A program made the translations under genes and the position numbers. A DNA stretch of 55,198 bases from Fibrobacter sp. UWEL (GTDB lineage Bacteria; Fibrobacterota; Fibrobacteria; Fibrobacterales; Fibrobacteraceae): NCBI RefSeq assembly GCF_900142535.1, contig NZ_FRBE01000022.1, positions 1-55,198 on the forward strand, read 5' to 3'. Below, in pieces: positions 1 to 55,198 of the stretch. Within the stretch, counting starts at the first letter, position 1, and every line of letters starts with the position of its first letter. A model generated the notes under the pieces. The model did no database searches. It had not been told where the DNA came from and saw only the letters and a program-made list of their open reading frames with translations.

Positions 1-55
1 GCGATTAAATTTTAGAAAATAGCCCATTTTTTGTTTAATTTAGGCGAAAGTCAAC

Positions 56-78
56 AAAAAAGGGTGGCGAAGCCACCC
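56..78 (-). terminator. Putative minus-strand intrinsic terminator
   Basis: Read on the minus strand, a 7-bp GGGTGGC/GCCACCC hairpin with a short TTC loop runs straight into six T residues. No gene on that strand enters it inside the window, since the next features rightward are plus-strand tRNAs. It may act on antisense transcription or simply be a hairpin. Confidence 0.5.
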
Positions 79-128
79 ACACATGTTGATGAAGAGCCCT
101 TTTTTTTCACTTTTTTCGTGAATATGAC

Positions 129-156
129 TTGACAAAAGTCGGGAATAATCTATCTT
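129..156 (+). promoter_or_regulatory. Promoter of first tRNA-Asn
   Basis: TTGACA at 129-134 and TATCTT at 151-156 are separated by 16 bp, and the tRNA begins 33 bases after the -10 box. The same arrangement recurs before the second tRNA-Asn copy, which supports the call. TATCTT is the -10 form seen repeatedly in this window. Confidence 0.7.
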
Positions 157-189
157 TGGCTCATCAAAGAGGAAACTCGATGATCTGAT

Positions 190-262
190 TGCTTCATAGC
201 TCAGTTGGTAGAGCCCGCGACTGTTAATCGCGTTGTCCTTGGTTCGAGTCCAAGTGAAGCAG
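190..262 (+). tRNA. tRNA-Asn (GTT), copy 1
   Basis: A 73-nt cloverleaf without encoded CCA. The acceptor stem TGCTTCA/TGAAGCA pairs over 7 bp. The anticodon loop CTGTTAA gives anticodon GTT, the T arm is CTTGG-TTCGAGT-CCAAG, and the discriminator base is G, as usual for tRNA-Asn. It is a single-gene unit with its own promoter and terminator, and an identical copy lies 204 bp downstream. Confidence 0.96.
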
Positions 263-268
263 CTTAAG

Positions 269-300
269 AGCCCCGTTCGAAAGAGCGGGGCTTTTAGTTT
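269..300 (+). terminator. Intrinsic terminator of tRNA-Asn copy 1
   Basis: A 10-bp stem AGCCCCGTTC/GAGCGGGGCT (one G-U pair) with a GAAA tetraloop is followed by TTTTAGTTT. It begins six bases after the tRNA. Confidence 0.85.
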
Positions 301-331
301 ATGGATTTTTCGGTTTTTTGCGGCTTTTCCC

Positions 332-359
332 TTGACAAAGTCCGCCAATAATCTATCTT
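332..359 (+). promoter_or_regulatory. Promoter of second tRNA-Asn
   Basis: TTGACA at 332-337, a 16-bp spacer and TATCTT at 354-359, matching the first unit. The sequence between the -10 and the tRNA is also conserved, so promoter, tRNA and terminator were duplicated together. Confidence 0.7.
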
Positions 360-393
360 TGGCTTCGTCAGTGAGGAAACTCAATGACCTGAT

Positions 394-466
394 TGCTTCA
401 TAGCTCAGTTGGTAGAGCCCGCGACTGTTAATCGCGTTGTCCTTGGTTCGAGTCCAAGTGAAGCAG
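394..466 (+). tRNA. tRNA-Asn (GTT), copy 2
   Basis: Sequence identical to the first tRNA-Asn over all 73 positions, with anticodon GTT and discriminator G. The flanks have drifted while the tRNA has not, consistent with a tandem duplication kept identical by selection or gene conversion. Confidence 0.96.
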
Positions 467-472
467 CTTAAG

Positions 473-504
473 AGCCCCGTTCGAAAGAACGGGGCTTTTA
501 GTTT
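473..504 (+). terminator. Intrinsic terminator of tRNA-Asn copy 2
   Basis: Perfect 10-bp stem AGCCCCGTTC/GAACGGGGCT closing a GAAA tetraloop, then a T-rich tail. It differs from the copy-1 terminator by one base that turns a G-U pair into A-U. Confidence 0.87.
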
Positions 505-614
505 GTGACTTTAGTGCATCCTGGAATATGGTCACGGGACGATTTACTCCATCACGCATAAAACAATTCGGGCTCTTTTATTATATTAGTGAAAAAATAA
601 AGGATGGGGTATCC

Positions 615-1001
615 ATGCTCAAGAAACTCGCTATTCTCGTTTTCGCCATGGCCATGTTCGCCGTGGCTGATCCTATTTCTGTTGAAGGTCGTCTGACTGA
701 AATCCCGGGCAAGATGCCTAGCAACGATCTGTACAGCTATGTCTACGTTTTCAAGTATAAGGTCCTTTCCGGTATGGATGCCAAGGAAATCCTGGTGGGC
801 GTCTACAATCCGCTGATTGCTCGCGGAAAGGTAAAGGACAAGATGGCCGACAAGTCCAAGGGTAACGTTTCTGAATTCAAGGCAAAGGCCAAGCACAAGA
901 TGAAGCTTGTTCCTCTGGAAGGCAACTGGGATGGTGCTGTCGAAGATGAATACTTCGACGATGAAAGCCCCCGTTACCTGGCCATTGAGGTCAACGAATA
1001 A
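615..1001 (+). CDS. Small secreted protein of unknown function
   Basis: Encodes 128 residues. I chose the ATG at 615 because it is preceded by AAAGGATGGGG and gives a clean signal peptide (MLKKLAILVFAMAMFAVA, cleavage likely before DPIS); starting further upstream would bury this peptide inside the protein. A -10-like TATATT lies at 582-587. The mature part (about 110 residues) is rich in Lys, Asp and Glu, has no cysteine and no motif I recognise, so it is probably a periplasmic soluble protein. The MBOAT acyltransferase gene begins 11 bases after the stop, so the two are likely co-transcribed. Whether the small protein is an acylation partner cannot be told from sequence. Confidence 0.8.
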   Translation: MLKKLAILVFAMAMFAVADPISVEGRLTEIPGKMPSNDLYSYVYVFKYKVLSGMDAKEILVGVYNPLIARGKVKDKMADKSKGNVSEFKAKAKHKMKLVPLEGNWDGAVEDEYFDDESPRYLAIEVNE

Positions 1002-1012
1002 GCGCCCTTTAT

Positions 1013-2431
1013 ATGGTTTTTTCCTCACAGCTATTCTTGTTCTATTTCTTGCCCACGTTTCTTGTGGGGTATTTCGTCCTGCTGAAGCTGGGCGCACGCC
1101 ATTCCTATCTGAATTTCTTCATTACGGTTTTCAGCTATATCTTTTACGGTTGGCTGGAACCTTGGCTTGTGTTCCTGATGTTCGGATCCACCTTGGTGGT
1201 GTACATTTCCGGCAAGATGATTTCTGCGGAAGGTGCTTCCAAGTTCAAGCGTAACCTTGGGCTTGGTCTGGCTGTTGGCGTGAATCTTGGCGCCTTAGGC
1301 TTCTTTAAGTACTACATGTTCGGCATGGGAGCCCTGAACTCCATTATCGAAAAGTTTGGCGGCGAACCGTTCCATGTGATGACCATTCTCCTGCCGGTAG
1401 GTATCTCTTTCTATACCTTCCAGTCCATGAGTTATGCTATTGACGTGTGGCGCGGCACAGCCCCTCCGGTCAAGAACTTTGCAACCTTCGCTTGCTATGT
1501 GGCCTTGTTCCCCCAGCTGGTGGCAGGTCCTATTGTGCGCTACAATACGGTGGCGGAAGAGCTGGATACCCGAACCCATACGGTGGAAAACTTCGTGCGG
1601 GGCATTGCCTTCTTCTGCTTTGGTTTTGCGGAAAAGATTTTCCTTGCTAATCAGGTGGGAATTATTGCGGACCGTGTATTCGATGCGGATGCTCCTGGCG
1701 TGTTAAATAGCTGGTGGGGCTCCATTGCCTACATGTTCCAGATTTATTTTGACTTCTCTGCCTATTCCAATATGGCGATTGGCCTTGGCTTGATGCTGGG
1801 TTTCCATTTCCCCAGAAACTTTAACGGTCCCTATCGCGCTAAGAGCATTACGGAATTCTGGAAGTACTGGCATATTTCCTTGACCAGCTGGTTCCGCGAC
1901 TATCTGTACATTGCCTTGGGCGGAAACCGCGTGAGCAAGGGGCGCCTTTATCTGAACTTGTTCCTGGTCATGTTCGCCAGCGGTGTTTGGCATGGGGCCA
2001 ACTGGACCTTTATTTGCTGGGGCCTCTATCACGCTTTCTTTATGATTATAGAACGCGCGAATAATAAGCAGGCGTTTTATGCAAAGGCACCTGCCGTTGT
2101 GCAGGTCCTGATCACTCAGGTGCTTGTCCTCTTTGGCTGGGTATTGTTCCGTGCGGACAATATTTCCGAAGCCTGGCGTATGTGGAAGGCTATGCTTGGT
2201 TTGAATGCGGTAAGTAACGCCGATGCTATTCTTACGGCAGAAATCTTTACTCCTACTTGCGTTGTGTTCATGGGCCTGGCTGCGTTGCTTTCGTTGTGGA
2301 AGTTCCGCTCCTTCGATTGGTGCAGTAAGATTAGCCCTCTGCGCCTTGCGATTTCCTTGGCCATCTTTGTTGTTGCAATTCTCGCTTTGTTTACCCAGAG
2401 CTATAATCCGTTCCTCTATTTCCAGTTCTAG
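1013..2431 (+). CDS. MBOAT-family membrane O-acyltransferase (AlgI/DltB-like)
   Basis: A 472-residue polytopic membrane protein of the MBOAT family, which moves acyl (usually acetyl) groups to exported polysaccharides or cell-wall polymers. Visible signatures are LPVGISFYTFQSMSYAID near residue 130, FWKYWHISLTSWFRDYLY around 282-299 (His287) and GVWHGANW with the presumed catalytic His327. The length matches AlgI-type enzymes. Next to it are a small secreted protein (11 bp upstream) and a hybrid histidine kinase (3 bp downstream). No AlgJ/AlgX-like SGNH partner, which normally finishes acetyl transfer in such systems, is nearby. The acceptor is therefore unknown; a surface polysaccharide is the simplest guess. 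Confidence 0.9.
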   Translation: MVFSSQLFLFYFLPTFLVGYFVLLKLGARHSYLNFFITVFSYIFYGWLEPWLVFLMFGSTLVVYISGKMISAEGASKFKRNLGLGLAVGVNLGALGFFKYYMFGMGALNSIIEKFGGEPFHVMTILLPVGISFYTFQSMSYAIDVWRGTAPPVKNFATFACYVALFPQLVAGPIVRYNTVAEELDTRTHTVENFVRGIAFFCFGFAEKIFLANQVGIIADRVFDADAPGVLNSWWGSIAYMFQIYFDFSAYSNMAIGLGLMLGFHFPRNFNGPYRAKSITEFWKYWHISLTSWFRDYLYIALGGNRVSKGRLYLNLFLVMFASGVWHGANWTFICWGLYHAFFMIIERANNKQAFYAKAPAVVQVLITQVLVLFGWVLFRADNISEAWRMWKAMLGLNAVSNADAILTAEIFTPTCVVFMGLAALLSLWKFRSFDWCSKISPLRLAISLAIFVVAILALFTQSYNPFLYFQF

Positions 2432-2434
2432 ACG

Positions 2435-4174
2435 ATGAGTATTATTGTCATTATAGTTGCTGTTGTTTTGCTGCTGGCTTTGGCGCATCTTAATGTTGCC
2501 ATGAAGAAGCGTTCTGTTGCAAGTCAGGTTGCCATGAAGAATGAAGCTCAGAGGAACTTCAGTATCATCAAGACGTTGGCGACCACCTTTGATTCGGTCT
2601 GCTATGTGGATGCGAAAACAAAGCTGGTGATTCCTTATTCCATGGGGGCGACCCTCATTGAAAAGCTGGGGGACGTAAAGGCTCAGAACTTAAAGCTCTC
2701 GTACGATCAGGGGGCGAACATTCTGCTTCTTGCCATTGTCCATCCGGATGACAAGGAGATGGTGAGTAAGGCTGCCCAGTTTGATAACGTGATTTCCATG
2801 CTTCAGACTCGCAAGTCCTTTAGTGTTCAGTGCCAGGCATTTGAATATGGCGTATACCGCTACCATCGAGTGTATTTCATCAAGTCCAACGACAACGAGG
2901 GCGTTGACGGTTTTGTGGTGGCCCTGGCGGATATTGACGATGAAATCCGCAAGCTGGAAATGTACCAGCAGGAACTGAAGGCCGCGAAGAAGCGTGCCGA
3001 AGACGCCAGTCAGGCAAAGAGCGATTTCCTTGCCAATATGAGCCACGAAATTCGTACGCCTATCAACGCCGTGATGGGCATGAACGAAATGATCCTGCGC
3101 GAATGCAAGGATCCTCAGGTTCTCTCCTATGCCGAAGACATCAAGGGCGCAAGCCAGATGTTGCTTTCCATCATCAACGACATTCTGGACTTCTCCAAGA
3201 TTGAAGCGGGCAAGATGGAAATCGTGGACGTGAAGTACGATATCAGCTCTGTGCTGAATGACGTTTCCAACATGATTGGCATTAAGGCGGAACAGAAGGG
3301 GCTTAAGCTGAAAGTTTCTGTGGATGAAAACATTCCCAGCACCTTACTGGGGGATTCCATCCGAATCCAGCAGATCATGCTGAACTTGCTGAACAATTCC
3401 GTGAAGTATACGGAGTCTGGTGAAGTGATTTTCAAGGTGGGCGTGGACCGCATTGAAAATGATATTGTTTACCTGAAGATTGAAGTTCAGGATTCTGGCA
3501 TCGGTATTCGTGAAGAAGATCTGGATAAGCTGTTCCAGAGTTTCCAGCGTCTGGATTTGACTCAGAACCGCACTGTAGAAGGTACTGGTCTCGGTCTTGC
3601 CATTACAGGAAAGCTGGTGGACCGCATGGGCGGTACCATCAATGTGGCAAGTACCTATGGCAAGGGCTCTAGTTTTACAGTATTGCTCCCCCAGAGAATC
3701 GTGACTGCAACTCCTGTAGGCGACTTCGAGAAGCATTATCAGGAATTCAAGCAGAAGAAGGAACAGACCGGTCTTTCCTTTACGGCGCCCGGGGCTCGTG
3801 TTTTGGTGGTGGATGACAATGCCCTGAATCTTCGTGTGGCCACACACTTGATGAAGTATCTGGAACTGAAGACGTTCACCTGCAATAGCGGAAATGAATT
3901 CTTGGAACTGATCCAGAAGGAACATTTTGACTTGGTCTTCCTGGACCACATGATGCCCGGCATGGATGGTATCGAGGCCTTGAAACAGAGTAAGATGTTG
4001 ACCGAGAATAAGTGCGCCAAGACTCCTATTATCGCCCTCACGGCAAATGCCATTGTGGGTGCCAAGGAAATGTATCTGAAGGCGGGCTTTGACGATTACC
4101 TGTGCAAACCCATTAGACCCCAGGATCTTGAAAACTGCCTGCTGAAATTCCTCCCCAGGGAATTGATTAAATAA
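2435..4174 (+). CDS. Hybrid sensor histidine kinase with receiver domain
   Basis: 579 residues. An N-terminal transmembrane segment (about 3-20) is followed by a PAS-like sensory stretch (about 40-165), a short coiled coil (170-195), a HisKA domain with FLANMSHEIRTP and phospho-acceptor His204, and a HATPase domain with N-box NLLNNSVKYT, DSGIGI and GTGLGLAIT. A C-terminal receiver has VLVVDDN and phospho-acceptor Asp504 in VFLDHMMPGMDG. No output domain follows the receiver, so the signal must pass to another protein (Hpt or partner). It starts 3 bases after the acyltransferase stop, suggesting one transcript. No dedicated response regulator is in the window. The hairpin at 4228 ends the operon. 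Confidence 0.93.
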   Translation: MSIIVIIVAVVLLLALAHLNVAMKKRSVASQVAMKNEAQRNFSIIKTLATTFDSVCYVDAKTKLVIPYSMGATLIEKLGDVKAQNLKLSYDQGANILLLAIVHPDDKEMVSKAAQFDNVISMLQTRKSFSVQCQAFEYGVYRYHRVYFIKSNDNEGVDGFVVALADIDDEIRKLEMYQQELKAAKKRAEDASQAKSDFLANMSHEIRTPINAVMGMNEMILRECKDPQVLSYAEDIKGASQMLLSIINDILDFSKIEAGKMEIVDVKYDISSVLNDVSNMIGIKAEQKGLKLKVSVDENIPSTLLGDSIRIQQIMLNLLNNSVKYTESGEVIFKVGVDRIENDIVYLKIEVQDSGIGIREEDLDKLFQSFQRLDLTQNRTVEGTGLGLAITGKLVDRMGGTINVASTYGKGSSFTVLLPQRIVTATPVGDFEKHYQEFKQKKEQTGLSFTAPGARVLVVDDNALNLRVATHLMKYLELKTFTCNSGNEFLELIQKEHFDLVFLDHMMPGMDGIEALKQSKMLTENKCAKTPIIALTANAIVGAKEMYLKAGFDDYLCKPIRPQDLENCLLKFLPRELIK

Positions 4175-4227
4175 CCCCGCAGTTCAAAATCATCACGGAT
4201 TTTTCTAGTCCCGCTGGGATACAAAAA

Positions 4228-4255
4228 AGGGCCGCTTTTAAAGCGACCCTCTTTC
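4228..4255. terminator. Bidirectional intrinsic terminator between kinase gene and metK
   Basis: An imperfect hairpin AGGGCCGCTTT/AAAGCGACCCT has a T-rich run (TCTTT) on the plus side. Read from the minus strand it runs into TTTTTT (4223-4228). It can serve both convergent genes, and the tail is better on the metK side. Confidence 0.75.
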
Positions 4256-4261
4256 GTTAGA

Positions 4262-4311
4262 TGTCATCCCCGGCGCCTGTCCTCGCTTGTCGGGGATGAC
4301 CGGGGATCTAG
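4262..4311. repeat. Palindromic dispersed repeat (TGTCATCCCCG type)
   Basis: Perfect inverted arms GTCATCCCCG (4263-4272) and CGGGGATGAC (4291-4300) flank an 18-base centre, and the unit ends in GGGGATCTAG. It resembles the short GTCAT-C-..-GATCTAG intergenic repeats of many bacterial genomes, and related units occur here at 33339 and 43955. It lies 3 bases from the metK stop. Confidence 0.6.
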
Positions 4312-4314
4312 CTT

Positions 4315-5508
4315 TTACTTGATTCCAGCAGCCTTCTTGAGAGCGGCGGCCTTGTCGGTCTTTTCCCAAGTGAAGCGTGCGCCTTCGCGGCCGAAGTGGC
4401 CGAGGGCTGCGGTTGCCTGGTAGCCGGGCTTGCGGAGGTCCAGCATCTTGGTGAGGCCTGCAGGAGACAGATCGAAGTTCTTGTTCACGATTTCTTCGAT
4501 CTTGCGGTCATCGATCTTGCCGGTGCCGAAGGTGTTCACCAGAACGGAAACGGGCTTGGAGTAACCGATGGCGTAAGCAACCTGGACTTCGCAACGGTCT
4601 GCGAGACCTGCAGCCACGATGTTCTTTGCAACGTAGCGGGCTGCGTATGCACCGGAACGGTCCACCTTGGAAGGATCCTTGCCGGAGAATGCGCCACCGC
4701 CGTGACGACCCATGCCACCGTAGGTGTCCACGATGATCTTACGACCGGTGAGGCCGCAGTCGCCATGAGGACCGCCAACAACGAACTTGCCGGTGGGGTT
4801 GATCAGGTAACGGGTCTTCTTGTCCAGAAGCTTTGCGGGAATCACCTTCTTGATGAGCTTTTCGATGATTTCCTTTTCGATGGTCTTGTGCTTCAGTTCC
4901 TTGCCGTTCACGAATTCGTCGTGCTGGGTAGAGATAACCACGGTGTCCACGCGGACGGGCTTGTCGTTTTCGTCATATTCAACAGTGACCTGGGACTTTG
5001 CGTCCGGACGGAGCCACTTGATCTTGCCCTTTTCGCGGAGGTTCTGAATTTCTTCCATGAGCTTGTGAGCCAGGCTAATGGGCAGCGGCATCAGTTCCTT
5101 GGTTTCGTTCACGGCATAACCGAACATCATGCCCTGGTCGCCTGCGCCCTGCTTGTCGTCTTCCTTACCGTCGGCAGCCTTGGCGTCAACGCCCTGAGCG
5201 ATATCGGGGGACTGCTTGTCCATAGCAACGAGAACGGAGCAACCCTTGTAGTCGAAGGCCAGTTCCGGGTTCACGTAGCCGATGCTCTTGATGGTCTTGC
5301 GAGCGATCTGCTGGTAGTCGATCACTGCCTTGGTGGTGATTTCACCGGAGATGACCACGAGACCGGTGTTCACGAGAGTTTCGCAAGCAACGCGGCTGTT
5401 GGGGTCCTGTGCAAGGCAGGCATCCAGGATGGCGTCGGAAATCTGGTCGCAGACCTTATCCGGGTGACCCTTGGATACGGATTCAGAAGTAAAGAGATAA
5501 TGTGCCAT
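4315..5508 (-). CDS. metK: S-adenosylmethionine synthetase
   Basis: 397 residues, the usual family length. It makes S-adenosylmethionine from methionine and ATP in the cytoplasm. Diagnostic stretches are the N-terminal [19 protein letters not shown] (substrate and metal binding), [12 protein letters not shown] and the glycine-rich phosphate loop [16 protein letters not shown]. The start ATG at 5508 has a TAGGAG ribosome-binding site a few bases upstream. The gene stands alone, convergent with the kinase operon and ending at a shared terminator. The leader upstream can fold into a nested hairpin (5529-5572), and a symmetric palindrome lies at 5595-5618, so regulation at one of these sites is plausible. 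I see no match to the SAM-I riboswitch core. Confidence 0.97.
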
Positions 5509-5528
5509 TATTGGCTCCTATGTGTTAA

Positions 5529-5572
5529 CAGCACCGAAAAGATGGTCGCATTTTTGACCAACCCAAGCGCTG
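5529..5572 (-). promoter_or_regulatory. Candidate structured leader of metK
   Basis: In the minus-strand transcript, CAGCGCT (5572-5566) can pair with GGTGCTG (5535-5529) over 7 bp including wobbles. Inside it, TGGTC and GACCA form a second 5-bp stem. The ribosome-binding site follows about 12 bases later. This could be a regulatory fold or a translation-tuning hairpin. It does not match a riboswitch consensus I can confirm by eye. Confidence 0.3.
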
Positions 5573-5594
5573 AAAAAACGATTTGAGTTTTTCT

Positions 5595-5618
5595 ATGCAT
5601 AAATGTACAAAAATGCAT
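5595..5618. promoter_or_regulatory. Palindromic operator candidate upstream of metK
   Basis: ATGCAT-AAA-TGTACA-AAA-ATGCAT is symmetric about 5606.5: the outer ATGCAT boxes are reverse-complementary and the TGTACA is centred. It lies about 90 bp upstream of the metK start, where its promoter should be. Eighteen of 24 positions are symmetric. Confidence 0.4.
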
Positions 5619-5721
5619 AAAGGGTGACTAGTGATACTATCGGAAAAGAGGGCTGAAAGTGTAAAAAGAAAAAATATCTTTTTGCATTATTCTTAACAAA
5701 AGTTTACATTCGTTTTGGGAT

Positions 5722-6141
5722 CTTAGCGATGCTGGCAAGGGTTGCGGTAACGGCAAGACTTGTAACTCCAGCGGAACTATCCGTGGCGTTTGCCCCGAGG
5801 GTTGGCATCTGCCAAGCAAGGGTGAATGGAATAGGCTATTTACTGAGGTGGGTGGAACTAGCTCCGCCGGTACAAAACTAAAATCCACCAGCGGATGGTT
5901 CGGCGGAGGCAACGGGGAAGACGAGTTCGGGTTCTCGGTTCTCCCTGCTGGCTACTACCACAGCAACTACGACGGCTTCTTCAGCGTTGGCAACGGCGCC
6001 TACTTCTGGTCTAGTACCGAGTACAATAGCGGCAGCGCCTACTACGTGTATTTCTACTACTACTACTACGAGTACGTCTACCTGAGCCGCTACGATAAGA
6101 ACTGTGGGTTATCTGTTCGTTGTCTCCGCGACTCTAATTAG
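5722..6141 (+). pseudogene. 5'-truncated FISUMP-domain copy
   Basis: The reading frame ending at 6141 encodes the C-terminal two thirds of a FISUMP domain: IRGVCPEGWHLPSKGEWN, the GTKLKSTSGW stretch, FGFSVLPAGYY, YFWSSTEYNS and the terminal SVRCLRDSN. Homology to domain 2 of the intact gene at 7087 begins near 5722. The N-terminal half (the QVYKTVTI-x-TQTWMAENLNY region), any signal peptide and any ATG are missing. The earliest start in frame would be a GTG at 5848, giving 97 residues. Five TAC codons in a row (6055-6069) produce a tyrosine run absent from the intact copy. Its last 32 bases, through the stop and beyond, are identical to the end of the gene at 8637. I read it as a relic or recombination donor cassette; expression as a short protein is not excluded. 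Confidence 0.7.
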
Positions 6142-6152
6142 CTTTTGCTAAA
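6121..6152 (+). repeat. 32-bp direct repeat, left copy (FISUMP 3' end)
   Basis: Identical to 8617-8648. It covers the last FISUMP codons, the TAG-free stop region and a small TTAGC-TTTT-GCTAA hairpin. The stop codon of the minus-strand GNAT gene falls inside this copy, so the segment 6153-8616 is bracketed by direct repeats. Confidence 0.85.
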
Positions 6153-6717
6153 CACCCTGGCACATGAATACGCAGCCTTTGTCGTACAAAGGCTTTACGT
6201 GATTGTGGATAAAAGCCTCTTCTTCTGGGTCAAAGCGCATAAAGCCGAGGGAGGAGTAATGTTCAATCAGTTTGTCGTTGGGCAAGGCGTAGATGTAGAG
6301 GGCTTGGACTCCTGATTGCTCCTGGATTTGTTTGACAATGGGGAGAATGAAGTTTCTCAAAGTCATTGCCCCTAATTGGTGTACTTTGGGGTATTGTTGC
6401 TTGTAACTTTCGTTTACTGCGAAATTTGAAAGCTCTATGGCGGGAACAGTGGAAAAACTTTGCGAATAATCGTTAGGAATGGTGAAAAGTCCGTTTCTTA
6501 GACTGAAATAACAAACGATTTCATTTGTTTTTCGGTCTTTTATCAAGTAAGTTCTGTTCTTGTTGTTTGTTTCTTCCGCTGCTGCATGATTTTGTAAAAA
6601 TAATTCAAGATTTTTTGCATCTGGATGCTTGACTTTGAAGAGAGTGATTTGTTGAAGGGTGTGTTCGTCAGAACTGAGATGTTCACAATAGAACATCCCA
6701 TTGATATTGGGTGCCAT
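6148..6717 (-). CDS. GNAT-family N-acetyltransferase (possible toxin of a TA pair)
   Basis: 189 residues. The fold is inferred from a central strand with AIELSNFAVNESY, a helix carrying LGAMTLRNFILPIVKQIQ, and a C-terminal ALYIYALPNDKLIEHYSSLGFMRF, the typical GNAT ending in which a Tyr/Gly-Phe turn follows the last helix. Such enzymes use acetyl-CoA on small molecules, proteins or aminoacyl-tRNA. The ATG at 6717 has AAAAGGA seven bases upstream. A 58-residue ORF lies 13 bp upstream on the same strand, the layout of GNAT toxin-antitoxin pairs. However, that small protein shows no clear ribbon-helix-helix motif, so the toxin role is only a possibility. Its stop lies within the FISUMP-derived repeat. 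Confidence 0.72.
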   Translation of the reverse strand: MAPNINGMFYCEHLSSDEHTLQQITLFKVKHPDAKNLELFLQNHAAAEETNNKNRTYLIKDRKTNEIVCYFSLRNGLFTIPNDYSQSFSTVPAIELSNFAVNESYKQQYPKVHQLGAMTLRNFILPIVKQIQEQSGVQALYIYALPNDKLIEHYSSLGFMRFDPEEEAFIHNHVKPLYDKGCVFMCQGV

Positions 6718-6730
6718 TTTTGATTCCTTT

Positions 6731-6907
6731 TTATCGAGGAAATTCTGTCATGTGGTGGGATTCTAGGTACTGTTTTTCTAGATCCTTGCACATTTCGTCT
6801 AGTTTGGCCAAATCCGCTTTAGGTGCGTTAATGACTTTGAGGAGAATTCGCTTGGCCATACCGTCTGGCATGGCGTCAAGTTCCTGCTGCTGGCTGATGC
6901 CCATCAT
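6731..6907 (-). CDS. Small 58-residue protein upstream of GNAT gene
   Basis: Start chosen at the ATG at 6907 because GAGG sits six bases upstream. A longer frame from a TTG at 6952 has no ribosome-binding site. The product begins MMGISQQQELDAMPDGMAKR and is mostly helical and charged (APKADLAKLDEMCKDLEKQYLE). It ends 13 bp before the acetyltransferase start, with a separate Shine-Dalgarno for each, so the two are an operon. By position it could be an antitoxin or a regulatory partner. I do not recognise the family, and no DNA-binding motif is evident by eye. Confidence 0.6.
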   Translation of the reverse strand: MMGISQQQELDAMPDGMAKRILLKVINAPKADLAKLDEMCKDLEKQYLESHHMTEFPR

Positions 6908-7086
6908 GTGAAACCTCGCTGGTGTATGTTGCTTATAAGTCTGGATATACAAAACACAGCGAAAGCTGCCCTGTAAAATTATAATCCTGCAAGGCCTTTG
7001 TCAAGATTCACGGTTGTTGACGGAAATTTTGCAACCAATAGTTGACATTTTTTTTAACTTCACGGGGGAATATGTTAGGAGCGTTT

Positions 7087-8637
7087 ATGAAGAATGTTTT
7101 TTCGAGGGCTGTTCTGTGCGTAGCGATGATCGCTGCGATGTCTGTATTTGTTGCTTGCAGTGGAAGTTCTGACTCCAGTGTCACCCCAAGTGAAGTTGTA
7201 GAATCTAGTGATAGTGATTTCGTTGAGAGGTCTTCTTCCAGTAGTGTTGCATCCTGTGTCGAAGTTGAGAGAGACTGTAGTGTCAATGATGGCAGCGAGT
7301 ATGACTCCGTGGCAAAGACTTTGACGGACCTTCGCGACAGTCAAGTTTACAGGACCGTAACTATCGGCACCCAGACCTGGATGGCCGAAAATCTAAACTA
7401 TGCGTACAACGAACCTACCTCAAGTTTAGATTCCTCCAGCTTCTGCTACAGTAATAGCGCCGATTCCTGCGCCAAGTATGGTCGTCTGTACCTATGGTCT
7501 GCTGCCATGGACTCTGCCGGTGTGTTTAGTTCTGCAGGGGAGGTGTGTGACGACGGTAATAGCGGTACCTTGGGAACCCCTATGACAATGGTGCGCGGTG
7601 TTTGCCCCGCGGGCTGGCACCTGCCAAGTGATAATGAATGGAACACTCTATTGACTGCGGTAGGTGGAGTCGGTGTTGCAGGTAGGTTGTTAAGGGCCAC
7701 CAGTGATTGGGACGGTAGTGTTAAAGGAGTAGATTCGTTCGGTTTCTCGCTTCTCCCTGCTGGCGAATACGACATCTTCATGGACTATTTCGACCATATT
7801 CATACCAAAGCCCACTTATGGTCCAGTTCTGAGTACCGTTCCTATTATGCTTTTGAAATGTACTTCTCCTACCACGACGAAAGTGCTGGCTTGTTTGCAC
7901 AAAATAAGTATCGAGCCCAATCCGTTCGATGTTTGCTGGACTTTAGTGAGGAACGTGCCGCTTCCTCGTCAAGCGCTGACAGCAGCTTGTCTGCGAATAG
8001 TTCCTCTTCAATCGCAGTTTCTTATGGCACGCTGACAGATGATCGCGATAATCAAGTCTACAAGACGGTGACCATCGACACCCAGACTTGGATGGCGGAA
8101 AATTTGAATTACAACTACAATGAAGGATCTGCCAAGAGCTATTGCTACAACAACAGCGCCGATTCCTGCGACAAGTATGGCCGTTTGTATTTGTGGTCTG
8201 CTGCCATGGATTCCGCTGCGGTATTCAGCACGGCGGGCAAGGGATGCGGCGATGGCAAGACCTGCGGCTCAGCGACCTTGGTGCGTGGAGTCTGCCCTGC
8301 AGGCTGGCATCTGCCCAACGATGACGAATGGAGTGCCTTGTTCGCTGTCATAGGTGGCGTCGGTTCTGCCGGTACAAAACTAAAATCTACTAGCGGATGG
8401 CAGGATGGCGGCGACGGGAGTGATTCCTTTGGCCTCGCGGTTTTGCCCGCGGGCTACCGTTATGGCGACGGTGATTTCGGCAATGCCGGCTATGTGGCCT
8501 ACTTCTGGTCTTCTAGTAACTATGGCGCTGTTAGCGCGTACAAATGGAATTTCGCCTACAATTACGAGGGCGTTAACCATTACATAGTCTTTAAGGATGA
8601 CGGATTATCAGTCCGCTGTCTCCGCGACTCTAATTAG
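7087..8637 (+). CDS. Lipoprotein with two FISUMP domains
   Basis: 516 residues from the ATG at 7087, which follows TTAGGAG. A lipoprotein signal ends in SVFVAC with the acylated Cys, then a Ser-rich spacer. Domain 1 (about 79-280) and domain 2 (about 316-516) each carry Q-VY-TVTI-TQTWMAENLNY, SADSC-KYGRLYLWSAAMDS, RGVCPAGWHLP, an FG-LPAG stretch and a closing SVRCL. They are joined by a Ser-rich linker (about 300-315). FISUMP domains are abundant Fibrobacter surface modules of unknown function; conserved cysteines suggest disulfides and an exported location. The 3' part of domain 2 is nearly the same as the relic at 5722, pointing to duplication or gene conversion. Probably anchored in the outer membrane. 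Confidence 0.9.
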   Translation: MKNVFSRAVLCVAMIAAMSVFVACSGSSDSSVTPSEVVESSDSDFVERSSSSSVASCVEVERDCSVNDGSEYDSVAKTLTDLRDSQVYRTVTIGTQTWMAENLNYAYNEPTSSLDSSSFCYSNSADSCAKYGRLYLWSAAMDSAGVFSSAGEVCDDGNSGTLGTPMTMVRGVCPAGWHLPSDNEWNTLLTAVGGVGVAGRLLRATSDWDGSVKGVDSFGFSLLPAGEYDIFMDYFDHIHTKAHLWSSSEYRSYYAFEMYFSYHDESAGLFAQNKYRAQSVRCLLDFSEERAASSSSADSSLSANSSSSIAVSYGTLTDDRDNQVYKTVTIDTQTWMAENLNYNYNEGSAKSYCYNNSADSCDKYGRLYLWSAAMDSAAVFSTAGKGCGDGKTCGSATLVRGVCPAGWHLPNDDEWSALFAVIGGVGSAGTKLKSTSGWQDGGDGSDSFGLAVLPAGYRYGDGDFGNAGYVAYFWSSSNYGAVSAYKWNFAYNYEGVNHYIVFKDDGLSVRCLRDSN

Positions 8638-8648
8638 CTTTTGCTAAA
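8617..8648 (+). repeat. 32-bp direct repeat, right copy (FISUMP 3' end)
   Basis: Exact copy of 6121-6152, spanning the end of the coding region and the TTAGC-TTTT-GCTAA hairpin just after the stop. Identity across the stop and into non-coding sequence shows recent common ancestry or conversion between the two FISUMP loci. Confidence 0.85.
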
Positions 8649-8707
8649 TTCCTAGTACATTATGGTGTGTATGTCGGTTTTTGGTCAAGTTTTTTAATTT
8701 TATTTCT

Positions 8708-9469
8708 ATGGAACTAAAACTTTTTTCTGCCTGGCTTAATGACCTGCTTTGCCCGCAGGCGTTTCATGATTACTGTACCGACGGTCTTTGCGTCGAGGCG
8801 AATGACAAGGTGACGAAGGTGGTTACCGGTGTTAGCTTCCGCGACCGCCTGATTGATGCCGCCATCGAAGAGGGTGCGGACTGTATTTTTGTCCATCATC
8901 CTAACGGTTTCTGGAAGGGGGAGGATCGCGTTTTGGTCGGCAAGTTCGGCGAACGGATGCGACGCTTGATGCAGCATGGCATTTCCCTTTACGGATTCCA
9001 CCTGCCGCTGGATGGTCATATGGAGGTGGGTAACAACGCCCTGATTGCCAAGGCCATGGGCCTGAACATTGTTGATGGCTTTATGCGTGAAGGCGAGAAG
9101 TTCGTGGGTTGGATTGGCGAGTTTGACGGCAGCGCCTCTCAGGAGGAATTTCTGGCTCGCGCAGAATCCGTTTTCCCTCACGGCGTTCAGAATAAGTTGA
9201 TGTACGGATCCAAGACCATCAAGAAGGTGGCTATCTGCAGTGGTTCTGGTGCCAGCGGTATCGAGGAAGCCATTTCCCTCGGTTGTGACGCCTTTATCAC
9301 AGGCGAAATCAAGGAATCCGTGCCTATTATTTGTGAGGAACTTGGGTTCAACTTAATTAGTTGCGGCCATCATCGTACGGAAGTGTTCGGTGTCCGTGCC
9401 ATCGCCGAGAAGATTCAGGAAGAGTTGAAGATTCCCGCCAAGTTCATTGACCTGGATAACCCTATTTAA
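8708..9469 (+). CDS. NIF3-like dinuclear metal-centre protein (YbgI/DUF34 family)
   Basis: About 253 residues from the ATG at 8708. A GTG at 8681 would add nine residues of hydrophobic lead not typical of the family, though no strong ribosome-binding site helps decide. Family marks are IFVHHPNGFW (metal-binding His pair), GFHLPLDGHMEVGNN (the H..LD....GNN motif), CSGSGASGIEEAISLGCDAFITGE and CGHHRTEVFG, which supplies the last metal ligands His and Glu. NIF3/DUF34 proteins are widespread toroidal hexamers, variously linked to GTP cyclohydrolase-like or metal insertion activity; the true reaction is unsettled. The gene stands alone with a terminator at 9518. Confidence 0.88.
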   Translation: MELKLFSAWLNDLLCPQAFHDYCTDGLCVEANDKVTKVVTGVSFRDRLIDAAIEEGADCIFVHHPNGFWKGEDRVLVGKFGERMRRLMQHGISLYGFHLPLDGHMEVGNNALIAKAMGLNIVDGFMREGEKFVGWIGEFDGSASQEEFLARAESVFPHGVQNKLMYGSKTIKKVAICSGSGASGIEEAISLGCDAFITGEIKESVPIICEELGFNLISCGHHRTEVFGVRAIAEKIQEELKIPAKFIDLDNPI

Positions 9470-9517
9470 TATCTCAAAATCAACCTATCTATATAGTAGG
9501 CAATGACTTTTGAATGT

Positions 9518-9555
9518 CCGATTTCGGGAAATGCCTCCCGGAATCGGCTTTTTTT
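9518..9555 (+). terminator. Intrinsic terminator after NIF3-like gene
   Basis: Stem CCGATTTCGGGA/TCCCGGAATCGG, 12 positions with one mismatch, loop AATGCC, followed by CTTTTTTTA. Confidence 0.85.
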
Positions 9556-9585
9556 ATGCTGAAAATGAAAAAAATCCAAAAATTT

Positions 9586-9642
9586 TACATTTCTAGCGTT
9601 AAGTTCGTAACTCATTGAGTATCAATGACTTACGGAAATGTA
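9586..9642. repeat. Extended inverted repeat upstream of M23 peptidase gene
   Basis: Inner 13-bp arms (9606-9618 and 9622-9634, one mismatch) close a 3-base loop. Outer 8-bp arms TACATTTC (9586-9593) and GAAATGTA (9635-9642) extend it, with a 12-base bulge on the left only. It sits about 60 bp upstream of the -35 box at 9699 and is not followed by a T run, so it is not an obvious terminator. Confidence 0.6.
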
Positions 9643-9698
9643 TAGTCCAATTTGGAGGGCTTGTCAAAGGGACTTTTCCATTTTTAGGCCAATTTTTT

Positions 9699-9727
9699 TT
9701 GCCAAATGGGGTGTAATAAGTTATCTT
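9699..9727 (+). promoter_or_regulatory. Promoter of M23 peptidase gene, leaderless arrangement
   Basis: TTGCCA at 9699-9704, a 17-bp spacer, and TATCTT at 9722-9727. Only seven bases separate the -10 from the GTG at 9735, so the transcript should start at or next to the start codon. Confidence 0.65.
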
Positions 9728-9734
9728 ACGTCCC

Positions 9735-10655
9735 GTGAATTTCGTAAAGACAACTATACATTTCCAGAATTCGTCCAAGTCCTGGACGCTGCATGTGCCG
9801 GCGTTCCTGTTTACGACCTGGCCTGTGATGCGTATTTTTGTCGTGATCGGTGCCATTCTTTTCCTGGCCCAGATGGCTTTTACCACCGTATACGAAGGTG
9901 TGCTGAACTTGCAGCTGAGCGAACGCCAGAAACTGGAAAAGGAAATTGCGGGTATCCAGGGTACTTTGGATTACCTCCACTACACTTCCGCCGATTTCTT
10001 CAAGGACGAAAACCTGCTTTTCTCCCGCTTTGGCCTGCCTTCCCAGGATGAAGATACCCGCAAGTTCGGTACTGGCGGTGATATTTCTCCGGAAGATATG
10101 CTCCAGCGCAAGATCGCTCCTGTGTTCCAGCATGTGGCTGGCCTGAACGAGTCTTCTGTCCAGATCCAGGGTAAGCTGGCTAGCAGCGAAGAATCCTTCC
10201 TGAACTTGAATAAGTATATGGAACAGAAACTGGCCCAGTGGCGCTACGTTCCTTCTGTTTCTCCTACGACTGGTCGCTATGCGTCCTCCTTCGGTCCTCG
10301 CGTTCATCCGGTGACGGGCGAAGTGGGCAAGATGCATCAGGGTATCGATATTGCTAACGATCGCTGGACTCCGATTTTTGCCCCCTGTGACGGCGTGGTG
10401 GAAATTGCTCAGTCTAGCTCAACCTTCGGTAACTTTGTCACTTTGGACCATGGCAATGGCGTGAAGACCCGTTACGGTCATATGCAGCGCTCTATCGTTC
10501 GCCCGGGCCAGTTCGTGTCTCGTTACCAGGTTCTTGGATACATGGGTAACACGGGTCGTTCCGTCGGTCCTCACCTTCATTACGAAGTCTGGGTCAACAA
10601 CTCTCCTGTAAATCCCCTTGCCTATATTCTGCCTAACGATCATTCTGTTGATTAA
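9735..10655 (+). CDS. M23 (LytM-type) metallopeptidase, membrane-anchored
   Basis: 306 residues starting at GTG. A transmembrane segment lies near residues 31-52 (MRIFVVIGAILFLAQMAF), then a coiled-coil stretch (about 58-85), a linker, and a C-terminal LytM/peptidase M23 domain (about 180-300). Zinc ligands are visible: His201 and Asp205 in MHQGIDIA, and His280/His282 in PHLHYEV, so the domain looks active rather than a degenerate EnvC/NlpD type. It would cut peptidoglycan cross-links from the periplasmic side of the inner membrane. No Shine-Dalgarno precedes the start, and the promoter -10 is seven bases away, pointing to a leaderless mRNA. The coiled coil plus LytM plan resembles cell-elongation or division hydrolases. 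Confidence 0.92.
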   Translation: MNFVKTTIHFQNSSKSWTLHVPAFLFTTWPVMRIFVVIGAILFLAQMAFTTVYEGVLNLQLSERQKLEKEIAGIQGTLDYLHYTSADFFKDENLLFSRFGLPSQDEDTRKFGTGGDISPEDMLQRKIAPVFQHVAGLNESSVQIQGKLASSEESFLNLNKYMEQKLAQWRYVPSVSPTTGRYASSFGPRVHPVTGEVGKMHQGIDIANDRWTPIFAPCDGVVEIAQSSSTFGNFVTLDHGNGVKTRYGHMQRSIVRPGQFVSRYQVLGYMGNTGRSVGPHLHYEVWVNNSPVNPLAYILPNDHSVD

Positions 10656-10717
10656 CAGATGTCGTTTGAGCTCCCGCCCGAGAAAATGGCGCCGGCTTGT
10701 TCTGGCTAAAGGCGGAT

Positions 10718-10746
10718 AACACCCTCTGGAGGGTGTTTTGTTTTTT
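10718..10746 (+). terminator. Terminator-like hairpin overlapping next gene start
   Basis: AACACCCT/AGGGTGTT closes a CTGG loop and continues into TTGTTTTTT. The same bases contain GGAGGG (10728-10733) and the TTG start of the following gene (10738). It can end transcription of the M23 gene and would also bury the downstream ribosome-binding site. Confidence 0.7.
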
Positions 10747-12156
10747 CTAATCCTTTTGATGGCTGGGGCAGCTTTGGGCTGTCCTGCTTTTGTGGAATTC
10801 TTCCCGGATCCCACGGACGTTTCCGATGCTTTGGGGGAATTCGTCGAGATTCGCCTGGATAGGGACGATCTTGGTAATGTCTATGGTCCGGAAAGTCTTA
10901 AGATCCAATTCGACGGGAAGACTCCGCTAGTATTTGAATTTCCGCGGACAGAACGTCTTTTGCTGATGCATGAGGGTGCGCCTTGTGAGACATCGGGTTT
11001 GGTGACTTGTGGCTCCTTAGGGAACATTTCCTTACCCAATTCCAGGGAGACGGTCTGGGTGCTGGAGGCGGGCTCCTGCAGGGATTCGGTAACACTCCCC
11101 ACGCCTAAGGCGGGGAAAAGTTTCCAGCGGGTAAAATCGTCGGATGAGTGGGTCCTGACGGAAGCGACTCCGGGGGCAGCCAACCCTACGTACGAAAGCG
11201 ACGTGGAGGACTGCGGGATCGACGGCCTGACCGCCCGTTACGAGGGGACGGATTCGCCCCTATGGAATTTGACGTTTCGCTTTACCGGGTGCGACTCTAC
11301 CCGCTTTACTTACCTGGTGGAGAACTTGGGGGATGGACGTGTCCAGCGGGACTCCGCTCTGGCGGGAGAATCCTTCGCGTTGAAGTCCCTAAGGGGGGAG
11401 GCCTTCCGGATTCGGGCGGAGGTTCCTCCCGACGCTGCCCCATCCAATAACCTGCTGGATACCATGGTTTTTGTATCGGGACGGTTCCCGCTGGTAATAT
11501 CTGAGGTCCATCATTGTCCCAGCGAGCCTGAACCGGAGTGGGCTGAAGTCTACAACAGAGGTGAAGGTAACATCCCGCTGGAAAAGATCCGTTTTTGCGG
11601 GCGGGGCGGCTTCTGGAAGGGTTCTCTTGAAGGGGGAGGCTCCCTGGTGTTCTCTAAGGATACAACGGCCCTTCTGGAGTTTTTGAAATTTCGGGATGTT
11701 CAAATGATGCAGGTGGCGTTAGGCTATCTGAACAATACGGCGGGAAGCTTGTCTATCTGCTACGAGGACCAGGTGCTGGATTCCGTAGGGTGGGACAAGT
11801 CTACGGTATCGTGCCCCTTAGGTTTTAACCCCCAGACGGGTCGGGCGGAAAACACCCCCGGCTATCAAAGTGCCCGTTCCAGGAATGCTTCGGGAAAACT
11901 CTTTACGTACAAACTTTCGTCCAGAATGGTCCGGAAGAACAAGGGCCCGCTTTTAGTATACGTAGAGAGCGAATCCTCCGTGGTGATTAAACTTCTGGAC
12001 TCCGCAGGCCGTTCTGTCTGGAAACAGACCGCTCCTGCCCAGAGTAACGCCTGGTGGAAAGTCCCCGCGGATACACTGCTGGATGTTGGCGTGGCCTACT
12101 TGTCTATTTCTTCTGGCAGGGAAGAACGCACCGTTGGAATTCTGGTGAGGCCCTGA
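10738..12156 (+). CDS. Secreted protein with lamin-tail-like domains
   Basis: 472 residues with a TTG start, chosen because GGAGGG lies five bases upstream and the signal peptide FFLILLMAGAALG is lost if translation starts at the next ATG (10759). Two lamin-tail-domain-like regions are visible. Residues about 15-145 have FPDPTD..GEFVEIRL and end in TPGAANP. Residues about 245-385 have ISEVHHCPSEPEPEWAEVYN and end in NTPGYQS. The last 85 residues (VVIKLLDSAGRSVWK ... YLSISSGREERTVGILV) resemble the beta-sandwich tails (FlgD-Ig or type IX sorting-domain type) of FCB surface proteins. It is followed 4 bp later by a predicted barrel protein, so the pair is probably exported and surface-associated. 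Function unknown. Confidence 0.75.
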   Translation: MFFLILLMAGAALGCPAFVEFFPDPTDVSDALGEFVEIRLDRDDLGNVYGPESLKIQFDGKTPLVFEFPRTERLLLMHEGAPCETSGLVTCGSLGNISLPNSRETVWVLEAGSCRDSVTLPTPKAGKSFQRVKSSDEWVLTEATPGAANPTYESDVEDCGIDGLTARYEGTDSPLWNLTFRFTGCDSTRFTYLVENLGDGRVQRDSALAGESFALKSLRGEAFRIRAEVPPDAAPSNNLLDTMVFVSGRFPLVISEVHHCPSEPEPEWAEVYNRGEGNIPLEKIRFCGRGGFWKGSLEGGGSLVFSKDTTALLEFLKFRDVQMMQVALGYLNNTAGSLSICYEDQVLDSVGWDKSTVSCPLGFNPQTGRAENTPGYQSARSRNASGKLFTYKLSSRMVRKNKGPLLVYVESESSVVIKLLDSAGRSVWKQTAPAQSNAWWKVPADTLLDVGVAYLSISSGREERTVGILVRP

Positions 12157-12160
12157 CCCT

Positions 12161-12895
12161 ATGAAAGTGTTCGTCTTGATTGTTTTCCTGTGGGGTTGCT
12201 GTTTGGCTCAGGATGCCTTGACTCCATTTGCCGCCGGCGTTTCGGGGAGCATGGCTACCGAGGGACCAAGCGGGTTCTACTCCACGCCTGCCAGGACGGG
12301 GGAGCCATCTATCTTTATGTCTTGTGAAGTTCTCTACGGGAGGGAGGAACTTGGCTGTGGCGGGGGTGGGGAGTTTCTTGTTCATCACCAGCGGATTTCA
12401 TTTTTCGGACTCTATCATCAAATGGATTCCCTTTACCATCAGGTTTATTCGGAACTGGAGGGCTCTTACCGCTGGAAGTTCTTGGTGGCGGGTGGCGCCT
12501 ATGGCTATTCCATGGAATGGTCTACGGGGCTTGCTCAATGGTCCAGGCATCGTTACAAGGGCGGGATTTCCTTGATCTTTGGGGATGCCTATGTGGGAGC
12601 GATGATGTTGGGATGGCTTTCCCCTTTTGAAAAAACTTGGGGAGGTGTCCTGGGAGGTGGTGTAAAGCTTTCGGGGCTTGGGCTTGCCTATGGTCAGTGG
12701 GATGGCTCCAGCGTCATTTTGGGAAATCGGATTTCGTGGAAGTTTCTGACCTTGGATACCTCCTATCAGTTTCCGAATTTCGGGGTGGGAATTCGCGTGA
12801 ATCTGTCTCTTGGAAAGTGGAGTCCGTCTGGAACCTATGGGTTTTCATCGGGGAAATGGTCCTGGTTTGGATTTGGAGGCGTACGGAAAATTTGA
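12161..12895 (+). CDS. Predicted outer-membrane beta-barrel protein
   Basis: 244 residues. The signal peptide MKVFVLIVFLWGCCLA ends before QDALTP. The rest is rich in Gly, aromatic and alternating hydrophobic residues (SFFGLYHQMDSLYHQVYSEL, YKGGISLIFGDAYVGAMM, WKFLTLDTSYQF, GVGIRVNLSLG), the look of amphipathic strands of a small barrel. It starts 4 bp after the lamin-tail protein, so the two are translated from one message. A PorP/SprF-type partner role for the surface protein is conceivable but not shown by any motif I can point to. No ribosome-binding site stands out, consistent with translational coupling. Confidence 0.65.
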   Translation: MKVFVLIVFLWGCCLAQDALTPFAAGVSGSMATEGPSGFYSTPARTGEPSIFMSCEVLYGREELGCGGGGEFLVHHQRISFFGLYHQMDSLYHQVYSELEGSYRWKFLVAGGAYGYSMEWSTGLAQWSRHRYKGGISLIFGDAYVGAMMLGWLSPFEKTWGGVLGGGVKLSGLGLAYGQWDGSSVILGNRISWKFLTLDTSYQFPNFGVGIRVNLSLGKWSPSGTYGFSSGKWSWFGFGGVRKI

Positions 12896-12902
12896 AAAAG
12901 AC

Positions 12903-12908
12903 TATCTT
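12903..12908 (+). promoter_or_regulatory. -10 box upstream of PAS protein gene
   Basis: TATCTT lies 23 bases before the ATG at 12932, with a GAGG ribosome-binding region between. The -35 is weak. It matches the -10 form used by other genes here. Confidence 0.4.
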
Positions 12909-12931
12909 GTACTCTGAGGTTTAGGCTTTTT

Positions 12932-14179
12932 ATGGTAATTTCTCCGGGTGTACTAGCTGGAATCATGTTTGCACTGTTTCTGGTGCTGGTGGCGTTTTTT
13001 ATCGCGGTAATGCTTTACCGTGATTTGCGTTCCCGTCAGAATGCGTATGCTAATTTTGCGTCCTACCTGGATGAATTTCTCGTAATCATGACCAAGGATG
13101 GTCATCTCCACGATGTTTTGCCCAAGTTCATGGATGATCCGCTGTACGAACAACTGGTTCAGAATGAACGCTTTGAAAGCATTTTATCCATCTCAGATTT
13201 GACTCGCCTGAATGACTATATCCGCGGGCTGGATGCCTATCCGGACATTCCCTTTATTTTCTCCTTCCGTGGAGAATCGGGTTTGCTGTGGTACGAGCTG
13301 AGGGCTGTTGTCCAGAAGAATACCAACTATCTTGCTTATTTGATCAAGAACGTGACTATGGATGTGGAATCCAGAAACCAGCGAGACTTAATCCAGAAGA
13401 ATTTGGATTTGCTGCTTCAGAGTACCGGAGATTTTCTGTGGAGTATGGACGTGGAAAGGCGTCAGTTCTCCTTGCTGACCCCTATTTCCGATGATGAAGG
13501 TCGTGTGGTGCCTCGCTCTGTGGGTGTTCAGGATATTCATACCGTGTTGCCGGATGTGGATTTCGCACGCTTTGCAAAGATGATCAACTCCCGTGTGGTG
13601 GATTTTAGAACCACGGGACGTGATAATGATGAGAATAGAACCTTGAAGGTTCGCCTTTATGGTCAGGATGGCAAAAAGGTTTGGTACGCCCTTCGTTGCA
13701 AAGTGGGCTATGATGAAAATGCTCGTTTGGCGATTAAGGGGACAGCCCGCCGTATGGACATGTCCTTAGAAAACCCCATGTTCGATGACCAGGGGATTAA
13801 TGCTCTGGCTTCTCAGATTTTCGCTCTTCCGGACATGAGCGTGTTCTGCCTGGATCGCGACTATAGGTTTGTAAGCTGTAATCTCACTTTTGCTATGGAA
13901 CATTCTATTCCCGATCCTAGGCTGGTGATTGGTAAGCGAACGAAGGATGTGATTACTACCAAGTACCTGACGTATTTGACGGGATTGTGTTCCGCAGCTT
14001 TTGAAACCGGACGCCCTGTTTCCTGGAGAGGAAGTATTGGTGAATCCAATAGGATTATCGTTTTGAACACAACGCCTGTGTCCAATGACGAAGGTGTGGT
14101 CACTAACCTAATCATCTCCTACATCTACATGAGTAGGGAAGAGTTTGATTATTGTTTGAATTCTAGTGAGGAAAAATAA
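12932..14179 (+). CDS. Membrane protein with PAS-like domains, no output domain
   Basis: 415 residues. One N-terminal transmembrane helix (about 6-30) is followed by cytoplasmic PAS-like repeats. The first has YLDEFLVIMTKDGHLHDVLPKF and YELRAVVQKNTNYLAYLIKNVT. The second has LLQSTGDFLWSMDVERRQFSLL through VWYALRCKVGYDENARLAIKGTARRM. The third has MSVFCLDRDYRFVSCNLTFA through LNTTPVSNDEGVVTNLIISYIYM. No kinase, GGDEF, EAL or methyl-accepting domain follows, so it must signal through a partner or only bind a ligand. The rhodanese lipoprotein starts 1 base after its stop. The start codon region is ATG at 12932; no earlier in-frame start is as good. Confidence 0.7.
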   Translation: MVISPGVLAGIMFALFLVLVAFFIAVMLYRDLRSRQNAYANFASYLDEFLVIMTKDGHLHDVLPKFMDDPLYEQLVQNERFESILSISDLTRLNDYIRGLDAYPDIPFIFSFRGESGLLWYELRAVVQKNTNYLAYLIKNVTMDVESRNQRDLIQKNLDLLLQSTGDFLWSMDVERRQFSLLTPISDDEGRVVPRSVGVQDIHTVLPDVDFARFAKMINSRVVDFRTTGRDNDENRTLKVRLYGQDGKKVWYALRCKVGYDENARLAIKGTARRMDMSLENPMFDDQGINALASQIFALPDMSVFCLDRDYRFVSCNLTFAMEHSIPDPRLVIGKRTKDVITTKYLTYLTGLCSAAFETGRPVSWRGSIGESNRIIVLNTTPVSNDEGVVTNLIISYIYMSREEFDYCLNSSEEK

Positions 14180-14180
14180 A

Positions 14181-14642
14181 ATGAAAAAAATGCTGTTTTC
14201 TGTTTTTGCACTGAGCTTTGCGCTGGTTGCTTGTAATGAAAGCAATGCCAAGAATGAAGCAGCTGCGCCTGCTGCTCAACCCGCTGTGGCCCAGGCTCCT
14301 GCTACTCCCGCCCCTGAGGCAAAGCCTGCTGCGGAAAATCGTCTGGCACAAGTGAAAACGGTGGACTGGGCAAAGGCTGAGGAAATGGCCAAGAACGGCG
14401 CCATGTACTTGGATGTTCGCTATCCGGATGAACTGATGAAGGGCTACGTTCCTAATGCAAAGAACATTCCCATCAATGAACTGGTGGCACGTAGCGGTGA
14501 ACTTCCTAAGGATAAGGATATCCTGATTTACTGCCGTTCTGGTCGCCGTAGCGAAGCTGCTACTAACCTGCTCATGAAAAATGGCTTTGAACGTGTTTAC
14601 AACGTGGCCGGTGGTTTCATGGCTTACCCCCAGCAGAAATAA
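14181..14642 (+). CDS. Rhodanese-domain lipoprotein
   Basis: 153 residues from the ATG at 14181, with GAGG nine bases upstream overlapping the end of the preceding gene. A lipoprotein signal ends in ALVAC, then an Ala/Pro-rich spacer (about 20-55), then a single rhodanese domain: YLDVRYPDELMKGYVPNAKNIP and the active-site loop IYCRSGRRS with Cys118. Single-domain rhodaneses move sulfane sulfur or take part in thiol chemistry, and here it would work in the periplasm attached to a membrane. The CRSGRRS loop is intact, so it is probably active. It may be co-expressed with the PAS protein. ribD begins 21 bp downstream. Confidence 0.9.
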   Translation: MKKMLFSVFALSFALVACNESNAKNEAAAPAAQPAVAQAPATPAPEAKPAAENRLAQVKTVDWAKAEEMAKNGAMYLDVRYPDELMKGYVPNAKNIPINELVARSGELPKDKDILIYCRSGRRSEAATNLLMKNGFERVYNVAGGFMAYPQQK

Positions 14643-14663
14643 CCTGCTAGGATTTGAACGAAC

Positions 14664-15914
14664 ATGAATTACTTGCGTCTGGCTTTAGAAGAGTCCATCC
14701 TTTCTATCGGGACTAGCCGCCCTAATCCCGCGGTAGGTGCTGTTGTAGTGAAGGATGGAATCATCGTGGGGAAGGGGCGTACGCAGCGCCCCGGTAGTGC
14801 CCATGCTGAAGTCATGGCGCTGCGTGACGCGGGCGAGCTTGCCCGCGGCGCGGCCATTTACGTGACGCTGGAACCTTGCTGCCATTATGGCCGCACGCCC
14901 CCCTGCACCAAGGCCATCATTGACGCAGGAATTGCTAAAGTCTTTTACGCTCACGGGGACCCTAATCCGGTGGTCCGCGGGAACAGCCGTAAGATTCTGG
15001 AAGACGCTGGCATTGAAGTATTCGAAGGCGTTGACGCCTGTATTGCCGCTGAATTCGAAGACGGGCTGGAACAGCTATCGGGGGATTGCGCCGGCGGTGA
15101 ATGTCGTTGCCTGGAAGGTTCCGCTGCAGCCTCCCGTACCGCCTCCGAAAAAGAGGGGGCCGGCCGCGAAGTTTTCGACGAAATTGAACGCTACTTTGAA
15201 GCTTACGACTACTTCGTCCGCAATAAGCGTACCTTTGTAGAAGTCAAGTCCGCTGTCACTGACGAAGGCTCCATGGGGTACGTTCTGCCCGACGGTTCCC
15301 ACAAGCCCATGAAAATTACAGGCGATGGGGCCAATAGCTGGAACCATGAACTCCGCGCCATGAGTGATGCAATCCTCGTGGGGGCGGGTACCGTCCTCGC
15401 TGACAATCCCGGCCTTGACGTGCGCCTGGTAAAAGGGAATAGCCCCGTCAAAATCGTATGGGCTGGCCATCACGAATTTTCCAGAGAAGAAGTTTCCTGC
15501 CATCGAGTCTTTACTGGCGATTACGCCGCGGCGCTGCAAGAACCCGCGGTCATCCAGGCGCTGGTTTTCTCTTGCGTTCCGCAGCCTGCAATTTCAGACG
15601 CTGTGGTTTTGACTAAGTCCAGCTTCGCCGATTGCTGGAACGAAATGCTGGACCATCTTTCTGCTCTGGGAATGCACCGCCTGATGGTGGAACCTGGCGC
15701 AGGCCTCGCCAAGCAACTCTTTGAAAATGGTGGCTGGAACCGTCTGGACCTTTGGCGTTCCACGGACCACACTATTGATGACGCCCTGGCGTCTTTCATT
15801 GATGCTGGTATGGCTTCCAAATCCCTGGATTTCCCGGAGATTCCCGAAAAGCTGGTGGCCAAGGAATCCTTTATGGTTGGCCCCGACGTATTGACCGTCT
15901 ATTATCCAGCATAA
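14664..15914 (+). CDS. ribD: Bifunctional riboflavin deaminase/reductase RibD
   Basis: 416 residues. It carries out two successive riboflavin steps: deamination of the GTP cyclohydrolase II product, then NADPH-dependent reduction of the ribosyl side chain. The deaminase domain (1-130) has SRPNPAVGAVVV and zinc ligands His47 (HAE), Cys72 and Cys81 (PCCHYGRTPPC). The reductase domain (about 190-416) has SDAILVGAGTVLADNP and HRLMVEPGAGLAKQL. Between them is an insert of roughly 35 residues (139-172) with three cysteines and a low-complexity Ala/Ser/Glu stretch that typical RibD lacks. The reductase substrate motif reads KSAVTDEGSM instead of the common K-x-A-x-SLDG. It heads the riboflavin cluster, with a 238-bp gap before ribE. 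Confidence 0.93.
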   Translation: MNYLRLALEESILSIGTSRPNPAVGAVVVKDGIIVGKGRTQRPGSAHAEVMALRDAGELARGAAIYVTLEPCCHYGRTPPCTKAIIDAGIAKVFYAHGDPNPVVRGNSRKILEDAGIEVFEGVDACIAAEFEDGLEQLSGDCAGGECRCLEGSAAASRTASEKEGAGREVFDEIERYFEAYDYFVRNKRTFVEVKSAVTDEGSMGYVLPDGSHKPMKITGDGANSWNHELRAMSDAILVGAGTVLADNPGLDVRLVKGNSPVKIVWAGHHEFSREEVSCHRVFTGDYAAALQEPAVIQALVFSCVPQPAISDAVVLTKSSFADCWNEMLDHLSALGMHRLMVEPGAGLAKQLFENGGWNRLDLWRSTDHTIDDALASFIDAGMASKSLDFPEIPEKLVAKESFMVGPDVLTVYYPA

Positions 15915-16137
15915 ATCAAAAATACAAGACGAAAGAACTACCGGGGAATCTAAAATTAGTTTCGTCTAACTTGTAGTGCCAGTCCGCCCTGAAATTCTTT
16001 CAAAAAAGCCCATTTCCGCCACAATCCCCCATCATAACTCATATCTCATAACTCATAAATTGCGCTTGCGCGCAATTTGCTCGGCTCAAAAGTGGTTTCA
16101 TAAATGAAACCGTTTTATTCGCCTTATGCAAATTTGC
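15915..16137 (+). other. Gap between ribD and ribE with hairpins
   Basis: It contains an ACTCATA-type tandem run (about 16034-16058) and two perfect hairpins: AAATTGCGC/GCGCAATTT (16057-16078) and GGTTTCAT/ATGAAACC (16094-16111). I looked for an FMN riboswitch (conserved AGGG and GGGGCAG-type blocks) and did not find one. The ribE promoter lies just downstream, so ribE appears to start a new transcript. Confidence 0.5.
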
Positions 16138-16143
16138 TATCTT
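16138..16143 (+). promoter_or_regulatory. -10 box of ribE, leaderless arrangement
   Basis: TTTGCTATCTT is followed by nine bases and then the ATG at 16153. The same TTTTGCTATCTT-G-GCCCC context precedes the dnaG start at 37476 on the other strand. Confidence 0.55.
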
Positions 16144-16152
16144 GCGCCCCGT

Positions 16153-16752
16153 ATGTTTACAGGTATCATTCAAAGTACGGGAACCATCCTTTCTCTTGAA
16201 GAAAGAGGGGATGCGCTTACCATGAAATTATCTGCACCCGGCTTCTTTAAGGGTTGTAAATTGGGCGATAGTGTTGCTAACGATGGCGTGTGCCTTTCTA
16301 TTGAGGCCTGCACCGATGACGAAGCTACTTTCTGCCTGATGCACCAGACGGTGGAAAACACCTCTTTTAAGCAAGCAGAACCGGGTAAGTTGGTGAATTT
16401 GGAAAAGGCTTGCCGCGCAGATTCCTTTATGGGTGGCCATTTTGTCATGGGACATGTGGATACTTCCGTGAAGGTTATTGCTGTTGCCAATCGCGAAACT
16501 GGCGTTGAAGTGGACTTGGAACTTCCCAAGGACCTACGCCGCTATGTGATTCGCCGCGGTTCCGTTTCCTTGAACGGCATTAGCCTTACGGTGGCCGAAA
16601 AGTTTGAGGATTCCATCCGCGTTTGCATTATTCCAGAAACTCTTGCCCGCACCAATTTGCGTAACTGGGTTCCCGGTACTATCGTGAATGTAGAAGTAGA
16701 TATGCTTGGCAAATATATCGAGAATTATTTGAAGGAGCGTGACCTTGCTTAA
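16153..16752 (+). CDS. ribE: Riboflavin synthase, alpha subunit
   Basis: 199 residues. It converts two 6,7-dimethyl-8-ribityllumazine molecules into riboflavin. The start at 16153 gives the family N-terminus MFTGIIQ; an ATG at 16126 would add nine residues across the promoter box. The internal duplication typical of the enzyme is visible: the first barrel has [14 protein letters not shown] and [13 protein letters not shown], the second has [15 protein letters not shown] and [10 protein letters not shown]. No Shine-Dalgarno precedes the ATG, which lies 9 bases after TATCTT. The gene overlaps the start of ribBA by 8 bases, so translation is coupled. Confidence 0.95.
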
Positions 16753-17950
16753 TACCATCGAAGAAGCCCTTGAAGACTTCAAGGCTGGTAAATTCCTTAT
16801 CGTCGTGGATGACGAAGATCGTGAAAACGAAGGCGATTTTGTAATTGCCGCCGAAAAGATTACACCGGAAAAGGTGAATTTCATGCTCCACGAAGGTCGC
16901 GGCGTTCTTTGCTGCCCGCTGCCTATCAAACGCTGCCACGAGTTGAATCTCACTCGTCAGACTGCAGAAAATACTTCTATTCTGGGCACTCCGTTCACCA
17001 TCATGGTGGATAAGATTGAAGGTTGCTCCACTGGCGTTTCTGCCCATGACCGTGCAGCAACCATTCTGGCCTTGTCTGATCCAGCTTCCAAGCCCAGCGA
17101 CTTTGGTCGTCCTGGCCATATTTCTCCGCTGTACGCCCAGGAAGAGGGTGTTCTTCGTCGCGCTGGCCACACCGAAGCTGCCGTGGACCTGGCTCGTATG
17201 GCTGGACTTCGCCCTGCCGCCGCCCTCATTGAAATCATGAACGAAGACGGCACTATGGCCCGCATGCCTCAGCTGCAGGAAGTGGCCAAGAAGTTCGACA
17301 TCAAGATCATTTCTATTCATGACTTGATCGCCTACCGTCTCAAGAACGAAAAGCTGGTGCAGCGTGTGGCTGCTCCCAACGTCCCCACCAAGTACGGCGA
17401 ATTCAAGGCTTACGCCTACCGTAGCTCCACCGATGGCGTGGAACATGTGGCATGGGTGGCCGGCAATCCGGACTTTAGCAAGCCGGTTTATGTCCGCGTC
17501 CATAGCGAATGCCTGACTGGCGATATTTTCGGCAGCATGCGTTGCGACTGCGGCGAACAGCTGGAAGCCTCCATGAAGTTCATTGGTGAACATGGGGGAG
17601 TGCTCCTTTACCTCCGCGGCCAGGAAGGTCGTGGCATTGGTCTTTGCAACAAGCTTCGCGCTTACGAACTGCAGGAAAAGGGGCTGGATACGGTTGAAGC
17701 AAATATCAAGCTGGGCTTTAAATCTGACCTGCGCCAGTACGGTACCGGCGCGCAGATTCTGGCTGACCTGGGTGTAAAGCAGATGCGTCTCTTGACCAAC
17801 AACCCCAGCAAGATCAATGGTATTTCCGCTTACGGTCTTGAAATCGTGGAACGCGTTCCTATCGAAATCAAGCCCAACAACATTAACCGTTTCTATCTGC
17901 GTACCAAGAAAGAAAAGATGGGCCACGACCTGAAGTTGGACGAGGCTTAA
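16745..17950 (+). CDS. ribBA: Bifunctional DHBP synthase / GTP cyclohydrolase II
   Basis: About 401 residues with a TTG start seven bases after AAGGAG. A GTG at 16739 is in frame but only one base from the Shine-Dalgarno, so I prefer 16745. The N-terminal DHBP synthase half has the acidic motif [12 protein letters not shown] and EDGTMARMP. The C-terminal GTP cyclohydrolase II half has [21 protein letters not shown] (zinc cysteines) and [11 protein letters not shown]. It supplies both precursors of riboflavin, the four-carbon unit from ribulose 5-phosphate and the pyrimidine from GTP. Embedded between ribE and ribH. Confidence 0.96.
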
Positions 17951-17959
17951 GGAAGAGTT

Positions 17960-18421
17960 ATGAACGAACTGAAGAATTCTCTCAATGGAAATGGCCTGAA
18001 GGTGGCAATCGCCGTGGCCCGCTTTAACGAAATCGTCACTGACAAGCTGCTGGAAGGCGCTCTCCGTCAGTTGCAGATCCTTGGCGTAGACGAAAAGGAT
18101 ATCACCGTGGCTCACGTTCCGGGCGCATTCGAACTGCCGGGTATCTGCCGTCGCATGGTGGACTCCAACAAGTTTGACGCTGTGATGGCTCTGGGTGCCG
18201 TGATCCGCGGCGAGACCGGTCATTACGACGTGGTGGTGAACAATTCTACCAGCGGCATCGCAAGTATCGCCGCCGAAGGTAAGGTTCCCATGATTCTCGG
18301 CATCCTGACCACCGACACCGTGGATCAGGCTATGAACCGCGCAGGCCTCAAGGCAGGTAACTTGGGTTGCAGCTGGGCTTCTACCGCCGTAGAGATGGCA
18401 AACCTCTATAAGCAGATTTAA
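17960..18421 (+). CDS. ribH: 6,7-dimethyl-8-ribityllumazine synthase
   Basis: 153 residues, the usual length. It condenses the pyrimidine intermediate with the four-carbon DHBP unit just before riboflavin synthase. Recognisable stretches are VAIAVARFNEIVTDKLLEGA, HVPGAFELPGI and ALGAVIRGETGHYDVV with the catalytic His. A GGAAGAG ribosome-binding site lies in the 9-bp gap after ribBA. These enzymes form 60-mer or decamer shells; nothing in the sequence says which. It is the last riboflavin gene; nusB follows after 45 bp, as in many bacteria where ribH and nusB are adjacent. Confidence 0.96.
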   Translation: MNELKNSLNGNGLKVAIAVARFNEIVTDKLLEGALRQLQILGVDEKDITVAHVPGAFELPGICRRMVDSNKFDAVMALGAVIRGETGHYDVVVNNSTSGIASIAAEGKVPMILGILTTDTVDQAMNRAGLKAGNLGCSWASTAVEMANLYKQI

Positions 18422-18466
18422 TTAATAGAAACGTTAACTGAGACTTATAAAAAACGAGAAAGTTTT

Positions 18467-18925
18467 ATGGCACAAGTAAGTTTTAGACCCGCCCGCGTAT
18501 TTGCAATGCAGTTGCTGTACGCCATGGAAATTACAGGACAGACTGTCGGTCAGGCTCTGCCCGGCGTTATCGCCGCACTGCCCGACCAGGACACCAAGCC
18601 TTTCCCGGACGAACAGAAAAAGTACGGCATGAAGCTGGTGGACCTGATCCAGCAGCACAAGACTGAACTGGAAGAATCTTTGAAGGAAAGTGCAATTCAC
18701 TGGGAACTGGACCGCATTGCTCGCATCGACCGCATTGTCCTGTTCATTGCCATGGTGGAACTGTCCTACATTCCGGAAGTTCCCATGAAGGTGGCTATTT
18801 CTGAAGCTGTCCAGATTGCTGCAAAGTACAGCACCGATTCTTCTGATGCTTTCGTGAACGGTATCCTCACCGGTTTCATGGAAAAGAAGGGCATTGTCAT
18901 TCCCCCCTCTAAGGAGTCCAAGTAA
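18467..18925 (+). CDS. nusB: Transcription antitermination factor NusB
   Basis: 152 residues, all helical. It binds boxA RNA with NusE/S10 to prevent early termination in rRNA operons. It begins with RPARVFAMQLLYAMEI, the typical R-x-A-R-x-x-A-x-Q-x-LY opening. It also has LDRIARIDRIVLFIAMVEL and the conserved ISEAVQIAAKYSTDSSDAFVNGIL near the end. Its ribH-nusB linkage supports the name. The stop overlaps the first base of the DUF2723 gene start (TAATG), so the glycosylation genes downstream are translationally coupled to a housekeeping factor. Confidence 0.95.
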   Translation: MAQVSFRPARVFAMQLLYAMEITGQTVGQALPGVIAALPDQDTKPFPDEQKKYGMKLVDLIQQHKTELEESLKESAIHWELDRIARIDRIVLFIAMVELSYIPEVPMKVAISEAVQIAAKYSTDSSDAFVNGILTGFMEKKGIVIPPSKESK

Positions 18926-21900
18926 TGTTTAACGACAAAAAGAACAAGCATATTTTTGCCGGCATTGCAAGTTTTATTGCGCTGATTATTTATTGCCTGA
19001 CCATGGCTCCCACGGTGTCCTTTTGGGACTGTGGTGAATTCGTAGCCTGTGCAAATACCTTGGGTATTCCTCATCCTCCTGGAACTCCCTTCTTCGTATT
19101 CTTTGCTCGTGCTGTGATCGTGCTGCTTCCCTTCGTGGAAGAAATCGCAAAGCGCGTGAACTATATCTCTGTGTTTAGTTCCGCTGCTACGGTCTACGTG
19201 ACCGCTTTGTTCGCCTGGGAACTCCTGGCTATCGTTCTTGATTCCGCAAAGGAAAAGGGCGAAGGCCTTGTGGAACGTCTCGCCGACAAGATTAACGGCA
19301 AGACCCGCACCATCGTTCTTGGTACTGCCGCTCTCGTTGCTGGCTTCCTCCTGACTTTCTCCGATACCTTCTGGTTCAATGCTGTGGAAGCCGAAGTTTA
19401 CGGCATTGCAATGCTGATCCTCATGCTGGTGTCCTACCTGGGCCTGGTGTGGTATAAGCATCGCGACGAAGATTCCAGCGATCGCATCCTGATCTTTATC
19501 TGCTACATCGCCTTCCTGGGTGTTGGCGCTCATTTGTATACAATGCTTACCGTTCCCGCAGTCTTCGTGCTGCTTCTGGTGGCTCAGCCCAAGAAGATTC
19601 TGGAACGCCTCCCGGTCTGGGTTACGGGTACTCTCCTGTGCTCCGTGATCTACATGGTGTCTGCCTTTATCGAAATCTCCCTGGTCTGCTTGGTTGCTCT
19701 TGCAATTCTTACCTTGGCAAAGCCTTTCAGTAAGAACGTGAACAAGGCGGTTCGTCTTTCCCTGGCATTTACCTTCTTTGCTCTGATTGGCTATAGCACT
19801 CATCTTTATATTCCTATCCGCTCTGAGTTGAATCCTGTAATTGATGAAAACAATCCGGAAATCAACATCCGTGACGATCAGGGCAATTTGCAGCTGGGTA
19901 ACCTGTTCAAGGCTGAAAACTGGGATTCCTTCAATGCGTTCATTGAACGTAAGCAGTATGGTTCCGAAAGCATGATCGATCGCGCTTTCTACCGCCGTGC
20001 AGCACTGTCTCACCAGTTCCTGTCTTTCCCCCACATGGGTTACGGTGGTTACCAGATGGCTCAGTACCTGCCCTACAAGGTGGGTGAAGTAAACTACGCT
20101 AATGGTGTCTATACCTTCGATCCGGGTGACAACCAGCCTCTGGAACGTCTGGGCTTCAAGTTCCCCACTCAGATGAGTATGATGGGTGACGATCAGTCCA
20201 TGGGCACTCTGGCTCAGTTCCTGATCTTCCTGATCTTTAACGGCCTTCTCATTATGGTTTGCGTCTTCTGCTGGAAGCGTAACTCCAAGATGGGCATTTT
20301 CATGTCCACCCTTTACGCACTTTGCTCTCTGGGTCTGATTTTCTACATCAACTTCGCCGACGGTTCCCGTATGGACAAGAAGGCTGATGAAGCATACTGG
20401 AACAACACCATCGCTCGTTATAGCCAGAGCCTTGGCCTGAATGTTCCCGTTCCCAACGCAAATGACATTATCGATCTTCGCCAGAAGATTGAAGTGGCCA
20501 AGTATCGTATCCAGATGGCCGAATCCCGCGGTGAAAGCGGCAGCGCAAAGGTTGCCAGCCTGAAGCAGGAAGTGGAATCTCTGGAAAATACGACTGCATG
20601 GCAGAACTGGACCAAGATTGAACAGGGCTTTGCTCGTGCAGGTGCCCGCGCTCCGTTCCCGGAAACTGTCCATCTGGAAGTTCGTGAACGTGACTACTTC
20701 TACACTCCGGCATACATCTTCATGAGTATGATTTTCGGTGTGGGTGCAGGTATCCTGGTGTTCATGGTCGCAACTGGAACTATGGCAACTCTCGCATCTC
20801 CTGTTGCAGCCGCTCTGATTCTGGTTTCCTTCCTGGTTCCCTGCGTTTCCAACTACAAGGAACATGACCGTTCTGGCCTGTGGGTTCCTTGGGATTACGC
20901 TTACAACCTGTTGAACAGCTGCCGTCCCAACGCAATCCTCTTTACCAATGGCGATAACGATACCTTCCCCCTGTGGTTTGCTCAGGAAGTTGCTGGTATC
21001 CGTAAGGATGTTCGCGTGGTGAACCTGTCCTTGGGTAATACCGACTGGTACATCACCCAGATGCTGGAAAACGAACCGATTCTCAAGCTTTCCTACAATA
21101 AGGAATCTATCCTTACGGACATGGTTCTGGATAGCAAGACTGCAAGCAACCCCAACCATCAGGTTTCTGTCTGGGTGGGTCGTGCACAGCGTCTGTTGCC
21201 TCAACTGAAGTCTCGTATTGATGCCATGGAAGGCCAGCAGCTTTCCGCTGCAGATTCCGCCAAGCTGATGCAGTTTAAGGTTCATTACCAGGTATGGGAT
21301 GCCTTTAACGAATGGGCTCAGCGTTCTCGTAGTTCCATGATGCTCACTCAGCATAAGCTGGTCATTGACCTTGCTCTCCAGAATATGGACAAGCCTATTG
21401 AAATCTCTACCACTGTGGGACAGAGCAACTTCATGGGTCTTGAAAAGTACATGGTTCAGGAAGGTATGGTTTACCATTTCATCAAGGGTGATCTGGAACC
21501 CAAGCGTAACGCATTTGATGCCGCCTACACTGCAAACCTGATTGACAACGTGTACAAGTATCGCGGCCTGGGTGATGGCACCGCCTTTATCAACGACGAA
21601 ACTGAACGTCTGCTGTCCAGCTACATTTCCCTGTATCTGCAGCTTTCCTTCGACGCTCGCGAAAAGATTGACCGTCTCCGTAACGATCATCCCTTCACCG
21701 CTGACAAGAAGGCTCAGGTGGATAGCCTGGCACTTTCTGCCGGCAAGTACCTGGAACTGGGCATGAAGCAGTTCCCCAAGGAATGGCGTAACTACTGGGC
21801 AGCCTCCTATGTCTACCAGGCTGCTGGTATGAAGCAGAAGGCTGTTGAAATGGCTCAGCGCGGTCTGGAAAATGTTCCTGCATTTGAAGAAGGTGGCCGC

Positions 21901-22038
21901 AACCGTCTGAACATGGCTCTCCGTCAGTCCGAAGCTATGTCCGACGCTCCTCTCGCTGTTGAAGAACCGGCTCCGGAACCGGAAGCACCTGCAGTAGATT
22001 CTGCTGCCGCTGAAAGTGCCGTAGTCGCTGCAAAATAA
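18925..22038 (+). CDS. DUF2723 (TMEM260-like) polytopic membrane protein, putative O-mannosyltransferase
   Basis: 1037 residues. The N-terminal DUF2723 region has an initial helix, then MAPTVSFWDCGEF with the acidic pair expected in a GT-C active-site loop, IPHPPGTPFFV, and many further transmembrane helices up to about residue 300. A second helical region lies near 410-480 and another near 595-650. The rest is soluble, with NAILFTNGDNDTFPLWFAQE and a C-terminal helical repeat region (about 930-1005). The human family member TMEM260 is a protein O-mannosyltransferase using dolichol-phosphate-mannose; bacterial members are uncharacterised. The next two genes are a GtrB-like and a polyprenol-phosphate-mannose-synthase-like enzyme, which would provide such a donor. 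The Ala/Glu/Pro tail is probably disordered. Confidence 0.8.
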   Translation: MFNDKKNKHIFAGIASFIALIIYCLTMAPTVSFWDCGEFVACANTLGIPHPPGTPFFVFFARAVIVLLPFVEEIAKRVNYISVFSSAATVYVTALFAWELLAIVLDSAKEKGEGLVERLADKINGKTRTIVLGTAALVAGFLLTFSDTFWFNAVEAEVYGIAMLILMLVSYLGLVWYKHRDEDSSDRILIFICYIAFLGVGAHLYTMLTVPAVFVLLLVAQPKKILERLPVWVTGTLLCSVIYMVSAFIEISLVCLVALAILTLAKPFSKNVNKAVRLSLAFTFFALIGYSTHLYIPIRSELNPVIDENNPEINIRDDQGNLQLGNLFKAENWDSFNAFIERKQYGSESMIDRAFYRRAALSHQFLSFPHMGYGGYQMAQYLPYKVGEVNYANGVYTFDPGDNQPLERLGFKFPTQMSMMGDDQSMGTLAQFLIFLIFNGLLIMVCVFCWKRNSKMGIFMSTLYALCSLGLIFYINFADGSRMDKKADEAYWNNTIARYSQSLGLNVPVPNANDIIDLRQKIEVAKYRIQMAESRGESGSAKVASLKQEVESLENTTAWQNWTKIEQGFARAGARAPFPETVHLEVRERDYFYTPAYIFMSMIFGVGAGILVFMVATGTMATLASPVAAALILVSFLVPCVSNYKEHDRSGLWVPWDYAYNLLNSCRPNAILFTNGDNDTFPLWFAQEVAGIRKDVRVVNLSLGNTDWYITQMLENEPILKLSYNKESILTDMVLDSKTASNPNHQVSVWVGRAQRLLPQLKSRIDAMEGQQLSAADSAKLMQFKVHYQVWDAFNEWAQRSRSSMMLTQHKLVIDLALQNMDKPIEISTTVGQSNFMGLEKYMVQEGMVYHFIKGDLEPKRNAFDAAYTANLIDNVYKYRGLGDGTAFINDETERLLSSYISLYLQLSFDAREKIDRLRNDHPFTADKKAQVDSLALSAGKYLELGMKQFPKEWRNYWAASYVYQAAGMKQKAVEMAQRGLENVPAFEEGGRNRLNMALRQSEAMSDAPLAVEEPAPEPEAPAVDSAAAESAVVAAK

Positions 22039-22056
22039 TTGAAAGTTGATATTGTT

Positions 22057-22989
22057 ATGGATTTAAGTCTTGTTATCCCGGTTAAGGAAGAAAGCGAAAA
22101 TCTTCCGGAACTGTTTAAGGAAATTGTGGCAGCTCTGGCCCCCACGGGTTATGAGTACGAAGTCATTATCGTTGACGATGGCAGCCGCGATAATACCTGG
22201 GAAGTGATTGAAAACCTTGCGAAGGAATATCCCTTCACTAAGGCTTATCGCTTCCAGTTCAACTGCGGTAAGGCCGCTGGTCTTGCACTTGGCTTCTCTA
22301 AGGCCAAGGGTAAGTATGTGGCAACTCTGGATGGCGACTTGCAGGATGATCCTCTGGAAATTCCCAAGATGATCAAGATCCTGGAAGATGGCTACGACCT
22401 GGTTTCCGGCTGGAAGATCCGTCGTCTGGATCCCTGGCACAAGACTTGGCCTTCCAAACTGTTCAACTTGACTGTTTCCGCCGTATGTGGCAAGCGTCTT
22501 CACGATTTTAACTGCGGTATTAAGGCTTACCGCTGTTCCGTGGTCCGCTTTATTGACCTGTACGGCGATTTCCATCGTTTTATTCCTGTGATGGCAAAGT
22601 GGCAGGGCTTCCGCATTACTGAAATGCCGGTGGCTCATCGTGCCCGCGTCCATGGCGTTTCTAAGTACGGAGTTTCCCGTCTGGTTTCGGGCTTCCTGGA
22701 TTTGCTATCCCTCATGTTCCTGAAAAGTTTTGCAACAAAGCCGCTTCATTTCTTTGGTTTGCTGGGCTTGATTTGTATATTGATTGGGCTTGGCGTGACC
22801 GGATACTTTGCCTACGAATGGATTCAGCTGGGTGCACTCCATGTGCGTCCTCTGCTTCTTGCTGGTGGCTTTGCTCTGGTCATGGGCGTTCAGTTTATTT
22901 CCCTGGGTCTCCTGGGCGAAATGATGAACGGTAACCGAAAGAGAACTTACCCTGTTGCAGAATCCATTGAAGATTCTGCTGCAAAATGA
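22057..22989 (+). CDS. GT2 polyprenyl-phosphate glycosyltransferase (GtrB/ArnC-like) with C-terminal membrane helices
   Basis: 310 residues from the ATG at 22057; a TTG right after the upstream stop (22039) would add six residues. The GT2 catalytic part has SLVIPVKEESENL, IIVDDGSRDNTWE, the metal-binding DGDLQDDP and DFNCGIKAYR. Two transmembrane segments lie at about 228-255 and 265-290 (FFGLLGLICILIGLGVTG and a second hydrophobic stretch). This plan is that of GtrB/ArnC-type enzymes that load a sugar from a nucleotide donor onto undecaprenyl phosphate. Its place between the DUF2723 protein and a mannose-phosphate-lipid synthase suggests it charges a second lipid-linked sugar. Confidence 0.88.
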   Translation: MDLSLVIPVKEESENLPELFKEIVAALAPTGYEYEVIIVDDGSRDNTWEVIENLAKEYPFTKAYRFQFNCGKAAGLALGFSKAKGKYVATLDGDLQDDPLEIPKMIKILEDGYDLVSGWKIRRLDPWHKTWPSKLFNLTVSAVCGKRLHDFNCGIKAYRCSVVRFIDLYGDFHRFIPVMAKWQGFRITEMPVAHRARVHGVSKYGVSRLVSGFLDLLSLMFLKSFATKPLHFFGLLGLICILIGLGVTGYFAYEWIQLGALHVRPLLLAGGFALVMGVQFISLGLLGEMMNGNRKRTYPVAESIEDSAAK

Positions 22990-23008
22990 TTTGTGTTTTG
23001 GAGGATAT

Positions 23009-23725
23009 ATGGCGTACCCTAAGAGTTTGGTGATTATTCCTACCTACAATGAGAAGGAAAACATCCTTCTAATTATGGCGGAAATTTTGAAGCAGAATGA
23101 ATGTCTGGAAATCCTGGTGGTGGACGATGGTTCTCCCGATGGTACTGGCGATATGGTCCAGGCAGAAACTGAAAAGAATCCTCGCATTCACCTCCTTCGC
23201 CGTAAGGGCAAGATGGGTCTTGGTTCTGCTTACGTCACTGGCTTTAAGTGGGCTCTGGAACGTGATTTCCAGCGCGTGTTCGAAATGGATGCCGATTTCA
23301 GCCATAATCCCGCTGACTTGACTCGATTCCTGGATGCCGCCGAAAATGGTGCAGACCTGGTGCTGGGTAGCCGCTATCTTGACAATAAGATTAGCGTGGT
23401 AAACTGGGACCTGAAGCGTCTGATCCTGAGCTACGGTGCAAACGTCTATACTCGCATTGTGACTGGCCTTCCCATTAGCGATGCTACGGGTGGCTTCAAG
23501 TGCTATAGCCGTGCCGCCCTCCAGGCACTGAACCTGGACAAGATGAAAAGCGATGGCTATTGCTTCCAGATTGAAACCACCTTCAAGGTCCGCAAGAAGG
23601 GCCTGACGGTAAAGGAAATCCCCATTGTCTTTACGGACCGCACCCGCGGTACCTCCAAGATGAGCGGGGGTATTATTTCTGAAGCGTTCTTCCTGGTTCT
23701 CAAGCTCCGTCTGGGCCTGGCATAA
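23009..23725 (+). CDS. Polyprenol-monophosphomannose synthase-like GT2
   Basis: 238 residues from the ATG at 23009, preceded by GGAGG four bases upstream. Longer frames start inside the previous gene and lack a ribosome-binding site. Motifs are VIIPTYNEKENI, VVDDGSPDGTGDMV, GLGSAYVTGFKWAL, EMDADFSHNP, SRYLDN and ISDATGGFKCYSR, then the EIPIVFTDRTRGTSKMS signature. This pattern is that of DPM1/Ppm1 enzymes making mannosyl-phospho-polyprenol from GDP-mannose. There is no C-terminal membrane domain, as in human DPM1, so another protein may anchor it. Its product would be the natural donor for the DUF2723 protein upstream. Confidence 0.87.
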   Translation: MAYPKSLVIIPTYNEKENILLIMAEILKQNECLEILVVDDGSPDGTGDMVQAETEKNPRIHLLRRKGKMGLGSAYVTGFKWALERDFQRVFEMDADFSHNPADLTRFLDAAENGADLVLGSRYLDNKISVVNWDLKRLILSYGANVYTRIVTGLPISDATGGFKCYSRAALQALNLDKMKSDGYCFQIETTFKVRKKGLTVKEIPIVFTDRTRGTSKMSGGIISEAFFLVLKLRLGLA

Positions 23726-23741
23726 TTTTTAGGTTTTCGTA

Positions 23742-25349
23742 ATGGCTGTTGATTATTCCTGTTCCGTTATTATTGTCGCTTATAACTCTAGCGATTTTAT
23801 TCCTGCATGTCTTAAGTCCGTCCGCGATGCAAGCGAGGATGTTGATGTTGAAGTCATTGTTCTGGATAACGGATCTCCGGAACCTATTACAGCTGAAATC
23901 AAGGCTTTCTTCCCCGAAGTCAAGTGGGTGGATTCCAAGGAAAACCTGGGCTTTGGCAAGGGCTGCAATCTTGCTGTAAAGTCTGCGACCAAGCCTTACT
24001 TGTTCTTTATCAATCCCGATACCATTGTTTCCAGGGATTCCTTCCGCAAGATGTTGGAATTTGTCCAGGAACATCCGGAAACTGGCTTGGCAGGCTCTCG
24101 AATCCTGAACGAGGATGGTTCCCTGCAGTTGGCTTGCCGTCGTTCTTTCCCCACGACCTTCTCCGCCATCTCCAAGACTATTGGTCTTGCGGCACTATTC
24201 CCCAAGAGCAAGCTGTTCGCCTCCTATAACATGACCTACGCTGATCCGGACGAAGTGACGGAAGTGGATGCCATCAGTGGTTCCTTCTTCTGCGTACGCA
24301 GCGATCTGTACAGGGAATTGAAGGGCTTTGACGAAGATTTCTTCATGTATGGTGAAGACCTGGATCTTTGCTTTAGGGCAAAGGCTACCGGCCATAAGAA
24401 CTATTACACTCCTGTAACCAACATTCTGCATTTTAAGGGCCAGAGTTGTAAGACCCGTCGCTGGAAATCCTACGTGGATTTCTACCAGGCCATGTTGATC
24501 TTTGTGAGAAAACACAAGGACCTGTATTTTGTACCCTCTCTGTTGGTTTCGTTAGGTATTCTTTTTGCGGCATTCGTGGGCATGTTCTCCCGCCTGATTC
24601 CCAAGTTCTGGAAGATTATTCTCGATGTAATCCTCATTTTTGGTGTATCCCTGATTGCGTGTTGCGTTGAAAATGATCCTTACGACGGTTTCGTTAATAC
24701 TGATGTTGTGTTCCTGAGCGTCCTAGTGGTAAATATTCTCTATTTGGCCTTACGTGGTGAATATAGTACTGCATCATTGAATGGTGAAAAGTTTATATGT
24801 CACCTAGTGCCGATAAATTTTTTGGCCGTTGCAGGTTCCCTTGCCTATATTGTTTTTCTTAGTAATCGAGGTTGCGTTTGTTCTATCCTGGATTCAAATG
24901 AACTGTATTGTTATTTGATCCTTGTTTTGGGTATTCCCTTGGCTCTCAAGGCCTGGCGCCGCGTGGCATTTTGGATAAACTATTTTTATCGAATCTTTGC
25001 CAAAAAACGTCATCGTTCCATCCTGCTGGGTGGTTCCGAAGATTCTCTGGACAACTGGTTTGACCGCTACAATGTGATTCCCGGTATCGAAATCCTGGGC
25101 TGCGTCACCAATAATCCGGAAACAATTTCTGAAGGGAACCGTCAGCATCTCCTGGGTACCCTGGACCAGATGGAATCCGTCTGCAACCGCACCGGCTGCC
25201 GTGAACTTTTGGTAGTATCCAATGCTTCTGGCTATCGTGAGCCTTTCAGTATTGAATACCTGGAAAAGCTGGGTTTAAGGGTGTTTTTGCTGGTGGGAAA
25301 CGGCAAAGACGGCAATTTTGCCCTAGTAAACCTGAAATATCTCCATTAA
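23742..25349 (+). CDS. GT2 glycosyltransferase fused to membrane helices and a C-terminal nucleotide-binding-like domain
   Basis: 535 residues. Residues 1-255 form a rhamnosyltransferase-like GT2: VIIVAYNSSDFIPACL, VIVLDNGSPEP, ENLGFGKGCN, FINPDT, and GFDEDFFMYGEDLDLCFRAK. About four hydrophobic segments follow between 262 and 410 (VPSLLVSLGILFAAFVGM, IILDVILIFGVSLIACC, and others). The last 110 residues (SILLGGSEDSLDNWFDRYNV, EILGCVTNNP, HLLGTLDQM, ELLVVSN) resemble the CoA-binding-3-type domain found ahead of polyprenyl phosphohexose transferases, but no such transferase follows. The central part (24700-24920) is richer in A/T than the flanks, which may mark a join. Likely membrane-bound; the acceptor is unknown. 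Confidence 0.82.
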   Translation: MAVDYSCSVIIVAYNSSDFIPACLKSVRDASEDVDVEVIVLDNGSPEPITAEIKAFFPEVKWVDSKENLGFGKGCNLAVKSATKPYLFFINPDTIVSRDSFRKMLEFVQEHPETGLAGSRILNEDGSLQLACRRSFPTTFSAISKTIGLAALFPKSKLFASYNMTYADPDEVTEVDAISGSFFCVRSDLYRELKGFDEDFFMYGEDLDLCFRAKATGHKNYYTPVTNILHFKGQSCKTRRWKSYVDFYQAMLIFVRKHKDLYFVPSLLVSLGILFAAFVGMFSRLIPKFWKIILDVILIFGVSLIACCVENDPYDGFVNTDVVFLSVLVVNILYLALRGEYSTASLNGEKFICHLVPINFLAVAGSLAYIVFLSNRGCVCSILDSNELYCYLILVLGIPLALKAWRRVAFWINYFYRIFAKKRHRSILLGGSEDSLDNWFDRYNVIPGIEILGCVTNNPETISEGNRQHLLGTLDQMESVCNRTGCRELLVVSNASGYREPFSIEYLEKLGLRVFLLVGNGKDGNFALVNLKYLH

Positions 25350-25374
25350 CGTAAGTTTTTGTCCTAAAATAAGT

Positions 25375-25380
25375 TATCTT
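25375..25380 (+). promoter_or_regulatory. -10 box before Trm112-like gene
   Basis: AAGTTATCTT, the same context as the M23 promoter. It starts a new transcript for the Trm112-like, acidic TPR and pilT genes. Here a leader of about 25-30 bases with AAAAGG precedes the ATG at 25414. Confidence 0.45.
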
Positions 25381-25413
25381 TTTGCCTATAGTGATTTATC
25401 ATTAAAAGGCAAT

Positions 25414-25659
25414 ATGATCGACTCTAAGTTTTTGGATATTCTGTGCTGCCCCGAGACCAGGGGTGCCCTTAAGCCTGCAAACAATGAACTGCTGGCTACC
25501 TTGAACAGCGCAATTGAAGCTGGTACTTTGAAGAATGTAGCCGGCGAAAAGATTACAGAAAAGTTGACTGAAGTCCTGGTTTCCGAGGATGGTTCCAGGG
25601 CTTATATTGTCCGTGAGGATATTCCGGTTCTTTTGGCTGACGAAGCTATTATGCTCTAG
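25414..25659 (+). CDS. Trm112/YcaR-like small protein
   Basis: 81 residues. It opens MIDSKFLDILCCPETRGAL, which matches the start of Trm112-like (UPF0434) proteins, normally LLDILACPxCKGPL. It ends with AYIVREDIPVLLADEA, the usual Y-PI-DGIPVLL-EA close. The second zinc cysteine of the opening pair is replaced (CCPETR), and a helical insert of about 20 residues sits in the middle, so zinc binding is doubtful. Family members act as small partners or activators of methyltransferases; which partner applies here is unknown. It lies 11 bp before the acidic TPR gene, with a shared GAAGGAG site, so these are co-transcribed. Confidence 0.8.
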   Translation: MIDSKFLDILCCPETRGALKPANNELLATLNSAIEAGTLKNVAGEKITEKLTEVLVSEDGSRAYIVREDIPVLLADEAIML

Positions 25660-25670
25660 AAGGAGTAAAT

Positions 25671-28600
25671 ATGACGGTAACGTTGGAATCTCTTAAAAAG
25701 TCCGTTGGCAGAAAGAGCGCCAAGTCCGAGATTTTTGCTTGGCTTGCCGATCTGGAACGCGCCGCCGGTAACTTGGACGGAGCCCTCCAGAGGGTGGATA
25801 ACGGCCTTGCGCTGTACCCCAATGATGTGGCAGCCATGATCGTCCGTGCCAAGATTCTTTTCCAGCAGGAAAAGTACGAGGAATGTGTCCAGCAGTGTGA
25901 AACAATCCTGGTGAAGGATACTTTCAGCCTGGCCGGCCAGAAAATTATGGGTGATGCCTACGACAAGTTGGGCAATATTCCCGAACGTAACCTTTGTTAC
26001 CGTCGTTACCACGACATGGACCCCCTGAATACCTTCTGGAAGGATGAGTACGATGTGGTGGAAACTGCTGCCGTTGCTGCTGCTGTGGCTGCGGATATGA
26101 CCATGTCCGATGCTGATTTCAGCATGCCCGAGGAAGAAGGCGGCCTGTTTACATCTAGCGAACAGGAATCTGGGAACTTCTTGGGTGGCGACGATTCTAC
26201 CTTCGAAAAGTCCTTTGAAGATACCTTCGGTTCTGAATCTAGTGAAGAGTCTTCTGAAGATGACGGCGGCCTGTTTGAAAAGTCCTCAAGTTCTGTTGGA
26301 CTTTCTCTGGATGATGATCAGTCTGCTGAATCCGCAAGTCCTTTCAGCAAGGGTTTTGATGAACCTGAGGAAGAAGAATCTCTTGAAGCTCCTCTCAGTG
26401 GTGGCTTTGGTGGATCCTTGAATGACTCTCTGGGTGGCGTCTTTGATACTCCTGCTCAGGAAGAGTCTACCGATGACGATCCGTTTGCCGCTCTTGCCGC
26501 AATGCTTCCCAATAGCGATGCAGCCGAAGATTCCATGATGGAAGACCTGACTGCATCTCTGGATCAGACCATGGCTACCATCTCTGCAGAAGATACTGCG
26601 GACAAGCCTTTGGAAGAATTCCCGGCGGATGATAATATTTCTGGCAATGACGTGAATTCCGCTATGGCCAGTTTCTTTGGTCTGGATGATGATCTGGAAG
26701 CTGAGGAAACCTCTACAGCTGGTTCAAGTGCTTTGGATGAAACTCCTGTGGATGAAAGTGCATCTGCTAATGCCTCCATGGTGTTTGGTTCTTCTAGCGA
26801 AGACCAACCTATGAGCGTGGACAATGCATTCAGTTCTATCTTCGGTGATGACGAACTGCCTGAGGAAAAACCCCAGAGTGCTCCTGTTGCAGAAGATAGT
26901 TCTGAACTTCCTGCAGTAGAAAGTCTGGATGTTCCTGCTGAAGAACGCTTGGATGTTCCCGCTGAAGAAAGCTTGGACGTTCCCGCTGAAGATAAGCCGT
27001 TGAGTGTGGACAATGCTTTTGACTCTATCTTTGGCGAAGATGAACTTCCCGAAGAAAAACCTGTAGAAGCTGCTGCAGAAAGTCTGGAGCTTCCTGCTGA
27101 AGAATCTCTTGAACTTCCCGCAGAAGAACCTGCCCTTGGCGACTGGAGCCCCGCTCCTGCTGCTGCAGAAGAACCTGCACTTGAAGTTGTTGAAGAAACT
27201 CCCGCGCTTGAAGTTGCGGAAGAAAAGCCTGCAGACGATGGCGCTCTGAGTGTTGATGGAGCCTTCAGCTCTATCTTCGGTGATGACGATGATCTTCCGG
27301 AGGAAAAGCCCGCAGAAGAACCTGCACTTGGTGACTGGAGCCCCGCTCCTGCAGCTGCAGAAGAACCTGCACTTGAAGTCGTTGAAGAATCTCCGGCTCC
27401 TGAAGTTGCAGAAGAAAAGCCTGCAGATGATGGCGCCCTGAGTGTTGATGGTGCCTTCAGCTCTATCTTCGGTGATGACGATGATCTCCCGGAGGAAAAG
27501 CCTGTAGAAGCAGCTCCCGCTGAAGAATCTCTTGAACTTCCTGCAGAAGAACCTGCCCTTGGCGACTGGAGCCCCGCTCCTGCTGCTGCAGAAGAACCTG
27601 CCCTTGAAGTCGTTGAAGAATCTCCTGCTCCTGAAGTTGCAGAAGAAAAGCCTGCAGATGATGGCGCCCTGAGTGTTGATGGAGCCTTCAACTCTATCTT
27701 CGGTGATGACGATGATCTCCCTGAAGAAAAGCCTGTAGAAGCAGCTCCTGCAGAAGAATCTCTTGAACTTCCTGCCGAAGAACCTTCTATGGTGGAAGAA
27801 GTGGAAACTCCGACAGCTCCCGCGATCACTTCCGCAATGGATTTCGTTCTGGATGATGAACCTGCCGCACCGGCCGAAGAACCTGCTCCTGCATCTGAAG
27901 CTAGCTTTACCGTAGATAGCGCCTTCAGTTCCATCTTTGGCGATGACGATGACCTGCCGGAAGAAAAACCTGCTGAACCTGTTGTAGAAACTGCTCCTGA
28001 AGAAACTGCAACTCTGGCAGAACAGGTGGATCAGGCTGAAGCAGAATTGGAATTGCCCTCTGTCCAGAAGGAAGATGCTTCTGACTTGGCTCAGGAAATG
28101 GGTGGCGCATTCGCCTCCATGTTTGGCGATCAGGATGATCTTGATCTCCCGGCCTTGGATGGTGAAGACAAACTAACGTTCGGCGCTGAAGATGATCAGC
28201 AGGCCACTGGCGCCGCATTTGAAGAAGCTTCTGAAAGCAAGCTGGAATCCGATCTGGACAAGTCCTTTAGCAACTTGTTCGGCGATGACGACGACTTGTC
28301 CATGCCTTCTGAAAACGGGGCTGAAGCTCCTGCTGTTGAATCCGCACAGGATACTCCTGCAATGCAGAATCTGGATTCTCTGGAATCCGAAGTTTCTGGC
28401 GCATTCAAGGGCTTATTTGAAATGGACGACGATTCCTTGACTCTGGATCAGGATAAGCCTTCCAATAGCGGTGTGGATTTCCTCATGTCTGGTGATTCCG
28501 ATGACGAAGTTTCCGCCGGTCTTATCAATAATCCGGATGCCCCGCTGAATCGTGGCGCTCAGGAAATTGACGAAAGCTTGAATACCAAAACTCTGGCTGA

Positions 28601-28745
28601 AATTTATTTCGATCAGGGCCTCTATGGTAAGGCTTTGGATATCTATAAGGATTTGGCTCAAAAGGAACCTGAAAATCAGGAAATTGCCAACCGTATGGCC
28701 GAAGTTGAAAAACTCTACAAGGAAAAGTTTGGAGGTAATGGGTAA
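25671..28745 (+). CDS. Large acidic repeat protein with terminal TPRs (FimV-like layout)
   Basis: 1024 residues. Residues 1-125 form about three TPR-like helix pairs (EIFAWLADLERAAGNLDGALQ, AMIVRAKILFQQEKYEECVQ, GDAYDKLGNIPERNLCYRRY). About 130-960 is strongly acidic, Pro/Ala/Glu-rich and probably disordered. It contains about eleven copies of a short motif, best form SVDGAFSSIFGDDDDLPEEK. Residues about 968-1020 form a final TPR (LAEIYFDQGLYGKALDIYKD). There is no signal peptide or membrane helix, so it is likely cytoplasmic. The next gene, pilT, overlaps its stop by one base. FimV of type IV pilus systems has a similar acidic middle and C-terminal TPR, but also a LysM domain and a membrane helix that are absent here, so this is an analogy of plan. 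A polar or scaffold role for pilus proteins is an inference. Confidence 0.8.
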   Translation: MTVTLESLKKSVGRKSAKSEIFAWLADLERAAGNLDGALQRVDNGLALYPNDVAAMIVRAKILFQQEKYEECVQQCETILVKDTFSLAGQKIMGDAYDKLGNIPERNLCYRRYHDMDPLNTFWKDEYDVVETAAVAAAVAADMTMSDADFSMPEEEGGLFTSSEQESGNFLGGDDSTFEKSFEDTFGSESSEESSEDDGGLFEKSSSSVGLSLDDDQSAESASPFSKGFDEPEEEESLEAPLSGGFGGSLNDSLGGVFDTPAQEESTDDDPFAALAAMLPNSDAAEDSMMEDLTASLDQTMATISAEDTADKPLEEFPADDNISGNDVNSAMASFFGLDDDLEAEETSTAGSSALDETPVDESASANASMVFGSSSEDQPMSVDNAFSSIFGDDELPEEKPQSAPVAEDSSELPAVESLDVPAEERLDVPAEESLDVPAEDKPLSVDNAFDSIFGEDELPEEKPVEAAAESLELPAEESLELPAEEPALGDWSPAPAAAEEPALEVVEETPALEVAEEKPADDGALSVDGAFSSIFGDDDDLPEEKPAEEPALGDWSPAPAAAEEPALEVVEESPAPEVAEEKPADDGALSVDGAFSSIFGDDDDLPEEKPVEAAPAEESLELPAEEPALGDWSPAPAAAEEPALEVVEESPAPEVAEEKPADDGALSVDGAFNSIFGDDDDLPEEKPVEAAPAEESLELPAEEPSMVEEVETPTAPAITSAMDFVLDDEPAAPAEEPAPASEASFTVDSAFSSIFGDDDDLPEEKPAEPVVETAPEETATLAEQVDQAEAELELPSVQKEDASDLAQEMGGAFASMFGDQDDLDLPALDGEDKLTFGAEDDQQATGAAFEEASESKLESDLDKSFSNLFGDDDDLSMPSENGAEAPAVESAQDTPAMQNLDSLESEVSGAFKGLFEMDDDSLTLDQDKPSNSGVDFLMSGDSDDEVSAGLINNPDAPLNRGAQEIDESLNTKTLAEIYFDQGLYGKALDIYKDLAQKEPENQEIANRMAEVEKLYKEKFGGNG
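27060..27790 (+). repeat. In-frame tandem coding repeat in the acidic TPR gene
   Basis: Near-identical blocks begin at 27249, 27441 and 27672 (spacing 192 and 231 bp, both multiples of three). The longer spacing reflects a 13-codon insert. Each block encodes SVDGAFxSIFGDDDDLPEEKP followed by the LGDWSPAPAAAEEPALEV stretch. It is a likely site of length change by slippage or recombination. Confidence 0.85.
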
Positions 28746-29869
28746 TGGCTGATCAGCCGCAACAGCAGCAGAGGACTCTCCGCATTGAGCAGCTCCTTCG
28801 TGAAATGGTAAACCACAAGGCATCTGACTTGCACATCCGTGTGGGCGTTCCTCCGGTTTATCGTATTAACGGTTCTCTGCAGAAACTTTTTGATATTCGT
28901 GTGGACGGTATGATGATGGATTCCTTCCTGGATGATATCATGAACCGCGAACAGAAACAGCGTTTTGAAGCCAATAAGGAATGTGACTTTGCCGTGGGCG
29001 CCCGCGATATGGGACGTTTCCGTGTGAATGTGTTCCGTCAGCGTGGTACGATCGCTATTGTGATCCGTCATATTAAGGCTAAGATTCCTCCCTTCGAAGA
29101 ATTGCACCTGCCTGAAGTCATCCGCGAATTGGCTCTGACCAAGCGTGGCTTGATTCTCGTGACAGGTACGACGGGCTCCGGTAAGTCCACCACACTTGCT
29201 TCCATGCTGGATTACATTAACCAGACGGAAACGGTGAACATCATTACCGTTGAAGACCCGATCGAATATCTTTACAAGGATAACAAGGCTATTATCTCCC
29301 AGCGTGAAATTGGGGTGGATACCTTGTCTTATGCAAACGCTCTGCGTGCCGCTTTGCGTCAGGACCCTGACGTGTTGCTGGTGGGCGAAATCCGTGACCT
29401 TGAAACCATGCAGATCGCTATGACCGCTGCTGATACGGGCCACATGGTGTTTGCAACTATCCATACGACCAACGCAACTGAAACCATTCACCGTGTGCTT
29501 TCCATGTACCCGCCTCACCAGCATGACGAAATTCGTCTGTTGTTGGGTGAAGTTCTGGCTGGCATTATTTCTCTGCGCTTGCTGCCCACTAAGGATGGCA
29601 ACGGACGAGTTCCTGCTGCAGAAATTCTGGTGAACTCTGGTGCAATTCGTGAATACATCCAGGATAAGACCAAGAATGACCTGATTGAACAGGCCATCGC
29701 TGAAGGCCATATGCAGTATCATAGTCAGACCTTTGACCAGGCTCTGCTTGAACTGTACGGAAGTGAACAGATTTCTCTGGAAACGGCAATGTCTGCTGCT
29801 ACCAATCCGGATGACTTCGATCTTAAGATTCGCGGTATCTCTGGTACTTCTGAACGCGGCTGGATGTAA
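28745..29869 (+). CDS. pilT: Type IV pilus retraction ATPase PilT
   Basis: 374 residues, the usual length. It powers pilus disassembly, and so twitching and DNA uptake, as a cytoplasmic hexamer at the pilus base. Motifs are LLREMVNHKASDLHIRVGVP at the N-terminus, Walker A GTTGSGKST with Lys147, the Asp box VEDPIEY, Walker B DVLLVGEIRD, the His box ATIHTTNATET, and the PilT-typical LRLLP. The C-terminus has a helical extension. The start overlaps the stop of the acidic TPR gene (TAATG), so the two products are made together. PilT is the only obvious pilus gene in the window; assembly genes must lie elsewhere. Confidence 0.95.
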   Translation: MADQPQQQQRTLRIEQLLREMVNHKASDLHIRVGVPPVYRINGSLQKLFDIRVDGMMMDSFLDDIMNREQKQRFEANKECDFAVGARDMGRFRVNVFRQRGTIAIVIRHIKAKIPPFEELHLPEVIRELALTKRGLILVTGTTGSGKSTTLASMLDYINQTETVNIITVEDPIEYLYKDNKAIISQREIGVDTLSYANALRAALRQDPDVLLVGEIRDLETMQIAMTAADTGHMVFATIHTTNATETIHRVLSMYPPHQHDEIRLLLGEVLAGIISLRLLPTKDGNGRVPAAEILVNSGAIREYIQDKTKNDLIEQAIAEGHMQYHSQTFDQALLELYGSEQISLETAMSAATNPDDFDLKIRGISGTSERGWM

Positions 29870-29894
29870 TTCTCTGCGATATACGAATATGGAA

Positions 29895-29925
29895 AAGGCG
29901 CTCCGTAAGGAGCGCCTTTCTGTAT
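29895..29925. terminator. Bidirectional intrinsic terminator
   Basis: Perfect 10-bp stem AAGGCGCTCC/GGAGCGCCTT with GTAA loop and T-rich flanks on both strands. It separates pilT from the convergent minus-strand operon. Confidence 0.9.
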
Positions 29926-29959
29926 GTATTTTTAGAACTGGCTTAGAAAACCTGCTGGG

Positions 29960-30811
29960 TTATCTTACGCGGGAGTTCCACTTCTTTTTAAAGCGGGGCT
30001 CATCCAGAACTTTCGCCCATACGAAACCGCGACGGATTTCGGCCTTGTTAAAGCTGCGGGCATGTCTACTGTGTTCTGCCGTGGGGCAGGGGGCTCCGAT
30101 GGATTCGGATCCGTCGTTTATCTGACCGGCCTGTTCGCGAAGCTGACGGGCGCGTTCTTCCAGTTCTGCCAATTCCTTCTGGTGTTGGAGTTCTGCATCA
30201 CGACGGGCCTGGAGGGCGGATTCCTGTGCACTGGCGGCCTGGCGCTCCTCTTCATCACGTTGTTCGCGCTTGAATAGGTTGTCCAGTTCCACCTTGTCGT
30301 GTACCAGAAGGTCGCAGTAGCCTTCGCCCATGTCGCGGCCAACAATGCGGTGGGCCTGCAGTTCTGTGAGAACTTGCTGGGCGGTACTTTCGGAGAACCC
30401 GAAGGCCTGCTGCAAGTACTCCACACAGACTTCTTCCCACTGGATGACGGATTCGGCAATTTCCCTGAAGGTAATGCGGTTGGGGTTTGCCGGCGTGACT
30501 ACCGGCAAATCGACTTCCTCATCCTCTTCATTGTAGCTTTCGTCCTCATTGTCATCGTAGTTTTCGCTGTATTCATCCACAGGAGGAACTGGCGGCTCTA
30601 CGTTCCCTTGGGCTGCCTGACGTTGGGCTTCTTCAAATTGACGAATCAAATCTTGCAGGTTGCCTTGGCGCCTGGGCTGGCTTGATGCGTCGGAAGAAGT
30701 CTCCCGTCGGGTGTCCCGAGGGGGTTCGGACTTTTTCTTCTGAGATTCAATCACCTTCTTGACGATCACGGGAAGAACGTAGATGGCGATTAGAATTAAT
30801 AAACCTTCCAT
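29960..30811 (-). CDS. Membrane-anchored protein with FtsK-gamma-like winged helix
   Basis: 283 residues. The order is: one N-terminal membrane helix (LLILIAIYVLPVIVKKVI), a Glu/Gln/Pro-rich acidic linker (about 40-108), then a small domain at about 112-172 whose pattern YLQQAFGFSESTAQQVLTELQAHRIVG resembles the FtsK gamma winged helix (LQR-x-x-x-IGY-RAA-L-x-x-x-E-x-x-G-VG). A charged coiled coil (about 175-235) and a basic tail follow. It is the last gene of the nfeD-floA operon, 14 bp after floA. The winged helix may bind DNA or be a protein contact; with floA upstream, a role in membrane organisation is an inference. I do not recognise the full-length family. Confidence 0.65.
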   Translation of the reverse strand: MEGLLILIAIYVLPVIVKKVIESQKKKSEPPRDTRRETSSDASSQPRRQGNLQDLIRQFEEAQRQAAQGNVEPPVPPVDEYSENYDDNEDESYNEEDEEVDLPVVTPANPNRITFREIAESVIQWEEVCVEYLQQAFGFSESTAQQVLTELQAHRIVGRDMGEGYCDLLVHDKVELDNLFKREQRDEEERQAASAQESALQARRDAELQHQKELAELEERARQLREQAGQINDGSESIGAPCPTAEHSRHARSFNKAEIRRGFVWAKVLDEPRFKKKWNSRVR

Positions 30812-30825
30812 GGGCTAATCTCTAA

Positions 30826-31797
30826 TTACTTAGCCTCGGGAGCGGAACCGATTTCCTTGCGCATCTGAGTATCGGCTTCGATGTTCTTCATGTTGTAGTA
30901 GTCCATAACGCCAAGCTTGCCGTCGCGAAGGGCGGTTGCCATAGCCATAGGAATCTGGGCTTCTGCTTCCACCAGCTTTGCCTTCATTTCCATGACCTTA
31001 GCCTTCATTTCCTGTTCGGCGGCGAATGCCATGGCACGGCGTTCTTCTGCCTTGGCCTGAGCAATCTTCTTATCGGCTTCTGCGCGGTCGGTTTCCAGGA
31101 TTGCACCGATGTTCTGGCCCACGTCTACGTCGGCGATATCGATGGAGAGAATTTCGAATGCGGTACCTGCGTCCAGACCGGAAGCCAACACCTTCTTGGA
31201 AATCATGTTGGGGTTTTCAAGAACTTCCTTATGGCTCTGTGCGGAACCGATGGAAGACACGATGCCTTCGCCAACGCGGGCAATCACAGTTTCTTCGCCT
31301 GCGCCACCCACCAACTTCTGGATGGATGCGCGAACGGTAATACGGGTCACGGCGTGGAGCTGAATACCGTCCAGAGCCACTGCGGAAACCTTGGGGGTAG
31401 TAATGACCTTGGGGTTCACGGACATCTGCACTGCTTCCAGAACGTTACGGCCTGCCAGGTCGATGGCGGCTGCTTCCTTGAAGTCCAGCTTGATGTTTGC
31501 CTTGTTTGCGGCGATAAGAGCCTGGATCACGCGGAGCACGTTACCACGGGAAAGGTAATGGGCTTCAAGCAGGTTGGTATCCACCGGGAGACCCGCCTTG
31601 CAGCTAAGAATACGAGCTTCCACAATCACCTGGGGAGGAACCTTACGAAGGCGCATACCGATGAGCTGGAAAATGCTCACGTTTGCCTTGGAGAACAATG
31701 CCTGAAGCCAGAGGCTAAAGAACTTGCCTACGAAGGCGAGCAGAATGATGACAACGATAGCGGCAATAATAATGCCTACGGTTACGAGAGTATCCAT
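30826..31797 (-). CDS. floA: Flotillin-like protein FloA
   Basis: 323 residues. An N-terminal hydrophobic segment (about 5-30) is followed by the conserved [22 protein letters not shown], then [35 protein letters not shown], and a coiled coil rich in Ala/Glu/Lys ([20 protein letters not shown]). FloA-type proteins form membrane foci and organise fluid membrane domains. The pairing with nfeD immediately upstream (27 bp) is the classic arrangement (yqeZ-yqfA in Bacillus). AAAGGA lies seven bases before the ATG. The downstream gene encodes another membrane-anchored coiled-coil protein and may be part of the same assembly. Confidence 0.95.
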
Positions 31798-31824
31798 ATG
31801 TGATCCTTTATGTTAAAAATGCTT

Positions 31825-33441
31825 TTAGCTGTTATTTGCAGAAACGAAAATGTGACCTTCCTGAACGGCGTCCACCTTGATGGACTGGCCTGCTTCAATG
31901 ATTTCCCCGCGGGTATGTACGTCCAGTAATTTGGTTGTACCATCGGCAGTTGTAAAAGCTGCTTGGCCCACCGGGCGAAGGAATGTCTTAGCCACGCCAA
32001 TGGTTCCTACTGCAATCTCCTGGATTGATTCCGTGGGGGAGGCTGCGGTTTCAAGGTCGGTCTTTAGCATAGGAGTCCAGCCTTCGGGCAGAAGGGGAAT
32101 CAAGTACTTGCTAGCCGCAATGGGGAATACAAGGGCGATGGCCGCGCACACAAGCATGTAGAATAAACCGAACAGCCAGGGAAGTGCGTCAAATGTTTCT
32201 TCGGCGGCCTCCGGAACGTATTCAGGGATATTGCCGGGGTCGTAGCTGGTAGCAAGAGCTATAATCATGCAGATGATACCACCGATACCAAAGAGGAATG
32301 TACCAGGCATCACGAAAATTTCCACCAGGAAGAGAATGACGCCTGCAATCAGGAGGATTGCGGGAAGCATGCCGTCCAGCTGGGGTGCGAACTGACCTAG
32401 GAATACAACACCAATAAGGATGATACCTGCAATGCCAAAGAAGCCAAAACCAGGAGTCTTGAACTCGATGTAGAGGGCGCCGAAGCCGAGAATCAGCAGG
32501 AGTCCGCTGATGGCTGCAATGGCGTTAGCAATGTCTTCGCCCATGGTTGTTTCCACTTCGCTTTTCTTCTCAATGGATAGGGCTGTTTCAAATTCGTCGC
32601 GACCGGGGAAAGTTCCTTGGGAGAATCCTAATTCTTGAGCTTCCTTATCGGTCATGGTCAAAAGTTCGCCTTCCTTCACCAGAATTTTGGGTGAACCCCA
32701 GAACTTCTTGTCGGCTTCGCTCATGACGGCGTATTTGGGAGATTCAATGACCATGGTGGTGTCGCGGGCGGTTTTCTTGCCTGCATCCAACTTAGTCTTC
32801 AATTCCAGAACTTCAAGTTCCGGAGTTACGAAAGCTGTGGTCAGCAATTCGGGATAGCCGTTTTTCTGAGCCAGGTTGCGGAACTTGGCGCGGAGGGGAG
32901 ACTGAACCTTTTCTCCGATAATCTGGGGGGCGCCACCAGCACTTTGAAGGATAGGGGCGCAGTCGCCGATGGTGGTTGATTCCATCATATAAAGTTTGTT
33001 GCAGGCCAGAGCAATGAGGCTACCTGCGCTAATGGCTTTCTTCTTCACGAAGGCAATGGTTTGGGGACCGCGAACGGCCATGATGGTATCCACGATGTCG
33101 AAGGCTGCGTCCAGGCGACCGCCAAAAGTATTGATTTCGAAAATGATGTAGTCCGGTTTTTGTTCCAGGGCTTCACCGATGGCGCGGGCGCAGAACTCGT
33201 ACATGGCCGGTTCCACGTCACCTTCCAGCTTGATCCAAACAGCGTGCTTTTTCGCAGCAGCCTTGGCGGTGGAATCTGTGGCTACAGGGCCGGGGAGGCT
33301 GGAGTCGGTTGCAGCAATTGCTGCCTCGACAATATGTTTGTCATTCCGAGCCGTAGTCGAGGAATCTTGACTAGCGGTATTTGCAAAGGCGAATGCAGCA
33401 AATACAGCCAAAAAACAAAGAATTTTAGTTACAAACTTCAT
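31825..33441 (-). CDS. nfeD: NfeD-family membrane serine protease-like protein
   Basis: 538 residues. The signal peptide ends near AFAFA (residue 20). A ClpP/SppA-like domain (about 70-260) has FEINTFGGRLDAAFDIVDTI and AISAGSLIAL with the presumed nucleophilic Ser. Several transmembrane helices (about 300-435) and a C-terminal OB-fold NfeD domain (GTIGVAKTFLRPVGQA ... GQSIKVDAVQ) follow. Long NfeD proteins of this plan work with flotillins, as the adjacent floA implies. Residues about 23-35, right after the signal peptide, are encoded by a short dispersed repeat (33339-33374) read in frame. Upstream, TATACA lies 8 bases before the ATG with no ribosome-binding site, another leaderless candidate. 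Confidence 0.93.
   Translation of the reverse strand: MKFVTKILCFLAVFAAFAFANTASQDSSTTARNDKHIVEAAIAATDSSLPGPVATDSTAKAAAKKHAVWIKLEGDVEPAMYEFCARAIGEALEQKPDYIIFEINTFGGRLDAAFDIVDTIMAVRGPQTIAFVKKKAISAGSLIALACNKLYMMESTTIGDCAPILQSAGGAPQIIGEKVQSPLRAKFRNLAQKNGYPELLTTAFVTPELEVLELKTKLDAGKKTARDTTMVIESPKYAVMSEADKKFWGSPKILVKEGELLTMTDKEAQELGFSQGTFPGRDEFETALSIEKKSEVETTMGEDIANAIAAISGLLLILGFGALYIEFKTPGFGFFGIAGIILIGVVFLGQFAPQLDGMLPAILLIAGVILFLVEIFVMPGTFLFGIGGIICMIIALATSYDPGNIPEYVPEAAEETFDALPWLFGLFYMLVCAAIALVFPIAASKYLIPLLPEGWTPMLKTDLETAASPTESIQEIAVGTIGVAKTFLRPVGQAAFTTADGTTKLLDVHTRGEIIEAGQSIKVDAVQEGHIFVSANNS
33339..33374. repeat. Dispersed TGTCATTC-GAG repeat inside nfeD
   Basis: Begins TGTCATTCCGAGC and ends GAGGAATCTTGACTAG. 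It is a variant of the GTCATTCTGAGCGAAG-type intergenic repeat seen at 43955. Here it is read as part of the protein (DSSTTARND) immediately after the signal peptide, without breaking the frame. Confidence 0.7.
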
Positions 33442-33519
33442 ACTACCAATGTATAAAGTTTTCGTGTCACAGGAGTGCCAAAATATGGGATTTCTTATGA
33501 AAAATCCATTTCAATAAAT

Positions 33520-33549
33520 AAAGGCCGCGCCATTGATGGTGCGACCTTT
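33520..33549 (-). terminator. Intrinsic terminator after sufD
   Basis: On the minus strand, AAAGGTCGCACCAT pairs with ATGGCGCGGCCTTT apart from mismatches, and the hairpin is followed by ATTTATTG. The T run is short, so the strength is uncertain. Confidence 0.6.
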
Positions 33550-33570
33550 GAATGTTTAAGGGTTTGTTTT

Positions 33571-34578
33571 TTACAATCCTGCTAGAACCTGCATCAACCT
33601 CTTTTTGGCGGGGCCATCGTTTAGGGGCAGGAACAGTTCCTTGGCGAAGGATTTCATGAGCATCTTTTGGGCAGTGGCGGTGGGAATGCCGCGGCTGGTC
33701 AGATAGAACATCTGGTCGTTATCCAGTTCGCCGCAGGTGTTGCCGTGGGTGCATTCCACGTCGTCGTGATAAATCTTCAGGACGGGCTTTACGGAAACGC
33801 TGGATTCGTCGCCCAGCAGGATGGTGTTTACCAGCTGGCTGGAGTTCACCTGGCTGCAGTGATCGCCAACGATAACGCTGCCGTCATAGCTTACGTAGGA
33901 ACTTTCGTCCAGCAGGTTGCGGGCGAACTGAGAGCTGACAGTGTTGGGGGCGTTATGACGGATGGTCAAGCGCTGATGCTTGCTGGCGGAACCTTTCAAT
34001 ATGGACAAACTGCGGTAATCGAAGTTGGCGCCTTCGCCGTTCAGATCCACATCAATGCTGATGCGGCCAATGCCAGCGTCCTGCAGGATGTTGGAAAAAT
34101 GAACGATTGAGTTGGCGGCCTGCCTGATCACAAAGTGACGGAACTGCAGGGGCAATTCGTTGGCGGGATTTGCAAAGAAAATTTCCAGCTCGGCGCCTTC
34201 TTCAACGGTGATGTCGAAACGTTCGGCGGCAATTTCGTGCTGAACCTTGTTGTCCAGAATTTCAAGGGAAATCTTGGCGTTCTTGCCGATGGTGAAAATG
34301 CTGTGGCCGAAATCGTCGCGGCTCTTGATGAGACCCATTTCGGTTTCGCCTTCCGCAAAATCCTTCTTCATAGCGGGAGCCGCTTTTGCAATGGGCAAAA
34401 GGGCGGCGATATCCGTCTCGTTTTCAAAAATACTTGCGGAACCTTCCTGCGTATTCAGAATATTGGGAATCTTATAGACCGGGAAGAAACTCCACAGCTC
34501 GTTATTGCGCTTGGGCATGCCAAGGGCATTGATGCGAGCCTGGGCGGCCTGTGCTAATTCAGTATTGGTATAGCTCAT
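33571..34578 (-). CDS. sufD: Fe-S cluster assembly scaffold protein SufD
   Basis: 335 residues, shorter than E. coli SufD (about 420) but typical of compact versions. It partners SufB and the ATPase SufC in building iron-sulfur clusters in the cytoplasm. The beta-helix core shows repeated acidic and aromatic strands. The family end is clear: DDVECTHGNTCGELDNDQMFYLTSRGI followed by AQKMLMKSFAKE. The His-Gly pair and the Cys in this stretch are the conserved scaffold residues. The start has GAGG six bases upstream in the 12-bp gap after sufC. No sufB gene lies next to it. Confidence 0.93.
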   Translation of the reverse strand: MSYTNTELAQAAQARINALGMPKRNNELWSFFPVYKIPNILNTQEGSASIFENETDIAALLPIAKAAPAMKKDFAEGETEMGLIKSRDDFGHSIFTIGKNAKISLEILDNKVQHEIAAERFDITVEEGAELEIFFANPANELPLQFRHFVIRQAANSIVHFSNILQDAGIGRISIDVDLNGEGANFDYRSLSILKGSASKHQRLTIRHNAPNTVSSQFARNLLDESSYVSYDGSVIVGDHCSQVNSSQLVNTILLGDESSVSVKPVLKIYHDDVECTHGNTCGELDNDQMFYLTSRGIPTATAQKMLMKSFAKELFLPLNDGPAKKRLMQVLAGL

Positions 34579-34590
34579 TCGTCGCCTCAG

Positions 34591-35337
34591 TTACTTTTCT
34601 TCGATCCAGTCGTAGCCCTGTTCTTCCAGCTTCAAGGCCAGTTCCGGACCGCCGCTCAAAATGATCTTGCCGTGGCGCAGCACATGAACGTAGGTGGGCT
34701 TGATGTAGTCCAGCAAACGCTGGTAGTGGGTCACGAGAATCACGGCCTTTTCGGGGCTCATGATGTGGTTGATGCCGTTTGCAACGATGCGCAGAGCGTC
34801 AATGTCCAGGCCGGAGTCGGTTTCGTCCAGGAAGGAAACCTTTGGGTCCAGAATTGCCATCTGGAGAATTTCGTTACGCTTCTTTTCGCCGCCGGAGTAG
34901 CCCTCGTTGACGCCGCGGTCGCGGTAACGGTTGTCCATTTCCAGAAGTTCCATCTTTTCTTCGCAGAGCTTCTTGAAGTCTTCGGCGCTCATTTCCGGGA
35001 GACCCAGGAAGTTACGCTTGGAGTTCAGTGCCATCTGCAAAAATTCCACGTTGTTTACGCCCGGAATTTCGGTGGGGTACTGGGTGCTGATGAACAGGCC
35101 GGAGTTGGCGCGTTCGCAGATTTCCATGTCAAGCAGATTCTTGCCGTCCAGTTCCACAACGCCATCGTTCACGGTGTAGGCGGGGTGGCCTGCGATCACC
35201 TTGGAAAGGGTGCTCTTGCCGGAACCGTTGGGACCCATGATGGCGTGGACTTCGCCGGGCTTTACTTCCAGGTTGATACCCTTCAAAATCTGGGTTCCGT
35301 CTTCGATACTTGCTTTAAGGTTCTTGATGCTTAACAT
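34591..35337 (-). CDS. sufC: Fe-S assembly ATPase SufC
   Basis: 248 residues from the ATG at 35337, chosen over an upstream in-frame start because GAGGA sits five bases before it and the product then begins MLSIKNLKA like other SufC proteins. Motifs are Walker A GPNGSGKST (35-43), the signature YSGGEKKRNEILQMA, and Walker B with the SufC-specific FLDETDSGLDIDALR. It hydrolyses ATP to drive shape changes in SufBD. It lies 57 bp after dnaG on the same strand and 12 bp before sufD. No sufB, sufS or sufE is adjacent in this window. Confidence 0.96.
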   Translation of the reverse strand: MLSIKNLKASIEDGTQILKGINLEVKPGEVHAIMGPNGSGKSTLSKVIAGHPAYTVNDGVVELDGKNLLDMEICERANSGLFISTQYPTEIPGVNNVEFLQMALNSKRNFLGLPEMSAEDFKKLCEEKMELLEMDNRYRDRGVNEGYSGGEKKRNEILQMAILDPKVSFLDETDSGLDIDALRIVANGINHIMSPEKAVILVTHYQRLLDYIKPTYVHVLRHGKIILSGGPELALKLEEQGYDWIEEK

Positions 35338-35394
35338 GTTTTCCTCGTTTATAAACTTTTCTTTTGTGTCCGCCGGTCTCAAGGTTCTGTGATC

Positions 35395-37476
35395 CTAGAA
35401 TCCCATATCGTCGTCGTTGTTGAATTCGTCTGCGCCGTAGGAATAATCTTCCTCTTCGGGAGGTTCTTCCATGGCCTCGGGCGGCATATCGGGTGGAGGA
35501 CCGAAGTCCGGCTGATCAAATTCCTGGGGAGGCGTTTCCATCTGGTTGGGTTCCGTTTGGTAAGACTCAGACTGGTACGTTTCCTGCGGGGCGCTCTGCA
35601 TTTCGGGCAGGGCTGCCTGGAACTGGATCAGCTGGGCCTTGCTTCGCACGACCTGATCTGCAAAGGCGTCAATCTGGATTTTCTCCGCGTTCAGCAGGTT
35701 GTTAATGGTCTGCATTCCCTGGGTGAACTTGGTCATCTTCATGCGGGTGTTCACACGTTCCATGGTATCCAGGGGGAGTTCCTTTTTCTGGCGGTCGCAA
35801 AGCTTTGTGGAAAGCACCGTCAGAGTCTGGTAGAACTCGTAGATTTCCTGAGGGGGCTTCCATAGCTCGTCGGGCAGACCTTCAATGAAGCTCTGCATTT
35901 CCTTAGATACGCTTTCGTAAAGAACCTGCGGGTTGTGACTTCCTGTTTCGGCGTACAACGCCACGATGGTGTTGACGAATTCGTCTACCAGGGGGGATTC
36001 GAACATCTGGATGCCGCTGGCGGCCCAGTCCATGTCGAAGTATTCCAGCGCACGTTCCATCAGGGACGGATTGCGCAACAGCAAATTGGCGAATCGAATT
36101 TCAATAGGCGGGATGGCGTGCCACTGGATGGCCGCTTCCTGCACTTGGGGTGCCGCAGCCTGCTGAGGGCGCTTGTCCTGCTTGAGGGGGCGGACTTGGG
36201 ACAGGGAACGGTCCGTATTGAATCGTTCGGAGATGAGCTTCAAGTATTGATTTTGAAGCTCACGATCGGCAATGCTCTTGACTAGGGACTTTGCGTAACT
36301 GACAAAGCCCGCTCTTTCTTCGGGACTGCGCAGGTCCTTGCGGCTAGCCAGATAGTTCAGCCAGTCATCTGCGGTTGTAAGTGCCCTTCTAAAGGCGTCT
36401 GGACCCTGTTCGTTCACGAAGTTATCAGGGTCGATCTTTGTTCCGTCGGGTCTAGACAGCGCGAAAACTCGGGGCGCAATTCCCTTGGGCAACACAATCT
36501 CGAGGCTGCGCATGGTTGCCTTTTGTCCGGCGGCGTCTCCGTCAAAAACTAGATAGGCGGTCTTGGCATAGCGGGCAAGAATGCTGGCGTGAGTTTCCGT
36601 CAGGGCGGTTCCGGAGGCGGCTACCACGTTGGTAACCCCACCTTGATAGAGGCTAATCATATCGAAGTAGCCTTCCACGATGATGACCGCATTTTCTTTC
36701 GCAATGCTCTGGCGGCTGTGATGAAGTCCAAACAGAATGTCGCTCTTGTGATAGAGGGCGGATTCCGGACTGTTCATGTACTTTGCCGGCTTAAAATTGG
36801 GGTCCTTGTTCTCGCTCAGGTCGCGACCACCGAAGGCTACGATCATGCCGGAAATGTTCTGGATGGCAATCATCAGGCGGTCGCGGAACTTGTCGGAGAT
36901 GCCTCCATGTTCCTTCTCTACAGCAAGGCCTGCCTTCACGCAGTCCGCCGGAGAAAAACCGTTCTTGACGGCGTAACCAATAAAGCCTTCTCTTCCATCG
37001 GGGGCGTAACCGATGTGGAACTTCTGGCGGGTTTCCGCTGTAATGTGGCGGCTATTCAGATAGGCCATCGCCTTTTCGCTCATGGTGAGCTGCTGCTCGA
37101 ACCACTGGCAGGCCAGTTCATTTAGCTTTCGGACCTGTTCACGTTCCTCGATGGCTTCCGCATTTTCGGGGGCGCCAAGCTGAGGCAGCGTAAAGTGAGA
37201 AAAGTTTGCTACCCATTCCACGGCTCCCTTAAAGTCCATCTTTTCGTGCTCTTGCACAAACTTGAAAACGTCACCGGCGGCTCCGCAGGCAAAACACTTG
37301 TAGATACCTAGGGACGGGTTTACGTTCATGGAGGGGGAGCGGTCGTCGTGGAAAGGACATACTCCAAGATAGCGCCCATTTCCGGAGCGCTTCAACGGCA
37401 AAAAACTCTCAATGACGGCTGCAATGTCCGTCTGAGATTTTAACTGCTGAATGATTTCATTGGAGTAAAAAGCCAC
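35395..37476 (-). CDS. dnaG: DNA primase DnaG
   Basis: 693 residues from a GTG at 37476. This start gives the family opening (AFYSNEIIQQLKSQTDIAAVIE), and TATCTT lies seven bases upstream. A TTG at 37527 would add 17 unusual residues and overlap the previous gene. The zinc-ribbon has Cys40, His43, Cys61 and Cys64 (CPFHDDRSPS ... CFACG). The TOPRIM core has AVIIVEGYFDMISLYQGG and YLVFDGDAAG. The C-terminal helicase-binding part is followed by an acidic, Gln/Pro-rich tail of about 80 residues ending in EEDYSYGADEFNNDDDMGF, which ordinary primases lack. It makes RNA primers for replication. Confidence 0.95.
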   Translation of the reverse strand: MAFYSNEIIQQLKSQTDIAAVIESFLPLKRSGNGRYLGVCPFHDDRSPSMNVNPSLGIYKCFACGAAGDVFKFVQEHEKMDFKGAVEWVANFSHFTLPQLGAPENAEAIEEREQVRKLNELACQWFEQQLTMSEKAMAYLNSRHITAETRQKFHIGYAPDGREGFIGYAVKNGFSPADCVKAGLAVEKEHGGISDKFRDRLMIAIQNISGMIVAFGGRDLSENKDPNFKPAKYMNSPESALYHKSDILFGLHHSRQSIAKENAVIIVEGYFDMISLYQGGVTNVVAASGTALTETHASILARYAKTAYLVFDGDAAGQKATMRSLEIVLPKGIAPRVFALSRPDGTKIDPDNFVNEQGPDAFRRALTTADDWLNYLASRKDLRSPEERAGFVSYAKSLVKSIADRELQNQYLKLISERFNTDRSLSQVRPLKQDKRPQQAAAPQVQEAAIQWHAIPPIEIRFANLLLRNPSLMERALEYFDMDWAASGIQMFESPLVDEFVNTIVALYAETGSHNPQVLYESVSKEMQSFIEGLPDELWKPPQEIYEFYQTLTVLSTKLCDRQKKELPLDTMERVNTRMKMTKFTQGMQTINNLLNAEKIQIDAFADQVVRSKAQLIQFQAALPEMQSAPQETYQSESYQTEPNQMETPPQEFDQPDFGPPPDMPPEAMEEPPEEEDYSYGADEFNNDDDMGF

Positions 37477-37483
37477 GGGGCTC

Positions 37484-37489
37484 AAGATA
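37484..37489 (-). promoter_or_regulatory. -10 box of dnaG, leaderless arrangement
   Basis: TTTTGCTATCTTGAGCCCC runs directly into the GTG start on the minus strand. It is nearly the same as the ribE promoter (TTTGCTATCTTGCGCCCC). Confidence 0.55.
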
Positions 37490-37513
37490 GCAAAATGCGT
37501 TGCTTCCTTGGCT

Positions 37514-38626
37514 TTAGGCTCTGACAAGACGGCTGATAATCTGGTCTACATCCGTAAAGGCGCACACCGGCAGGCTAATGGCCATCTGGGTTGCCTTCTT
37601 TGCGTTGGGGGAGGGGGCTTGCTGTAAACCCCTGAAACAGGGCTGGTTCTGAAGGGTTTCCGGGTAGTGAATGCAGAACGGCACATCGGCCTGCTTCAAC
37701 AGGGCTATAAAGGCTTCGCGGTTCTGGGCCAGCAAGGTGTACTGGGCATAGGTACTGAAATTCCTAGAATCCAGAGCTTGAGGGGTGACCTGCAGGTCCG
37801 ATCCTCTAGTATTATTCCATACATCCAGGAAGAAACGGTCGTACTTTCGGGCGTTTTCTTCACGGATTTTCAGTTCGGCATCCAGATGGGAGAGCTTGAC
37901 GCGGAGGATTCCTGCCTGCAACGCGTCCAGACGGCTGTTCATGCCTAGAATCTGGTGGTCGTAATGTCCGGGACTGCCGTGGTTAGCGATCATCCGGATT
38001 TTTTCTTCTAGTTGGTAATCGCTTACAAAGAGCGCTCCGCCATCCCCGTAACAGCCCAAGGGTTTGGTAGGGTAGAAGCTGGTAATGGAAATGTCCCCGA
38101 AGGTACATGCCTTCTGGATTTGCCCAGCGACCACTCGGGTGGCGCCAAATGCCTGGGCGGCATCCTCTATAATCCAGAGACTGTGTTTTTGGGCAATTTC
38201 CCGCAGTTTTTCGAAGGGGGCACACTGCCCGAACAGGTCTACTGCAATGATCCCTCGGGTCTTTTCACTTACAAGACCTTGAACGCTGGCGGGGTCAATT
38301 TGCAGAGTTTTTAGGTCAATATCGGCAAATTTGGGGATTCCGCCTAGAAATGCCACGCTTTCCGCCGGGGCGATGAAGGTGAAGTCCGGCACAATGACTT
38401 CGTCACCGGGGCGTAAATCCAGGGTCATAAGGGCGATAGTCAGGGCGTCGGTACCGCTTCCGCAGGTAATTGCGGACCGGCCGGTGTAGTCCGACAGCTC
38501 TTTTTCTAGATTTTTCACCTGAGGACCGCCGATGAAGCAGCCGCTATCCAGCACTTCTTTCTCGACTTTTTCGAGTTCTTGCCTATAGGCATCTCGTTGT
38601 CCAACAAGATTTACGAAGGGAATCAT
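37514..38626 (-). CDS. DegT/DnrJ/EryC1/StrS-type aminotransferase
   Basis: 370 residues from the ATG at 38626, giving the family opening MIPFVNLVGQRDAYRQEL. TAACTT lies seven bases upstream. It is a PLP-dependent enzyme of the sugar-aminotransferase group: FIGGPQVKNLEKELSDYTG, the phosphate-binding CGSGTDALTIAL, DLFGQCAPF, EDAAQAFGA, and SFYPTKPLGCYGDGGA with the PLP lysine Lys188. These enzymes usually aminate a keto sugar bound to a nucleotide for surface polysaccharides or glycoproteins. No other sugar-nucleotide gene is adjacent (dnaG follows), so its substrate cannot be named. It could supply an amino sugar to the glycosyltransferases at 22057-25349, though they are far away. Confidence 0.9.
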   Translation of the reverse strand: MIPFVNLVGQRDAYRQELEKVEKEVLDSGCFIGGPQVKNLEKELSDYTGRSAITCGSGTDALTIALMTLDLRPGDEVIVPDFTFIAPAESVAFLGGIPKFADIDLKTLQIDPASVQGLVSEKTRGIIAVDLFGQCAPFEKLREIAQKHSLWIIEDAAQAFGATRVVAGQIQKACTFGDISITSFYPTKPLGCYGDGGALFVSDYQLEEKIRMIANHGSPGHYDHQILGMNSRLDALQAGILRVKLSHLDAELKIREENARKYDRFFLDVWNNTRGSDLQVTPQALDSRNFSTYAQYTLLAQNREAFIALLKQADVPFCIHYPETLQNQPCFRGLQQAPSPNAKKATQMAISLPVCAFTDVDQIISRLVRA

Positions 38627-38728
38627 GGCCCAAAAGTTAGAAATTTTTTGGTACCCCTTGAAATCTTTCAAATATTTACTAACTTTGAGCCAACATTTTT
38701 AAGTAGGTTTTCACCCGGAGATAATAAG

Positions 38729-38989
38729 GTGCCTCAACACAAGTCTTGCAAAAAGCGTTTGATTCAGGCCGAAAAGGCCAATGCACAGAACCGTTCCGCA
38801 CGTTCTGCTATCCGTACCAGCCTCAAGGCTATCCGTACTGCTGCAACTAAGGAAGAAGCTCTCAAGGAACTTCCCAACCTGTTCAGCCAGCTGGATAAGG
38901 CCGCTGCAAAGCATCGTGCAGGTTTCTGCGCTAACCGTGCAGCAAACTACAAGGCTAAGGCTGCTAAGGTTATCAATAGCCTCGCATAA
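38729..38989 (+). CDS. rpsT: 30S ribosomal protein S20
   Basis: 86 residues with a GTG start eight bases after GGAG. Longer frames upstream run through the divergent promoter region. The product PQHKSCKKRLIQAEKANAQNRS...RSAIRTSLKAIR and the closing HRAGFCANRAANYKAKAAKVINSLA fit S20, a primary 16S rRNA binder. It is monocistronic, divergent from the DegT gene, and ends at the strong terminator at 39028. A weak start codon is also used in E. coli rpsT, where it takes part in autoregulation; whether that holds here is unknown. Confidence 0.95.
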   Translation: MPQHKSCKKRLIQAEKANAQNRSARSAIRTSLKAIRTAATKEEALKELPNLFSQLDKAAAKHRAGFCANRAANYKAKAAKVINSLA

Positions 38990-39027
38990 TTAGCTCTTAT
39001 CAGCTAAGAAGCAACATCGCTTTTTCT

Positions 39028-39072
39028 CGAAAACCAGCGCGACGGACTCGCGCTGGTTTTCGGTCGTTTATA
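39028..39072 (+). terminator. Strong intrinsic terminator after rpsT
   Basis: Fourteen-bp perfect stem CGAAAACCAGCGCG/CGCGCTGGTTTTCG with loop ACGGACT, then TCGTTTATATTT. Confidence 0.9.
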
Positions 39073-39215
39073 TTTTACTTTGTAATAATAAATTTGTCTA
39101 GAAAAACGAGAAAAATGTCGTTTTTATTGCTTTTTGGAGTAAAATCCCATATATATTAAGGAATGAATCCAAAATTTTTTTATAGATTTGCGCATAGTAT
39201 TGTTAGGGATTAGTA

Positions 39216-40163
39216 ATGTCTTCAATTAATTTTGCTACACGTGAAATCAGCTGTAAAGTAGTTTACTACGGACCGGGCTTGAGTGGTAAGACCACCAACC
39301 TGCAGGTTATCCATCAGAAGATGCCTCAGGACAAGCGTACAGATATGGTGTCCTTGGCTACTGAAGGCGACCGTACTTTGTTCTTTGACTTTTTGCCGTT
39401 GAATCTCGGTGATATCAAGGGCTTTAAGACTCGTTTCCAGCTTTATACTGTTCCTGGTCAGGTTTATTACAACAGTACCCGTAAGCTGGTGCTTCGTGGT
39501 GTGGACGGCATCGTTTTCGTTGCCGACTCCCAGCGCTCCCGTCAGGCTGAAAACCTGGAAAGTTTGCAGAACCTTCGTCAGAACCTGCAGGATTACGGCA
39601 TGGATCTGGACGATATGCCTTTCGTGCTCCAGTACAACAAGCGCGATATGGACAATGTGTTTACTCTGGACGAACTGAATGCTGAACTTAATCCCCGCAA
39701 CATTCCGTTCTTCCCGGCAACCGCCCATAACGGTAAGGGCGTTGTGACCACCCTGAAGACGATCGCAATGCTTGTTATCGAAAAGTTCAACGTGAAGCAG
39801 GGCTTCCTCCGTCAGGCAGCCGCTAATGTCAACAATACTGGTGTTCACGATGTTTCCCTGACTAAGGATGGCGTTTCCGTGAAGGAACCGGCTCCTGCCG
39901 CTCCCGCTCCCCAGAGTGCTGCACCGTCTCCTTTCCGTATGCCGTCCTTCGCCGCAAAACCCGCTGCAGCTCCTGCTCAGCCCCAGTCTGCCGGTGCAGG
40001 TCTCTTCCAGAAGGGAGCTACGTCTTCCCCCTTCGGTCGACCCAAGGCTGCTACTGCAATTCCGCCCCGTATGCCGACTTTTGGCCGTGACGTGGCAAAA
40101 CCTGCCAACGAAGCTGCCGACGACGAAATCGAATTGCGTCCGTACGTTCCCAAGAAGAAATAA
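39216..40163 (+). CDS. mglA: MglA-like Ras-type GTPase with extended tail
   Basis: 315 residues. The GTPase domain (1-195) has P-loop GPGLSGKTT (19-27, Lys25), ATEGDRTLFFDF, switch-II TVPGQVYYN (80-82 PGQ instead of DxxG), and NKRD (141-144) for guanine. MglA sets cell polarity and drives motility in Myxococcus with its GAP MglB, which is the next gene (19-bp gap). Unlike the 195-residue Myxococcus protein, this one has about 120 extra C-terminal residues rich in Pro, Ala and Lys (KEPAPAAPAPQSAAPSPF ... PRMPTFGRDV), probably disordered and able to bind partners. Start ATG at 39216 after TTAGGG. Confidence 0.94.
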   Translation: MSSINFATREISCKVVYYGPGLSGKTTNLQVIHQKMPQDKRTDMVSLATEGDRTLFFDFLPLNLGDIKGFKTRFQLYTVPGQVYYNSTRKLVLRGVDGIVFVADSQRSRQAENLESLQNLRQNLQDYGMDLDDMPFVLQYNKRDMDNVFTLDELNAELNPRNIPFFPATAHNGKGVVTTLKTIAMLVIEKFNVKQGFLRQAAANVNNTGVHDVSLTKDGVSVKEPAPAAPAPQSAAPSPFRMPSFAAKPAAAPAQPQSAGAGLFQKGATSSPFGRPKAATAIPPRMPTFGRDVAKPANEAADDEIELRPYVPKKK

Positions 40164-40182
40164 CCGCTAAGGAGGCTGCATC

Positions 40183-40602
40183 GTGAGTGATTTTACCATT
40201 TATACAGATGATGCGGACAAAGTCCGCCGCCTGATGTCTGCTTACCAGGCAAGCGTTAAGGCCGAATACATCGTGCTTTGCCATCGCGACGGTTCTATCA
40301 TCGCCGAAGTTGGCTCCCTTGGCTTGGACGCTACTCCTCTGGCTGTGTTGAGCACGGCCTCCTTTGACTCCGCCCGTCAGGTGGGTCTTATGCTGGGTGG
40401 CGAAAACTTTAACTCTGTTTCCTACGCAGGTGACAACCGTTCCATCTACATTGCTCCGGTGGACCAGGCCCTGCTGTTGGTCCAGATTTTCCCGGGCAAC
40501 CGCCTGCCGAACCGCATCGACGACTTCAACCGCCTGTTGGTGGAAAAGCTGGTGGATGCAGTCCCCGCATTTACCCAGAATACTAGTCGCTTAGTCCGAT
40601 AG
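40183..40602 (+). CDS. mglB: MglB-like Roadblock/LC7 protein (GTPase partner)
   Basis: 139 residues, GTG start seven bases after AAGGAGG. A Roadblock/LC7 fold is indicated by EYIVLCHRDGSIIAEVGSLG, ATPLAVLSTASFDSARQVG and SIYIAPVDQALLLVQIFPGN. MglB dimers activate GTP hydrolysis by MglA and mark the lagging pole; the adjacent mglA fits this. It is followed 7 bp later by a DUF2914 protein, so the polarity module and the outer-membrane genes downstream may be one transcript. The C-terminus (TQNTSRLVR) is short. Confidence 0.92.
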   Translation: MSDFTIYTDDADKVRRLMSAYQASVKAEYIVLCHRDGSIIAEVGSLGLDATPLAVLSTASFDSARQVGLMLGGENFNSVSYAGDNRSIYIAPVDQALLLVQIFPGNRLPNRIDDFNRLLVEKLVDAVPAFTQNTSRLVR

Positions 40603-40609
40603 GCTCTTT

Positions 40610-41071
40610 GTGACAAAGGTTCAACCGCTTCGAAATTTGCGGAAGACGACAATCCTTGTGATTGCCGTCTTTTTAGGATTTTTGATCCACCGTATTGTGG
40701 TGCTCTGCATGGATGACGCAACCATTCAGGATTCCGCAGAGTCCGAGCTGATTGTAGCCCAGGGCGATGTGTGCAGCCATATTGTGAACGGCAGTCCCTT
40801 TGGCGTGGACAGTGTCTTTGACGTCGATAGCAAAATTTATTTCTACACCACAGTTTCCAGAGCCGCCATTTCCGACGAGGACACCTTGCTCCATGTCTGG
40901 TTTAATGGGGCGGATACGGTCTTGAAAGCTCCCTGCCATCTTTCGGGAGAATCTTGCTACACCATTATTACCCCAAAGCTGATGAAGGAAGGGGAATGGA
41001 GTGTAGACTTCGTGGCGGGCCACAAACTCCTTGCAACCAGGCAGTTTAAAGTAACGCCTTCCCTGAGGTAA
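40610..41071 (+). CDS. DUF2914-like membrane-anchored protein
   Basis: 153 residues, GTG start seven bases after mglB. A membrane helix (about 12-32, ILVIAVFLGFLIHRIVVL) leads to a periplasmic domain. Its plan is: a short CSHIVNGSPFG opening, FYTTVSRAAISDEDTLLHVWF, paired cysteines (CHLSGESC), and GEWSVDFVAGHKLLATRQFKV. The pattern of H-W near the middle, W-V-D-G and a final F-V matches DUF2914 domains, which have no assigned activity. It sits between the MglAB module and a SprA-like outer-membrane protein (4-bp gap), so an envelope role is likely. Confidence 0.7.
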   Translation: MTKVQPLRNLRKTTILVIAVFLGFLIHRIVVLCMDDATIQDSAESELIVAQGDVCSHIVNGSPFGVDSVFDVDSKIYFYTTVSRAAISDEDTLLHVWFNGADTVLKAPCHLSGESCYTIITPKLMKEGEWSVDFVAGHKLLATRQFKVTPSLR

Positions 41072-41075
41072 GGCC

Positions 41076-43943
41076 ATGAAACTTGCAGTGGTCCTCGGGG
41101 GGCTTCTTGCGCTTACAGCCTCTGCAAGGAATATCCAGACAATACCGGTATGGGATCCTTCTGTTCTAGACAGTAAGGAGTCTAAGCCTGTGATTGAGGA
41201 TTCGTCTCGACGGACGGACTCACTTGAAACGCACGGCTACAAGACCATGGAAATTACGGTGGGTGACGGTGGAACCCAGGTGGACCAGGAACTGCGCCTG
41301 TCTATTATGGGACGTCTTACGGATAGCGTTTACGTTGAAGCGCTTCTCTCTGATGTGGGGCGTAAGGCGGGAGACCAGACGACATCCACCTTACGTGAGG
41401 TGGACCAGATTTACTTTCGTGTGAATGCGCCTTTTGGATTCTTGCATCTGGGGGACTTGACCTGGAAGGATGAATCTTTAAGCCTGTATTCTCTGGACCG
41501 CAGTTCCTTAGGGGCCATGGCGGGTGTGCGAGGAAGTCTTCTAGGTGGGACTGGTGAAGCCAGCGGTGTTTTCGGTACCGACGAGGTGGAACATTTTACC
41601 AAGGTGTTTAACGGAGTCAGCGGCCAACGTGAAGGCTACTCCATGGATGGCTCCGGAAGTTATATCCAGGTGGTGCCGCAGTCTGAAACCGTGTGGCTGA
41701 ACGGAAGGAAACTTTCCCGAGAGAAAGACTACCGGATGAATTATGCCGGCGGTCTGCTGGACTTTACGGGCAGTTTCATGCTGACTGCGGAAGATGAAAT
41801 CCGCATTGAGTTTGACGCCTACGAAGATGAAAACATCTATACTCTTTACGGAGCCCAAGGTCATTACCGTCATGAAAACTTGTGGCTGGACGTGTCTGGC
41901 TTTCGATTGGAAAATGATGTGGATCGCCTAAAGCGGGGTGTCTGGACGGATGATGACTACAAGATGCTGAAGGCGGATCGCGGGGAAGAATTTGTTCGTG
42001 ACGATAGCTTAGGTGTACTTGCACGCCCCAGAAGAACTGATCGTGGCGGCGCCAGAATCCGTACCCAGCTGGACCATCGCTTTTATGCGGATGTGGAATT
42101 CGCTTTCAATCGTGAAGACACCAACACGGTTTCCCATGAGGTGAAAGGGCCGGAGGGACTTGCCCTGCGATGGCTTGTGACCTCGGACTCTTCCAGCTAT
42201 TTGAAAACGTTCCCTCTGGCTTTGGATGTGGGCGGCAGCCGCATTCAGAAAGGCTTTGACATCTCCAAGTTCCAAGGTTCTTATTCGGGATGGAATTCCT
42301 ATCACTTACGGGACCAATGGGACTTGTCTCTTAAGGATAGTTCTTCACTGGATGAAGACTTGCTGTTTGATGAATTGGGTTTCCGTTTCCGTCTGGGAAA
42401 AAATTTGCTGGGCTCTGCAACGTGGGGCTATCGTCGCAATGAGGATGAATCCTGGAATTCGTCTAGAACTTCATTTGGTTTGACTCACCGCAATTCGGAT
42501 GTGGCAAGTCAATTCAGTTTGGTTCGTGTGGCGAGCCAGCAGGAAGATTCCAAGGAACGTTATCAGGCTTTGTTGAGTAGTGAATTCCTTCAGGGAATAT
42601 TCAGGCCCTTTGGAAGTATGGATGGCCGCTATACAGAAATCAATGATGTGGATAAAGTCGTTTATGGAAAAAGTGCCGGCGGCTTTGGGCTTTATTTCGA
42701 GAATGGTGAAGTGAAGGAATCCGTTGGCGGTCGCATGGCTCGACGTAAGGGGGAATCTTACGGCAAGGATTGGGAAGACTCTTTGCGAGCATCAACGTGG
42801 CTTCAGGAAGTTTCCTATCGCAATGATTTCGTTACCGTAAATCACTTGCTGCAATTTGACCAGATTGAAGAAAATCAGTCCGGCAAGGAAAACAACTGGG
42901 CGGGTAATCTGGATGCACAGTTTGGAAATGAGGACTTAGGCCTGTGGGGAAATACTTCCTATAAGGTGGGCCTGACGGAAGAACAGGTTTATACGGCGGT
43001 GTATAAGGCGGTGGCGCCTGGTACTGGTGATGTGCGTTATGATAGCTTGACAGGCACGTACATCGAAGGCGTGGACAATGGAGACTTCGTTTACGAAGGT
43101 CTTGGACGTAACGATTCCGTTGGGGCGGTACTTTCCAGTGATGTTTCCTTCGAATTGGAATTGCGCTGGAATCCGGGACGTTTTCTGGGCGTCAAGAACG
43201 GTATCCTGAGGGATATTACTATTGGTGGTTCCTGGAATGGAGAAGCAAATGACACCACGGGTAAGAAGTTGTTCTTCCCGCCGGTAACAAAGTCTAAACT
43301 GGACCGCCTGACGTCGGGGATGATCTCCATGGAAGGCTTGCTGGAATGGGAACATCCCATGGGCGCCAATCTTTCCTACAAGCCTGGCGTTGAACTGGAC
43401 AAGAAGTTGTCTTCCATTTCCTATTACGAAACCATTTTCAGTCACTTTCTGGAAGGTGGCGTCCCCTTTGGTACGGACCATCTGGTAAGTGGCTCGTTCC
43501 TGATTCAGGATGAGGAACTGTCCGCTTTAAGCCAGTGGGATTGGCGGGTGTATGATGGTTCATTGAAGTACCGAATGGATTTCCTCCAGAGTTTTTATGT
43601 GCAGCCTGCGGGCCGCTACCGCACGGGTTCCGGCGAGGATGAAAGTGGTGACGATTTTGAAGGTGAATTGTGGGAAGGTTCTTTGCGATTGGGGTATAAA
43701 CGCTTGAAAAAAGCGGATGCCTATGCAGTCTTCTCCGTCATTCAGGCGGATACTTACGGAGGGACCGTGCCATATCAGGTGATGGATGGCTATAGCGATG
43801 GCCGAACTTATCGATTAGAATTGAGTGTTTCGCTGACGGTGAATGATTATTTCTCTATGGGTGGACGGTATATTTTGAGATTTGGCGATGCCGAGGAAAA
43901 TATTTTCCAGAAGCTCAGCATGGAGGCAAGAGCAAGTTTTTAA
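41076..43943 (+). CDS. SprA-like outer-membrane protein
   Basis: 955 residues with an N-terminal signal peptide (VVLGGLLALTASA). The first 270 residues carry, in order, LRLSIMGRLTDSVYVEALLSD, a REVDQIYFRV stretch, HLGDLTW, EGYSMDGSGSYIQVVPQSETVWLNGRKL and DYRMNYAGGLLDFTG, closing with EDEIRIEFDAYED. This matches the block order of SprA-family proteins (LSGRLTDDVEI-A-ISD, FDK-I, GD-, EG-GPY-L, GSE-VYLDG, DY-IDY--GEITFT, R-IVEF-Y-D), recalled from family knowledge. The rest has many amphipathic strands ending in a phenylalanine (EARASF), as expected for a barrel. SprA itself is about 2400 residues and forms the type IX secretion channel; this is much shorter, so it is a relative, not an orthologue. 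It follows mglAB and a DUF2914 gene. Confidence 0.72.
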   Translation: MKLAVVLGGLLALTASARNIQTIPVWDPSVLDSKESKPVIEDSSRRTDSLETHGYKTMEITVGDGGTQVDQELRLSIMGRLTDSVYVEALLSDVGRKAGDQTTSTLREVDQIYFRVNAPFGFLHLGDLTWKDESLSLYSLDRSSLGAMAGVRGSLLGGTGEASGVFGTDEVEHFTKVFNGVSGQREGYSMDGSGSYIQVVPQSETVWLNGRKLSREKDYRMNYAGGLLDFTGSFMLTAEDEIRIEFDAYEDENIYTLYGAQGHYRHENLWLDVSGFRLENDVDRLKRGVWTDDDYKMLKADRGEEFVRDDSLGVLARPRRTDRGGARIRTQLDHRFYADVEFAFNREDTNTVSHEVKGPEGLALRWLVTSDSSSYLKTFPLALDVGGSRIQKGFDISKFQGSYSGWNSYHLRDQWDLSLKDSSSLDEDLLFDELGFRFRLGKNLLGSATWGYRRNEDESWNSSRTSFGLTHRNSDVASQFSLVRVASQQEDSKERYQALLSSEFLQGIFRPFGSMDGRYTEINDVDKVVYGKSAGGFGLYFENGEVKESVGGRMARRKGESYGKDWEDSLRASTWLQEVSYRNDFVTVNHLLQFDQIEENQSGKENNWAGNLDAQFGNEDLGLWGNTSYKVGLTEEQVYTAVYKAVAPGTGDVRYDSLTGTYIEGVDNGDFVYEGLGRNDSVGAVLSSDVSFELELRWNPGRFLGVKNGILRDITIGGSWNGEANDTTGKKLFFPPVTKSKLDRLTSGMISMEGLLEWEHPMGANLSYKPGVELDKKLSSISYYETIFSHFLEGGVPFGTDHLVSGSFLIQDEELSALSQWDWRVYDGSLKYRMDFLQSFYVQPAGRYRTGSGEDESGDDFEGELWEGSLRLGYKRLKKADAYAVFSVIQADTYGGTVPYQVMDGYSDGRTYRLELSVSLTVNDYFSMGGRYILRFGDAEENIFQKLSMEARASF

Positions 43944-43954
43944 AAATAAGTCCG

Positions 43955-43985
43955 CGTCATTCTGAGCGAAGCCGAAGAATCTAGT
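43955..43985. repeat. Dispersed GTCATTCTGAGCGAAG-type repeat
   Basis: The core CGTCATTCTGAGCGAAGCC leads into GAAGAATCTAGTG. It occupies the 48-bp gap before the Omp85-like gene and is the type of short repeat widely seen in intergenic regions. A diverged copy lies inside nfeD at 33339. Confidence 0.75.
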
Positions 43986-43991
43986 GAACAA

Positions 43992-45368
43992 ATGAAAAGA
44001 TTGGTTTTGACATATACGTTGTTGCTGCTGGCTTTTGCTGGAGTAGCCTTCGCCTCCGAAGGTTGCCGCATTCAGCGTATTGTCTGGACGGGTGAGCGTA
44101 CGGATGCGGATGAAACCCAGATGGCTTTTGTTATGGGGTTGCCCTGCGAATCCTGGAAAGTTACAGCAGATAAGATTGTGACTGATTATGAAAATCAGGG
44201 GTTTATTTCTGCAATCGTTTTAGGGAATGTGGATAGCGCTGGTGTTTTGACGGTTGAACTTCGTCGGGGTTCTGCGTTTGTCTGGGCGGAAAGTGTGAAC
44301 CTGGATTCTTCGGGAACGAGACCGGATGTATTTAGCAAGCTGGCGGGATTGCCTGCGGGAGATCTTGTGCGGCCTCTGGATATGGAACGTGCGGAAAATC
44401 GTCTTGCTCGTTTGGGATACTTCCAGAAGACTGCTCCTGCGGTAATGTTCCGCGATCCTGCGCGTAACAGGATTATTCCTGCGTTCAGTATGCGTGGGGC
44501 GGCTGTTTCCGAAGCGGAAGCCCTGCTGACTTATTCTAGCGAAAGCGGGACGTGGGAAGGTTCAATTGACGTGTCCCTCATGAATATAATGGGGACTGCG
44601 AGGGACCTGCAGGTAGAGGGATTTACTTCCGAGGATTCCCGACGTTTGGAAGGTTCCTATAAGGAACCTTGGATTTTCGGGACGCAGTGGAACTTGGTTG
44701 CCCGCGGGTATTTTGACGATGACTCCTCCACTCGGGACGCTTATGGAGAAATCGGCGTTACTCGTGATATTGGTTTTGACTTTTCGATTGGAGTTTTTGT
44801 GGGCGTGGGGGATAAGGAAAAAACGTCTTCTCTGGAGGTGTCTTACGTTTCCCTGGATCGTTTCTCCTTGCCTCGTTCTGGTATGCGTTTGGAGGCGTCT
44901 GCGGTATGGAATATGGCGCGTCCCGATTCTCTGGATAATTACTTGCGCTTGAAAGCTAGCTTGGTCAAGTATGTTCCTCTGTACAAGAACTGGATTGTTC
45001 GTGCAGGTGGACAGGCAGGGGGCTTGTTTGCTACGGATGCGGTTCTGGATCGTTCCGACTATTTTGCGTTGGGCGGTATGGATGATTTCAAGGGAATGGA
45101 TTATCGATTCCTCAGGACTCGTGCTTATGGTTTTTCTGAATTTGCGCTCTTGTGGCAGGATGGTTACAACTTGAGTATTGAGGCTTTTTATCAGCCGGGA
45201 TTGTATCGGGAGTTGGATGATGATCACGGATGGAAGGAAGAGCATGAGTATGGACTTGCCTTCACTCAGTATCGCAGCAATTGGAGTGTGAATTTCTATT
45301 ACGCACTCAGGAATGGCGAGAACTACTTAGACGGTATTATAGGGATTGGCGTGAAGACGCTGTTTTAG
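43992..45368 (+). CDS. Omp85/BamA-type outer-membrane protein
   Basis: 458 residues. The signal peptide ends near AFASEG. A short POTRA-like region (about 25-150) has CRIQRIVWTGERTDADETQ, and PLDMERAENRLARLGYFQK, typical of the second POTRA helix and strand. The barrel (about 165-458) has LQVEGFTSEDSRRLEGSYKEPWIFG, ALGGMDDFKGMDYRFLRTRAYG (the family G-R-GY loop in altered form) and a last strand ending in Phe. Full BamA has five POTRA domains, so this is a short member, closer to surface-antigen or TamA/FhaC sizes. It lies downstream of the SprA-like gene and may insert or move its partners; that is an inference. Confidence 0.8.
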   Translation: MKRLVLTYTLLLLAFAGVAFASEGCRIQRIVWTGERTDADETQMAFVMGLPCESWKVTADKIVTDYENQGFISAIVLGNVDSAGVLTVELRRGSAFVWAESVNLDSSGTRPDVFSKLAGLPAGDLVRPLDMERAENRLARLGYFQKTAPAVMFRDPARNRIIPAFSMRGAAVSEAEALLTYSSESGTWEGSIDVSLMNIMGTARDLQVEGFTSEDSRRLEGSYKEPWIFGTQWNLVARGYFDDDSSTRDAYGEIGVTRDIGFDFSIGVFVGVGDKEKTSSLEVSYVSLDRFSLPRSGMRLEASAVWNMARPDSLDNYLRLKASLVKYVPLYKNWIVRAGGQAGGLFATDAVLDRSDYFALGGMDDFKGMDYRFLRTRAYGFSEFALLWQDGYNLSIEAFYQPGLYRELDDDHGWKEEHEYGLAFTQYRSNWSVNFYYALRNGENYLDGIIGIGVKTLF

Positions 45369-45395
45369 TATCTTGTTGTTAGATTAGGAGGACTC

Positions 45396-46412
45396 ATGAA
45401 GTTGTTTTTGTTTTGGGTGGGGCTTTGCGCTGGCTTTTTGTTTGTTGCCTGCTCTGATGAGGAGAGTGTGGCTGCAGCCCCCCTTCGGGAGAATGTCATT
45501 TTTCCGGATACGTTTGTTGAGGATGGCGTTCTTTATGTGAATGTGGGGGAGGTTCGTGTTTATCGGGATACGGTTTATAAGACTCGCTATGTGGATACGG
45601 TTTCCTATACAAGCTTTATTTTCCAGCGGGGTAAAGAATTATATGATACCGTCACTGTAAAATCTGAAAATGCGGATTGTGACATTCAGAAGAATTATTT
45701 TGAATGCACTGTTGAGGCCCCTTATTATGTGACACCGACGATAGTCGTTTACCAAATGGCTTCTGAACAACAGGTTGAAGAAACGGTGTCTGTTGTTCGT
45801 TATCCTTGGCCGGTTCGGGATGAACGATGCACCACTACGGTAAAATCGGATGGTAGCCGCTACGATAGATGCATACATGTTATGGATACGATTTTCGTGG
45901 ATTCTGTTTATCAGGTCATCAAGAATGCAACTTATAAGCAGATCAATTCCATTAACTATGGAAAGGGACATCCGTCCAACTTCATTCCTTACACCAAAGT
46001 ACCGAAGTTTTCTGTGGAAGATTTACGTGCTGCCTTTGATACTCTGGATACGAAGGATACCCTGGATTTTGGAAGACTGTTTTATTCGGAAGGTTATTCC
46101 ATCTCAAGTGATGATTTGCCTGAATGGGCTTACGCTGTGGGGTATCCTGAGGCGTCGCACAACGTGGATACGGTCCTTGTGATTAATAAGGCTGAGGTGG
46201 ATACTGTATACGGGTATTATCTGGCGGAAAAGATGTGTTTTAGCTGCCCTCAGACCTATCCTCTTAAGCTTGTGACGTATAAAAATCGTTTGTGGAATTG
46301 GCTGGATGAACCGCTGGAATCCGATACCACCATTACCTGGACCGCAATCTACACGGATATCAACGGCGTTGAGGACTCTGTGGAAGTGACCACCGTATTT
46401 TTAGGAAAGTAA
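45396..46412 (+). CDS. Lipoprotein of unknown function
   Basis: 338 residues after a GGAGG site. The signal MKLFLFWVGLCAGFLFVAC has a clear lipobox. The mature part is rich in Thr, Val and Tyr with repeated D-T-V units (VYRDTVYKTRYVDTVSYTS, YDTVTVKSENAD, TIFVDSVYQV), which suggests beta strands. Four cysteines in pairs (DC..FEC, CTTTV..RC) and CFSC may form disulfides. I recognise no domain. The gene is followed 9 bp later by a FISUMP lipoprotein whose N-terminal region has the same D-T-V-V-I-R-D-S-V style, so the two may be surface proteins made together. Confidence 0.75.
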   Translation: MKLFLFWVGLCAGFLFVACSDEESVAAAPLRENVIFPDTFVEDGVLYVNVGEVRVYRDTVYKTRYVDTVSYTSFIFQRGKELYDTVTVKSENADCDIQKNYFECTVEAPYYVTPTIVVYQMASEQQVEETVSVVRYPWPVRDERCTTTVKSDGSRYDRCIHVMDTIFVDSVYQVIKNATYKQINSINYGKGHPSNFIPYTKVPKFSVEDLRAAFDTLDTKDTLDFGRLFYSEGYSISSDDLPEWAYAVGYPEASHNVDTVLVINKAEVDTVYGYYLAEKMCFSCPQTYPLKLVTYKNRLWNWLDEPLESDTTITWTAIYTDINGVEDSVEVTTVFLGK

Positions 46413-46421
46413 GGAATGTAT

Positions 46422-47324
46422 ATGAAACATCTTCTCGCATTATCTTTTTGTGCCATGATTCTAATGGCTTGCTCTGGTGATGAAATTACCTACATCACGG
46501 AACGTAACCAGACGGTGGGTAAACTGGATGCCGGTGAGAAACTAGGAAAGTGTACTCCGGAGATGTTCGGTGAGACCGTTTATGTGGTGGACTCCGCTGC
46601 GGTTTTCTTCTGTGATGAAAATGCCTGGGTTCGCATGACGTTCGCCTATGAAAAGGATACGGTTGTCATTCGGGACTCTGTTATTGTGGTTGAGGCGGAC
46701 TCTGGTTGTTCTTTCCAGATTCTAGATGGGAAGACTTACACCTTGGTTTGTGAAAGTGATACTTTGTGGTTTGACAAGAAGGATCCGGTGGTTGCTCCCA
46801 GCGTGATTGAAGATGGTAAGCTGATTGATTCCAGAGATGGAAGCAAGTATGGTGTAGTTCGATTGGGGGAGCGAACCTGGATGGCTGAAAATCTGAATTA
46901 CGCAGGTGAAGGTAGTTGGTGTTATGAAAATGATAAGTCCATGTGTGAAAAGTATGGTCGCCTGTATACTTTTGCGGATGCGAAAAATGGCTGTCCTGTG
47001 GGCTGGCACCTGCCTTCCAAAACGGAATGGGAAGAACTGGTTGACTTGATTCAAGAAGCGCAGAAGTTGGACAAATGGAGCGAGGTTGTGCCCTATTTGA
47101 TTTCTGCTACAGGCTGGTCCGGTGTTGAATCTTCTGGAAGCTATGGCTTCTCTGCCTATCCTGCTGGCACAAAGAAATATTCTAGTAGTTCTTTCTATGG
47201 CGTCGGGGATGAAACGAATTTCTGGGCGGCCGATGGATCTTGCTTGATGATTAAGAGCGGGTCCTTGGTTATTGAAAACCATGACGCTGAATACGGATTC
47301 TCGGTCCGCTGCGTTAAGAACTGA
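46422..47324 (+). CDS. FISUMP-domain lipoprotein
   Basis: 300 residues. The ATG at 46422 is preferred because AAGGA ends six bases upstream; an ATG at 46416 touches it. The lipobox is ILMAC. A region of about 110 residues precedes one FISUMP domain (about 130-300): LIDSRDGSKYGVVRLGERTW, MAENLNYAGEGSWCYEN, CEKYGRLYTFADAKNGC, PVGWHLPSKTEWEE, GYGFSAYPAG and FSVRCVKN. Its sequence is well diverged from the copies at 5722 and 7087 (no shared 3' end), so it is an older paralogue. Function unknown; surface-anchored. Confidence 0.9.
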   Translation: MKHLLALSFCAMILMACSGDEITYITERNQTVGKLDAGEKLGKCTPEMFGETVYVVDSAAVFFCDENAWVRMTFAYEKDTVVIRDSVIVVEADSGCSFQILDGKTYTLVCESDTLWFDKKDPVVAPSVIEDGKLIDSRDGSKYGVVRLGERTWMAENLNYAGEGSWCYENDKSMCEKYGRLYTFADAKNGCPVGWHLPSKTEWEELVDLIQEAQKLDKWSEVVPYLISATGWSGVESSGSYGFSAYPAGTKKYSSSSFYGVGDETNFWAADGSCLMIKSGSLVIENHDAEYGFSVRCVKN

Positions 47325-47344
47325 AACTTTTAGCGAATTAAAAC

Positions 47345-47425
47345 CCCTAGGAGGCGTAGCCTCCGACCTCATGCCTCTTTCGTCTCTCGTCTGTAACCCG
47401 CCGAAGGCGGGTGTTCTCTCGTCTA
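47345..47425. repeat. Hairpin-rich intergenic segment between FISUMP gene and epmB
   Basis: Two perfect hairpins: GGAGGC-GTA-GCCTCC (47350-47364) and ACCCGCC-GAA-GGCGGGT (47396-47412). The decamer TCTCTCGTCT occurs twice, once on each side of the second hairpin. It looks like a mosaic of short palindromic repeats, and may also end transcription from both convergent genes. Confidence 0.5.
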
Positions 47426-47429
47426 TTAT

Positions 47430-48404
47430 CTACACCGGGGTCTTACTTTTTTCCCCGGCGATTTCACGAACTAGTGTTGGAACGAGATAGCCGGGAAGCT
47501 TTGTGCGAATTTCAGCGACGAGGGCCTTGGCCTGCGGGTCGCTGATTTCGTAATGAGCCACACCCTTGGCGTGATCCAGCTGGTGGAGGTAATAGGGGAG
47601 GACGCCCTGTTCGAACAGTTTTCTACATAACTGGACCATGGTGCCTGCGGACTCATTTACGCCCTTGAGCAGAACGCTTTGGTTCAAAAGGGTCCAGCCG
47701 GCAAATTTCAGCTGGCCAAAGATGACCTGGCTTTCTTCGTCCAGTTCGTCGGGATGGTCCACATGGCTTACCAGCACGCAATCGAAGCGGGCGGGAAGTT
47801 CCCGGAGGAGTTCCATATGCTGCTGGATCAGGTCCGGGCGCATGACTGGCAAGCGGGTGTGAATCCTGAGGGTGGTGATGGAAGAGTGGTCGCCGATGGC
47901 TTCAATAAGGCTCTGGAACTTTGCGGGGGACAGGGTCAGGGGGTCGCCTCCGGAGAGGATGACTTCCCAGATGTCCGTGTGGGTGTCCAGCCAGCTGCCC
48001 ACCTGGATGTCGACGTTGGGGATGTTCTGGAAGGGGTAGTTCCTGCGGAAGCAGAACCTGCAACGTACGCCACAGGTGGCCGTTGTAACAATCAAGGCTC
48101 TCTGGTCGTATTTCTGGATGACACATTCGCTTTTGCCTGCAGGAAGGTCTCCTACAGGGTCGTCCACGAAGCCAGGAACGTCCTGGTATTCTTCTTTTGT
48201 GGGGAGGACTTCACGCAGGAGGGCGGCGGGTTCCTTTGCGTTCTTGATCAGGTCGGCATAATGCCTGGAACAGCAGAAAGGGAACGTGGGGTCGCGGTCC
48301 AAGCTGGCCAAATAGGGGTTGTTTGCAATCAAAGTTGCAAAATCGGGGCCTAAATAGTCTAAAAAATCAGAAATTTGCGTGAATACAAAAGCGGGTTGTT
48401 CCAT
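47430..48404 (-). CDS. epmB: EF-P lysine 2,3-aminomutase-type radical SAM enzyme
   Basis: 324 residues. The radical SAM motif CGVRCRFC (Cys111, Cys115, Cys118) is followed by RRNYPFQ, the KamA-family ILSGGDPLTL, LRIHTRLPV and LYYLHQLDHAKGVAHYE near the end. At this length it fits the EpmB branch, which makes (R)-beta-lysine for transfer to elongation factor P, rather than the larger catabolic lysine aminomutases. The divergent neighbour is efp itself, only 44 bp away, which strongly supports that role. The partner ligase EpmA is not in the window. A second Cys pair (FCC, 44-45) near the N-terminus is unusual. Confidence 0.93.
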   Translation of the reverse strand: MEQPAFVFTQISDFLDYLGPDFATLIANNPYLASLDRDPTFPFCCSRHYADLIKNAKEPAALLREVLPTKEEYQDVPGFVDDPVGDLPAGKSECVIQKYDQRALIVTTATCGVRCRFCFRRNYPFQNIPNVDIQVGSWLDTHTDIWEVILSGGDPLTLSPAKFQSLIEAIGDHSSITTLRIHTRLPVMRPDLIQQHMELLRELPARFDCVLVSHVDHPDELDEESQVIFGQLKFAGWTLLNQSVLLKGVNESAGTMVQLCRKLFEQGVLPYYLHQLDHAKGVAHYEISDPQAKALVAEIRTKLPGYLVPTLVREIAGEKSKTPV

Positions 48405-48448
48405 TATATTACTAAATTTAGCAACATAAAAACCAAAAAGAGGATAAT
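48405..48448. promoter_or_regulatory. Divergent promoter region of epmB and efp
   Basis: The 44-bp gap holds both promoters. TATATT (about 48405-48410) can be the efp -10, and a CTAAATTTAG palindrome (48412-48421) sits in the middle and reads the same on both strands. AGAGGA precedes the efp ATG; epmB has no evident Shine-Dalgarno. Confidence 0.5.
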
Positions 48449-49015
48449 ATGGGTACTGTAAGCACCAACGAATTCCGTAAGAAGCTTAAGATTATGGTTG
48501 ACGGTCAGCCGTATGAAATCATTGAAAACCAGTTCGTGAAGCCGGGTAAGGGCCAGGCTTTCAACCGCGTTCGTATTAAGAACCTGGTTACCGGCCGTAC
48601 TCTCGAACGTACTTGGAAGAGCGGTGATACCGTTGAAGAAGCCGATGTTACTTATGGCGAAATGACCTACAGCTACAATGACGGCACTAACTGGTACTTC
48701 ATGGATTCTGAAACCATGGAAATGGTTGAAATTCCTAAGGAAAACCTGAATGGCGCAGAAATGTGGCTCCTTGACGGTGCTACCGTTGAAGTGACCTGGT
48801 GGGATGGAAAGGCTATCGAAGTCATTCCGCCGACCTTCGTTGACCTCATGATCATCGACGCTCCTCCGGCTGTCCAGGGCAACACCAGCGGTAACGTTCT
48901 CCGTGAATGCACCGTTGAAACTGGCGCTAAGGTGATGATTCCGCTGTTCATCGAAAACAACACTAAGATCCGCGTGGATACCCGCGACGGTTCTTATCTC
49001 GAAAGAGCTAAGTAA
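48449..49015 (+). CDS. efp: Translation elongation factor P
   Basis: 188 residues, the standard length. EF-P relieves ribosome stalling at proline runs. The KOW-like N-domain has FVKPGKGQAF with Lys34 at the tip, the residue that is beta-lysylated by EpmA/EpmB. The middle OB domain has YMDSETMEMVEIP-like sequence, and the C-terminal domain has APPAVQGNTSGN and the closing VDTRDGSYLERAK. The PGKGQAF loop is of the lysylated type, matching the epmB neighbour. AGAGGA is seven bases upstream of the ATG. Confidence 0.97.
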   Translation: MGTVSTNEFRKKLKIMVDGQPYEIIENQFVKPGKGQAFNRVRIKNLVTGRTLERTWKSGDTVEEADVTYGEMTYSYNDGTNWYFMDSETMEMVEIPKENLNGAEMWLLDGATVEVTWWDGKAIEVIPPTFVDLMIIDAPPAVQGNTSGNVLRECTVETGAKVMIPLFIENNTKIRVDTRDGSYLERAK

Positions 49016-49021
49016 TTAGAC

Positions 49022-49115
49022 TAGGGAAGGCTTCGCCCTCCCTAAGACCCTCCTTTCCCAAACGTAGGGAGTTGTCTATAAAAGACCTCAGTGATGAACT
49101 GGGGTCTTTTATTTT
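49022..49115 (+). terminator. Double terminator after efp
   Basis: First a GGGAAGGC-TTC-GCCCTCCC hairpin at 49024-49043 without a T tail. Then a stronger one, AAAAGACCTCAGT/ACTGGGGTCTTTT (49080-49110, one G-U pair), followed by ATTTTG. The second is probably the true stop. Confidence 0.8.
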
Positions 49116-49164
49116 GTCTGTATTTTTACTATTTTTGTTTTGGGTTTAAAAAAGGTTGGAGAAT

Positions 49165-49569
49165 ATGAGAGATAAGAAGGTGATGGCTTTTGCTATTGAC
49201 TTTGTCATAACGATTGCTATTTACAATATCCCGTTTTACTTTATGGTGATGCAGCCTGTTTTGGCTGGTCAGAAACTTGATTCCCATCAGACGTTTGTGG
49301 ATGCGTTCCTTGCGGCTCTGGTTGCCATGATTTATATGGTGGTTAGGGATTTGCCTAAGAAGGGTAGTATCGGGAAGCGTGCTATGGGGTTGCAACTGGT
49401 GGATGCCAGAACGAAGCTTCCTGCTAGTGTGCTTCAGCGAGTGTTGCGCAACGTTTTCTGGCTTTTGGGCTGGCCTGAGATGCTGGTCTATATCATCAAG
49501 GGAAAGCGTTTGGGCGATTACGTTTCTAGGACGGAAATCGTCGAGATGAAAGTGCCTTGTGATTTTTAG
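49165..49569 (+). CDS. RDD-family membrane protein
   Basis: 134 residues from the ATG at 49165; a TTG at 49156 would add three. The RDD plan is visible: an opening helix with AFAIDFVITIAIYNIPFYFMV (an Asp inside a membrane helix), a second helix FLAALVAMIYMVV, the loop KKGSIGKRAMGLQLVD and a final helical part with RNVFWLLGWPEMLVYIIKGK. RDD proteins are small membrane proteins, some acting as ion antiporters; no activity can be assigned here. The R-D-D signature residues appear as R(N/D).. and D in modified form. It is monocistronic between efp and the hairpin element. Confidence 0.85.
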   Translation: MRDKKVMAFAIDFVITIAIYNIPFYFMVMQPVLAGQKLDSHQTFVDAFLAALVAMIYMVVRDLPKKGSIGKRAMGLQLVDARTKLPASVLQRVLRNVFWLLGWPEMLVYIIKGKRLGDYVSRTEIVEMKVPCDF

Positions 49570-49611
49570 AACTGGGAATTGGGATTTCTTTTAGTTTGCT
49601 AACTGAACAGC

Positions 49612-49735
49612 GCGAGATAAGGCTACTTCGTAGCCTCTGCCGCTACGCCTCGGCAATGCCGGTGAGCTAGCTCCCCGGCGCTGCACTCGGCTTGCTGGCA
49701 GTCGAACTCACTTCGTGAGTTCTCCTGCATCTCGC
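49612..49735 (+). repeat. Compact hairpin-rich element with terminal inverted repeats and tRNA-like end
   Basis: Ends GCGAGAT (49612-49618) and ATCTCGC (49729-49735) are reverse complements. Inside are four clean hairpins: GGCTAC-TTC-GTAGCC (49621-49635), TGCCG/CGGCA (49638-49655), GCCGG-T-GAGC-TA-GCTC-C-CCGGC (49658-49679) and GAACTCAC-TTC-GTGAGTTC (49704-49722). The right end shares TCGTGAGTTC and ATCTCGCTAT with the T arm and acceptor region of the nearby tRNA-Pro, in the opposite orientation. It is either a folded RNA or a mosaic repeat. Confidence 0.6.
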
Positions 49736-49757
49736 TATCCTGAATACACGAAAAAAG

Positions 49758-49786
49758 AAGACCACCCTTTGGGTGGTCTTTCTTTT
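49758..49786. terminator. Bidirectional terminator next to tRNA-Pro
   Basis: A long perfect stem AAGACCACCC/GGGTGGTCTT, with T-rich runs on both sides (TCTTTTT on plus; CTTTTTT on minus). It ends the tRNA-Pro transcript. Confidence 0.9.
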
Positions 49787-49791
49787 TCGTA

Positions 49792-49865
49792 TCGGAATAG
49801 CGAGATTCGAACTCACGACCTCTTGCTCCCGAAGCAAGCGCTCTACCAGACTGAGCTATATTCCG
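49792..49865 (-). tRNA. tRNA-Pro (CGG)
   Basis: 74 nt on the minus strand. Acceptor CGGAATA/TATTCCG, anticodon stem CTTGC/GCAAG with loop TTCGGGA giving anticodon CGG, T arm GTGAG-TTCGAAT-CTCGC and discriminator A. No CCA is encoded. A terminator lies 6-34 bases downstream. Confidence 0.94.
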
Positions 49866-49926
49866 TTTTGTGAGTCCAAATATAGATAGTGTATTGGACT
49901 TTTTAAAGGGGTATGGGGCAAAAAAG

Positions 49927-50400
49927 TTACTTTTTTGCTTTGGGTTTGCCTTTGGAATTGAGTTTGGGAGCGGGTTTTCCTAGTTTCATAATGCTGGATC
50001 CTGCGTTGTCGGGCTCTACTTTGTAGAGGGTGATGCGGTTGCTCCATTCGGTGCGGGCTTTGCGGTCGATGATGTGCTTGACGTTGCCGTATTCCGGGTT
50101 TCCGCCGCCGTGGATGACGCGGAGGACGGAGAGGCCTGCAATCAGGAGGTCGTCAATGCGGCGTTCTACTGCAGCTGCGGCTTCTTCGGAGGTGTATCCG
50201 TGAAGGTCGATTTCATCTTCGGGAACGGGAAGTTCCCAACTGGAGGGGCTGCGGCGCATTTTCTTGCCGCGGGGACCGCGGTTCTGGGGGCGGGCGGCGG
50301 CTTCTGCTTCTTCGGCCTGCTGGCGAGCCAGATCCTTGTCTTCCATGCGGTGATTCATGATCCATTCCAGCTGGAATTTTTCGTCTTCGTTCATTTCCAT
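49927..50400 (-). CDS. Smr-domain protein
   Basis: About 157 residues from the ATG at 50400. A TTG at 50469 would add 23 residues but has no ribosome-binding site. The N-terminal half is charged (EDKDLARQQAEEAEAAARPQ). The Smr domain (about 70-140) has DEIDLHGYTSEEA, DLLIAGLSVLRVIHGGG and NRITLYKVEPDNAGSS. The DLHG and HGGG motifs are the family's catalytic or binding signature, and Smr domains nick branched DNA or cut RNA. The C-terminal tail is lysine-rich (KLNSKGKPKAKK), fitting nucleic-acid binding. It is stand-alone rather than a MutS2 part. Divergent from the ABC transporter gene. Confidence 0.88.
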   Translation of the reverse strand: MEMNEDEKFQLEWIMNHRMEDKDLARQQAEEAEAAARPQNRGPRGKKMRRSPSSWELPVPEDEIDLHGYTSEEAAAAVERRIDDLLIAGLSVLRVIHGGGNPEYGNVKHIIDRKARTEWSNRITLYKVEPDNAGSSIMKLGKPAPKLNSKGKPKAKK

Positions 50401-50519
50401 TTCATTGCCTGCGCTTGTAATTTGCGGGGTCAAATCTAGTAAAAACGGGTTGGATCCAGCTTTGTTCAACGGTGGATATACCTATATTTCTATCCGTATT
50501 TTTTCTTAGGAATCTCCGT

Positions 50520-52742
50520 ATGATTCGTAATGTTTTTAAGATGGTGATGGCCGCTGCCCTGGCCCTTTCCGCTATGGTCCTGGTGGGCTGCAACGAAAAT
50601 GATCCGCTGGCAAATCGTGTCAATAAGGTCAGTGACCTGGGCAAGAAGAAGGTGGGTGTTCAGATTGGTAACACCGCAGATATTTATGCCTCGGAATATG
50701 GTGGCGATACTGCCAAGATCGATGTGGAACGCTACACCAAGTTGGCTGATGCGGTCCAGGCTCTCAAGCAGGGCAAGATTGACGCGGTGCTGCTGGATGA
50801 CCAGCCGGCCATTTACTTCGTAAAGCAGAATCCTACGCTTCGCGTTCTGGACGAGGCTTTCGTCGAAGAAACTTATGCAGGTGTCATTGCCAAGGGCCGT
50901 GAAGGCTTGCTGGATACCTTCAATGTGGTGCTGAAGGAAATGCACGACAATGGCATTTTCGATTCCTTGATGAACACTTACATCAATGGTACCGGTGAAT
51001 ATCATTATGCTCAGAAGGTAACGGAAGGGGAAAAGTTGGTGCTGGCTACCAACGCTCAGTTCCCGCCCTATGAATACCACGAAGGCGATAAGATTGTCGG
51101 TTTGGAAATTGAACTGGCTTACTACCTGGCCGACAAGATGGGCCGCGTGCTGGAAATCCAGGACATTGAATTTGATGCAGTGATTAATGCTGTAAGTTCT
51201 GGTAAAGCCGATCTTGGTTTGTCTGGTTTTACCGTTACCGAAGAGCGCAAGAAGTCCATTAATTTCACCGACAAGTTGGTGGACAATAAGGTTGTGGTCA
51301 TGGTTCGCAGCGATATCAAGCCCAGCGAACTGGATAACAAGGTTTTTGCGGTTAGCGATCTTGGCAAGAAGAAGGTGGGTGTTCAGATTGGTAATACTGC
51401 CGATATTTATGCTTCCGAATATGGTGGTGATACCAACAAGATTGATGTGGAACGTTACACCAAGTTGGCTGATGCGGTCCAGGCTCTCAAGCAGGGCAAG
51501 ATTGACGCTGTGCTGCTGGATGACCAGCCGGCTATTTATTTCGTAAAGCAGAATCCTACGCTGCGCGTTTTGGATGAAGCTTTCGTTGAAGAAACTTATG
51601 CAGGTGTCATTGCCAAGGGCCGCGAAGGCTTGTTGGATACCTTCAATGTGGTGTTGAAGGAGATGCATGAAAATGGCACCTTCGATTCTTTGATGAACAC
51701 TTACATCAATGGAACCGGTTCTTTCCATTACGCACAAAAGGTGACGGAAGGGGAGAAGTTGGTGCTGGCCACTAACGCCCAGTTCCCGCCCTACGAATAT
51801 CACGAAGGTGATAAGATTGCTGGCCTGGAAATTGAACTGGCTTACTACCTGGCCGACAAGATGGGCCGTGTGCTGGAAATTCAGGACATTGAATTTGATG
51901 CTGTGATTAACGCAGTAAGTTCCGGCAAGGCTGACATTGGTTTGTCTGGCTTTACCGTCACCGAAGAACGCAAGAAGTCCATTAACTTCACCGATAAGCT
52001 GGTGGATAACCGCGTGGTGATTCTGGTCCGTACCGGCATGAAGGAAGCGGATCAGGAAACTTTCGTGGAAAAGTTCCAGAAGAATTTCATTAAGGACAAT
52101 CGCTGGAAGTACATCGCCGAAGGTCTTCGCAATACTTTGATTATCGCCCTTTGCGCAGCTCTCTTGGGTATTCTCATTGGCTTCTTAGTGGCCATGGTCC
52201 GTGTGAACCACGAGTTTAACGGCAAGTACAAAATTGCTAACTGGATTTGCAAGGCTTACCTGGCGGTGATTCGCGGTACGCCTATGATGGTCCAGCTGTT
52301 GATCATCTACTACATCGTTTTTTCTTCTGTGAACATCAATAAGCTGCTGGTGGCAATCATCGCCTTCGGTATTAACTCCGGCGCTTACGTTTCTGAAATT
52401 ATTCGCGGTGGCATTAAGGCTGTGGATCCGGGCCAGATTGAAGCTGGCCGCAGCCTTGGCCTGAAGTTTAAGACGGTGATGATTCATGTGGTTTATCCCC
52501 AGGCTTTCAAGAATTCTCTGCCGGCGTTGACTAACGAATTTATTTCCCTCATTAAGGAAACTTCGATTTGCGGCTACATCGGTTTGACTGATTTGACCCG
52601 CGGCGGCGATATTATCCGAAGCCTCACTTACGAAGCCATGTTCCCGTTGATTTCTGTGGCCATTGTTTACTTCATCATCGTGGCAGGACTTTCCACTTGC
52701 GTTGCTCGCTTGGAAAAGAAACTGAAGAAGAACGAACGCTAA
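50520..52742 (+). CDS. Amino-acid ABC transporter: rearranged duplicated substrate-binding domain fused to permease
   Basis: 740 residues from the ATG at 50520 (AGGA upstream; a TTG at 50472 lacks a signal). Lipobox AMVLVGC anchors the N-terminus. A type-3 solute-binding domain normally runs lobe 1, lobe 2. Here the order is lobe 2 (about 40-165: KKKVGVQIGNTADIY to FDSLMNTYING), lobe 1 (about 170-265: LVLATNAQFPPYEY to NFTDKLVDNK), lobe 2 again (280-405), lobe 1 again (412-505), then a HisM/GlnP-type permease (520-735) with EAGRSLGLKF, the EAA loop contacting the ATPase. So only the central lobe1-lobe2 is contiguous. The repeats differ mainly at third codon positions, which argues against an assembly error. 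The ATPase follows 12 bp later. Probable import of a polar amino acid such as glutamine. Confidence 0.9.
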   Translation: MIRNVFKMVMAAALALSAMVLVGCNENDPLANRVNKVSDLGKKKVGVQIGNTADIYASEYGGDTAKIDVERYTKLADAVQALKQGKIDAVLLDDQPAIYFVKQNPTLRVLDEAFVEETYAGVIAKGREGLLDTFNVVLKEMHDNGIFDSLMNTYINGTGEYHYAQKVTEGEKLVLATNAQFPPYEYHEGDKIVGLEIELAYYLADKMGRVLEIQDIEFDAVINAVSSGKADLGLSGFTVTEERKKSINFTDKLVDNKVVVMVRSDIKPSELDNKVFAVSDLGKKKVGVQIGNTADIYASEYGGDTNKIDVERYTKLADAVQALKQGKIDAVLLDDQPAIYFVKQNPTLRVLDEAFVEETYAGVIAKGREGLLDTFNVVLKEMHENGTFDSLMNTYINGTGSFHYAQKVTEGEKLVLATNAQFPPYEYHEGDKIAGLEIELAYYLADKMGRVLEIQDIEFDAVINAVSSGKADIGLSGFTVTEERKKSINFTDKLVDNRVVILVRTGMKEADQETFVEKFQKNFIKDNRWKYIAEGLRNTLIIALCAALLGILIGFLVAMVRVNHEFNGKYKIANWICKAYLAVIRGTPMMVQLLIIYYIVFSSVNINKLLVAIIAFGINSGAYVSEIIRGGIKAVDPGQIEAGRSLGLKFKTVMIHVVYPQAFKNSLPALTNEFISLIKETSICGYIGLTDLTRGGDIIRSLTYEAMFPLISVAIVYFIIVAGLSTCVARLEKKLKKNER
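50631..52031 (+). repeat. 723-bp in-frame tandem duplication in transporter gene
   Basis: Unit 50631-51308 repeats at 51354-52031, a period of 723 bp or 241 codons. Protein identity is very high, while many codons differ at third positions (for example ACC/ACT, GCC/GCT, TTC/TTT in matching places). Both copies therefore seem to be under selection. Confidence 0.9.
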
Positions 52743-52754
52743 GGAGGATTTGCC

Positions 52755-53498
52755 ATGAGTGAAAAACAAGTTATGATTGAAGTGAAGAATCTCTGCAAGT
52801 CCTACGGCGACAAGACGATTCTGAAAGACATTAACGTGAAGTTCCATAAGGGTGACGTGGTTGCTATTATCGGACCTTCTGGTTGCGGTAAGTCCACGTT
52901 CCTGCGTCAGCTGAATTTGCTGGAAAAGCCCACCAGCGGCGACATTCTGTTGGATGGCAAGAGTATTTTGGATAAGAAGGTTTCAAAGCCTTCTATTCGT
53001 GCCCGCGTCGGCATGGTGTTCCAGCAGTTTAATCTGTTCAAGAATATGACTGCACTGGAAAACATTATGTTTGCGCCTGTAAAGCTGGGCTTGCTGAGCA
53101 AGGCTGAAGGTGAAAAACGCGCCAAGGAACTTTTGGAACGAGTTGGCTTGGCTGATCGTGCCGACCATTATCCCGCACAGCTTTCCGGCGGTCAGCAGCA
53201 GCGTGTGGCCATTGCCCGCGCCGCCGCCATGAATCCCGAAGCCATCCTGTTCGATGAACCTACCAGCGCTTTGGACCCGGAAATGGTGGGCGAAGTCCTG
53301 AAAATCATGAGGGACTTGGCAAACGATGGCATGACCATGCTGGTGGTGACTCACGAAATGGGCTTTGCCCGTGAAGTGGCTAACCGCGTGCTGTTCTTTG
53401 CCGACCAGGTCATCAAGGAAGACGGCACTCCCGCTGAAATCTTTGACAACCCCAAGGATCAGCGTTTGAAGGATTTTTTGGCGGCGATTAAGAAGTAG
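52755..53498 (+). CDS. glnQ: Polar amino-acid ABC transporter ATPase (GlnQ-like)
   Basis: 247 residues, the usual size. It has Walker [10 protein letters not shown] (40-48), Q-loop [15 protein letters not shown], signature [14 protein letters not shown], Walker [18 protein letters not shown] and H-loop VVTHEMGFA. The phrase [10 protein letters not shown] is typical of polar amino-acid (GlnQ/HisP) ATPases. GGAGG lies seven bases before the ATG, 12 bp after the fused transporter gene, so the pair makes a complete importer: two fused chains and two ATPases. Its last 11 bases overlap the end of the minus-strand AbiEii gene. Confidence 0.95.
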
Positions 53499-54360
53499 TG
53501 CGACGGCTAATCTCGCTCACCACGGGTTGCATTTTCTCGCGAATCAGTTGAACAACTACTGGGAATTCAAGAGGTTTATTCCACTTGATTCTTCTGAGAA
53601 AACCCTTCCAAAATCTGTTGCGAATAGGGTCGTTTGCAAAATCATCGGTGAAGGCGATGATGTCTTGCGGAACGGTTGTTTGCCGATTGTCAAACGTGTT
53701 GATGATTGCCTGCTTTAATGTTGTGGAGTCAATTTTTTGATTTGAAAGAATTTGATAGGAGTCAAAGAAATCTTTCATTCTGCTGTTTGCGTTTTCCAAA
53801 ACAACCATTGCGTGAAATTTTTCGGCAAGGACTGTTTCTAGAGAATAGGCAAAAAGGTTTGTTTCGGGAATATTGGACAACAATGCTGGATAGGTTATTC
53901 TGATTGGTTCCGGAGTGACAACATCTCCAAATCCAAGGTCAATAGAAATTCTTTGCACGATGGTATCTAGGTGTGCGAGAAATTGAACTCGAACGCCCTT
54001 GTATTCTTTGTTTACCATGATGTCTTCTGTGGATATGCTTTGAATATCAAAGGTGATCCCGTCTTCTTGGCAGACTTGCGAGCAGATGTTTGTGAATACT
54101 TTTTTTACTTCGGTTTTGTCGGACTTAATTCGCGTTCCAAGAAAATCAATATCTACGGTTGGACGGGATCCGAATTTTTCGTAGGCAAAGAGTAGTGCAC
54201 CGCCTTTTAGGTACAGCGAGGTTGCGTATTTGCTAATGGATACCCTGTACAAGAATCTTTCGTGGATGAAACGGATGAGAATTTGCTGGTAGTTTAGATT
54301 CTCTTTTCTTGTGAGTCCGAGAAGTCTATTACGAATGGATTTGTCCACGAATTTGACCAT
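53488..54360 (-). CDS. abiEii: AbiEii-type nucleotidyltransferase toxin
   Basis: 290 residues. The nucleotidyltransferase fold of AbiEii (MenT-like) toxins is marked by LKGGALL (51-57), [10 protein letters not shown] with Asp70 and Asp72, [10 protein letters not shown] with Asp141, and the LAEKFHAMV motif with Lys181. Family members transfer nucleotides, for MenT to tRNA acceptor ends, and cause abortive phage resistance. All motif residues are present. The upstream antitoxin gene ends one base before. The region is more A/T-rich than its neighbours, as if acquired. The last codons lie in the final 11 bp of glnQ, so the module was probably inserted right against that gene. Confidence 0.93.
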
Positions 54361-54361
54361 A

Positions 54362-54940
54362 CTATAGGATTACCTCCAAATAAGACTTGACGGTTTTTTC
54401 GACGCGCAATTTTTTTGCTGTTTCCAAAAGCTTTGAAATCTTTTTATCGGGACGTTGCAGGTAACTGCGAAATATTTCGGAACTGAGGTCCAAACCGATT
54501 TTATTGCGATACTTGATGGCGTCGCAAACGGATCTTTCTATATCGGTGATGTGGACAGAATGTCCTTCGATGTTTGTTTGCTCAATGCCGAACTCGAATA
54601 GTTTTTCGGACCAGTAATACAGTTCTACTGAAATCGGTGATGATAGAACGACTTTTCGCTTTCTTTCGATTGCGATATTGTATGCGGACGGAATTTGAGT
54701 TGTCAAATTGTGATGAAACCACGCAGAATACATACACAAGACGCCTTTTGGCACAACTTGATTGATGTCAATCATGGTTGCTGCTAGTGTTTCGGTGGAA
54801 GCAAATATTCCTGGACGCAGACGAATCATTTCGCCGGTTCTAACCTTCTGAAGGGCTTGATGGTACTGATACGCACTTGCTGATTCTCGAAGGATAAGCG
54901 TTGGGCTGTCGGGTATTTTTTTATTGTCGTATGTAGCCAT
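54362..54940 (-). CDS. abiEi: AbiEi-family antitoxin / autorepressor
   Basis: 192 residues. The family plan is an N-terminal winged-helix region (about 10-60: SASAYQYHQALQKVRTGEMIRLRPGIF, with the turn G-x-x-x-R-L-R-x-G-I-F), then a larger C-terminal domain with YSAWFHHNLTTQIPSAYNIAI and HITDIERSVCDAIKYRNKIGLD. AbiEi neutralises AbiEii as a type IV antitoxin (no direct contact) and represses its own operon by binding inverted repeats. Fitting that, a perfect 12-bp inverted repeat lies upstream at 54955-54990. -10 TATATT is six bases before the ATG, another leaderless layout. It overlaps nothing and ends one base before abiEii. Confidence 0.9.
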   Translation of the reverse strand: MATYDNKKIPDSPTLILRESASAYQYHQALQKVRTGEMIRLRPGIFASTETLAATMIDINQVVPKGVLCMYSAWFHHNLTTQIPSAYNIAIERKRKVVLSSPISVELYYWSEKLFEFGIEQTNIEGHSVHITDIERSVCDAIKYRNKIGLDLSSEIFRSYLQRPDKKISKLLETAKKLRVEKTVKSYLEVIL

Positions 54941-54954
54941 AATTATAATATAAC

Positions 54955-54990
54955 AAATCTACGGCAAAAATGCAAAAGTGCCGTAGATTT
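54955..54990. promoter_or_regulatory. Inverted repeat operator of abiE operon
   Basis: AAATCTACGGCA (54955-54966) and TGCCGTAGATTT (54979-54990) are perfect reverse complements, 12 bp each with a 12-base spacer. On the minus strand a -35 TTGCAT and -10 TATATT (54952-54947), 17 bp apart, overlap it, so a bound repressor would block the promoter. Confidence 0.75.
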
Positions 54991-55016
54991 TTTAATATAA
55001 GGATGTTGAGTGAATC

Positions 55017-55135
55017 ATGGCACTTGAAACTGCAGTTTTGATACAGTGTTTCCTGTTGTACACTTTATTTCAAGTGTGCTCGGATAGAATTGAGCTCTTT
55101 TAGGAGGCATCATCAACATGTGTGGAAGCATTTAG
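55017..55135 (+). other. Two very short ORFs at right edge, possible leader peptides
   Basis: A 28-codon frame (55017-55103) starting MALETAV ends in a TAG that overlaps AGGAGG (55102-55107). Ten bases later comes an ATG with the tiny frame MCGSI then TAG (55118-55135). A 9-bp inverted repeat CACTTGAAA/TTTCAAGTG (55021-55029, 55068-55076) lies in the first frame. The 5-codon frame could be a leader or just chance; both are weakly supported. TATCTT follows near 55180. No full gene begins before the window ends. Confidence 0.25.
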
Positions 55136-55198
55136 GCAGCCTTGCTAGATGAATCTCTCGATTCCGATTCCCATTCGTAGGCTATCTTTACATCTACA

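Follow-up and report, generated by a model that had tools for sequence, protein, structure and literature searches.

A lipid-anchored permease chain in Fibrobacter with two tandem, apparently circularly permuted amino-acid-binding domains

The window, a 55,198-nt contig of Fibrobacter sp. UWEL (NZ_FRBE01000022.1), holds a transporter gene that raises the question of how the two lobes of a binding domain pair when they are encoded out of their usual order. A single open reading frame, with its ATG at 50520 and its stop codon ending at 52742, encodes a 740-aa protein in which profile matches place a lobe 2, a lobe 1, a second lobe 2, a second lobe 1, and a permease domain after a lipobox. This order had been proposed from the letters alone; it was borne out by the profile matches, and the same order was found in nine other genomes. 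The sequence-only reading had further proposed a whole domain in the middle with a lone lobe on either side of it, the two either closing together around it or being inert. We favor another answer with considerable confidence, namely, that the protein serves as the membrane chain in a polar amino-acid importer and carries two complete, tandem, circularly permuted type II substrate-binding domains fused to a permease. The positions of the features are given in Table 1.

Table 1. Features of the two-unit transporter gene and its neighbors, in window positions
Feature	Position	Strand	Remarks
Lipoprotein signal peptide and lipobox VGC (residues 22-24; cysteine, Cys24)	50520..50591	+	Sequence MIRNVFKMVMAAALALSAMVLVGC
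Mature N-terminal segment of unit 1, NENDPLANRVNK	50592..50627	+	Motif common to free permuted lipoproteins
Unit 1 lobe 2 and returning C-terminal helices of lobe 1, residues 37-160	50628..50999	+	Profile: C-terminal half of amino-acid SBPs
Unit 1 lobe 1, N-terminal part, residues 166-265, hinge strand VVVMVR at end	51015..51314	+	Profile: N-terminal half of amino-acid SBPs
Unit 1/unit 2 linker, residues 266-277	51315..51350	+	Low model confidence; holds N-terminal motif of free permuted SBPs
Unit 2 lobe 2 and returning helices, residues 278-401	51351..51722	+	Profile match
Unit 2 lobe 1, N-terminal part, residues 407-506, hinge strand VVILVR at end	51738..52037	+	Profile match
Short linker from unit 2 hinge strand to permease	52038..52067	+	
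Permease domain, HEQRo/3TM amino-acid type (BPD_transp_1), residues 517-740	52068..52739	+	PF00528, TIGR01726, fold match 4yms
ATPase subunit gene, GlnQ-like	52755..53498	+	ABC_tran; 12 nt downstream of transporter gene
Divergent smr-domain gene	49927..50469	-	PF01713

The permease domain matched PF00528 and scored 71.8 bits against TIGR01726 (cut-off, 42.2), and its best fold match was the amino-acid ABC transporter 4yms (Z = 19.8). For the ATPase, the best NCBIfam model was PRK09493 (GlnQ) at 338 bits, under the cut-off of 379 for that model. A HEQRo/3TM permease domain with a cognate ATPase marks polar amino-acid uptake (PAAT) ABC transporters, and the window locus has this combination. Against PF00497 (SBP_bac_3; cut-off, 26.4), the window protein scored 195 bits and its free relatives, described below, about 102 to 105 bits. 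A hidden upstream lobe 1 and a wrong start were both excluded, since smr begins at 50469, 51 nt ahead of the ATG, and leaves no space for a missing lobe 1 upstream of the lipobox. An AbiEii-type nucleotidyltransferase gene and an upstream gene for a 192-aa protein without a Pfam match (53488-54940, minus strand) adjoin the transporter operon and possibly form a type IV toxin-antitoxin pair.

The lobe order was also found in proteins with a single unit. Proteins of about 498 aa with a lipobox, lobe 2, lobe 1, and permease are encoded in 26 other genomes of the genus Fibrobacter, and free lipoproteins of 277 to 285 aa, consisting of lobe 2, then lobe 1, then a stop codon, in many. When 84,980 species genomes were scanned, permease fusions and free forms were also found in Lachnospiraceae and other Clostridia, among them Roseburia hominis, R. 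inulinivorans, and Acetitomaculum ruminis. The Fibrobacter one-unit architectures were read directly at the fetched loci, and the others were deduced from match range and frame length. A separate permease gene follows the clostridial free proteins, many of which stop on the hinge strand (TSKQVIIVKK stop). We ruled out that the free proteins are truncated canonical genes, as they stop after a complete lobe 1, many at the hinge strand, and do so in many species. Since these one-unit relatives hold lobe 2-lobe 1 only, and none has the canonical lobe 1-lobe 2 order, the natural unit would be lobe 2-lobe 1, i.e., a whole permuted domain.

The alignments place the exchange of halves precisely. Two NCBIfam models of canonical amino-acid substrate-binding proteins (SBPs) show it: positions 25-125 of TIGR01096, in its N-terminal half, align with the C-terminal part of one free protein (L034), and positions 117-241 of ArtI, in its C-terminal half, with the N-terminal part of a one-unit fusion (L013). 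When unit 1 of the window protein was aligned with the AncQR structure, residues 146-235 of the query fell on 12-102 and residues 7-125 on 109-228. As judged from sequence, each unit is thus a circular permutation, the canonical chain being broken after the first hinge strand and ahead of lobe 2. The canonical order is typical of the solved members of PF00497 and is not demanded by the Pfam model, which finds just the lobe 1 half in the free permuted proteins; no OpuAC family was among the Pfam or NCBIfam matches of these proteins. Other arrangements were also seen. Three tandem units precede the permease in two Fibrobacteraceae loci (L041, 45-3008, plus strand; L097, 1494-4502, plus strand) that are more divergent than the window family; a 945-aa Fibrobacter protein (L099, 639-3476, minus strand) has the permease first and the permuted binding domain after it; and a protein of a distant clostridial genome (L214, 676-2940, plus strand) has the lobe 2-lobe 1-lobe 2-lobe 1-permease order with strongly diverged units.

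The tandem unit of 241 residues, as first proposed, was confirmed with its coordinates: the copies are spaced by 723 nt and are 92% identical over 300 nt. Over 222 codons, units 1 and 2 share 88.6% nucleotide and 95.9% amino-acid identity, with approximately 63 synonymous and 13 nonsynonymous differences. A search of 80 genomes of the genus found the two-unit gene in nine further ones, on separate contigs and at 90 to 99% identity. The two units have diverged independently in each of the 10 genomes (dS, 0.04 to 0.81), with frames open throughout, and the dN/dS ratio, which had been put forward as a check on function, was low for both units in all 10 species (0.02 to 0.09). Both units are, by this measure, under strong purifying selection, and the claim that both copies have long been retained holds. 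The divergence within genes is smaller than that between species, pointing to gene conversion between the units.

The ligand motifs are likewise present twice. T29, D70, and R221 (numbered by the first row of alignment A3) were invariant in 58 permuted sequences and occur in both units of the window protein, the Arg following TEE in lobe 1 and the Asp and Thr lying in lobe 2. In the GlnBP and LAO structures, these positions contact the amino-acid backbone. The best reading is a polar amino-acid importer with two equal putative binding sites per membrane chain.

The order of the lobes, the one-unit relatives, the ligand motifs, and the selection come from sequence, whereas the fold and the pairing of lobes within units come from prediction. 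AlphaFold2, given an alignment of 58 permuted sequences, modeled the free one-unit protein L103 with a mean pLDDT of 90.5 and a pTM of 0.82. The best whole-chain match of this model (residues 10-246) in the PDB was OpuAC (Z = 12.9; 205 residues; 4.2 Å; 13% identity). TmArgBP domain 1 (35% identity) and LAO domain 1, the closest sequence relatives of L103 with solved single domains, matched it at lobe 1 only. For the full window chain, the pLDDT was 79 and the pTM 0.49; the lobes were well predicted, and the unit junction (protein residues 266-272, numbered 243-249 in the model) had a pLDDT below 50. OpuAC fits unit 1 of this model (16-245) at 4.6 Å, whereas canonical ArgBP, which aligns across the units (144-335, 39% identity), superposes at 17 Å, so unit 1 lobe 1 and unit 2 lobe 2 are not placed as one domain. 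The lobes are thus predicted to pair within each unit and not across units, with the single-unit rows in the full-chain alignment leaning toward such pairing for unit 2. Because the units are nearly identical, some cross-unit pairing in vivo would be compatible with the sequence alone.

In a different arrangement, unit 1 lobe 1 and unit 2 lobe 2 would form a normal middle domain, and the outer lobes would close on each other as a nested second site. The middle lobes are contiguous and align to canonical SBPs (173-397 on PF00497; 166-396 on TIGR01096). However, the one-unit relatives, with lobe 2-lobe 1 only, speak against a whole middle domain flanked by lone lobes, and the full-chain model separates the two middle lobes and pairs the outer ones within their units, not with each other. 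The junction points the same way. A canonical hinge takes about 8 to 10 residues from the strand to the DL of lobe 2 (e.g., VRKDSDFRPKYEDL in ArgBP), whereas the junction between units 1 and 2 takes 16 (VRSDIKPSELDNKVFAVSDL) and holds an L-x-N-K-V-F-x-x-x-D-L motif resembling the mature N terminus of one-unit lipoproteins (IPENRVFSINDL, LENHVFHVSDL). To judge from these residues, one permuted domain seems to end at the junction and another to begin there, and we regard the nested arrangement as improbable. The two binding sites suggested by the sequence-only reading are therefore retained in number but not in layout.

Lobe 2 of one protein could instead close on lobe 1 of a second protein. Some SBPs are known to form domain-exchanged dimers, and lobe pairing between two chains is conceivable for the free and one-unit proteins and compatible with their sequences; the monomer model of L103, however, is confident and its inter-lobe placement good (pTM, 0.82), making such an exchange very unlikely. 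Partial domains can arise by truncation, and it had been suggested that the single lobes are inert, which would make them remnants of duplication or truncation beside one working middle domain. This is hard to believe given the equally strong constraint on both units in all 10 species, and it would leave the one-unit relatives without any working domain. A collapsed or mis-joined repeat could also have been suspected, as the copies are 89 to 92% identical and the window is a draft contig. We rejected such an artefact, whose probability we consider negligible: the two-unit gene is present in 10 genomes with open frames and with copies that have diverged independently and to differing degrees, and the one-unit forms keep the identical lobe order.

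On this reading, the N-terminal lipid would anchor the membrane chain, in which the binding units are joined to the permease. The chain of each 241-aa unit would begin at the hinge, build lobe 2, cross to lobe 1, and close with the other hinge strand, and a short linker would bridge the old C and N termini of the canonical fold. With the old termini linked in this way, the lobes would pair inside the unit and form one amino-acid site per unit. Each unit may then capture an amino acid and hand it over to the shared permease, the tether presumably running via the hinge strand and not via the back of lobe 1.

The neighborhood bears on the origin of the gene. The smr gene adjoins all 10 two-unit loci and nearly all free-protein loci of other Fibrobacter genomes; the one-unit permease fusions whose flanks were checked are not beside smr, and no separate free copy was found in the genome of Fibrobacter sp. 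UWEL itself. This common neighbor indicates that, in the two-unit lineage, the binding-domain/permease operon sits at the free-protein locus. We consider the smr locus the probable birthplace of the two-unit gene: such an operon would have come to lie there, and a unit would then have been fused or duplicated, with gene conversion between the units coming later. Both a fusion at the free-protein locus and a replacement plus duplication are possible; with the units homogenized by gene conversion, unit 1 may be a descendant of the free protein or a duplicate of unit 2.

In a tree of 87 units, those of Fibrobacter formed a group (97% bootstrap) with fusions from Lachnospiraceae and with related clostridial units, suggesting horizontal transfer among gut or rumen bacteria. 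A single origin of the permutation, with all non-canonical units together, was rejected (AU test, p = 0.0017), several long branches making the counts of events unsure. Clostridial tandem canonical permease fusions lie among the permuted units on the tree (L168, 3903-6806; L170, 3870-6746; L177, 3897-6761; L178, 3116-5410; all plus strand), which suggests the phase may switch either way. A second break point was seen in clostridial lipoproteins of 268 to 298 aa whose N termini lie some 25 or more residues inside lobe 2 (L216, 1228-2085, minus strand; L218, 1405-2211, minus strand; L221, 654-1550, plus strand; L222, 1402-2220, minus strand). Those at L218, L221, and L222 end just past the first lobe 2 strand, and permease and ATPase genes adjoin them. 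We lean toward the view that the amino-acid SBP family has been permuted repeatedly, at two break points, giving a series of canonical, hinge-permuted, and lobe-2-internal-permuted forms, all serving ABC importers of gut and rumen bacteria. With permutation, the hinge would become the attachment point of the lipid anchor and of the permease tether, and docking or closing behavior may have changed.

Natural circular permutants offer a rare test of how chain order matters in folding and in ligand-induced closing. Here, the permuted form is widespread, canonical, permuted, and tandem relatives occur in the same genera, and the binding domain would be coupled to the permease from the hinge. A caution also follows for domain annotation, which reads permuted proteins as broken lobes.

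The permuted form of the amino-acid SBP family has apparently not been described before. Searches of the open-access literature found no report of it; on circularly permuted amino-acid or solute-binding proteins, and apart from engineered sensors, they turned up TpMglB-2 and the glycine-betaine binders alone. Among the PDB matches listed by the profile searches, none was a permuted amino-acid SBP, all having the opposite order; the end-to-end match to 6h30 comes only from the canonical tandem in that structure. HisJ, GlnH, LAO, and ArgBP (SBP_bac_3, PF00497) represent the sequence family of each half of the window units and share the ligand motifs, but their order is canonical, opposite to that of the window units. 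The glycine-betaine binders, which are circular permutants when compared with other type II SBPs (CPSARST paper, PMC2395249), resemble the window units in having a type II fold with exchanged lobe order, and OpuAC was the best whole-chain match (Z = 12.9 to 13.1). However, OpuAC is a compatible-solute family with 13 to 18% identity to the window-type proteins, which belong to the amino-acid family by sequence and would thus have reached the OpuAC topology separately. TpMglB-2 of Treponema pallidum, a "type Ic" permuted glucose-binding lipoprotein (PMC4990184), is likewise a naturally permuted, lipid-anchored ABC binding protein, but it has a type I fold, a sugar ligand, and another permutation point. 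GlnPQ of Lactococcus, with tandem SBD1-SBD2 fused to the permease (PDB 6h30; PMC8025302), shares with the window protein two tandem amino-acid-binding domains on the permease chain and a separate ATPase, but its domains are canonical (lobe 1-lobe 2) and differ from each other, whereas those of the window protein appear permuted and are nearly identical.
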